IMG/VR virus record: IMGVR_UViG_3300030116_008623
Span: 1-35,724 of that record
Direction: 5' to 3' (one strand)
Length of the DNA stretch: 35,724 nt
DNA from: a virus
Made by a program: the position numbers and the translations under genes. How positions within the stretch are numbered: the first letter of the stretch is position 1; every line of letters begins with the position of its first letter. Shown one piece after another: positions 1-35,724 of this stretch. Below the pieces are notes generated by a model. That model saw nothing but the letters and a program-made list of their open reading frames with translations, was not told where the DNA came from and ran no database searches.

Positions 1-2
1 GG

Positions 3-245
3 GAATTAGAGCTAACAAACCTTGAATTGGCGCAGATTGTCGCAAAAGAGGTAGGCAAGCCGCTGGTGTATGATCTTGTAGATGCCCACACATCTAGACC
101 GGGCCATGACCTTCGGTATGCTCTTGATGGCTCCAAGATGAGAGATCTCGGTTGGGAGCCCCCTGTTCCACTTGTGGAATCCATTAGGTCAACGGTTCGA
201 TGGTATCTTGATAACCCTGAATGGCTAGATGTTTTCATCGAGTAG
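3..245 (+). CDS. NAD-dependent sugar-nucleotide epimerase/dehydratase, C-terminal part (5' end outside window)
   Basis: The reading frame is open to the left edge, so only the last ~80 residues are seen. A TTG at 27 could be read as a start but the frame continues upstream with family-like sequence. The stretch SRPGHDLRYALDGSKMRDLG followed by an aromatic ending (VRWYLDNPEW) is the typical C-terminus of extended short-chain dehydrogenases such as dTDP-glucose 4,6-dehydratase (RmlB type), where the Arg-Pro-Gly-His-Asp-x-Arg-Tyr segment helps form the sugar-nucleotide site. The Rossmann NAD-binding half is off-window. By family, it would act in the cytoplasm making deoxy-sugar nucleotides; in a phage this could serve glycan modification or surface remodelling (inference). 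It is followed closely by the neck/tail genes on the same strand. Exact substrate cannot be told from this fragment. Confidence 0.8.
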   Translation, partial: ELELTNLELAQIVAKEVGKPLVYDLVDAHTSRPGHDLRYALDGSKMRDLGWEPPVPLVESIRSTVRWYLDNPEWLDVFIE

Positions 246-378
246 GGTCAAGCAAAGGGCTTCCAGCCTTCTTGTTGATCTGGGCGCAGGGGCATTTGCA
301 TTAGGGATCGTGTATATTGGTGTAGGTCTTTATTTTAAGAGGAGGCTTGACCAATGGCATCAACGACGACAGGACTAG
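229..378 (+). CDS. Possible 49-aa single-pass membrane protein
   Basis: A short ATG-started frame fills the gap between the epimerase and the next structural gene, overlapping both ends. The predicted peptide has a basic N-terminus (SSRVKQR), one hydrophobic segment at residues ~14-36 (LLVDLGAGAFALGIVYIGVG), then KRR and a short polar tail ending WHQRRQD. The membrane-like pattern with flanking positive charges would be unusual by chance. The ribosome-binding site is weak, and the strong AGGAGG at about 340 serves the next gene. It could be a small lysis- or membrane-associated protein, or just a chance frame. Confidence 0.35.
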   Translation: MFSSSRVKQRASSLLVDLGAGAFALGIVYIGVGLYFKRRLDQWHQRRQD

Positions 379-848
379 ATCCGTGGCTTGGATTTATGGG
401 CACCTCTTATGTCCACGAATTGACCAGGCAGGCGTTTAGAATAGCTGAAGAAATGACAGAGGAGGCCGTTAGCGCCCCAAACGTCCCAAGGGTGGTTGAT
501 GTTGTCAGGAAGTTTCAGGTCGTATCAGTCGACACGGCGCTTGGCGTCCCAGCGACATGGCAGTCTGTTGCAGGGCTTTCTGACCTGCAGTCGCTTGTGT
601 TTTACCCAAGGCAGTGGCACGAGGAGGAGCCTGCCGAGGCGAAGATTAAGGCGGGTGAAAGGGTTATCGTCATTGCGGACGTTCCTGCTGGCGGGAAGGT
701 CCAGGCTAACAAAATAGCGCTAACCGACAGGATTAAGTATGACGACCCCACTTATGGTCAGTCTTATTGGGAGATTCAAGAGGTGCAGCCAATATCAGGG
801 CCTGGGCTGGTCAGGGTCAAGGTTGCTTTTGATCGCCAGGCGTCCTGA
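354..848 (+). CDS. Putative head closure / head-tail connector protein
   Basis: A 164-residue protein preceded by a strong AGGAGG site. It has a helical N-terminal part (LTRQAFRIAEEMTEEAV) and a beta-rich second half (ERVIVIADVPAGGKVQANK, then SYWEIQEVQPISGPGLVRVK) that fits the small beta-barrel seen in head closure proteins of the SPP1 gp16 type, which sit between the portal complex and the tail. I assign this mainly from position: it is the first of four consecutive genes reading connector, neck, terminator, tube, and its stop overlaps the next start (TGATG). Sequence similarity alone is not decisive. A tail-completion role is the main alternative. Confidence 0.5.
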   Translation: MASTTTGLDPWLGFMGTSYVHELTRQAFRIAEEMTEEAVSAPNVPRVVDVVRKFQVVSVDTALGVPATWQSVAGLSDLQSLVFYPRQWHEEEPAEAKIKAGERVIVIADVPAGGKVQANKIALTDRIKYDDPTYGQSYWEIQEVQPISGPGLVRVKVAFDRQAS

Positions 849-1591
849 TGTACCGAAGACTAAAGGTAATATCCCCTCTAGACTCAAAGCCAGACTCTTT
901 CATAAAGTCGCTTTCAAGAACAAACCGAGCGACAGCCATGAGGAGGGCAAAGAGGTCTCAAAAGCGCCGAGGCTTCGTTTCGGTTACCGTGAATCCGTCC
1001 GTTCAAAAGGTTCAGGTCGCATTAAGCGAATTAGAGCTCGCCCTTCTTTCTATTGCACACAATGAGATAAAGAAGATTGCCGGAAAGTCTTTTGTGACAA
1101 TAAAAAAGAGATCCGGGCCTGAGGGTGGGATAGAGTCGCAGACCCTATCAAAGTCATGGAGAATGCGGCTGCTTAAGCGAGCTGAGATGCTTGCCTCATA
1201 CCATCGACCCGGCAAGGAGGCTAGAGTCGGGGGTAGGGTAGGTGTTCTTCTTTTTGGCTATGGGATATATACTAAGAATGACAAGTTTTTAAAGAAGATA
1301 AAAACCAAGGCTGGAGAGACCGATCTTCTAGAGATACTCGAGTACGGGTCTAGACCTCACGTTATCGGGCCCCGAAAGAGGAATGGCAGACTTTACTTCT
1401 ATTGGGAGAATGCGAGCCCATCACTTCCCGTAGTAGGGCAAAAGATTTTCCGAGGGTTCTACAACCAAAAGGTAAGGCACCCTGGTACGCGGCCATATGG
1501 TTTTACCCGAATAGCGGTAGCTGAAGCGGCTGGCCTTATGCTGTCGCTTTTCTATCGAATGCGTCGGGCAAAGTTTTTGTTAGGTAGATAA
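848..1591 (+). CDS. HK97 gp10-like neck / tail completion protein
   Basis: A 247-residue, strongly basic protein. Its C-terminal half holds the family signature: LEYGSRPHVIGPRKRNG, an aromatic strand (LYFYWENA), then VRHPGTRPYGF. This order (E-x-G-T/S-R-P-H-x-I, then V-x-H-P-G-T-x-P) marks the HK97 gp10 / lambda Z-like family, proteins that join the tail to the head connector. The N-terminal ~70 residues are an Arg/Lys-rich extension longer than in most members (usually ~120-170 aa). The start overlaps the upstream stop, implying translational coupling. It lies directly before the tail terminator candidate, as expected for a neck module. Confidence 0.8.
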   Translation: MYRRLKVISPLDSKPDSFIKSLSRTNRATAMRRAKRSQKRRGFVSVTVNPSVQKVQVALSELELALLSIAHNEIKKIAGKSFVTIKKRSGPEGGIESQTLSKSWRMRLLKRAEMLASYHRPGKEARVGGRVGVLLFGYGIYTKNDKFLKKIKTKAGETDLLEILEYGSRPHVIGPRKRNGRLYFYWENASPSLPVVGQKIFRGFYNQKVRHPGTRPYGFTRIAVAEAAGLMLSLFYRMRRAKFLLGR

Positions 1592-1592
1592 A

Positions 1593-2153
1593 GTGGAAGC
1601 GTCAAGATTCTCTACAAACATTCGTCGGACAATTCAGGTGCTAATAGGCAACACCGTTCAGCACAATGGGGTCGATTATCCGATCTACCATGATTACTCG
1701 TTCGCAGATCCTGACGACGCGATGGACACCGAGAATCCATCACCAAACGACGCATGGGTCGAAACGGTAACCCTGTCTCAGAGCGCTGGTCGCAGGGGGT
1801 TCACCCTGTTGCAAATGGACATATTCTCAAAGGTTGGAGGACAGGGCGAGGCGTCAGGAGATCCGTTTGGGATGAGGGCCGAGTCAATTGCCGACTCATT
1901 GGAGTCGATCTTTTCGGGCATAGGTGGTAATGGTAAACTCAGGTCATACATCCCTGTCAATGACTATGCAGATGTAAACAATCCCGTGGAGACAGATCGC
2001 TGGATTCTTTGCCAAAATTCGAGGGGAGATCTTGGCGTCTGTGAAGACCGAACAAGAAAGCCTAGCGAAGATGGCTTAAGAAGGATTATAATTACTTACA
2101 GGTTCCGGCTGCTTCAGGATGCTGCTGGACCAGCAGCGTTCTACACAGACTAG
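1593..2153 (+). CDS. Putative tail terminator protein
   Basis: A 186-residue protein with a GTG start, one base after the preceding stop; AGGT seven bases upstream is a plausible ribosome site. It begins with an amphipathic helix (FSTNIRRTIQVLIGNTVQ), contains a central strand typical of minor tail subunits (GFTLLQMDIFSKVGG), then a helix (ESIADSLESIFSG), and ends in a strand (RRIIITYRFRLLQDA). The pattern of oligomer-forming alpha/beta proteins of ~130-190 aa placed between the gp10-like neck gene and the tail tube gene matches tail terminators (lambda gpU type), which cap the tube and form the joining interface. Assigned by order and secondary-structure pattern; no single diagnostic motif is visible. 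Confidence 0.55.
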   Translation: MEASRFSTNIRRTIQVLIGNTVQHNGVDYPIYHDYSFADPDDAMDTENPSPNDAWVETVTLSQSAGRRGFTLLQMDIFSKVGGQGEASGDPFGMRAESIADSLESIFSGIGGNGKLRSYIPVNDYADVNNPVETDRWILCQNSRGDLGVCEDRTRKPSEDGLRRIIITYRFRLLQDAAGPAAFYTD

Positions 2154-2167
2154 TTAGGAGAGAAGAA

Positions 2168-2824
2168 ATGGTTGCTATCGGTAAGCAGAGTGTTGGCAGC
2201 ACGGCCAACCTTTTTCAAGGATACTGGAGCCACGTCGAGTTTCGTCCAGGTGGATGGGGCTCAGCAAACCCACGGTATCTTGGTGTTGTTCAGGAAGGTG
2301 TTCTTGAGATCTCTCGAGAAGACGTAGAGTATATGGGAACAACGTTCCCTCGTGTTGTTGAGCTTTTGACCCCATCACAGATGGGCATGAAATTCTCTGG
2401 GCAGCTTGATGAGCTGACACACACCAACATGCTGATCGCTTCTGGTGCTGACGCAGAGGACAACGCTGAAGCTCTTGCTGCAGGATATATCTACCCAGGG
2501 TCAGGGTGCAGCTTTAGTGACACGACCTATGGCACCCTCGTTGCTCGCCGCAAGAAGTGCTCGTCTGGTGTTGACGCGGACATGGAGGCAGTCCTCTGGA
2601 AGACCGTTGGCTCAGGGGCGCTTTCTATTGGTGGCGACGCGGACGTTGTTGGGACATCGGTTGAATTCAACGCCCTGGATGACAGCAATGGCGAATTCAT
2701 GCCAGCAGCTCCAGACCCAGCTAACTTGCAGGATTCTGACTGGAAAAAGAATCCAGCAGCCCACCCGCTTGGCTACCTGTTTGCGCCAGCTCCAGATGGA
2801 AATTCGGCAAACCCAGACTTATAG
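2168..2824 (+). CDS. Major tail tube protein
   Basis: A 218-residue protein with a strong AGGAGAGAAGAA ribosome site. The sequence is beta-rich (LGVVQEGVLEISREDVEYMG, then LLTPSQMGMKFSGQLDELT) and contains the strand-turn segment VGTSVEFNALDDSNGEF, similar to the V/I-E-F-x-A-L-D/E-D stretch common in siphovirus tail tube proteins. Its place after the terminator candidate and before the chaperones and tape measure supports the call. Codon choice is more regular (GCT, GTT, CGT, AAG) than in neighbours, consistent with a highly expressed structural protein. No tail sheath gene lies next to it, which argues against a contractile tail. Confidence 0.75.
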   Translation: MVAIGKQSVGSTANLFQGYWSHVEFRPGGWGSANPRYLGVVQEGVLEISREDVEYMGTTFPRVVELLTPSQMGMKFSGQLDELTHTNMLIASGADAEDNAEALAAGYIYPGSGCSFSDTTYGTLVARRKKCSSGVDADMEAVLWKTVGSGALSIGGDADVVGTSVEFNALDDSNGEFMPAAPDPANLQDSDWKKNPAAHPLGYLFAPAPDGNSANPDL

Positions 2825-2839
2825 CCATTATGGAGTTAA

Positions 2840-2866
2840 GCCAGGGCGCCCATACGGGCCCCTGGC
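2840..2866. terminator. Hairpin between convergent tail tube and chaperone genes
   Basis: GCCAGGG (2840-2846) pairs with CCCTGGC (2860-2866), and GCCC (2848-2851) pairs with GGGC (2856-2859), with a bulged C and the four-base loop ATAC. It lies in the short space between the plus-strand tube stop (2824) and the minus-strand chaperone stop (2874), where a bidirectional terminator would be expected. There is no clear U-run on either side, so it may only be a weak or factor-dependent stop. Confidence 0.45.
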
Positions 2867-2873
2867 CTCGCCT

Positions 2874-3290
2874 TTACTTGTTGGCCTCTGCGAAGCTTTT
2901 CCTTAGCGCCATCCTCGCCTCATTTCTTTCCTCCCTTGTTCGCGCATCTAGGTTGTATACATTAAGACTCCGGCCCTGTGCAGACCTGTACCATCCGTAC
3001 TTCTTTGCTGATCTTGAGTGACGGCTTGTGCCTTGAGGCTTCCTTGAGGGTTTCTTGTCAGATGAGAGCCCTTTGGCAACCTGGCCAATAGGGAAAAATA
3101 TAGAGCTAAGCCATCCTGTAATATCAAGCTCAAACTCTTTTCTGGTGTGAGTGGTTATGTACCTCATCACACTCACACACTTCTTTTGAGCAATTACACT
3201 AACAAGTATGTCCAGCTCTGGTAGGTCTTCTAGCTCGCTTGAGCTTCCTCGGCCTGCGCCTGTGCCGCCCCCGTCACCAGGGGCAGAAGG
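2874..3290 (-). CDS. Downstream frame of tail assembly chaperone (gpT-like part of a gpGT fusion made by -1 frameshift)
   Basis: This minus-strand frame, -1 relative to the chaperone gene, is open from about 3302 to its stop at 2874. Frameshifting at GGGAAAC (3296-3290) would join residues 1-177 of the upstream gene to 138 residues of this frame, giving a fusion of about 315 aa. The added part begins with a Gly-rich linker (PSAPGDGGGTGAGRGSSS), then an acidic helix (ELEDLPELDILVSVIAQKK), a conserved-looking block (MRYITTHTRKEFELDITGW) and a basic tail with RTREERNEARMALRKSF. This mirrors lambda gpGT, where the T part recruits tail tube subunits. A separate start at the GTG at 3176 would give 100 aa but has only a weak ribosome site. 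Confidence 0.75.
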   Translation of the reverse strand, partial: PSAPGDGGGTGAGRGSSSELEDLPELDILVSVIAQKKCVSVMRYITTHTRKEFELDITGWLSSIFFPIGQVAKGLSSDKKPSRKPQGTSRHSRSAKKYGWYRSAQGRSLNVYNLDARTREERNEARMALRKSFAEANK

Positions 3291-3820
3291 TTTCCCAGTG
3301 CTTCACCATAGCCATTGAGGTCAAAAGCTTCCTTAAGAAGATGTGTACTCTGAACAAGAGTTATTTCGTCCTGTATGAATCGCTCTACGGCATCACATCC
3401 AAGCCACGCACCATCTTCAGAACGCTCCTCTGGGGAGTCGGTCGGGATCGCTTCGCTGCCAATCAGGACTCGCTTGTTGGTGGGCGTATCAAGCAATGCG
3501 ACACTCACAAGCCTCATGGTTGGCACAAACTGCTTGCCCAAAACCTCCCTTACAGCAGCCCAGATCTCGGGACCAAGCTTTGCTACTTTTGGTATAAGGT
3601 CCAGAGCTGTCGACTCATTGCCGTCCGCATTCAGCGAGAGCAATTCACCGATTGGTTTAAAAACCTTGCCTAGCTCTAATTCGGAGATCGCCTCAAGCAT
3701 TCGTGTTTCTTGGTCGAGTGTTGAAGTCTTAAGTGTTAAGATATGATCGCCTACGGGAACGTCGACAGACCTGGGTCTAAGCGACTGGAACGGGTCAAGA
3801 TTCTTTTTTCTGCTGGCCAT
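3230..3820 (-). CDS. Tail assembly chaperone, short form (gpG-like), antisense to the tail operon
   Basis: A 196-residue protein read on the minus strand between the tube and tape measure genes. I chose the ATG at 3820 (MASRKKNLDPF), with AAGGATGG upstream; longer starts at 3832 or 3916 are possible but the latter would overlap the tape measure start. The N-terminal strands (VDVPVGDHILTLKTSTLDQE) and following helices (RMLEAISELELGKVFKPIGE, then ALDLIPKVAKLGPEIWAAVREVLG) fit tail assembly chaperones, which bind the tape measure protein during tail assembly and are absent from the virion. The last 19 codons (Ala/Gln/Glu-rich) are used only when no frameshift occurs. At codons 176-177 (Gly-Asn) lies a canonical -1 slippery site. 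Gene position is classical; the strand is not. Confidence 0.8.
   Translation of the reverse strand: MASRKKNLDPFQSLRPRSVDVPVGDHILTLKTSTLDQETRMLEAISELELGKVFKPIGELLSLNADGNESTALDLIPKVAKLGPEIWAAVREVLGKQFVPTMRLVSVALLDTPTNKRVLIGSEAIPTDSPEERSEDGAWLGCDAVERFIQDEITLVQSTHLLKEAFDLNGYGEALGNLLPLVTGAAQAQAEEAQAS
3267..3296 (-). promoter_or_regulatory. Programmed -1 ribosomal frameshift signal (slippery heptamer plus stem-loop)
   Basis: On the minus strand the heptamer G_GGA_AAC lies at 3296-3290, in the exact X_XXY_YYZ phase of the upstream chaperone frame. It differs only in the last base from lambda G-T's GGGAAAG. After a five-base spacer (3289-3285), GCCCC (3284-3280) can pair with GGGGC (3271-3267) around an eight-base loop, a fitting stimulatory hairpin. 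The -1 frame has a stop at 3305-3303, just upstream of the heptamer, so the slip window is narrow and the heptamer falls inside it. Confidence 0.8.
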
Positions 3821-3848
3821 GATATTTTCCATCCTTTCAGTGGGAGTA

Positions 3849-3878
3849 TCTATAGCAGGTAAGGATCTTGACGCGCAA
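3849..3878 (-). promoter_or_regulatory. Candidate promoter for the minus-strand chaperone gene
   Basis: Reading the minus strand, TTGCGC (3878-3873) and TATAGA (3854-3849) are separated by 18 bases, each matching sigma70 consensus at 4 of 6 positions. It lies about 30 bases upstream of the chosen ATG at 3820, in the 79-base gap between the divergent chaperone and tape measure starts. A gene facing against its operon needs its own promoter, which makes this gap the natural place, but the match is modest. Confidence 0.35.
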
Positions 3879-3899
3879 TATAAATGAGGTGACGAAACG

Positions 3900-6800
3900 A
3901 TGGCTTCTAGTACCAATCAGCTAACAATTGTTCTGGGTGTTGCCGACGCAAAGCTCCGCGAGGGGATCAGGAAGGCCCAGAGGCATCTTCGGGGCCTTGA
4001 GGGGGGGCTTAATCGTGCCGGTACTGCTGGTACTGCTGCAGGGGCAAAGATTAATGCGGGCGCCAAGACTGCGGCGCTCGGACTTAATACGGCGCGGAAG
4101 TCGGTAGCGAGGTTTTCTGAGGCGGTTAGAAGCTCTGTTGTAAATCTTAGATTCCTGGCAGGCATGTTCGTTGGCGGTGCGTTGACAAGGGGGGTCGTAA
4201 GGTTTGCGTCCTCATTTGAGAAGTCCCTAGCCGAAATAAATACGCTTTTATTTAATTCAGCACAGACCGCAGAAGAATTCGGGGTGCAGCTTAAGGGTCT
4301 GGCTGCAACGACCCCAAAAGACCTGCTCGACCTAAGCGCCTCGCTTTATCAGATTATATCGGCCGGTGTCCCTGCGGGGCAGGCGATGGAGGTTTTGGCA
4401 CAGAGCACGAAGCTTGCTGTCTCATCTCTGTCTGAGACCAAGGACGCTTCAAACCTTCTGATTACAACGCTGAATGCGTACAAGCAGACAGGCCTCGATG
4501 CCGCGACAGCTACAGATAAGCTGACAAGAATATACCAATTGGGCCGTACTCGCGTGACAGAAATGTCGAGAGCGTTTGGTAGAGGTGCGCCCCTGGCTGC
4601 TCAATTTGGTGTCACCATCGACGAATTGGGTGGGTTGCTTATATCTCTAACCCGCGCTGGTTTGAATACGAACGAGTCGCTAACGGCCATCAGGGCCATC
4701 ATGTCAGGCATAGCGAAGCCGACACTTAAAACGAGAAAACTTCTCAAGGAGTTAAATGTAGCCTTTGGTCAGGGTGCGATTGACGCGAGGGGTTTTACGG
4801 GAGTCCTTGAGAGCCTTCTGAGGGCGACGGGCGGCAATGTAGACGTAATGGCTAGACTGTTCCCGAACATTCGGGCGTTGCTGCCTGCAGTAATTACTGT
4901 GGGTGCAGGCTTTGATGAATTTAGGGGGCATGTTGATGCTGTTAAGAACAGCTTTGGCGCGACAGATGAAGCACTCGCGAAGACTGATGACAAGTTTTTT
5001 AAGAGCGCGGCGCTCCTCAAGTCTAATTTTCAAAACGCTCTCGTTGAGATGGGCGACCAAGTGTTGCCCGTCCTTCAGGAGAAGCTTGATACTCTGTCGG
5101 ACTGGTTCAAGTCAGATGAGGGGGGGGAGTTTGCTCAGACCTTAGGCAAGCTAATCAGGGCGATGATCGAGATTACGGCCGTCGTTACTAGGTTTATTGC
5201 CTCCGGCCTTAAGACTGCGGTTAATTTCTTCGAGAAAAACTCAGCATCTATAGGTGTCTTAATTAAAGCGCTCCTCGCCCTTAAGGCTGCGTCAATTGTT
5301 GCATCAAACTCACTGCGCCTCTTTGGTGCTATGGGCCTCCTTGCTGGGAAGTCTTGGGTTGCTGGCCTTAAGGCCTCTTTTGCCAGTCAGCGGCTTGCAA
5401 TGCTGGGCGTCAACACTGCTAACATGACTACCGCCCAAATGGCTGCAGCATTTAAGAGTCAGAGCGCTGTAGCAAGAATTGGTAGCGCTATAGCTGTCGG
5501 CCTTAGGTCGGCCCTAAGCGTGGCAATGAGTGCAGTTATGGCTGCAGGGATTATTGCGCTGCTTATCAGCACTATATACGACCAGTTTTTTGGTGAGGCC
5601 GAGCGTCAAGCGAACGAGAGGTCGGCAAAGCTTCGCAAGAAGATGGAGAAGGAGCGAGCTGAAACGCTCAAGCTTATTGAGAGGCTTGAGCGGGAGAGGA
5701 CCGGGGCGACCCCCGAGCAGCTAGAGAAGCTAAGGGAGCGCCAAAAATCTGGGACGGTTATCAAGCTCGACCGGAGAGAGCAGAGAGATCTAATAGAGCT
5801 GGGCGCGTTTCAGCCTTTTGATTTGGCTAAAGAGGCTCAGCAGTATGTTGAGGCGCGTCAGCTTTATCAGAAAATTCTTGGGGCGTTTGCTGCAAAGCTT
5901 GGAGACCAGGCTTCTACAGATGAGGGGATGCAGAAGGCTAGAGAGCAGGCGACAGCAAGGGTTCAAGCAATCCTGGAACCAAGGATTAAAACGCTAAATG
6001 CAACGATTAAGTCTCAGTTTGAGAGCGTGGATAATGCTGCTGACACTATTCAGTCTAGCCTTCTGGGAAAGGTTGAAAGGCTTAAGAAGGGCGGGAACGT
6101 TTGGGCTGATGACTGGTTTGATTTGGATAGGTCCAACCAGAAGCCGTTGGAGCGGATAATACAATTATATGACATTCAGATTGCAGAGGTCCGAAAGCGG
6201 GTAGAGGAGGCTAAAGAGGCTGCGAAGCTTGACAGGCCCCTTGGTAGAGAAGATCAAGACAGGGAGGATAAGCTCAAGTTTGGAGAGCGCACGTCGGATT
6301 CAGGGCCAGAGCTTCCAAAAATTGACACAAGGCTTTTCGGTGGAAAGGCGAAAGAGCAGGCCGAAAGCCTTATTGCGGACCTAGTCAGGGTCCGAGAGGG
6401 ATTGGAGCTGGTAAGCGGGGCCGGGCCAGAGGCAGAAAAGGCCATGATAGAAGCCTTTCAGAGCTTTAAGAAGATTCCGGGCGGGCCGGACTTAAGTACA
6501 GGAATGCTGGCGCTTGACGCGAAGGTGCTTACGGATAAGCTCAAAGACCTTCCCCAAGAAATTAGAAGCCTGGTTATTTCTACTCGAATACAGATGGCTA
6601 ATTTTGACAGCCTGTTCGACAAGGGGCGCCTTGAGACGGCCATTGCCCCGCTGTCCGATGTTTATAAAGATGGTTTTCTGGCCAGGCTTAATCGGCTTTC
6701 TACTGACCTTAAGGCTAGGGTCGGCCCATTGGCGACGGAGCTGTCGGACATTCTTATAGCCATAGACAAGCAGGCCCAAAACCTCGTCCGTCAGTGGCAA

Positions 6801-9800
6801 GAGAAGCAGGAAAGAGGCTTGATTGATAAAAAACAATTGGCAAGGAGAATAATTAAAGTCGAAGAAATGAGAAAGGAGGTCAGGCGTGCCGTGCTTGAGG
6901 GGGGCGCGGTACAGGACATCCAAAGAACGGCTATGAATATTTCAGGGGATCCAAACATATACGGCAGAATCCCTAAGGGCCCCGATGGGAAGCCCATCGT
7001 TTCTGAGATTACATTTCAGCAGACTTCTAGTGCCACTGAGGAATTATTTAGGCCCGCAATTGGTGATGATCCTGATTTCAGCAGGTTTAGGGGCCTCCAG
7101 GGCGGTGACGCTGACAGGCTTCTAAAGGTACGTCAATTATTGCAGGGTGTTGCTGATGTAGCCAGAGCCGCCAACCGCGCAAGGGCTAAAGGCGTAAAAG
7201 AGTCAGACCATCAGCGAAGAATGATGACACGCATCATAGCGCTCGCCAGGCAGCTTAATGTGGTTATCGACGATGGCACTGAGAAGACCGTAAAAAGAAC
7301 AAACTCATTAATAGGCTTTATTCAGAATCTTTTTGCGGCAAACAAGGCGCAGAAGAAGCTTACAAAGACGACGGGTGGCGCTGGCCGAGACTTTAGGAGG
7401 TCATTTAATAAGGCCATCGCAAGGCTTATTGATAGAACCGAGAAGCAGCGTATTAAGAACAGTGTCACCCTGGCAAAGCTCCAGGTGGCAAGAAACCGGA
7501 ATGCTGCTGCGGAGTATGCGAATCTGGCGAAGTCCGCTCAATTGGGCAGGAGCTGGTATGGCGAGCAGTCTCAATTGCTTCGTGAGGTCACTGGGAGCCT
7601 CAGGTCTCAGCAAGAGATCATTCTTGCTGGTCTTGATATTCAAAGAGAGGCGACCCGGCAGCAGATAATAGCAGCCAAGGCGGAGCAGGAAAGAGCGATA
7701 GCCAGAGAGAGAACCAGGCTAAAAGAGCTGCTTAGGGGCAACGCTGCCAGTGGGGCTAGGGGCAAGAAGAACCGCATTCGTATGGAGAATGCGCTTGCCA
7801 ATTTCAGGGTTCAGAAGGAGCGTGAAACGGCCAACAAGATAGCCAAGCTTAATCTGAATTTAGACAAGAGGCTGCAAGACTCAAGCAGAAAAGCGGCAGC
7901 TATTGATCTCAAGATCGTGGACCTTCAGGTCAAAGAAATAGACGGTCGAATCTCCAGGATTAGGGACGAGCTCTCTGCGATAGGCTCACAGATTAAAACT
8001 GCCGAGTCTAGACTTAAGAACACTGGGAGCATTGAGGGCTTTATCCGTGAGCAACGAAGGCTTCTTGAGCTAAAGGACAAGGAGGCCGCAAAGAATCGAG
8101 AGATTTTAAGGGCTGAAAAGCGTAGGCAGGAGCAAATTAGGGGCGGGGCCGAGTTTACGGAGGCATTGCCGTTTCTTGACAACCTTAAGTCCAATCTGGC
8201 GAAAAGAAAGAAGCTTCTTGCAGAGGCGGAGGCGGTACAAGTAGAACCCGGAGGCTCGTTCACTGCAAGAAGGGATAATAGGGACTCCCTGATTCGACTC
8301 CGTAAGGCGGACGTAGATGAGTTTAAGTTTTATGTCGCGGAGTACCAGAAGGGCCTTGACCAGATAAAGAAAAGGAGAGAGGCAGCGGTTGCAGAGGGTA
8401 CAGCTGTAATTGACGAGAAAGCTCTAGCCAAGTCAGCAAAGACAATCCGTCAGATTAAATCCGAATTAGAGAATGTTGACAAGGCTGCTGCAAGGATACG
8501 CATCGTCAAAGCCTTAAAGACTCTTGAGGGCCTTGATTTTGGCCTCTCTGAAAACTGGTCCAGGGTAAGCGGGAGCCTGAAAGAGGCAGAAAAGAATGCT
8601 GAGCTGTTGGGTGACAGGATAGAGACCCTGCCGTTCCACACCAGGAAGGCGATCGAGCAGGCCGGTCTTTTATCTAGTGACCTTCTTGAGACTAAGCTCA
8701 TTGCCGAACAGCTTTTTAGAGCCTTTAAGAAGGTGGGCGAATTGCCCAGGCTCGGTAATCTTAGCGTTGAGATACTTAAGACTTTTACTCAATTTATCCA
8801 GGATGTCCCTGCTAGGCTGGCAAAGGCGTCGGTTGAGTTTGCTGCTGAGCTTACCGCCCAATTGGGCAACATTGGCGTTGGAGACTTTTCGTTTATTACA
8901 GATGCCGCGATGAAGTTTGCGGCTCAGGCTACGCGGCCACTTATCGACGGGATAGACTTGGTCGGAAGCCGACTAGGGATGACCTTAGGAAAGACGCTAT
9001 CAGGCGTCATGTCTGAGGCTGGTGGCCAGGCGGGTAAATTCTTTGGGGAGACGGCTGGCACCTGGTTTGGTGTGGCTGTTTCGTCGGTGCTCGATGGGGC
9101 CCTCAGGGCCGTTTCGTCTATGGTAATCTCGCCTATTACTAGCGCTGTCCAAAAGCCGTTCAGCCTTTTGACATCGGGCATCTCTGAGGCGTTTGAGTCC
9201 CTGACGAAAGAAGGGACGCTAAGCGAGCAGGCGTTCAATGAGAGGATCGACAGGCTCAACAGAGAGCACGATCTTCGTATTGACCATATATATGAGGAGG
9301 CGAACCAGGCCGCACAGAAGATTGATGATGACCTGGCGAAGACTCAAGACATCAACAAGATAAAAGAGCTTACCGCAAAGAGGGAGGAGATAAGGGCCAA
9401 GCGGGATGAAGAATTACTCGCAGCTAGGCGTGATTTTGCCAAGCAAGAGATGGAGGAGAGAGAGAAAAATAAGGGCCCTGAAAATATTGTAGAGGAGTAC
9501 ATTAATAAGGCACTAGAGTTAGTCAACACCCTCGTTGACAGATTGCCTGATCTTGCTGTTTCTGCGGTACAATCTCTTACAGAGCACCTTCCGACGATAA
9601 TTGTCGGTGCAGCAAACGCCCTTGCTGAAACGCTGTCTGCCATAGCTCCGATTATAGGTGATTTAATTGTAAGCGTGGTCCAGGGGATACTGGACTCTAT
9701 GCCTCAATTGATTAAGGCGGCAGGAGAGTTTGTTATAGGGCTGGTGGAAGGCATCATTGAGGCCTTTCTACTGATTCTCAACGATTTCGACAAAATCGCA

Positions 9801-10652
9801 GGGCCCTTAATTGAGGCCATAGCCCGAGGCGCACCAAAGATACTTGCTGCTGTGATAAAGGCCTTGCCAAAGCTTGTTGGGGCGACAATCAAAATGATCC
9901 CAATGTTCCTCATTGAGCTGGCTAAGGGTCTAGGCCTGTTAATCAAAGGCATATTTGTTGATGCAGGCGAAGCCCTTTTGGAAGTAGTCAGCTTTGGAGT
10001 ATATTCTCCAGATGGAGAAGGCAATTTTTTGAGTGGTGCCCTTGGTGGCGCCGCCTTGGGTGCGGGTATCACTGCGGGCCTTGGGTATGTCAGCACGTTC
10101 GGCGCTGCAGCAGCCCTCACCACCCCTCTCGGTTTGGGCATAATTGGCGGAGCGGCACTCTTGGGCGGCATAGGCTCTGCACTTGATTGGTGGCACAGCG
10201 GTGGAAACATCAAGGAAGGGAACAGAAACCCTGTTGGCGCTAGGCTCTTGGCTGGGCTAGGGGCTAGGGGGTATGCCACGGGCGGTCTTGTTAGCGGGAT
10301 TCAAAATTCAATTAACGGTAGCAGGCTTCGCTCTTTAAGGCGAGGCGTTGATGATGTGCCTGCCGTGCTTCAGGCTGGAGAGGCTGTGCTGAATAGGGCT
10401 GCTGTCACTAACCTGGGCGAAGAAACAATAAACGCCTTAAATTCTGGCACGCAGATAGATCAAGGCCCAACAAATGTGAATGTCAGTATTAATCCAGATC
10501 CAGGTGGACTAAATAGGGTTGTGTCTCAATTGCTTCCCCATCTTATTTCTGGAGTCAATGCAGAGGTTGACCGTCCAGGGAGCCAATTGAGGATAGATAC
10601 GATGAGACAGGGTGGTAGACCTATTGGAACCATGAGGCCCAGAAGGGGATAA
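3900..10652 (+). CDS. Tail tape measure protein
   Basis: A 2250-residue protein preceded by GAGGTGA. Residues ~105-340 match the phage-minor-tail / TP901-1 tape measure domain (KSLAEINTLLFNSAQTAEEF, then ASLYQIISAGVPAGQAMEVL, DASNLLITTLNAYKQTG, and a conserved GGLLISLTRAGLNTNE). Hydrophobic stretches follow at ~525-560; long Lys/Arg/Glu-rich coiled-coil segments occupy roughly 570-1500 and 1785-1860; repeated hydrophobic helices (~1895-2020) and a Gly/Ala-rich segment (~2045-2100) precede the usual C-terminal signature GVDDVPAVLQAGEAVLN. The protein sets tail length, is wrapped by the chaperones during assembly and is ejected at infection. No peptidoglycan-degrading motif was recognised. At about 0.15 nm per residue the length suggests a tail near 340 nm. 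It follows the chaperone gene divergently. Confidence 0.93.
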   Translation: MASSTNQLTIVLGVADAKLREGIRKAQRHLRGLEGGLNRAGTAGTAAGAKINAGAKTAALGLNTARKSVARFSEAVRSSVVNLRFLAGMFVGGALTRGVVRFASSFEKSLAEINTLLFNSAQTAEEFGVQLKGLAATTPKDLLDLSASLYQIISAGVPAGQAMEVLAQSTKLAVSSLSETKDASNLLITTLNAYKQTGLDAATATDKLTRIYQLGRTRVTEMSRAFGRGAPLAAQFGVTIDELGGLLISLTRAGLNTNESLTAIRAIMSGIAKPTLKTRKLLKELNVAFGQGAIDARGFTGVLESLLRATGGNVDVMARLFPNIRALLPAVITVGAGFDEFRGHVDAVKNSFGATDEALAKTDDKFFKSAALLKSNFQNALVEMGDQVLPVLQEKLDTLSDWFKSDEGGEFAQTLGKLIRAMIEITAVVTRFIASGLKTAVNFFEKNSASIGVLIKALLALKAASIVASNSLRLFGAMGLLAGKSWVAGLKASFASQRLAMLGVNTANMTTAQMAAAFKSQSAVARIGSAIAVGLRSALSVAMSAVMAAGIIALLISTIYDQFFGEAERQANERSAKLRKKMEKERAETLKLIERLERERTGATPEQLEKLRERQKSGTVIKLDRREQRDLIELGAFQPFDLAKEAQQYVEARQLYQKILGAFAAKLGDQASTDEGMQKAREQATARVQAILEPRIKTLNATIKSQFESVDNAADTIQSSLLGKVERLKKGGNVWADDWFDLDRSNQKPLERIIQLYDIQIAEVRKRVEEAKEAAKLDRPLGREDQDREDKLKFGERTSDSGPELPKIDTRLFGGKAKEQAESLIADLVRVREGLELVSGAGPEAEKAMIEAFQSFKKIPGGPDLSTGMLALDAKVLTDKLKDLPQEIRSLVISTRIQMANFDSLFDKGRLETAIAPLSDVYKDGFLARLNRLSTDLKARVGPLATELSDILIAIDKQAQNLVRQWQEKQERGLIDKKQLARRIIKVEEMRKEVRRAVLEGGAVQDIQRTAMNISGDPNIYGRIPKGPDGKPIVSEITFQQTSSATEELFRPAIGDDPDFSRFRGLQGGDADRLLKVRQLLQGVADVARAANRARAKGVKESDHQRRMMTRIIALARQLNVVIDDGTEKTVKRTNSLIGFIQNLFAANKAQKKLTKTTGGAGRDFRRSFNKAIARLIDRTEKQRIKNSVTLAKLQVARNRNAAAEYANLAKSAQLGRSWYGEQSQLLREVTGSLRSQQEIILAGLDIQREATRQQIIAAKAEQERAIARERTRLKELLRGNAASGARGKKNRIRMENALANFRVQKERETANKIAKLNLNLDKRLQDSSRKAAAIDLKIVDLQVKEIDGRISRIRDELSAIGSQIKTAESRLKNTGSIEGFIREQRRLLELKDKEAAKNREILRAEKRRQEQIRGGAEFTEALPFLDNLKSNLAKRKKLLAEAEAVQVEPGGSFTARRDNRDSLIRLRKADVDEFKFYVAEYQKGLDQIKKRREAAVAEGTAVIDEKALAKSAKTIRQIKSELENVDKAAARIRIVKALKTLEGLDFGLSENWSRVSGSLKEAEKNAELLGDRIETLPFHTRKAIEQAGLLSSDLLETKLIAEQLFRAFKKVGELPRLGNLSVEILKTFTQFIQDVPARLAKASVEFAAELTAQLGNIGVGDFSFITDAAMKFAAQATRPLIDGIDLVGSRLGMTLGKTLSGVMSEAGGQAGKFFGETAGTWFGVAVSSVLDGALRAVSSMVISPITSAVQKPFSLLTSGISEAFESLTKEGTLSEQAFNERIDRLNREHDLRIDHIYEEANQAAQKIDDDLAKTQDINKIKELTAKREEIRAKRDEELLAARRDFAKQEMEEREKNKGPENIVEEYINKALELVNTLVDRLPDLAVSAVQSLTEHLPTIIVGAANALAETLSAIAPIIGDLIVSVVQGILDSMPQLIKAAGEFVIGLVEGIIEAFLLILNDFDKIAGPLIEAIARGAPKILAAVIKALPKLVGATIKMIPMFLIELAKGLGLLIKGIFVDAGEALLEVVSFGVYSPDGEGNFLSGALGGAALGAGITAGLGYVSTFGAAAALTTPLGLGIIGGAALLGGIGSALDWWHSGGNIKEGNRNPVGARLLAGLGARGYATGGLVSGIQNSINGSRLRSLRRGVDDVPAVLQAGEAVLNRAAVTNLGEETINALNSGTQIDQGPTNVNVSINPDPGGLNRVVSQLLPHLISGVNAEVDRPGSQLRIDTMRQGGRPIGTMRPRRG

Positions 10653-10656
10653 AGAA

Positions 10657-13600
10657 TTGAAGTACACTAGAAGGTTAATAATTATCCCAGACGCGGAAAT
10701 AGGGCCAGAGGTCATCGAGTCTGCTCAGGCAAAGCCATCTTCTGGATCTAGCGGCAGGGAGACGGCAAAATTCGAGGCAGAGGCCACACCCTCCATTATT
10801 GCCCCAGAGCGTGGGGCAAGATACAGACAGTACCAGAGAGAGCAGGACGGTGACCTGGACATATATGGTAACCCGCTTGATGGGACGGCAGTTTCTGAGC
10901 CTGTTAAAAAGTTTTCTGATGATGATATTAAGGTTTCTTCAAGAAGGTATACCGTTGGCGCTCAATCAACGCTTGAAGACAAGGCAAGAACGGCCCACGG
11001 AGAGGGAGACATTGTCCCAACAATAACAGGGGCCCCTGAATCTGCGTCCGAATTTAATCTGCTGGTGTCTTCTGACGGAACGCCTGGCACTGCAAGGTTT
11101 TCATTTAATACAGCATCTGAATCAAGAGGGGTTACCGAGGGGGAGGGCACCTCAGAGACGTTTGTTCAAAAGCAAATGCCGGGAGATGCACAATTTCGTG
11201 GGAGTCCGCTGGTTTTCCATAAATCATCAGACTTGCTTATTTCTACAGACATTATTGGCACCAATGAGGCGGCTAACGTCGAGAGGCCTAACACATCTCA
11301 ATTATATGTTGACACTGGTGGGCCGCTGTCTGAGTACGTCAGAACCTCCCTAGGGTACTACTGCAGGCCTAAGCTTTTACCGCTAGATGACGGTCGCCTT
11401 ATGGCGATGTACCTGGACGCGAACGCCCCTGTTCAGCATTGGGCCCTGACAGGGCTTGTTGGATCAGGGTTTGCCCAAGATAACGACCCATTAAAAACGA
11501 TACCTATGGTTCAATTTGCGTCTGGAAAGGACGCGAAATGGGGGGTGGCCAAGGAGGTTGATCCGACAGACAGTATTTTCTACCCGGCCTCCGACCCGTC
11601 GACGGTGTTTGAAAGACCCTCATCGGCATTCTTTTTGGATGCCGTCCAATACAAGGATACCAGTGAGATAGTAATGGTCCTCGGTGTAAACCTGGTGGGT
11701 CATTTGGATATGGATATTTTTGAGCCAGGTGACTACCCCCCGATGACCCCAAGCGGAGATGTTCCTGAGGGCTCTGAGGCTTCGGTGCCTTTAAAGGAGG
11801 TGGGGGCGTCCGCTATTGCCGATGACAAATACCTGTGCGTCCTTTCATCTCAGGACGGGGGAGAGACTTGGGCAAGGAAGTCCCTGCTGTCTCTCAGAAC
11901 ATGGTCAAATGCACAATTAGACACATCGTTCGAGTGTGATGTGCCTGGGATTGAGCTTGATGATGCTGGCCTGATTCTGGGTGGGGCTTGCGAGCTCTCT
12001 GAGTCTGGCAGGCTTCTTGTCACCTTGTGCTCTGCCGAGAATATATACCTTCTTTCAAGTGATGACCGAGGATCTTCTTTCAAGGCCAAGAAGATAAAGG
12101 AGATAAAGGTTGACCCTGAGATTGTGGAAGTGGCCGGTCACATGGATACGCCTCCGCCAGAGGGTGATCTGATTGATGGCCAGGTGTTTATCCCTTCAAG
12201 ATATAGCTTTGTGGTGACAGGTGTTGTTGACGGGGCTAATATGGAGGATTTTCCGAGCGGGACGTATATCGTTAATCACGATCCTGCAGAGGGCGGTGGC
12301 GCCGAAGGAGGCCAGCCCTGGGTTGACCACCCGAACGAGATTTTCGATTGGGACAACGAACCCAACCCCGTCAACGACGCTCCAACCGCGACGAATTGGA
12401 GAACGCCACCTGTTGGCGGCACCGCTTATGCGACAGGGTACCTCATTAACCCCGGACCCGACGCCAAAGAGTATGAGGCTCAATCTCTTATTTGGGACTC
12501 AGAAAGCAACATGTGGTTAAGGTGGGACGCTAGGGCTGGATGGGATGGATACACAAATGAGCAGCCCCTGATATATTCTGAGGGCACTAAAGATGTATGG
12601 GACGCCCCTCCATCTGGAGGGATTTCTGTAACAAAGGGGTCAGGGTGGAGTCCAGCAGAAGATCAGTACGGTCAGTGGGGTAGCCCACTAAGGGGTGGCA
12701 TTACTGTGCGGGTTACTGGTGGCGAGAGGTTTAAGGGCAAGCTTATTGAGAGGCTTCCATATCTGCCCGACTCATCTGCGAGCGATAATTCAATTTGGAA
12801 GGTTGTTGATTCGGCAGGCATTCTGCCACAGGTGAAAGCAAGAGACACCCTGATGAGCGCGGGGATGACCCGAACGCGGACAGGAGAGGTGTGCATCTCG
12901 GTAAGCTATACCGACTTCCGAGATCTTGTTGCAGCTCCAGACTTTGTTGGCGCGAGCCTAATGTTCCAATTGTTAGGCATGGATTATTTCAACAGACCAA
13001 AGTTTCAGAAGCTGATGAACGGAGATGTTCGATCTGGTGACTTTTGGATAAACCCATCCGCCTCATACACTGCACGGAAAACCAGTGTTTTTGTAACCAG
13101 GGAAGGTGCATCTGTTATAGAGCAAGAGGCGTGGAAATATAGGGGGGGAGACCTGTCCACTACCAACGTAACCTCGGGGGCGGACACCGCCGGGGATATA
13201 GCTATATTTGGTATTAGTGGGTCACCGTCAAGCAATGAGGACCAGGCTGTTAATTTTGGGCCCTCATGCCTTGAATCAACGGTGTGCATAAGGCCGGATG
13301 GGCTTCCTCAAGTATATGGGGCGTCCCACAATTGGATGCCTCCAGAATACATAGGGCCACATCAAGACAGGTATTTTAACGGTGGACAAGGCCCCGATCC
13401 GCTTTTCCCTGGAGATAAGTACCCTGTCTGCATGGGTGTTATGAACGTGGTTGCCGGGAAAACCTTTGCGTCCACATCTGCATCTTCATCCTTTGCAAAT
13501 ACCGGAGTTTTTAATACTGAGTATGTCGACCAGATCAACACGACGAATGCTCAGCACTCGTCCAGCGGGGCCGGACGAAATACTCAATATGACGTTCAAT

Positions 13601-16600
13601 CTAATGAGATCAGCCTTGGTCGTGACGGGACCAGGTTTGGTGATGAATTCACAGCGCAAGATCCTAGAAGGATAGCTGGGGCAAACCCTGCTCATGGGGG
13701 AACATCGTCCTATGTGCCTCAGGGCTTTATTCATCCAGGCGCGATGAAGATGTATACTCCGAAAGGGTTTACATATACCACTGCCCTGATGTGGGGTCTG
13801 GCCCCGTTTGTCAGCAAGACCGAGGATCCCCAACAAAAAAACCCTGGCCTTGGTGGAAAGATCGGCCTTAGGCCCAGCGGAAACTTAAATGCTGCAGGCG
13901 GCAACGTTTGGGGCAAATTGTCCCTTTTGCACGGGCCAACCTCTGACCCGGAATCCTATCGGCAGCGTTTTGGGTTTAATTATCAGCCAGGGACAAGATT
14001 CCTTAACGGTACATTTGACGGACAATTAATTCAGGGCGAGATCTGGACATATCTTGGAGGGCCTCGCGACCCTGATAATCCTAACTCCTGGTCTAAAATA
14101 CCTCATGGTGGAGTAATGTATTTCGATTATAGCATTAACGACTATGTGAAATTTTTTGACGGCCCAAACCAGAGCCATCAGTGGGAGCTGGCACTTCCAG
14201 GAACGGGCAACATGAATATAGTGGAAGCCCCAGAGTACCTGAACAACGCGGACACCGGGTTCTTTGACAATGGGGATAATATGGCCAAATATTACGTTGG
14301 CCTTACCGGGGGCGTCACGGGGATCGATGCGGTGGAGTGGAGAGGGTGCACTTTTGTAATCTCTGCCCATACGAGCCAATATAACGAGAGGTCGTACTCA
14401 TGGATCGACCCCAATTCAAGAAAAACAAGAAGCCTTTACGGTGGAGTAAAGAGCGTTAAGGACAATTCTTCAATCATGGTCCAGAGGTCTGGTTCATGGC
14501 AACCGCTTCGCGAAAACCTGGGCAGAATTGATAACGCCTGGGATATTGGGATGGGCTCAGACTGGGCAAACACCCACACCATATATTACGGCTCATGGTA
14601 TACGAGTGAACAATACATGAACCTAATTGATGCACCCAACGCACTTACCAATACAGACGAGGTTCTATACATCATCGGATCCAAGATGATGAACGCCAGG
14701 AACAGGCTTTCTAGGTTAATGTCTGGGAGGTTTTACCAGTGCACATTTAACGGACAGCGGGATCCCGAGAAGCTGGGCTGGAATTTTGAGAGGAATGAGT
14801 CGACTGGGACACACGGCTCGATCCTGAACAGAATGTGGCTTATTGATGCCAGTGTTCCAGACACTGTTGTGCCAGCCGATGTGTCATCTAGCGCGCCATT
14901 GTCAGATGTTGCGTCAGAAGGTGGTGGGTGTGTCTTGTGGAGACAGGCCAATTCTGGTTCGTTAATTTACCTTGGCGGGTTCGATAGAGATGGGGTGGGA
15001 GAGGCTGTAGACATCAATGAAAAGGGCTTTCTGCCATTCTCCGAGGGTAGGCAATGCGCCCCAATAGCAGACGGCATGAAAACCACTCAGAACGGGTCGG
15101 CTCTTACTGGCGGATTTAGGGCGGTCTTCTGCCCATACGCATCGGAGTCCTACGAAACGACAGACTTTAAGGTCTTCTTTAGCTTGCTTCTTAACAACAA
15201 GAAGTGGCTCCCATCTACTGATCCGACCTCCGCAGGGGCAGCGCCCACCCCAAAGATGGCCGGGATAATTGTGAGCATGGGTTATGACATGATCAATAAC
15301 GAGGTCATTGTCGAGGCGTTTGATGGTGGAGACCTCTTTGCGAACCAGAATGTTTCCAGTCTTGGCCCATCGGTAAGATTCCCTGTTCCGCCAGCGGGGT
15401 CGGGCCTAAAGTGGATAGAATTGGTTGCTGGGTTTGAGGAGTCTTTTGCTGGCGCGGGGTCAATTGTCGGACCTGAATTAGCGAACAAGTACCCAAGGCC
15501 AACCTGCTTCCATGCCCACGTTAGGCAGTGGGACAGGGATAACGACGCGGATTGGATTGGAAGCTTCTCAACCCTTGTAAACTATGCGACTAAGCCTACT
15601 TATGACATCCCTCAGGCGAGCCCATATGCGGGGCCCGGTGGCACTATAAATTTTAACCAGGAGCATTTCGTAATTGGAAACATGGGCGCAGGGATTGGGA
15701 ACACGCACACAAACACTGCCGATGGCGGGGTTGTAATTAAAAGCGTTTCGCTTCACCGACCAGGGCAGCAAATAAAGGGCAGAAACGAAATACCTTCAAA
15801 CGTCATTGAGCCAGGCAGCGGTGGCACCAGCCTAATTCTAGGCGGAGGCATGTATGATACCCGCCTTTTCGGAACAGGGTTTACCGTTCCGAACACTAGG
15901 ATTGTTGCAGAGCAGGATCAGGTTGAGGGGAATTGGCTTTCCGGCGACATTAGGACGGACTGGGGCGGCATTGACCCAAGGTATATCGTTAGCGAGTCTT
16001 CATCGTCTAACTTTTATTACGGGACTCCCTATTTTAATACTAGTGCGGGTTCTGCTGCCTTGACTGAGAATGATTCAGGCGTCTTAAACCCAACATTGCC
16101 TCAATTGTGTCTACCAGTAAGGTCTTTTATTAAAGACGGGATGGAGTGTGAGTGGAGAGGGGAGGCCCAGGAGTCTTCAACCTTCGCAGTGTCTTCTTCG
16201 CACCTGTTTTCGGCCAAGAACGCACTCTCTGGACCAGTGACAAAGCCTTGGAAAACAGGGAATGGGGAGCCGTTGTACTCTCTCCTTCCTGAGTGGGCGG
16301 GCCTTGGGCTTGCGGCCCAAAGGATAGAGAACATTGATGCACAGACCACCACATTCAAGAGGAAGGGGAGGCCAAATTCCTATGTTATTGAGGATGTTGA
16401 AATACTCATGGACTCATGGGGCGAGTCAGGGCAGGCATCGTCAAAAGACTATGTAAACGACATTGTCTTTAACCTCGGCACCAAGAAGCAATTCTCCCCA
16501 AACGGAATCGCGATGTTTGGCAAGAATTTTCCCGCGTTTGACATAGAGTTTAGCAATACCAAGGAAGGCCTTGATGGAGATTCGACCGAGAGATTTAAGC

Positions 16601-17931
16601 TAAGCTTCGGGCTTCCTGGAGATGGCAGGATTGAAAGCAATTCTGCAGACTGGTTCTCTTACGAGCCCGACAGGTATATCCACCTTTGGGCATGGACTGC
16701 CGACGATTTTAGCGCTGCCGGACATTCCTGCTCTCCGCTTGTATCTGGCGGACAGGGCAAATTCCCTTACTTCGGTGATAGGACTTTTACATATCGCACG
16801 AACATTGGAGATGAGACCGTTCAGGAGATCCAGAACATCTACGCAAAAAACGAGGCCCAGGAAAAGGCGACCCCCTGGATGCCCCATCAGTTTAAAAGCT
16901 CAAAGAACGGGCCCTCGTTTTATATTCAGGTGATAGCGGAGGCATTCGCAGGCCAGGGCGATGAGGCCTGTAGGTTTGTGTTTAAGATTGTCGACAACAC
17001 AGAAGACACGCTTATTCTCGATGAGAATCCTTTAAAGGTTCTATCTCAATATTCTTACGACCAGAACAACCCAGAGGGGTACACTGGCACGTATCGTTCA
17101 TGGAGGAACGTTTCCATATTTTCTGACAGGATGGCCTCCGAGATTGTTTACTATGCAATCACAGACGCATCGAAAAGCATCTCTCAGCACGACGGGTTTT
17201 GGAATCAGCAAACACCGTCCCTGCCTGGGTCCGGGTTTAGGTACTGCAGGATAACTGTTAAGGGCTGCACAAGGTTCGGGGGTGAAAAGTCTCAAAGGCT
17301 TGGAAGGCTTGTAATGGGCAGGCTTCTGGATCTATCAGGCCCAGACTTTGAGTGGGGCTGGAGCAGGTCAGAGAATTCAGGTGTAAAGGTGATGACCACA
17401 AGGGGCGGCCAGCGGTTCGCCAAGAGCAGTCATGCCCCCAGAAGGGTGTTCAATGTTTCTCATGGCGTCCTTGAGCCCACGGTTGACCTTAACATCGACA
17501 CAGATCCAAACGATCCCAACCTTTCAAACTACTTCGAGTCTCCAAGGAGAGGGTTCGGTAGCAGTTTTGGGCCAGGCTGGCAGAAAGAGAAAAGAAAATG
17601 GGAGGAGGTTGTTGCCCTCCTAAGATCGCTTGGGCCGGGCCTCGAGGAAGCAGCGCTTGTTTTTGAGGGTGATTCTGCCCTTGATTCTAAGCAGCCAGGA
17701 TCGGATACTTTATCCCGTACAAGGGTTCCTACTGACCCGACAAGCTTATGCCTTGTTCGGCTTATGAGTTATGGGCAGATGACCCACAAGGGATATGTAG
17801 GCAGAGAGATACGGGTGCCAAACGGTTCTCAGTCAGATGCCACTGGCTGGACGGGTACGTTTGGCAGCACGGTTTGCAGGCCTCGCCCGTTGATTGAGGT
17901 CACCGCCATCCAGTTTGAGGAGGATTTTTAG
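10657..17931 (+). CDS. Very large tail-tip/fibre protein with sialidase-type Asp boxes
   Basis: A 2424-residue protein starting at TTG, four bases after the tape measure stop, with AAGGGG about eight bases upstream. Two Asp boxes of the S-x-D-x-G-x-x-W type are visible: SQDGGETW at residues 398-405 (perfect) and SDDRGSSF at 468-475 (Trp replaced by Phe). These are turns of sialidase/BNR beta-propellers, which in phages bind or cleave surface glycans. The remainder is rich in Gly, Trp, Asn, Tyr and short beta segments, as in virion adhesins; I could not assign further domains. A full sialidase needs an arginine triad I did not identify, so binding rather than catalysis may be its role. It starts the adsorption block and probably is the main host-recognition or tip protein. 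Confidence 0.65.
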   Translation: MKYTRRLIIIPDAEIGPEVIESAQAKPSSGSSGRETAKFEAEATPSIIAPERGARYRQYQREQDGDLDIYGNPLDGTAVSEPVKKFSDDDIKVSSRRYTVGAQSTLEDKARTAHGEGDIVPTITGAPESASEFNLLVSSDGTPGTARFSFNTASESRGVTEGEGTSETFVQKQMPGDAQFRGSPLVFHKSSDLLISTDIIGTNEAANVERPNTSQLYVDTGGPLSEYVRTSLGYYCRPKLLPLDDGRLMAMYLDANAPVQHWALTGLVGSGFAQDNDPLKTIPMVQFASGKDAKWGVAKEVDPTDSIFYPASDPSTVFERPSSAFFLDAVQYKDTSEIVMVLGVNLVGHLDMDIFEPGDYPPMTPSGDVPEGSEASVPLKEVGASAIADDKYLCVLSSQDGGETWARKSLLSLRTWSNAQLDTSFECDVPGIELDDAGLILGGACELSESGRLLVTLCSAENIYLLSSDDRGSSFKAKKIKEIKVDPEIVEVAGHMDTPPPEGDLIDGQVFIPSRYSFVVTGVVDGANMEDFPSGTYIVNHDPAEGGGAEGGQPWVDHPNEIFDWDNEPNPVNDAPTATNWRTPPVGGTAYATGYLINPGPDAKEYEAQSLIWDSESNMWLRWDARAGWDGYTNEQPLIYSEGTKDVWDAPPSGGISVTKGSGWSPAEDQYGQWGSPLRGGITVRVTGGERFKGKLIERLPYLPDSSASDNSIWKVVDSAGILPQVKARDTLMSAGMTRTRTGEVCISVSYTDFRDLVAAPDFVGASLMFQLLGMDYFNRPKFQKLMNGDVRSGDFWINPSASYTARKTSVFVTREGASVIEQEAWKYRGGDLSTTNVTSGADTAGDIAIFGISGSPSSNEDQAVNFGPSCLESTVCIRPDGLPQVYGASHNWMPPEYIGPHQDRYFNGGQGPDPLFPGDKYPVCMGVMNVVAGKTFASTSASSSFANTGVFNTEYVDQINTTNAQHSSSGAGRNTQYDVQSNEISLGRDGTRFGDEFTAQDPRRIAGANPAHGGTSSYVPQGFIHPGAMKMYTPKGFTYTTALMWGLAPFVSKTEDPQQKNPGLGGKIGLRPSGNLNAAGGNVWGKLSLLHGPTSDPESYRQRFGFNYQPGTRFLNGTFDGQLIQGEIWTYLGGPRDPDNPNSWSKIPHGGVMYFDYSINDYVKFFDGPNQSHQWELALPGTGNMNIVEAPEYLNNADTGFFDNGDNMAKYYVGLTGGVTGIDAVEWRGCTFVISAHTSQYNERSYSWIDPNSRKTRSLYGGVKSVKDNSSIMVQRSGSWQPLRENLGRIDNAWDIGMGSDWANTHTIYYGSWYTSEQYMNLIDAPNALTNTDEVLYIIGSKMMNARNRLSRLMSGRFYQCTFNGQRDPEKLGWNFERNESTGTHGSILNRMWLIDASVPDTVVPADVSSSAPLSDVASEGGGCVLWRQANSGSLIYLGGFDRDGVGEAVDINEKGFLPFSEGRQCAPIADGMKTTQNGSALTGGFRAVFCPYASESYETTDFKVFFSLLLNNKKWLPSTDPTSAGAAPTPKMAGIIVSMGYDMINNEVIVEAFDGGDLFANQNVSSLGPSVRFPVPPAGSGLKWIELVAGFEESFAGAGSIVGPELANKYPRPTCFHAHVRQWDRDNDADWIGSFSTLVNYATKPTYDIPQASPYAGPGGTINFNQEHFVIGNMGAGIGNTHTNTADGGVVIKSVSLHRPGQQIKGRNEIPSNVIEPGSGGTSLILGGGMYDTRLFGTGFTVPNTRIVAEQDQVEGNWLSGDIRTDWGGIDPRYIVSESSSSNFYYGTPYFNTSAGSAALTENDSGVLNPTLPQLCLPVRSFIKDGMECEWRGEAQESSTFAVSSSHLFSAKNALSGPVTKPWKTGNGEPLYSLLPEWAGLGLAAQRIENIDAQTTTFKRKGRPNSYVIEDVEILMDSWGESGQASSKDYVNDIVFNLGTKKQFSPNGIAMFGKNFPAFDIEFSNTKEGLDGDSTERFKLSFGLPGDGRIESNSADWFSYEPDRYIHLWAWTADDFSAAGHSCSPLVSGGQGKFPYFGDRTFTYRTNIGDETVQEIQNIYAKNEAQEKATPWMPHQFKSSKNGPSFYIQVIAEAFAGQGDEACRFVFKIVDNTEDTLILDENPLKVLSQYSYDQNNPEGYTGTYRSWRNVSIFSDRMASEIVYYAITDASKSISQHDGFWNQQTPSLPGSGFRYCRITVKGCTRFGGEKSQRLGRLVMGRLLDLSGPDFEWGWSRSENSGVKVMTTRGGQRFAKSSHAPRRVFNVSHGVLEPTVDLNIDTDPNDPNLSNYFESPRRGFGSSFGPGWQKEKRKWEEVVALLRSLGPGLEEAALVFEGDSALDSKQPGSDTLSRTRVPTDPTSLCLVRLMSYGQMTHKGYVGREIRVPNGSQSDATGWTGTFGSTVCRPRPLIEVTAIQFEEDF

Positions 17932-18357
17932 ATGACAATACCAGATTGGTGGACCGGGAATCAGCCTGTAGCACCCGAGCCTAGCGCGTATCGGGTTCTC
18001 AGGACATTGTCCGCGTCTTCGGCATCGTGGGTAGAGTTTGATGTTACGTCCAATGATTTTGCAGGCGCCCCAGACGGCCTCGCTCAGCAGCCGTCAAATG
18101 TGACCAATGCAATACTTAGGGGTGTGTCAATCCTTAATAACTCAACGGCGGCAGGCGAGCATGTGAACATCTCGCTTTATGTGTCGGGCGGGTCTCCCAG
18201 TCCAGCAGGCGCTTACAATACAGCGTATGTCAGCGGCCCTTCTGTTGATTTAAGGTGCTCTTTGGACATGCTTCAGAACAAGTTTTGGCTAAAGGCTGAC
18301 GCTGGCAACCCATCAGTCCAGCTTGAGGTCTGGTACGACATTCCGGTTGAGGTATAA
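17932..18357 (+). CDS. Small virion/fibre-associated protein, unknown
   Basis: A 141-residue protein whose ATG follows the preceding stop with no gap, with GAGGAGG upstream. It opens MTIPDWWTGNQPVAP and is made of beta-type segments (ASWVEFDVTSNDFAG, then VNISLYVSGG, and a final VQLEVWYDIPVEV). The composition (Ser, Thr, Asn, Ala, few charged residues) resembles small beta-sandwich virion decoration or fibre-tip proteins. No enzyme motif is visible. Its tight coupling to the 2424-residue gene suggests that the two act together, perhaps as a cap or attached subunit. Confidence 0.6.
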   Translation: MTIPDWWTGNQPVAPEPSAYRVLRTLSASSASWVEFDVTSNDFAGAPDGLAQQPSNVTNAILRGVSILNNSTAAGEHVNISLYVSGGSPSPAGAYNTAYVSGPSVDLRCSLDMLQNKFWLKADAGNPSVQLEVWYDIPVEV

Positions 18358-18360
18358 AGC

Positions 18361-19038
18361 ATGTTTCGCGGAAACTGGAGAGGCACTGGCGGCGGAGGCG
18401 GCGGAGGCAGTACTGTAGATGTTATAGTCCCATTTGCATACGCTGCAATGACCGACACGTCCTCTGGTTCTGGCGTTGGGGTCACATGGACCTACGATTC
18501 GGGGTCAAAGACATTCTCGGTTACGTTTAATTCAGCAAGATCAGACACCTCTTACACCGTCGTTACGGATGAGGAGTTTGCGGACGGCACCGGGTCTAGA
18601 TACATGATGGTTCTCAACAAGGCCACTACCGGCTTTGATGTTGAGATGTATGGGTCTTATGGTCCTTCAGGCGACCCCAAGATCATCATGGTTTATGCGC
18701 AGAATCCCGTTGTAAGCGTTGGTTCTGGAGGCTCTGGCGGAACAGCAGACCTTGTCTGGGGAACGCACTCGTCTGCGGCTAAATTCACATTCACTGGGTC
18801 AACCAACGCCGTTTCGTGCGATGTGTCATCCAATGCGATTGAGGTGGAATTGCCCCAGGCAAGCTCAAAGAGTGGAAAGATCTACACCATCAAGCACTCA
18901 GCCGGGCCAATTGCCACTAACTCAATAACAATATCTAGTGCCGGTGGCACAGTGGACGGGCTTGCGACGGTTGTTGTGAGCCAGAATCTATCATCTACCA
19001 GAGCGTCTTCTGACGGGACAAACTGGTTTATCATTTAA
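18361..19038 (+). CDS. Fibre-like structural protein with N-terminal glycine hinge
   Basis: A 225-residue protein. After MFRGNWRGT comes a run of seven Gly, then a beta-rich domain (residues ~20-120; SKTFSVTFNSARSDTSYTVV) and, after a second Gly-rich linker (SVGSGGSGG), a C-terminal domain ending RASSDGTNWFII. That last domain, with a VELPQASSKSGKIYTIKH strand and an SxDGTNW-type ending, resembles the C-terminal beta domains of phage fibre and tail-spike proteins; a related layout closes the 669-residue protein downstream. Likely a short virion fibre or tip protein. The call rests on composition and context. Confidence 0.6.
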   Translation: MFRGNWRGTGGGGGGGSTVDVIVPFAYAAMTDTSSGSGVGVTWTYDSGSKTFSVTFNSARSDTSYTVVTDEEFADGTGSRYMMVLNKATTGFDVEMYGSYGPSGDPKIIMVYAQNPVVSVGSGGSGGTADLVWGTHSSAAKFTFTGSTNAVSCDVSSNAIEVELPQASSKSGKIYTIKHSAGPIATNSITISSAGGTVDGLATVVVSQNLSSTRASSDGTNWFII

Positions 19039-19049
19039 AGGAAGCGTAA

Positions 19050-21059
19050 ATGTCATTTCAAATGTATGTCCACACCGTGGATACAAAGGGAAAGCTGCAG
19101 AGCAGTGTTTCCCCTTCATCGGCAAACGATCTTGCTAATAAAGACTATGTAGACACAGCCATTGCTGCAGGCGGCGGTGATTGGGAAGCCTCTGTCATTA
19201 AGCAGGAGTCTTCGCCTCCGGGTACCGCATCAAGCGGTGACCGATACCTTGTTATTGCGACAGCGTCTGGTGCGTGGTCGGGCAAGGAGAAGGACATTGC
19301 CGAGTATGATGGGTCATCTTGGGCGTTCACCACTCCGACAAAGGGTACCCACGTCTATGATGAGGACTCCGGGAATGCGCTAATTTACAATGGGTCAGCC
19401 TGGGTTGTTCTTGCTAACGCTACCGGCGCACTCATTAAGACAAATAACCTAAGCGATGTTTCCTCTGCCTCGACGGCCAGAAGCAATCTCGGCCTTGGGT
19501 CGCTGGCAGAGAAAAACTCGGTCAACCTTACGGGGTCAGACGTTTCTGGGACGCTTGGCGTGTCTGCAGGCGGGACCGGGGCAACCAGTAAGACGGACGC
19601 TCAAGTAAACCTCGATCTTGTTCCAGGCACCGACATTATGGCTTACGATGCGGATCTTGCGGCAATCGCAGGTCTTAGCAGCGCAGACGGCAATGTCATC
19701 GTAGGCTCTGCCTCTGGCTGGGTTGCCGAGTCCGGTGCTACAGCAAGAACATCTTTAGGTCTTGGCACTGGTGATAGCCCACAGTTTACAGCGTTAAACA
19801 TTGGCGCGGCTTCCGACACGACTCTGGCCAGAGCTTCTGCAGGAGAGCTCTCTATCGAGGGCAAGCAGATTTACCGAGAAGACGGCAGTGATGTCGCCAT
19901 ATCAGACGGCGGGACGGGGGCGAGCAACGCCACACAAGCCAGGTCGAATCTTGGGCTGACCATCGGCTCGAACGTGCAGGCCTACGCGCTTGGCCTTAGC
20001 CAGATTGCGAACCTGAGCCCATCTAGCGATGACATGCTCCTTTATTCTTCTGGTGCATGGGAGTCAAAGGGCAAGGATGATGTTAAGACCGCTCTTAGTC
20101 TTGGCACTGCAGCAGACGCAACGATTGCCACGGGGCTGTCGTCGACGGGCGGCAATCTGATCAAGGTTAAGTCTGGAACCAACCTTTCAAACGGCGACCT
20201 TCTTGCTGTTGACTCTAATGGTGACATTGTCGCAGGGTCTGGCGGCGGAGGCGGTAGCGTTACAAGCATCACCCCAGGGGCCGACAGTGGAAGTGGCACT
20301 GCGATCACGACCAGCGGAACCATCAAGATCGAAGGCGATGGCGGCGCAATCTCTACTAGCGTATCAGGTACAGATGTAACAATCAGTGCAGGTGACGCAA
20401 GCACGAGCGCAAAGGGTGTGGCCAAGTTTTCAAGCACCAATTTCGCTGTGTCTTCTGGCGAGGTTACCATTAAGGCTGCTGGCATCGACCTTGAGTCAGA
20501 GGTCACAGGTAAATTGCCAGTCTCAGAGGGTGGCACGGGAGCAGACACCGCGATCCTGGCCAGAAGCAATCTCGGACTCTCTATCGGAACAAACGTGCAG
20601 GCTTACTCGCTGAACCTTAACGCGATTGCCTCAGTCTCTCCGAGCAACGGTGACACACTGCTATACAGCAGCGGCGTCTGGGATAAGACCACCTATGGTC
20701 ATTTCACTGCACCAATTAAGAGAGACCTGAGCTACAGTGATGTCTCAAGCCAGCAGACAATCGCCCCAACCAGCATTGACGCTGCGTATGAGGAGTACGT
20801 CCTCGACCTTGCTGACGTTTCTGGTGCCAGCACGTTCACGCTGCCAAAGCCAGCGGCAGGTGATGTTGGTAAGAGCATCACCATTAAGGTGATGGGCGGA
20901 ATGGCGTCTTCTCGTAAGCTGACCGTGTCCGTTGACGGTGGAAGCGACAAGATGGACGGCCTTTCTAGTGTTGAATTGGACCAGAGCTATCAGCGCCTGA
21001 CCTTTACGGCAATTCAGGCTGCTGCTGACACTGGTATTGACGTTTACTCGCTAGGCTAA
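19050..21059 (+). CDS. Tail fibre protein with DUF2793-like domain and internal repeats
   Basis: A 669-residue protein with a good AAAGGAAG ribosome site. Residues 1-40 (DTKGKLQSSVSPSSANDLAN) form a module shared with the 435-residue gene that follows. Residues ~43-120 resemble DUF2793 (GDRYLVIATASGAWSGKEK, then YNGSAWVVL). The middle carries fibre repeats: a GGTGA-x(5-8)-ARSNLGL unit near 174, 287 and 493, with a long duplicated block at 287-338 and 493-544 (SIGTNVQAY, then LLYSSGVWD). A Gly-rich hinge lies at ~397-403. The C-terminal domain has TFTLPKPAAGDVGKSITIKV and ends TGIDVYSLG. This is the layout of trimeric, repeat-built receptor-binding fibres. Codon use becomes more regular in the last third. 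Confidence 0.78.
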   Translation: MSFQMYVHTVDTKGKLQSSVSPSSANDLANKDYVDTAIAAGGGDWEASVIKQESSPPGTASSGDRYLVIATASGAWSGKEKDIAEYDGSSWAFTTPTKGTHVYDEDSGNALIYNGSAWVVLANATGALIKTNNLSDVSSASTARSNLGLGSLAEKNSVNLTGSDVSGTLGVSAGGTGATSKTDAQVNLDLVPGTDIMAYDADLAAIAGLSSADGNVIVGSASGWVAESGATARTSLGLGTGDSPQFTALNIGAASDTTLARASAGELSIEGKQIYREDGSDVAISDGGTGASNATQARSNLGLTIGSNVQAYALGLSQIANLSPSSDDMLLYSSGAWESKGKDDVKTALSLGTAADATIATGLSSTGGNLIKVKSGTNLSNGDLLAVDSNGDIVAGSGGGGGSVTSITPGADSGSGTAITTSGTIKIEGDGGAISTSVSGTDVTISAGDASTSAKGVAKFSSTNFAVSSGEVTIKAAGIDLESEVTGKLPVSEGGTGADTAILARSNLGLSIGTNVQAYSLNLNAIASVSPSNGDTLLYSSGVWDKTTYGHFTAPIKRDLSYSDVSSQQTIAPTSIDAAYEEYVLDLADVSGASTFTLPKPAAGDVGKSITIKVMGGMASSRKLTVSVDGGSDKMDGLSSVELDQSYQRLTFTAIQAAADTGIDVYSLG

Positions 21060-21070
21060 TGGGGCCTGAA

Positions 21071-21097
21071 CACGCCCCTCCTTATGGGGGGGGCGTG
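21071..21097. terminator. Strong GC-rich hairpin between two fibre genes
   Basis: CACGCCCCTCC (21071-21081) pairs with the segment at 21087-21097 (GGGGGGCGTG end) over 11 base pairs with one G-T pair, around a five-base loop TTATG. No U-run follows, and the ribosome site of the next gene begins about ten bases later. It could be a partial terminator, an RNA-processing or stability element that sets relative amounts of the two fibres. Confidence 0.5.
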
Positions 21098-21114
21098 CTA
21101 TCTAAGGAGCACAC

Positions 21115-22422
21115 ATGTCACTAGGCATCTTTCCACATCAGTTTGACACCAAGGGTAACCTTGAGAACAGCTCTGCTCCATCCTCTGGGAACGATCTTGT
21201 AAACAAGAGTTATGCAGATGCCTCTATCGCGGTAACCGTCTCGAGCGGCAAGTTTGTTCTAGATGGCGAGAGCCAGGCGACAGCAAGCCTGCAGAAGTCT
21301 GTCAGGTTTGTGTTTGACGTTTCAGACTCGTCTAATTCAGGGCATGTTTTACGCTTCTCCGCGACAAGCGATGGCACCCACGGTGGCGGAAGCGCTTATT
21401 CAACGGGAGTGACATCGTCTGGCACGCCAGGCCAGTCTGGTGCATATGTCGCGATCGAGGTGTCGCAGGTAACCCCTGACCTTCTTTATTATTATTGCAC
21501 CGCGCACTCTGGAATGGGCGGAAGCGTTCAAAGTGCATCTGTCGGTGAAGACATACGACAGTCTAGTGGCAAGGTGGGCATAGGCGTTTCACCATCACAC
21601 AAGCTGGATGTTAATGGCGATATACGTGTTCGCGGGAACAACGTTCGCGACAACAGTGGGAATTCAGCCATTACCTTTGACGGTAGTGCGAACACCCAAA
21701 TTGACGGAGACCTGACCGTGGCGTCAGGCAAAACGGTCACACTAAACACTGTCACCTACACCTTCCCAAGCTCCGATGGCTCTAGCGGACAGTTTCTGTC
21801 TACAAACTCATCTGGAGGACTTTCTTGGTCAACAGCCAGCGGCGGCGGCGGTGGCGGCGGATTTAGTCTGTCATCTATTGATGCAAACATTACAATTGGG
21901 GAGATACAGACGGCCTTTAATGCCGCATCGGCAAAAGGTTGGTCAGTTAGCCCTTCAGGGTTGAGTATACCTTCTGGCAAGACCTTGCTAGGGGTCTCGT
22001 GTGAGCTTCAGAACACCTTAGGCAAGGACAGCTACGGTAGCTTTTCGCCTATATACAGTGCTTGCGGTATAGGTATCGAGGACCCAAGCGGGTCAACGGT
22101 CATGCCTACATTTATCGGCGGGGCGTGGAATGCTGGGACAAATTACAGTCAGGGGTCGCCATACCTGTCAGCCCAGGTAGGACCTGCCCTTGGGTGGTAC
22201 TATCAAGACAGCAGCTACAACAGTAATTACATCCTGAACGACGGTACGACGACGACTGATTACATTACATCGTTCGGGTCGGCATGTATAAAGGTGTCGA
22301 GTAGCACCCAGGTGAAGGTTTACTTTTACGAGGACACAAGCTCATCGACAACATTCAAGATCAACAGTACTGCTAGCGCATCAACATCCGTTGTAGCGAA
22401 GCTGACCATTTTCTACGCATAG
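21115..22422 (+). CDS. Fibre-like protein with cupredoxin-like segment
   Basis: A 435-residue protein behind AAGGAG. Residues 1-40 (DTKGNLENSSAPSSGNDLVN) match the N-terminus of the preceding fibre, suggesting the same attachment point. Residues ~64-140 form a beta domain, with His77 in NSGHVLRFS and the end LYYYCTAHSGMGG (Cys128, His131, Met134), a ligand spacing like that of blue-copper cupredoxins. Then come a VGIGVSPSHKLDVNGDIRVR segment, common in phage and bacterial fibre proteins, a Gly-rich hinge (~239-247, SGGGGGGGF), and a C-terminal beta domain with many Tyr/Ser. Probable second fibre or tip adhesin. Whether metal is bound is unknown. Confidence 0.7.
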   Translation: MSLGIFPHQFDTKGNLENSSAPSSGNDLVNKSYADASIAVTVSSGKFVLDGESQATASLQKSVRFVFDVSDSSNSGHVLRFSATSDGTHGGGSAYSTGVTSSGTPGQSGAYVAIEVSQVTPDLLYYYCTAHSGMGGSVQSASVGEDIRQSSGKVGIGVSPSHKLDVNGDIRVRGNNVRDNSGNSAITFDGSANTQIDGDLTVASGKTVTLNTVTYTFPSSDGSSGQFLSTNSSGGLSWSTASGGGGGGGFSLSSIDANITIGEIQTAFNAASAKGWSVSPSGLSIPSGKTLLGVSCELQNTLGKDSYGSFSPIYSACGIGIEDPSGSTVMPTFIGGAWNAGTNYSQGSPYLSAQVGPALGWYYQDSSYNSNYILNDGTTTTDYITSFGSACIKVSSSTQVKVYFYEDTSSSTTFKINSTASASTSVVAKLTIFYA

Positions 22423-22430
22423 GACTTGTT

Positions 22431-22604
22431 ATGCCTGAGTTTGGAACATTCTATTTTAATACTTCCGAGAGCTTCCCTGCTGTAGTCATCAAAGAGGTAG
22501 ATGCACAGCGCGTGCTTGTTAAGGTGTGGACGGACTCTGGAGACAGAACGGAGGTCGCAGAACGGTCTGACTCACCCGGTATTTTTTCTTTTGTATCCGG
22601 CTAG
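22431..22604 (+). CDS. Small protein of 57 aa, unknown
   Basis: A short ATG frame with AGGA just upstream, filling the gap between the fibre gene and the holin-like gene. The peptide begins MPEFGTFYFNTSESF and continues with a strand-turn-strand pattern (AVVIKEVDAQRVLVKVWTDS) before an acidic, Ser-rich end (GDRTEVAERSDSPG, FSFVSG). It is soluble, with no membrane segment. The start, spacing (8 bases after one stop, 10 before the next start) and strand fit the operon. Function is not recognised. Confidence 0.6.
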   Translation: MPEFGTFYFNTSESFPAVVIKEVDAQRVLVKVWTDSGDRTEVAERSDSPGIFSFVSG

Positions 22605-22614
22605 TGTGTGAAGA

Positions 22615-22959
22615 GTGGAAGCAAAACTCCTAGCAGAGCTTTTTGATTTAGGCGCACTAGGCCTGTTCGCTGCTTACTTGATTTATTCTAATGTGAAGAC
22701 CCAGAAACGGCTTGACGAGATGGCTGCACAGTTTCTCACCACGACAGAGAATCAGGAAAAAGCTCACGCGGCGGCAGAAGACTTAATCCGAACACGATAT
22801 GATGCGATCATTGCTAGGCACGAAGGGCAAAGGCAGACGGTGTACGAGGACGTTGTTAAAAAGCTGGATGACCATACCCGCTCTCTAGCGATTATAGAGG
22901 CGAGCCTTCAGGGCAGAAACACGCCAATTGACCCTCTTGCAACGAGGCCCGACTTCTAA
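22615..22959 (+). CDS. Small membrane protein with coiled coil, holin-like (BhlA-type candidate)
   Basis: A 114-residue protein with a GTG start. One hydrophobic segment near the N-terminus (residues ~8-25, LGALGLFAAYLIYS) is followed by a charged helical region (VKTQKRLDEMAAQ and YDAIIARHEGQRQTVYED) likely to form a coiled coil. A short N-terminal anchor plus cytoplasmic helix is the layout of BhlA/UviB-like small phage proteins linked to holin activity, but no diagnostic motif confirms this. It overlaps the next start (TAATG). A second, better holin candidate lies at 32882. This one may instead be a membrane-bound structural or assembly factor. Confidence 0.5.
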   Translation: MEAKLLAELFDLGALGLFAAYLIYSNVKTQKRLDEMAAQFLTTTENQEKAHAAAEDLIRTRYDAIIARHEGQRQTVYEDVVKKLDDHTRSLAIIEASLQGRNTPIDPLATRPDF

Positions 22960-24371
22960 TGAGTGTCAACCTCCCACAGTATGTAATCAGCGCACTCAAG
23001 AAGGGTCTTGAGCTCTACGCAAAGGGGCTTGCTGGCGATGGGCTAATGGACTCAACGGTCAGCATGGCAAGGACGGGTGTTAGGACCGGGCGGTGGCCGG
23101 AGTCCAAGGTTGTCAAAGCTTCTGCATGGTTCTCCAGGCATGAGAACGACAGGCAGATGATGAAAGACCCCTCATCCTGGGACACGCCTCCTGGCTACAG
23201 CCCAGCATTTGTCGCATGGCTTCTTTGGGGTGACAGCGGAGACGGGAGTGGTCGAGCCTTCATAGATAGGCAGGCTGATAAAATTAGGTCAATGAAAGAG
23301 GCTCCTGGGGATAGGAGCCAAAGCACTCCCGCCCCTGCTTCTGACAGAATTAAAGGGTCCAATAAAAATAAGCCCGGAAGCGCATCAAGTGGTGGAAGCG
23401 GGATTAAACTCGCAAAGAGCGTGGAAAAGTCTCTGTCCCAGAAAGTTAAATCACACAACGAGAAGAATACAGCACCATCCCAAAAGGCAACACTTTCTTC
23501 ACTTAAGAAGGTTTATAGGAGGGGCGCTGGAGCATACAGCACAAGCCATAGACCTGGAGTAAGCAGGGCGGCATGGGCGATGGCGAGGGTTAATGCATAC
23601 CTTTACCTCCTGTCCACAGGAAGGCCGAGAGACCCAAAATACATATCTGACAATGACCTTTTGCCCCCTGGGCACCCAATGAGGAAAAAAGGAGAGCCCA
23701 GAGAAATGAAGTATGGCAAGTCGAGAAAAGAGAACATCCTTTACGCACTTATGAAGGATCTTGAAGACGTTATTGGCATGATGGACAATGTTACGATTGA
23801 GGATCTTAGGGATATTCTAATCGCCACACATGACAGATACGCAATGATTTGCGATAAGCCCAAGCATGGAGACGTTGAGGTTGATATTGAGGTTGAGCCC
23901 TCAGTCGACAATGGAGATGACGAGTATGAGGGCAAAAGCCGGACATGGGATGCAGTCGAGGATCCAACCTATGCTCAACGATCCAATCTGCCTCCTGATG
24001 CTTTCATTCCCTCCGCGTTTTTCGCGGGAGACGATGGAGAGTTTTCAGAAGAAGGCGAGTTTAGAGTCTCAAGATCAAAGCTACCGCACCATGTGAATTC
24101 TGTCACAGACCCTGATGATAACGAGTCTGTTGACGTTCCCAGACTGCGAAACGCGCTGGCAAGGTTTAACCAGGTTGATTGGTCGGGGTTCCCAGCGGAC
24201 ACGAGAACAAGGACAAGGGCCCACCTTGAGCGCCACGCTGATGCGATACTGGCATCTCGTTCGGGAGAGTGTAAAACGTGCCGTGAGGGAGACCTGGAGG
24301 CCCTAGAATTGGATATTAAGGACTTCCGCGCAGGGAGACATGCTTTAATATTGGCAAGACTAGATGCCTAA
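22959..24371 (+). CDS. Two-domain phage protein of unknown role (DUF5824-like plus C-terminal LRNALARF domain)
   Basis: A 470-residue protein, start overlapping the upstream stop. Residues ~1-110 form a helical domain with ESKVVKASAWFSRHENDR and GYSPAFVAWLLWGDSGDG. After a Ser/Lys-rich linker, residues ~182-245 (KKVYRRGAGAYSTSHRPGVS, then AWAMARVNAYLYLL) resemble the DUF5824 family. A highly acidic stretch (~308-330) leads to a C-terminal domain (~374-430) with LPHHV, VDVPRLRNALARFNQVDW and RTRAHLERHADAIL, like the small helical repeat found at ends of several phage proteins. Similar proteins occur in phage head/virion regions; the gene lies two genes upstream of the prohead protease. A CKTC pair sits near the end. 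Function unknown. Confidence 0.6.
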   Translation: MSVNLPQYVISALKKGLELYAKGLAGDGLMDSTVSMARTGVRTGRWPESKVVKASAWFSRHENDRQMMKDPSSWDTPPGYSPAFVAWLLWGDSGDGSGRAFIDRQADKIRSMKEAPGDRSQSTPAPASDRIKGSNKNKPGSASSGGSGIKLAKSVEKSLSQKVKSHNEKNTAPSQKATLSSLKKVYRRGAGAYSTSHRPGVSRAAWAMARVNAYLYLLSTGRPRDPKYISDNDLLPPGHPMRKKGEPREMKYGKSRKENILYALMKDLEDVIGMMDNVTIEDLRDILIATHDRYAMICDKPKHGDVEVDIEVEPSVDNGDDEYEGKSRTWDAVEDPTYAQRSNLPPDAFIPSAFFAGDDGEFSEEGEFRVSRSKLPHHVNSVTDPDDNESVDVPRLRNALARFNQVDWSGFPADTRTRTRAHLERHADAILASRSGECKTCREGDLEALELDIKDFRAGRHALILARLDA

Positions 24372-24618
24372 GCCAAGTGCACCATTCGAGTTAGATGGGG
24401 CGTCTATCTACCCGCAGGAGCGGGATGTACTGTCCTCCATCATTACGGTAATATACTCGGCCAACCCTGGCAGGAGAGAGTCACTGGTACTGAAGCATGC
24501 CCAGGAGACCTTTAAGCAGATTATGTCGATCCAGGATGGCCGGTGGGTAAGAAGGCCTGTTTTCACAATAGGCAAAAACGGGGATGGTCCATCTGTGTAT
24601 GTTACGTCCGCTAAGTAG
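24364..24618 (+). CDS. Hypothetical protein, 84 aa
   Basis: An 84-residue protein whose start overlaps the preceding gene by eight bases, with only a weak ribosome site, so translation is probably coupled. It reads as a compact alpha/beta unit: an N-terminal polar stretch (PSAPFELDGASIYPQERDVL), a helix (SIITVIYSANPGRRESLVL), a second helix (KHAQETFKQIMSIQ) and a terminal strand pair (RPVFTIGKNG, SVYVTSAK). No known family recognised. Being last before the candidate promoter at 24654, it ends the transcription unit that starts with the tail genes. Confidence 0.55.
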   Translation: MPKPSAPFELDGASIYPQERDVLSSIITVIYSANPGRRESLVLKHAQETFKQIMSIQDGRWVRRPVFTIGKNGDGPSVYVTSAK

Positions 24619-24653
24619 CCGTAACAGTTATAAGTGTTTGAAAACAATTACTT

Positions 24654-24682
24654 TTGTCACAAGTGCTTCAATGTGAGATATT
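24654..24682 (+). promoter_or_regulatory. Candidate promoter before the capsid genes
   Basis: TTGTCA (24654-24659) and GATATT (24677-24682) are separated by 17 bases, matching sigma70 -35 and -10 boxes at 5 and 4 of 6 positions. The surrounding 70 bases (24619-24688) are AT-rich compared with the genes. The start codon at 24689 lies only six bases after the -10 box and has no clear ribosome site, so a transcript from here would be nearly leaderless. Plausible but unproved. Confidence 0.35.
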
Positions 24683-24688
24683 GAGACT

Positions 24689-26026
24689 ATGAAGATTGAA
24701 ATTAAAGAGTCGTCGGCAGGCAAAGTTTGTTTAAATGAAGACCTAACATCTATGGGTCTAGATGATGACGTTTACCTTGCTGTGCTTGAGGCTGAATTGG
24801 GTAGAGGTGGCGTCGTAAATTTGAACGGCCGGGTCTACCGTAATTCAGAATTCATTAGAGAAAACGCCAAACTTGGAGAGCGTGTTAAGGCTCAGTTTGT
24901 AGAGGGAGAGTTAGGTCACCCTGTTGGTGGGCCTACTTTCGATGTCCCAGTTAGGCTTGTTGAGGTTGATGTCGTTGATGGTGAGGGTGGTTCTTCTCTT
25001 GCTGTTGGCAAATTTGCGGTACTCAACACTCAGGTCGGAAGGGATATACTGACTCTGCACAAGGCGGACATGCCCCTTGGTGTAAGCAGCCGAGGCTTTG
25101 GCGCTGTTTCAGAGCACGTCATTGATGAGTCATCTCCATACCTGGCAGCAAACCCAGATAGCGAAGGTCAGACTGTGATGGAAGTTACAGACTTTGACCT
25201 GATGACATATGATTTAGTGAGGGTGCCTAGTGCTGGCACCCACGTAAACCCTGCGACTGAAGAAGCGCGGGAGGCCCTTTTTCGCGTTTGCGAGTCAGGG
25301 GCTCTCGGGATGTCGCATCACAATAAGGAGGCCGACGTGGCTAAAAAAGAAGTCGCGCTCCACGATGTCGATGAGCATATCGAGCTTGAGGCAGTCGAGG
25401 AAAGCGCAGTTAATGAGGCGGATACGCCTGAGGTTGCAGAGGTCTCCCCTCTGTCTGAATTGACTGAAAAGCAGCAGGACGTGCTTATTAAATTGGCGTC
25501 TGTTATCGAGGGCGCAGAAGAAGCCGTGGGTGATGACGATGCCCTTCTAGAGCAGGTTAAGCGGGTTGCAGATCAGGCCGACGTTGATCGTCAACGGCTT
25601 GCGGAAGCAGAAGAAGCCAACCGTAGCTTGGTTGAAAAGGTTGCTGCCCTTGAAGCAGAGCGTGCCGCTGAGCGCAAGGCTGTTGAGATTAGAAATGCGA
25701 TTGATGAGGCTCTTGAGGGCAAGCAGAACGCTGACCTTGTAAAGAAGCAGATCGACGCGCTAGTCGCAGAGGGTCTCCTTGCAGACACAGACGCGATCAC
25801 CACCTGGTGTAACCGATTGTTGGGGATGGTTGCGGAAGCTATTGCTGCCAGCTCTGCGATTGCAGGCACTGCGGTTGTTGAGGCGGTCGATGGTAGAGAC
25901 GACCTTGTTGATGTCGTTGAGTCAGACGTGGATGCTTCTGGAGCGCCAGGATTACTGAATGAAGATTTTGTCGCCCAATTGAAGGGCATCATTGAGCGGG
26001 ACCGTACCCTACAGGGCCGAGCCTAG
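24689..26026 (+). CDS. Prohead protease fused to scaffold (T4 gp21-like)
   Basis: A 445-residue protein. Residues ~40-190 match the T4 gp21-type prohead protease: NLNGRVYRNSEF, then GELGHP with His77, then ADMPLGVSSRGFG with Ser133/Ser134. His and Ser of these motifs are the expected catalytic residues. Residues ~200-445 are acidic and helical, with a strong coiled coil at ~287-345 (LAEAEEANRSLVEKVAALEA), as in internal scaffold/core proteins. The fusion suggests that the protein first shapes the procapsid, then digests it and itself. An internal ATG near the start of the C-terminal part (ALGMSHHNKEADV) could allow a separate scaffold. It directly precedes the capsid gene. Confidence 0.85.
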   Translation: MKIEIKESSAGKVCLNEDLTSMGLDDDVYLAVLEAELGRGGVVNLNGRVYRNSEFIRENAKLGERVKAQFVEGELGHPVGGPTFDVPVRLVEVDVVDGEGGSSLAVGKFAVLNTQVGRDILTLHKADMPLGVSSRGFGAVSEHVIDESSPYLAANPDSEGQTVMEVTDFDLMTYDLVRVPSAGTHVNPATEEAREALFRVCESGALGMSHHNKEADVAKKEVALHDVDEHIELEAVEESAVNEADTPEVAEVSPLSELTEKQQDVLIKLASVIEGAEEAVGDDDALLEQVKRVADQADVDRQRLAEAEEANRSLVEKVAALEAERAAERKAVEIRNAIDEALEGKQNADLVKKQIDALVAEGLLADTDAITTWCNRLLGMVAEAIAASSAIAGTAVVEAVDGRDDLVDVVESDVDASGAPGLLNEDFVAQLKGIIERDRTLQGRA

Positions 26027-26052
26027 TATACCAACCTTAAGGAGATCAGAAA

Positions 26053-27243
26053 ATGCATGGAGCACTTCTCGACCCCCGCATTTCAGCACCAGATGTTGAG
26101 GCCAAGTGGGGTCAGTTTATTGAAAGCAAGGATCCAGTAAAGCGACGCTGGATTGCCCACAACATCGAGAACCAGACTAAGTTTATGGCAGAAAGCGCCA
26201 AGGCTGGCACGTTTGGGTCTCGGTTCTACACTAATGACCGAACCATCCTGGGGGGCCGAAGCAGTCTCACAGAGGCTACCCTTGGTGCAGACATTGACAA
26301 TTTCACTCAGCAGTCTATTGCTATGGTTGTTGACGTTTTCGAGCGATTCTCAATCGACGAATTGATCAACATCGTATCAATGAGTGGTCCTAGTGCTTTC
26401 GTCCACACCCTTGGCTTCAACGCAGTCGAGGCATACGCTGGCGGTCAGGCTGGAGACCCGCTAAACGCGGCGCTTCAGATTGACTACTCGGATTGTCCCG
26501 CTGAATGCGAAAACGAGAGCAAGGGCGTAGAGCTAGAGCTCAGCGCTAAAAAGATTACCGCTGACTGCAAGCGTCTTCAGGCTAAGTTTAGCGTGATTGC
26601 CGAGCAGGATCTTCAGAGCCAGTATGGAATGAGCCTTAGCGAGCGGCTTCGCTCAGTAATGGCAATCCAGATGGCACGAGAGATTCAGGGTGAGATTCTT
26701 GCTGCACTCGTCGCTGGCGCTGGTTTCGGTGTAAACTGGGCCTCTGCCATTCCTCAGGGTACCGTCTACACGACTCTTGACCCCAAGGTTTATCAGTCTA
26801 CGCTATGGGACGCGATTCAGGACTGTGACACCGAGATCTTCAAGTCCGTTGATGGTCGTCGTGGGGCAAACTGGGTTGCTGGTAGTCCAGACGCAATGAA
26901 TTACCTGCTGCAATTGAATCAATTCAGCATCACCTCTCGGGACAACGTTCCTCGCGGAGAGGCCGGTAATGGCGATATTGATGAATTCAGTAACTTCTTC
27001 GGCACTGCTAATCATCGGTTCCGAACATATAAATTCCCTTTCATGCAGGCAGACACCATTCTTCTTGGTGTTAAGAGCGACGCGCCTCAGGAGCAGGGAT
27101 TTATCCACGGCACCTACGTCCCATTGACGGACCTTGGAACATTCCGAGATCCCGCCAAGGCGTGTGTCACTGTTGGCGCCACCACTCGATATGCGAACGA
27201 ATTGCTTCGTCCGGGCATGTACGCCAAGGTCACGATCACCTGA
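26053..27243 (+). CDS. Major capsid protein (T4 gp23-like lineage)
   Basis: A 396-residue protein with the strongest ribosome site in the window (AAGGAGA) and regular codon use, as expected of an abundant protein. Its segments follow the gp23-like capsid family: a helical N-arm (VKRRWIAHNIENQTKFMAES), a FTQQSIAMVVDVFERFSIDE spine, an E-loop-like region with DYSDCPAECENESKG, a long helix (YGMSLSERLRSVMAIQMARE), an axial domain with GANWVAGSPDAMNYLLQL, and the C-terminal strands TRYANELLRPGMYAKVTI. The order protease, then capsid, then two strong terminators supports a capsid gene whose message is stopped right after it. Proteolytic removal of the N-arm by the upstream protease is likely. Confidence 0.87.
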   Translation: MHGALLDPRISAPDVEAKWGQFIESKDPVKRRWIAHNIENQTKFMAESAKAGTFGSRFYTNDRTILGGRSSLTEATLGADIDNFTQQSIAMVVDVFERFSIDELINIVSMSGPSAFVHTLGFNAVEAYAGGQAGDPLNAALQIDYSDCPAECENESKGVELELSAKKITADCKRLQAKFSVIAEQDLQSQYGMSLSERLRSVMAIQMAREIQGEILAALVAGAGFGVNWASAIPQGTVYTTLDPKVYQSTLWDAIQDCDTEIFKSVDGRRGANWVAGSPDAMNYLLQLNQFSITSRDNVPRGEAGNGDIDEFSNFFGTANHRFRTYKFPFMQADTILLGVKSDAPQEQGFIHGTYVPLTDLGTFRDPAKACVTVGATTRYANELLRPGMYAKVTIT

Positions 27244-27265
27244 TAAGGGTTTTGACCCACAGTTT

Positions 27266-27298
27266 AAGGGGGGCGCGTATGCGCTCCCCTTTTTCTTT
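27266..27298 (+). terminator. Rho-independent terminator after the capsid gene
   Basis: An 11-base-pair stem, AAGGGGGGCGC (27266-27276) with GCGCTCCCCTT (27281-27291) including one G-U pair, has the four-base loop GTAT and is followed by a T-rich tail (TTTCTTT). It begins 23 bases after the capsid stop. This is a textbook intrinsic terminator. Confidence 0.9.
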
Positions 27299-27313
27299 GT
27301 ACTGCGGTATTAT

Positions 27314-27354
27314 AAAACCGATGCGGGGCCATATTGTGCTCGCATCGGTTTTTT
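27314..27354. terminator. Second terminator, likely bidirectional
   Basis: A perfect 12-base-pair inverted repeat, AAAACCGATGCG (27314-27325) and CGCATCGGTTTT (27341-27352), surrounds a 15-base loop. A-runs at the left and T-runs at the right would give U-tracts on both strands. It follows the first terminator by 16 bases, making a tandem stop after the capsid gene. Confidence 0.85.
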
Positions 27355-27380
27355 AGTTTCAAGATAACTACCCGTAATAA
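27352..27380 (+). promoter_or_regulatory. Weak candidate promoter before the portal gene
   Basis: TTTAGT (27352-27357), a 17-base gap and TAATAA (27375-27380) could be a poor sigma70-type promoter. The main argument is context: two terminators lie just upstream, so the portal gene needs either readthrough or a new start here. A phage-specific promoter of different consensus is equally possible. Confidence 0.2.
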
Positions 27381-27398
27381 AAAGACTCTGGAGATGAC

Positions 27399-28907
27399 AT
27401 GTCGGACGATAAGTCGAGCAGCCCGATAATTCGCGGCATCATAAAAAAAGCGGCCGGGATGCTGGGTTCTTCTGATCATGTAATCAGCGCGGAGCTGGGT
27501 TTATCTCAGTTAGATTACGGAAAAACATCTCTTGGCGATGGCTCCGCAAGAAGGTTCCAGGCAGCTAAGTCCAGGTCTTCAATGATTAAGGACTTTCACG
27601 ACCAGCGGAGAGACAGAAGGTACCGAGACCTAAGGGAGATGTCTGACGAGGTGCCAGAATTGGCCACGTCGCTCGATGTCTTAAGCCACTTTGTGTTTAG
27701 CGGTGACACTGGCCTGGGTTCGGACGGTGCGGATAATTCTCAACCAAGGATGGTCTTCTCTGACGCCATGCCTCAAGAGCAGGTGGATGTCTTAAGTAAG
27801 GCCGCAGAGGTTATAGGGCTAAACAATCTTCTATACGAGATATTCAGGGAGGGCATGCACCTTGGAGACAGTTTCACAGAGATGGTCTTCACCAAGGACA
27901 GGCTTGTAGCCCAACAGTACCTAAAGCCAGATAATACGGACGTTGTCTGGGACAAGTATGGTCGCCTAAGCGCATATAAGACCAAGACGGCGACCCAGGG
28001 TAGGGCATCCTTTGGAAATAGGGCTGCATCGACCGTATTGGCTCCCTGGCAGGTAGTGCACTATGCGCCAGACAGGCCTCGAGGACACAAGTACGGTAGG
28101 AGCAATTGGCACTCTGCAAGAAAGCTTTGGAGGATTAGCCAGTCAACCTTAGACGTGACGGCCGTCCTCGCCATACTGCGTGCGTCATCGAGAAAGACCG
28201 TCTCCCTCCCCGTTCCTGCAGGGATTAAAGAGGATGAGATCCATTCATGGATAGAGCGACTTAAAACTAACGCCTGGCGCGATGAATTCTTCGACAAGGA
28301 TGGCTACCTCCACCATCGGATAGCCTCTCTGCTTGAATTAGATGACACGATTTACCCTTATCGAGCAGGAACAGAGCGACCAGACTTTCACAACGAGCCA
28401 TCTGCGGACCTTGATAGCCTTGTTAAGTTTCAGCAGTTTCTTCAGGAGTCTTACTTTGTTGCTACCGGCGTTCCGGCAGCGCTTTGCGGCCTTGAGAGAA
28501 ACATTAATGCGAGAAGCACACTAGAGCAGCAGGGCCAGCAGTTTGTTCATACGGTTAGCAAGCGGCAGGCAGAGGTTGCGGCTCTGGCTAAGGATATTCT
28601 TGTAAGGGCTGGCCTTGCGGCCGGGTTCCTGCCCGACACGCGGCTTTTTGAATACCGGATGCCTGACGTTAGCGCCTTTGACCAAAGGATGAGAGCGGAA
28701 GTTTGGAAGATCAGAGCTGACACGGCAGCGGTGCTAAGCACGGGTGTTGATGTAGACAGCGCCTGGGTCAAGAGGAACATATTAAGAATGACCGACGAGC
28801 AGTCTGCCGTCAGTGTTGATCCTGCGTCAGAGTCATCTGATGTTAGGCAATTAAATGCCGTTAGGTCCAAGCTTAGGATTATGCTTGAATCTGCCGAGGG
28901 GGAGTAG
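27399..28907 (+). CDS. Portal protein (T4 gp20-like)
   Basis: A 502-residue protein with GGAGAT before its ATG. The early segment DFHDQRRDRRYRDLREM followed by DEVPELATSLDVLSHFVF is the typical opening of gp20-type portals (D/P-E-I/L-A-x-A-L-D). It continues with GLNNLLYEIFREGMHLGDSF, APWQVVHYAPD, a YGRSNWHSARKLWRISQ stretch, DSLVKFQQFLQESYFVATGV and GLERNINARSTLEQQGQQF, the wing and stem helices of the dodecameric ring through which DNA enters and leaves. The C-terminal helix holds ARRLNAVRSK-like charged residues. The portal lies downstream of the capsid gene, the reverse of the common order. Its stop is followed after two bases by the minor head gene. Confidence 0.85.
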   Translation: MSDDKSSSPIIRGIIKKAAGMLGSSDHVISAELGLSQLDYGKTSLGDGSARRFQAAKSRSSMIKDFHDQRRDRRYRDLREMSDEVPELATSLDVLSHFVFSGDTGLGSDGADNSQPRMVFSDAMPQEQVDVLSKAAEVIGLNNLLYEIFREGMHLGDSFTEMVFTKDRLVAQQYLKPDNTDVVWDKYGRLSAYKTKTATQGRASFGNRAASTVLAPWQVVHYAPDRPRGHKYGRSNWHSARKLWRISQSTLDVTAVLAILRASSRKTVSLPVPAGIKEDEIHSWIERLKTNAWRDEFFDKDGYLHHRIASLLELDDTIYPYRAGTERPDFHNEPSADLDSLVKFQQFLQESYFVATGVPAALCGLERNINARSTLEQQGQQFVHTVSKRQAEVAALAKDILVRAGLAAGFLPDTRLFEYRMPDVSAFDQRMRAEVWKIRADTAAVLSTGVDVDSAWVKRNILRMTDEQSAVSVDPASESSDVRQLNAVRSKLRIMLESAEGE

Positions 28908-28909
28908 CC

Positions 28910-29956
28910 TTGGGGGTTGAGGCATATATAGAGCTCAGGGCAAACAGGGCTGTCAGGAAGGCGTCGATTAACGAGTCTGATACGGAGGACTCAAAGGACG
29001 AGACGCAGAGTGACAGAGAGTGGCTGCTTGCTGCCATGCTTTCAATTGCCATTGCGGCCGATAAGGCGCTTGCTGCAGGGAAAAGCCCGAAGGAGGTATC
29101 CTCGGCGCTAAAGTCCGATTGGATGGAGGCTCTAAAGAAGGCTGCTGTATCTGCCTTTAAAAAGGGTGTTGCCGTCCGTGCGTCTGAGGTTCCCAACCGC
29201 CCGTCAGAGGTTGCCAGGGAGTCTGAGCGACTTAGGGCTCAGCTAGAGGAGCAGTCAAACTTTCTTTCAGGCTTTGCTGATGACTACGTGGGTGGAGTCA
29301 CCACCGAGCCTAGAAGGATGCCCTTTATGAACAGGGCTCAGCTTTATGCGCTGAGCATGATAGGGTATTACAATCTTGGAGCGCTTGCAGGCGGCAACCC
29401 CAACGATCAGATATACTGGAGGCTTGGCGCGTGCGACCACTGCACAGACTGCCCGGCCCTACATGTGTCTGGGCCGTACACCCCACAAACGCTTCCCACC
29501 GTGCCAGGGCTTGGTCACACTAAATGTGGGCACTGGTGCTGCTGCTTTCTATACATAGTGCCCAGCGCCCTTCGTGCTGCGCTTGACATCAGCCTGGGAG
29601 GCGGAGCAGCGATGGCTGCAGCCATAGATGCGGGCGGAGATATAGCCAGTCGAATACTTGATGCTCGCCTGAGGGCAGCGTATGCGTCCAGGGCTGCGAT
29701 AGACACCGACAACGATGAACAGGCGCAAAGGGCGGCAGAGGCTCAGGCTGAATTGGATTCAATTGTCGCTGGGAGCGAGGTCGAGTTTTCTGAAACCTTT
29801 CCTCTTGGTGGCCCCATCGTGGGGATGGCTGAGAGCGGAATAGTGGTGCCAGATCTTCTCTACAACAGGGGGATAGACTCTGAGTCGCTTCGATCGGTAA
29901 GCGAGTCTGATATTGACGAGTTTCTAAGGGGCCAGTTTGACAGGGGGGCTCAATGA
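28910..29956 (+). CDS. Minor head protein / head morphogenesis protein (SPP1 gp7-like), Cys-rich
   Basis: A 348-residue protein starting at TTG with GAGGGGGAG upstream. The C-terminal half has the family's metal-site-like pattern: CDHCTDC (Cys175, 178, 181), then SGPYTPQTLPTVPGLG, then KCGHWCCC (Cys206, 210-212), followed by a hydrophobic strand (FLYIVPSAL). This C-x2-C ... G-P-Y ... P-x-x-P-G-x-G-x-T-x-C pattern is typical of Mu gpF/SPP1 gp7-like minor head proteins that associate with the portal. The N-terminal half is helical, with a hydrophobic segment (EWLLAAMLSIAIAADKALA). Location directly after the portal gene matches that role. It overlaps the next start (ATGA). Confidence 0.75.
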   Translation: MGVEAYIELRANRAVRKASINESDTEDSKDETQSDREWLLAAMLSIAIAADKALAAGKSPKEVSSALKSDWMEALKKAAVSAFKKGVAVRASEVPNRPSEVARESERLRAQLEEQSNFLSGFADDYVGGVTTEPRRMPFMNRAQLYALSMIGYYNLGALAGGNPNDQIYWRLGACDHCTDCPALHVSGPYTPQTLPTVPGLGHTKCGHWCCCFLYIVPSALRAALDISLGGGAAMAAAIDAGGDIASRILDARLRAAYASRAAIDTDNDEQAQRAAEAQAELDSIVAGSEVEFSETFPLGGPIVGMAESGIVVPDLLYNRGIDSESLRSVSESDIDEFLRGQFDRGAQ

Positions 29957-30207
29957 GGTTCGCCGTAAATACATATAGCATCATTGGAGACGGCCTGGAT
30001 AAGACCGTTGAGCTATACAAGGAGGTGGTCAGGGTTGTCCACAGGACTCCAGATGTGGACGTGTCTATCTGGCCATTTTATGATGCGGACCCTGTGCAGA
30101 TAGGTTACACAGGCTTTCTTGTACGGGGAACGAGGGGCGATGTTGACGCAATCCTGCTAGGCCTGCCCGCTAGCGCTTCTCCAAGAGTCCAGCCGGTGAT
30201 TACATGA
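29953..30207 (+). CDS. Hypothetical protein, 84 aa
   Basis: An 84-residue protein with AGGGGGG upstream, start overlapping the minor head stop. It contains alternating strands and one helix (GDGLDKTVELYKEVVRVVHR, then VSIWPFYDADPVQIGY and LVRGTRGDVDAILLGL). It is short, soluble and without recognised motif. As the gene after the minor head protein it could be a small connector or capsid accessory factor; this rests on position only. Confidence 0.6.
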   Translation: MRFAVNTYSIIGDGLDKTVELYKEVVRVVHRTPDVDVSIWPFYDADPVQIGYTGFLVRGTRGDVDAILLGLPASASPRVQPVIT

Positions 30208-30542
30208 TACTTAGAATTATAGCATTCCTTCTTGGGCTTAGGTCTCTCTGCTATTATCGTGGAGACGGGTATAGAATTGTTGCAAAGAACGTATCCTTAA
30301 ACGTCAGGACATGTGTAGACCTGCTTGCCTCCGAGGCGTTCCTCTCAATCAGGAACCTAACAGACAGGCCGGTAAGCATCGTTTTCCAGGATGAGCCTGA
30401 GGATGGTGTGAACATAAAGGTGTTTAGGCGTGGCTCTCGCTACTTTATTACGGTTTGTGACCCCAAGCCAGAAGTGGGGTTGGCGCGAGGGCTTGACACC
30501 CTTTGGAGGTATTTAGCGAATGTCGGCCCTGACTCTAGATAA
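30204..30542 (+). CDS. Hypothetical protein, 112 aa
   Basis: A 112-residue protein, start overlapping the preceding stop (ATGA), so coupled translation is likely. The N-terminus (ILRIIAFLLGLRSLCYY) is hydrophobic and could be membrane-inserted or a buried helix. The rest is beta-rich (FLSIRNLTDRPVSIVFQDEP, then NIKVFRRGSRYFITVCD), ending with a helix (GLDTLWRYLANVG). No family recognised. It overlaps the following gene by 23 bases. Confidence 0.55.
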   Translation: MILRIIAFLLGLRSLCYYRGDGYRIVAKNVSLNVRTCVDLLASEAFLSIRNLTDRPVSIVFQDEPEDGVNIKVFRRGSRYFITVCDPKPEVGLARGLDTLWRYLANVGPDSR

Positions 30543-30906
30543 AAAGATCGCGAGAAGACAGAGGGGGATAAAGCTCCGAAAGGGTGATGCATTCGTTCGC
30601 TCAGGGAGGCTTCTTCGGATACTGTCTGCAGAGGGCGCCAAGATTGAATACGAGTTTTCAGACGGCCGTTTGGTTTCTGAAGAAAGGCAGCAGTTTCTGA
30701 GCAGGGCGCTATCAAGGGTATCCTTGAGGCGAGGAGACACTCCCACAAATGCAAGCATGGCTGCGTCAATAGTTAGGTCTAAGGTGATAAAAAGAAGGGC
30801 GAAACTCAGCCTGCTGAGAGGGCTGGTGAAGAATTCTTCTGGAGATGAAAAGTCTGAAATAGAAAGAATGCTTTCAGCGATTAGGAGCAGGCCGGATGTC
30901 AGTTAA
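30520..30906 (+). CDS. Hypothetical basic protein, 128 aa
   Basis: A 128-residue protein rich in Arg and Lys, with GGAGGT about ten bases before the ATG. The first part (KKIARRQRGIKLRKGD followed by AFVRSGRLLRILSAEGAKI) may form a small beta-barrel-like unit; the second is helical (SRALSRVSLRRGD and KVIKRRAKLSLLRGLVKN). No motif of a known family. Between the minor head protein and the hub candidate, it could be a tail or head assembly factor, but that is only context. Confidence 0.6.
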   Translation: MSALTLDKKIARRQRGIKLRKGDAFVRSGRLLRILSAEGAKIEYEFSDGRLVSEERQQFLSRALSRVSLRRGDTPTNASMAASIVRSKVIKRRAKLSLLRGLVKNSSGDEKSEIERMLSAIRSRPDVS

Positions 30907-31330
30907 ATACAGAGCAGAGTTTAGGTCAGAGCTTGCCCCAATTGAAAAAGAGGCTGCGAGGGCCAGAAGCCCCTTCATCAGAATGGCGGTTTATGACCAA
31001 GAGACGCAGCGCATGTTCAAGCACCGTGTTGCCAGCAGGTTTCTTGTCAAGGGCAGGCCCGTGGGCGGAGGCAGGCTTGAGTGGGACGTGTACGCTCTCT
31101 GCGGCATGGATGACCCAGTATTAATTGCTGGAGGGTTTGCCTGGCAGGAGGAGGCCATGCTCTTTGCCAGAGACAGAAAGATGGGTCGCCAGTCCGTTTC
31201 ATTTGGTGGCATTCGTGGGCTATTTAAATCGACAGGCTCAGGTATCTCTGTACCAACGAAGAATGTTGATCTGCCTGGAAAGACTAACGTTAAGGTTAGG
31301 GAAACTGGATCGGGCGTAATTGTAGAATGA
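30896..31330 (+). CDS. Hypothetical protein, 144 aa
   Basis: A 144-residue protein with AGGAG upstream and an 11-base overlap with the preceding gene. It has a helical N-terminus (FRSELAPIEKEAARARSPF), a beta middle (MFKHRVASRFLVKGRPVGGG, then WDVYALCGMDDPVLI), a helix (FAWQEEAMLFARDRKMG) and a Gly/Ser-rich tail with NVKVRETGSG. Its stop overlaps the next start (ATGA), tying it to the hub candidate. No family recognised. Confidence 0.6.
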   Translation: MSVKYRAEFRSELAPIEKEAARARSPFIRMAVYDQETQRMFKHRVASRFLVKGRPVGGGRLEWDVYALCGMDDPVLIAGGFAWQEEAMLFARDRKMGRQSVSFGGIRGLFKSTGSGISVPTKNVDLPGKTNVKVRETGSGVIVE

Positions 31331-32898
31331 GTAAGCCTTTTTCAATACTAATGCTCCTTAGGGGCGAGGGCCTTGAGCTAGGGTTTTCTGATGGAGAGCT
31401 AGTGGAGGCCCAGGAGTCGCCGTCGTCAGGAAAGGCTTACTCTTTTGGGGCAGGCCTAATGTCCCTGTCTGTGCCTGAGCGGTCAATATCCCTTTCAGGA
31501 AAAGGCTCAAAGTCCGGCAGTGCAAGCGCATCTATACCCGAGTCTGAATGGGATATTATTAGATCTCTCAAAGCGGGCGTTGTTTCGGCAGGCGTCCATT
31601 GCGAATTTAGATATTTTGAAGACGGAGCATATTGGGTTGAGGCGCCAATACTTTTCTCCGGGTTCCTATCTTCTGCAAAACTTAATGCCTACGATGGCAC
31701 CGTGGACCTTTCTTTCGGTGGCGCGGAAAGGATTGTCAACGTCCAATTCCCCATGAAAAGGGTTGGTGACGAAGGAAGGTTTGAAAATCCTCCCGAGGAC
31801 ACGTTTGACCGAATATTGCCGGTAGTCTACGGGACCGTTCTCAGGTATGACATTCCGGCCATAGGCTTTGACACGAGCGCAGGGGGCGGAGGCACAGTAG
31901 ACGTGTGTATTGCTGCCCACCCTGTCTACGGCTCGATAGAGCGGCCTGGATATGTTCAAATAGGGAATAGCGACCTGGGGAACATGTCTCCGTGGTATGA
32001 GGTTAAAAACGGTGTAGACCTCCTGGGTGGATCGTATTCATACATAACCGTTAGCATGGATGACTGGGACGACGGCATCTATGCGCGAAATGTTTCCGGC
32101 AAGCTTTCCCAAGACAGTCGGCCGATGGACGGCCTGGGTGACATAGCTCAGGACATGTGGAGTACCTACTCGTCTAAATCCGAGGGCACCTTTGACTATG
32201 TCAGGTCTTCATATGCCACACCAATCCTTAACAGGTTTACCGTCGGCATGGCGTTTACGGAGGCGGTAAAGGGACAGACCCTCTTTGATGTCATGGCAGG
32301 CAGACTTGGGAGCCTGCCATTTGCATTCGGAGCCCCAATCGGCCTCGTGGGGTGGGATGCGTCAATCATACCCAATGATGACACACAGGAGTCAGGCCAC
32401 CTTAGCTTTGGGGTAAACGTGTTCGAGCGGTCTGATATTAATATTGCCGGGTATGACAAGATTCAGAACAGGTTCAAGGCCTCATTCCAATATGACGGTG
32501 TGAGCGAGGGCAATTCCCTATCGTTTGTAATTGATGAAACCAACAGCGCTCTATGTAGGACAAGCCAGTCTATGTACGGCCAGAGCGAGTACGTGGAATT
32601 GTCTGCACCCGATGTCATTACGCCATCATCGGTGTCTGCATACATATCTTGTGAAATTAACAAGAGGGCGGTTCCGCGTATGACTGTCTCATATTTTTGT
32701 GATGATTCATCATACCTGTCGGCCCCGCTTCTATCGGTATACAAGGTTACTGACACGGAGGTTGGCCTAGATGGCGCCCTGTTTTTCCTTGAGGCCGTGC
32801 GTCCAGACATTGATAATGGCGGGTGTCTTCTCACCCTGAGAAGCGTTAAGAGTACAGAGTCAACACTCAAGGGAGTTACAAATGCATCGAATTCTTAG
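31327..32898 (+). CDS. Candidate tail hub / baseplate tip protein
   Basis: A 523-residue beta-rich protein. The middle contains the segment FDRILPVVYGTVLRYDIPAI; an I-L-P-V-V-Y-G type motif is frequent in siphovirus tail-tip proteins, where it marks the start of a hub domain. The N-terminal ~140 residues (SYSFGAGLMSLSVPERSISL-like strands, FSGFLSSAKLNAYDGTVDL) could be a distal-tail-like domain with ISLSGKG repeats, and the C-terminal region (FKASFQYDGVSEGNSLSFVI) matches the later part of gp27/J-like hubs. It is the only good hub candidate in the window and is placed far from the other tail genes. Function by pattern, not by clear homology. Confidence 0.5.
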   Translation: MSKPFSILMLLRGEGLELGFSDGELVEAQESPSSGKAYSFGAGLMSLSVPERSISLSGKGSKSGSASASIPESEWDIIRSLKAGVVSAGVHCEFRYFEDGAYWVEAPILFSGFLSSAKLNAYDGTVDLSFGGAERIVNVQFPMKRVGDEGRFENPPEDTFDRILPVVYGTVLRYDIPAIGFDTSAGGGGTVDVCIAAHPVYGSIERPGYVQIGNSDLGNMSPWYEVKNGVDLLGGSYSYITVSMDDWDDGIYARNVSGKLSQDSRPMDGLGDIAQDMWSTYSSKSEGTFDYVRSSYATPILNRFTVGMAFTEAVKGQTLFDVMAGRLGSLPFAFGAPIGLVGWDASIIPNDDTQESGHLSFGVNVFERSDINIAGYDKIQNRFKASFQYDGVSEGNSLSFVIDETNSALCRTSQSMYGQSEYVELSAPDVITPSSVSAYISCEINKRAVPRMTVSYFCDDSSYLSAPLLSVYKVTDTEVGLDGALFFLEAVRPDIDNGGCLLTLRSVKSTESTLKGVTNASNS

Positions 32899-33103
32899 TA
32901 GAAAATTCCTTATCTCGATTGGCGCCATCGGCAGCGTCTTAATCTCAGCCATCAACGGCTCCGTGGCATGGGATGCCGCCCTTCCATCAATTGCGGCTAT
33001 TGCCATTGGGTATTGCGTCTCTCAGGGATGGGTAGATGGAAAGTCAGTGGAGCAGGAGATTAAAAAGCTCCAGGCCGACGAAAAGAAGGCTAGTGAGCAA
33101 TAG
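32882..33103 (+). CDS. Putative holin, 73 aa
   Basis: A 73-residue protein with GGGAG before its ATG, overlapping the preceding gene by 17 bases. A basic start (MHRILSRKF) leads into two hydrophobic segments (~9-24, LISIGAIGSVLISAI; ~33-49, ALPSIAAIAIGYCVSQG), followed by a charged tail (EQEIKKLQADEKKASEQ). Small size, two membrane spans and charged C-terminus fit class II holins, which permeabilise the inner membrane at lysis time. It begins a set of three overlapping membrane/export genes. Alternative: a general membrane protein. Confidence 0.6.
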   Translation: MHRILSRKFLISIGAIGSVLISAINGSVAWDAALPSIAAIAIGYCVSQGWVDGKSVEQEIKKLQADEKKASEQ

Positions 33104-33449
33104 CAACAGCGATGACCGCCTTAAGGTGACCCTGATTGTTGTCGCTGTTGGGTTTGTCGTAGCGTTCGTGGCTGGTATTATCGTCGGCAAGAATGGCATG
33201 GCTGCAGGGTCTGCAGGCGTTGCAATTGCTGCAGCAGCAGCAAGGGTAAAACTAGGGCGGATAAAGAAGAAGTCTGACCAGCTAGTTAATGCGTCTGAGT
33301 CAATAATTAACGACTCTGTGTCCAGCCAGGCCGATCTAGAGTCTTCTGCAAAACTGGAGGCAGTTAAAGATGAGAACAGTGCTCGTGCTTCTCTCGATAC
33401 TGGTGATTCAGCTTGGGAGCGCCCCCGTATTTTCTCAGACGACAGTTAG
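33093..33449 (+). CDS. Membrane protein of probable lysis cassette (i-spanin or holin-related candidate)
   Basis: A 118-residue protein; I chose the GTG at 33093 (MSNSNSDDRLK), which follows AAGG and overlaps the previous stop. A longer start at 33036 would overlap the holin gene by 68 bases and add an Arg-rich stretch. There is a strong membrane segment at ~11-31 (KVTLIVVAVGFVVAFVAGII), a second Ala/Gly-rich hydrophobic stretch at ~34-50, then a charged helix (KLGRIKKKSDQLVNASESI). It overlaps the next gene by 80 bases in another frame, as Rz and Rz1 do. It may be an i-spanin-like or holin-associated protein. No family motif is seen. Confidence 0.5.
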   Translation: MSNSNSDDRLKVTLIVVAVGFVVAFVAGIIVGKNGMAAGSAGVAIAAAAARVKLGRIKKKSDQLVNASESIINDSVSSQADLESSAKLEAVKDENSARASLDTGDSAWERPRIFSDDS

Positions 33450-33840
33450 TCATGGTGAATGGATGAACGCAGACGGGTCTTCTGTCTCAATGCCCTGCCC
33501 ATCCTCCTATCTTGAGATAACTAGACTTCCGTCTGGGTGCGTCAACCGCCTCCCAGGCGGCGGTTTACTTTGGACCCCTAAGGCGCACTCAGGAAACAGC
33601 GCCGACCTAAGTCGGGCCTCGAGGATTATTGATGGTCTAAAGATTAACCTTGAGAAGCTTCGGTCTGAATTCGACTCTGCAGTAAAGGCCCACAAGGAGG
33701 AGATCTCTAAGATTTCAGATGACGCGATTAAAAACCTGGATGAAATAAAGTCCTCTCACTCATCATCCGTGCTTAGGTCTTTCTTTCATGGGTTTGGGGC
33801 AGGCGTGATTCTTTCTGCGATAATAGTGCTGTCTATCTGA
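33370..33840 (+). CDS. Exported coiled-coil protein with C-terminal membrane anchor (spanin-like candidate)
   Basis: A 156-residue protein with GGAGG nine bases before ATG. Residues 1-22 (RTVLVLLSILVIQLGSAPVF) form a signal peptide without a lipobox cysteine. The exported part has a Cys43-Cys57 pair and a Gly-rich turn (LPGGGLL). Residues ~77-130 form a coiled coil (GLKINLEKLRSEFDSAVKAH), and residues ~139-156 (FFHGFGAGVILSAIIVLSI) a C-terminal membrane span. Export signal plus coiled coil plus terminal anchor resembles unimolecular spanins, which bridge inner and outer membranes, except that those carry an N-terminal lipoprotein anchor. Together with its overlapping neighbour it suggests a lysis role. 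Its end overlaps the opposing gene by eight bases. Confidence 0.5.
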   Translation: MRTVLVLLSILVIQLGSAPVFSQTTVSHGEWMNADGSSVSMPCPSSYLEITRLPSGCVNRLPGGGLLWTPKAHSGNSADLSRASRIIDGLKINLEKLRSEFDSAVKAHKEEISKISDDAIKNLDEIKSSHSSSVLRSFFHGFGAGVILSAIIVLSI

Positions 33841-34327
33841 CTTTTCGAGATATGATCCCTTCTATCATTGCCAAAGCGTCTTCGGGGTCATCTTCACTAA
33901 ACACCGCCGAGGTTACATTGCCCCGTTTTTTCACCGCTTCTGCAGATGTTGGGCAATTTGTGATGTAAAGGTTTGATGACGCTGGTGTGGCTATACACCT
34001 TCTCACCTTCCTGCCGAACCAGGTCTCCCAAACAAATGGGTCATCCTGGACTACACATATCACATGTTTGTTTTTTAGCGTCTGGCGCCATGACCGATGG
34101 TGCGCTGCATGAAAACCAATCGTCTTGCCCCCATAGACACGGAACCAGTCAACCATAAAAACCACATCAACACACTGCTCATACAGTATCCTCTTAAGGG
34201 GATAGTCGCTTGTTTCTGGGTCGTCTGGGTCAATATATGATGACCGATATAGTTTGGGGTCAGAGATTATGGTGTGCCCCTGGATGAGATTGATAAGGGG
34301 GTGTTCATCCGTAAAAAGCATCCTCAT
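33833..34327 (-). CDS. Hypothetical protein, 164 aa (minus strand)
   Basis: A 164-residue protein translated from an ATG that overlaps the RuvC-like stop (ATGA), so the two are coupled. The central part alternates strands and helices: LYEQCVDVVFMVDWFRVYGG, then KHVICVVQDDPFVWETW and ASSNLYITNCPTSAEAVKK, in the manner of a Rossmann-like fold. The phrase CVDVVFMVDW...GG...GFHAAHHRSW is faintly reminiscent of nucleoside deoxyribosyltransferase-like proteins, but I would not assign that. Being last in the leftward recombination operon, it may be an accessory DNA or nucleotide enzyme. It meets the late operon tail to tail. Confidence 0.55.
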   Translation of the reverse strand: MRMLFTDEHPLINLIQGHTIISDPKLYRSSYIDPDDPETSDYPLKRILYEQCVDVVFMVDWFRVYGGKTIGFHAAHHRSWRQTLKNKHVICVVQDDPFVWETWFGRKVRRCIATPASSNLYITNCPTSAEAVKKRGNVTSAVFSEDDPEDALAMIEGIISRKVR

Positions 34328-34812
34328 GCGCCCAGCATCCTCCTGTACCCATACATGGCCAACAAGGCAGCGTCGGCAATGCCGTCGTCATCGACCCTGG
34401 ACCTGGCAGACTTTTTAAGGTTTATGCCTGGGAAAACTCGCTTTGCTGCGAGTATGTGGGCCCCCTTGCCTTTGCCTGACGCCCCAGCGAGCATTGACTT
34501 TGACCAGGCGGCAGGCCTGACTTCTTCATATGGTATTCCAGATGCAGCAAGGATCCCAATCCAAAGGCCGTAACCATACCCGGTCGAGAACGTACTAGAG
34601 ACGCCCTGTTTTGGCATTGCCTGCTGCTTCTCAATAATAACAAGGTCGAAGTCGAAGGAGGATAAAACGTTCATCATTTCATTGGGGTCATACTCCCGCT
34701 TAGACCCCTTCCCTACACTAATGACGGGGGTCTTGCTTGAGTGGACTATTCTCTTTCCATCCAGCACAACAATTGCACCAGATTTTCCTGGGTCTATGCC
34801 TCCGACAATCAA
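34324..34812 (-). CDS. RuvC-like Holliday junction resolvase
   Basis: A 162-residue protein, TTG start with GGAG six bases upstream. The RuvC fold motifs are clear: GIDPGKSGAIVVLD with Asp7, LVIIEKQQAMPKQG with Glu61, and near the C-terminus RVDDDGIADAALLAMYG with Asp143 and Asp147, the acidic residues that bind two metal ions and cut four-way junctions. The middle stretch VSSTFSTGYGYGLWIGILAA is also family-like. Such resolvases in phages trim branched replication or recombination DNA before packaging. It is part of the leftward operon after the annealing protein and SSB, with 135 bases between SSB and this gene. Confidence 0.9.
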   Translation of the reverse strand: MIVGGIDPGKSGAIVVLDGKRIVHSSKTPVISVGKGSKREYDPNEMMNVLSSFDFDLVIIEKQQAMPKQGVSSTFSTGYGYGLWIGILAASGIPYEEVRPAAWSKSMLAGASGKGKGAHILAAKRVFPGINLKKSARSRVDDDGIADAALLAMYGYRRMLGA

Positions 34813-34833
34813 GCTTTGCTCCAGTGTAAAAGA

Positions 34834-34869
34834 TAACCCCCTCGCCGGGAGGGGGTGGCGAGGGGGTTA
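34834..34869. terminator. Strong G/C hairpin in the SSB-resolvase gap
   Basis: A perfect 13-base-pair inverted repeat (34834-34846 TAACCCCCTCGCC with 34857-34869) has the ten-base loop GGGAGGGGGT. On the minus strand it is followed by ATCTTTTAC, a weak U-run, so it could end or attenuate transcription between SSB and the resolvase. The plus-strand G-runs could also favour unusual DNA structures. Confidence 0.55.
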
Positions 34870-34876
34870 AGCATTC

Positions 34877-34946
34877 CTCACCACCGTGAGAATTAGATAC
34901 CGGCGATGGAAAAACCGGCAGCTTGCCTGATCATACAAGGTCAGGC
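34877..34946. other. Additional small stem-loops downstream of SSB
   Basis: CTCAC (34877-34881) pairs with GTGAG (34886-34890), and GCCTGA (34925-34930) pairs with TCAGGC (34941-34946), the latter ending two bases from the SSB stop. A CCGG pair around GATGGAAAAA lies between. With the 13-bp hairpin this makes an array of structured elements in the 135-base gap. No protein gene was found here. Confidence 0.35.
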
Positions 34947-34947
34947 C

Positions 34948-35388
34948 CTAGAAAGGAATACTATCACCACCATCAGAGTCGTCGCCCCATCCACCTCGAC
35001 CCTGTTGGCGCCTACCTCCGCCTCCGCCGTTGCCCCAGCCCTGAGACCCAGATCTCTGTGCACTGTCACCGCCACCAGAATTCTTTCCGCTGGCCACCTT
35101 CCTGAACACCCGAGCGTCCACACAGTTTTGCTTCATCTCTTTGCCGTCTTTTTCATAGACGCGCTCGTATGGCTCCCCGGAGACATGGATAATATCGCCC
35201 TTTTTCACGTTCCTCAGGGCGAATTCAGCATCCCTTCCCCACAGCGTGATCTTCCACCACATCGTAACGTCCTCTTTGTTTACGTATGCGGTTGAGGGGA
35301 TTGTGACTTTGGCCATTGGTGTGGACGAATTTATTGGCTCCGCGTCCCGCGCTGCTCGCCCCGTAAATGTTACTGTTGCGCTGCTCAT
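34948..35388 (-). CDS. ssb: Single-stranded DNA-binding protein
   Basis: A 146-residue protein. Residues 1-98 form the OB-fold (VTFTGRAARDAEPINSSTPM, then MWWKITLWGRDAEFAL and KKGDIIHVSGEPYERVYEKD), with aromatic residues Trp44, Trp45 and Trp50 that stack on ssDNA. A Gly/Gln/Arg-rich linker (~100-135) leads to the acidic tip DDSDGGDSIPF, the signature by which SSBs recruit other replication and recombination proteins. Its ATG overlaps the stop of the annealing protein (ATGA), so the two are co-translated. Length is normal for a phage SSB. Confidence 0.93.
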   Translation of the reverse strand: MSSATVTFTGRAARDAEPINSSTPMAKVTIPSTAYVNKEDVTMWWKITLWGRDAEFALRNVKKGDIIHVSGEPYERVYEKDGKEMKQNCVDARVFRKVASGKNSGGGDSAQRSGSQGWGNGGGGGRRQQGRGGWGDDSDGGDSIPF

Positions 35389-35724
35389 TTCTTCTCCTTT
35401 GGGTGTTCCTCTTTAATCCACGCGCTAAAAGACTTGAAGTCTTCTTCTGACGCGCCAACAAGCGGCGCGTTCCTGTGTTTTGCATATAGCGACTCAACCT
35501 GCTTTCTTGTGAGGGAGCAAGACTTTACCAGCGCCGCTATATTGCTCTCCCTTTCTGCCCCATCAACCTCTGGCTCCTCATCGAAAATCATAGAAACAAC
35601 GTCGCCAGACCACAGGCTTAACCCTAGACCGAACCCCATTGCCAGACATTTAACAAGGCACCTCTGCCTCGCGTCGAGAACATCTCTCGTGTCGGGCTGC
35701 AAGATGGCTTTATTTTTATTGTCA
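35385..35724 (-). CDS. Single-strand annealing protein (DUF1071-type), C-terminal part; 5' end outside window
   Basis: The minus-strand frame is open to the right edge (a TTG at 35702 need not be the start), so only the last ~112 residues are visible. The segment VLDARQRCLVKCLAMGFGLG followed by LSLWSGD matches the conserved core of DUF1071-like single-strand annealing proteins (pattern D-x-x-x-R-C-L-V-K-x-x-A-x-x-G-L-G). These proteins coat ssDNA and promote strand annealing in recombination-dependent replication. A helical C-terminal part (LTRKQVESLYAKHRNAPLVG) ends in the charged tail EEHPKEKK. Coupling to SSB through an ATGA overlap supports a shared role. Confidence 0.7.
   Translation of the reverse strand, partial: DNKNKAILQPDTRDVLDARQRCLVKCLAMGFGLGLSLWSGDVVSMIFDEEPEVDGAERESNIAALVKSCSLTRKQVESLYAKHRNAPLVGASEEDFKSFSAWIKEEHPKEKK

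Follow-up and report, generated by a model that had tools for sequence, protein, structure and literature searches.

In long-tailed phages, the genes for the tail tube, a frameshifted pair of tail assembly chaperones and the tape measure protein lie on one strand, an arrangement that ranks with the most conserved traits of these viruses. The slippery site of the lambda pair is G_GGA_AAG. Frameshifting of the G/GT type is widely conserved among long-tailed phages even though sequence similarity is low, and the G:GT ratio in lambda is ~30:1 (PMC5009743). For HCTV-1, a haloarchaeal virus, the listed shift site is G_GGA_AAC (PMC5009743). The gene pair described here resembles lambda G/GT and its long-tailed phage relatives in its slot between the tube and tape measure genes, in its two overlapping frames and in a longer predicted product that would add a T domain. 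It differs from them in lying on the strand opposite to the tail operon and in lacking detectable sequence similarity.

The window, that is, the whole 35.7-kb viral contig analyzed (IMGVR_UViG_3300030116_008623), contains a tail module at ~354-22,400, followed by head genes (protease, capsid and portal) and the first part of an early region on the minus strand, with genes for RuvC, SSB and an annealing protein. Every window gene between positions 354 and 33,840 is on the plus strand, with the exception of the pair in the chaperone slot. This minus-strand pair is sandwiched by two plus-strand tail genes. The upstream gene (2168-2824, plus strand) has homologues in two related IMG/VR contigs, G001 (75,141 bases) and L020 (32,568 bases), and is assigned to the tail tube by position alone, with no match in profile searches. 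The tape measure gene (3900-10652, plus strand; 2250 aa) directly follows the pair and is identified by profile (PF10145, 3.9e-25; phrog_991, 4e-37; and other tape measure families). The original prediction of a chaperone-slot pair inverted within the tail operon is therefore borne out. Immediately after the tape measure gene, a 2424-aa protein (10657-17931) is encoded that has related proteins in G001; it is unmatched in PHROGs and the phage collection, and its first half is also unmatched in Pfam. The major capsid protein (26053-27243) matches the T4-type family (phrog_138), with ~25% identity to those of T4-like and jumbo phages. The same contig pairs this capsid protein with chaperone genes of a lambda-like frameshifted layout and with a tape measure protein of the PhageMin_Tail type.

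The G-like chaperone ORF (ORF 1; 3230-3820, minus strand; 196 aa) starts at ATG 3820, where conservation begins (MASRKK in the window and MATKKR in G001), and has homologues in the same slot and on the same strand in G001 and L020. The mechanical opening of this ORF at TTG 3916 was dropped in favor of the ATG. A T-like open frame (2874-3302, minus strand, stop to stop), also with homologues in G001 and L020, overlaps the 3' end of the G ORF in the -1 phase. This overlap and its in-phase heptamer were absent from the original prediction. The G frame in the overlap reads CTG GGA AAC, and the slippery heptamer G_GGA_AAC spans positions 3296-3290 of the minus strand. The heptamer is in phase at the codons of an invariant LGNL sequence in each of the three genomes. 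The same heptamer is used for G/GT frameshifting in HCTV-1, an archaeal virus whose likeness covers the shift site, whereas lambda has G_GGA_AAG. Across the window genes examined, 19 of 10,291 codon positions carry an in-phase slippery heptamer, and ~0.04 would thus be expected by chance in the 24-codon overlap. In a scan of the window, an in-phase heptamer with a long -1 extension was found at one other place, a small plus-strand ORF (16622-16933) within the 2424-aa gene, and no other in-phase slippery overlap connects two plausible genes. A slip at the heptamer would add ~138 T codons and generate a G-T fusion of ~315 aa.

The T frame has a sole candidate start codon, GTG 3176. Upstream of this codon, 18 of 40 T-frame residues are identical between the window and G001, and 9 of 17 residues are identical between the G stop and the GTG. 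An independent T start at GTG 3176 was ruled out because conservation reaches upstream of it, which suggests that the T frame is read by frameshifting and not from its own start. The coding strand is evident from the differences between the window and G001 in ORF 1, which number 64, 51 and 113 at the first, second and third codon positions, respectively (184 codons, minus frame). The predominance of third-position changes in the minus frame marks the minus strand as the coding strand. On the same ground, the plus-strand ORFs at 3239-3673 and 3375-3746 were rejected as shadow frames.

Position and frameshift anatomy indicate that the minus-strand genes are very probably a tail assembly chaperone pair. 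The pair is flanked by the tube-position gene and the profile-identified tape measure gene, and its frames overlap at a -1 slippery heptamer that is conserved in relatives. The G/GT property of co-orientation with the tail operon is lacking, with the pair on the minus strand in three of three genomes; co-orientation is a feature of gene order and not of the protein family. Neither protein matches any PHROG, Pfam, NCBIfam or PDB profile, and HHalign comparison with the chaperones of named phages revealed no similarity. A structure model with a mean pLDDT of 44 consists of two strands followed by helices, and both structure models are too poor for a fold search. Because similarity among known G/GT ORFs is low (PMC5009743), the lack of profile and HHalign matches is expected and weighs little against membership. 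The tail chaperone identity that had been claimed for the pair stands on the slot, the -1 overlap and the conserved heptamer, and finds no counterpart in profile or HHalign matches. Morons carry their own promoter and terminator, are unrelated to tail assembly and occur sporadically in relatives. The pair could instead be a moron-like cargo module that entered this site, equipped with a promoter and a 3' hairpin of its own, in phages devoid of a G/GT pair; morons share the opposite strand and the 3'-terminal hairpin, and no known chaperone is similar. However, the pair fills the exact chaperone slot, in which nothing else is found, its in-phase heptamer and -1 extension are conserved in three genomes, and the window has no second slippery overlap of this kind, which together make the cargo reading improbable.

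Single-query IMG/VR searches with the chaperone, tube and tape measure proteins retrieved no relatives. Relatives were reached starting from a capsid protein match in IMG/VR, and alignments then led to G001 and finally to L020, whose capsid protein is 50% identical to that of the window. In G001, a tube-position gene (42787-43446, plus strand) is followed by a G-like gene (43874-44431, minus strand) and then by a plus-strand tape measure gene, and the gene order and strands of L020 are identical to those of G001 and the window. The pair was found in all three genomes that cover the locus. The G protein of the window shares 54% identity with that of G001 and 46% with that of L020, and the corresponding values for the T frames are 38% and 34%. 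Comparison with related genomes had been proposed as a means to distinguish a conserved inversion from misassembly, and it answers in favor of conservation. An assembly error, in which the orientation would be an artifact of the window, is excluded because the same inverted pair is present in separate contigs at 46-54% G protein identity, a divergence for which misassembly cannot account. In G001, the homologue of the gene at 31327 runs off one contig end and continues at the other (L016, L017), and G001 is probably a complete, circularly permuted genome despite its linear class in IMG/VR.

Beyond these contigs, tblastn searches of named phages and plasmids with the chaperones yielded no relatives, and none were found in the prokaryote genomes searched. 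Dinoroseobacter phage R5C, Marinobacter phage PS3 and other named phages encode related tape measure proteins (~30% identity over 300-400 aa). In contrast to the window, all 11 of the named phages inspected have the tape measure gene and its immediate upstream neighbor on one strand. The literature searched, with a coverage that leaves out most subscription journals, contains no precedent for an inverted chaperone pair.

On the minus strand, G adjoins the tape measure gene and T adjoins the tube gene, and an in-place flip of the block gives the canonical tube-G-T-tape measure order. The simplest history is a single inversion with breakpoints within the two junctions. That a flip would restore the canonical order is also compatible with an on/off switch in which a site-specific recombinase inverts the segment, and G001 has a gene (L017:14583-15296, minus strand) for a serine recombinase that is related to both phage integrases and DNA invertases. 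However, all three contigs have the same orientation, and inverted repeats between the junctions do not exceed chance in the three genomes (their scores are reached by 23%, 18% and 90% of shuffles). Since flanking inverted repeats are lacking, an active invertible switch is very improbable. Judged by the comparison of the three contigs, the inversion of the pair is a stable, unusual rearrangement that has been kept in an uncultivated phage group.

The two junctions of the pair differ in their conservation. The divergent gap that separates the G ORF from the tape measure gene (3821-3899; 79 nt), a predicted feature that agrees with the start at ATG 3820, is conserved in length, with 79, 78 and 80 nt in the window, G001 and L020, respectively, and its sequences are not alignable. 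Its promoter content is presumed. No recognizable sigma-70 promoter stands out on either strand of the 79-nt window gap. The G001 gap contains a weak minus-strand candidate promoter (TTGATT-16-TATGCT) that is matched by 2% of shuffles. A minus-strand TATAAT in L020 was rejected as the G promoter because its overlap with the start codon prevents it from driving G. A plus-strand motif shared by the gap (at 3844) and the sequence ahead of the protease gene (at 24613) was also discarded, because these very sites had served to define its pattern and it is missing in the G001 and L020 gaps. Separately, a conserved noncoding element precedes the protease gene (24619-24688; TATAAG, TTGAAAAC and TGTGAGATA), is common to L002 and L003 and partly to G001, and is possibly a promoter.

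The convergent junction, where the tube-position gene meets the T frame, varies in length, with 49, -4 and 193 nt in the window, G001 and L020, respectively. The hairpin anticipated at 2840-2866 of the window junction is supported by folding. For the stretch at 2832-2875, the folding energy is -25.4 kcal/mol as the plus strand and -27.0 kcal/mol as the minus strand (z-scores of -3.0 and -3.7), and a stability scan places it among the two strongest both-strand places of the 35.7 kb. The sole other equally strong both-strand hairpin is located at 34833, between the RuvC and SSB genes. The window junction hairpin lacks a U-tract and is thus not a canonical intrinsic terminator. The G001 and L020 junctions contain hairpins of unrelated sequence that are less prominent than that of the window and rank within the top 3% (G001) and the top 2% (L020) of windows, ranks of modest weight since the stretch was chosen after looking. 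In L020, a plus-strand stem-loop (8628-8705; -34.2 kcal/mol) follows the tube-position gene and is succeeded by a short T run. Elsewhere in the window, the capsid-portal interval contains a tandem pair of terminator-like stem-loops (27244-27398), the first of which is also present in L002 and L003.

The junction structures bear on the original prediction that antisense control may set the dosage or timing of the chaperones and that the tape measure gene is served by readthrough or a promoter of its own, proposals that the analysis neither supports nor refutes. Late plus-strand transcription could proceed from the tube gene through the pair into the tape measure gene, and antisense RNA or colliding polymerases would then lower late chaperone expression. 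Because the T frame of G001 shares 4 nt with the tube-position gene, transcripts reaching both stops must overlap there, and in the window no U-tract terminator separates the tube-position gene from the T frame. However, the L020 stem-loop and the strong window junction hairpin would limit such readthrough, and we regard antisense control as unlikely. An extended version, in which a divergent and perhaps bidirectional gap promoter sets the chaperone:tape measure ratio and tail-operon readthrough silences the chaperones late by antisense, is likewise doubtful.

The orientation could also be devoid of a regulatory role, as an old inversion that was tolerated because the late region already has several transcription units. 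The two terminator-like stem-loops after the capsid gene imply that the late genes are not one transcript. Moreover, the third-position AT skew on the coding strand is -0.19 (T over A) in the late plus-strand genes, -0.04 and +0.12 in the pair and +0.02 in the minus-strand early genes. The near equality of A and T in the pair, unlike that of the late plus-strand genes and nearer to that of the minus-strand early genes, is consistent with long residence on the minus strand, although the sample is small. On the other hand, the arrangement has been kept in three genomes at 46-54% G protein identity with a constant gap length, which hints at selection. A tolerated accident is accordingly a possible but less than even prospect.

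The reading that we favor, with a probability of about 0.7, is that the locus contains a G/GT-type pair of a long-tailed phage that was inverted in place as a block in an ancestor of the group and has since been kept as a separate minus-strand transcription unit. Because the pair faces the tail operon, it would require a minus-strand transcription unit of its own. The minus-strand transcript may start in the 78-80-nt divergent gap, which perhaps also holds the start of tape measure gene transcription, and may end at or near the convergent-junction hairpin. Ribosomes would translate G from ATG 3820, and a minority of them would slip by -1 on G_GGA_AAC (3296-3290) and continue in the T frame to position 2874. 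By analogy to lambda, the targets of G and the G-T fusion would be the tape measure protein and the tail tube.

Gene finders and frameshift predictors that assume a one-strand tail operon can miss such a pair. In this lineage, the frameshift anatomy is kept in the absence of the shared strand. The arrangement would uncouple the G:GT ratio, which is set by slippage, from the chaperone dose relative to the tape measure protein, which is normally set by co-transcription.
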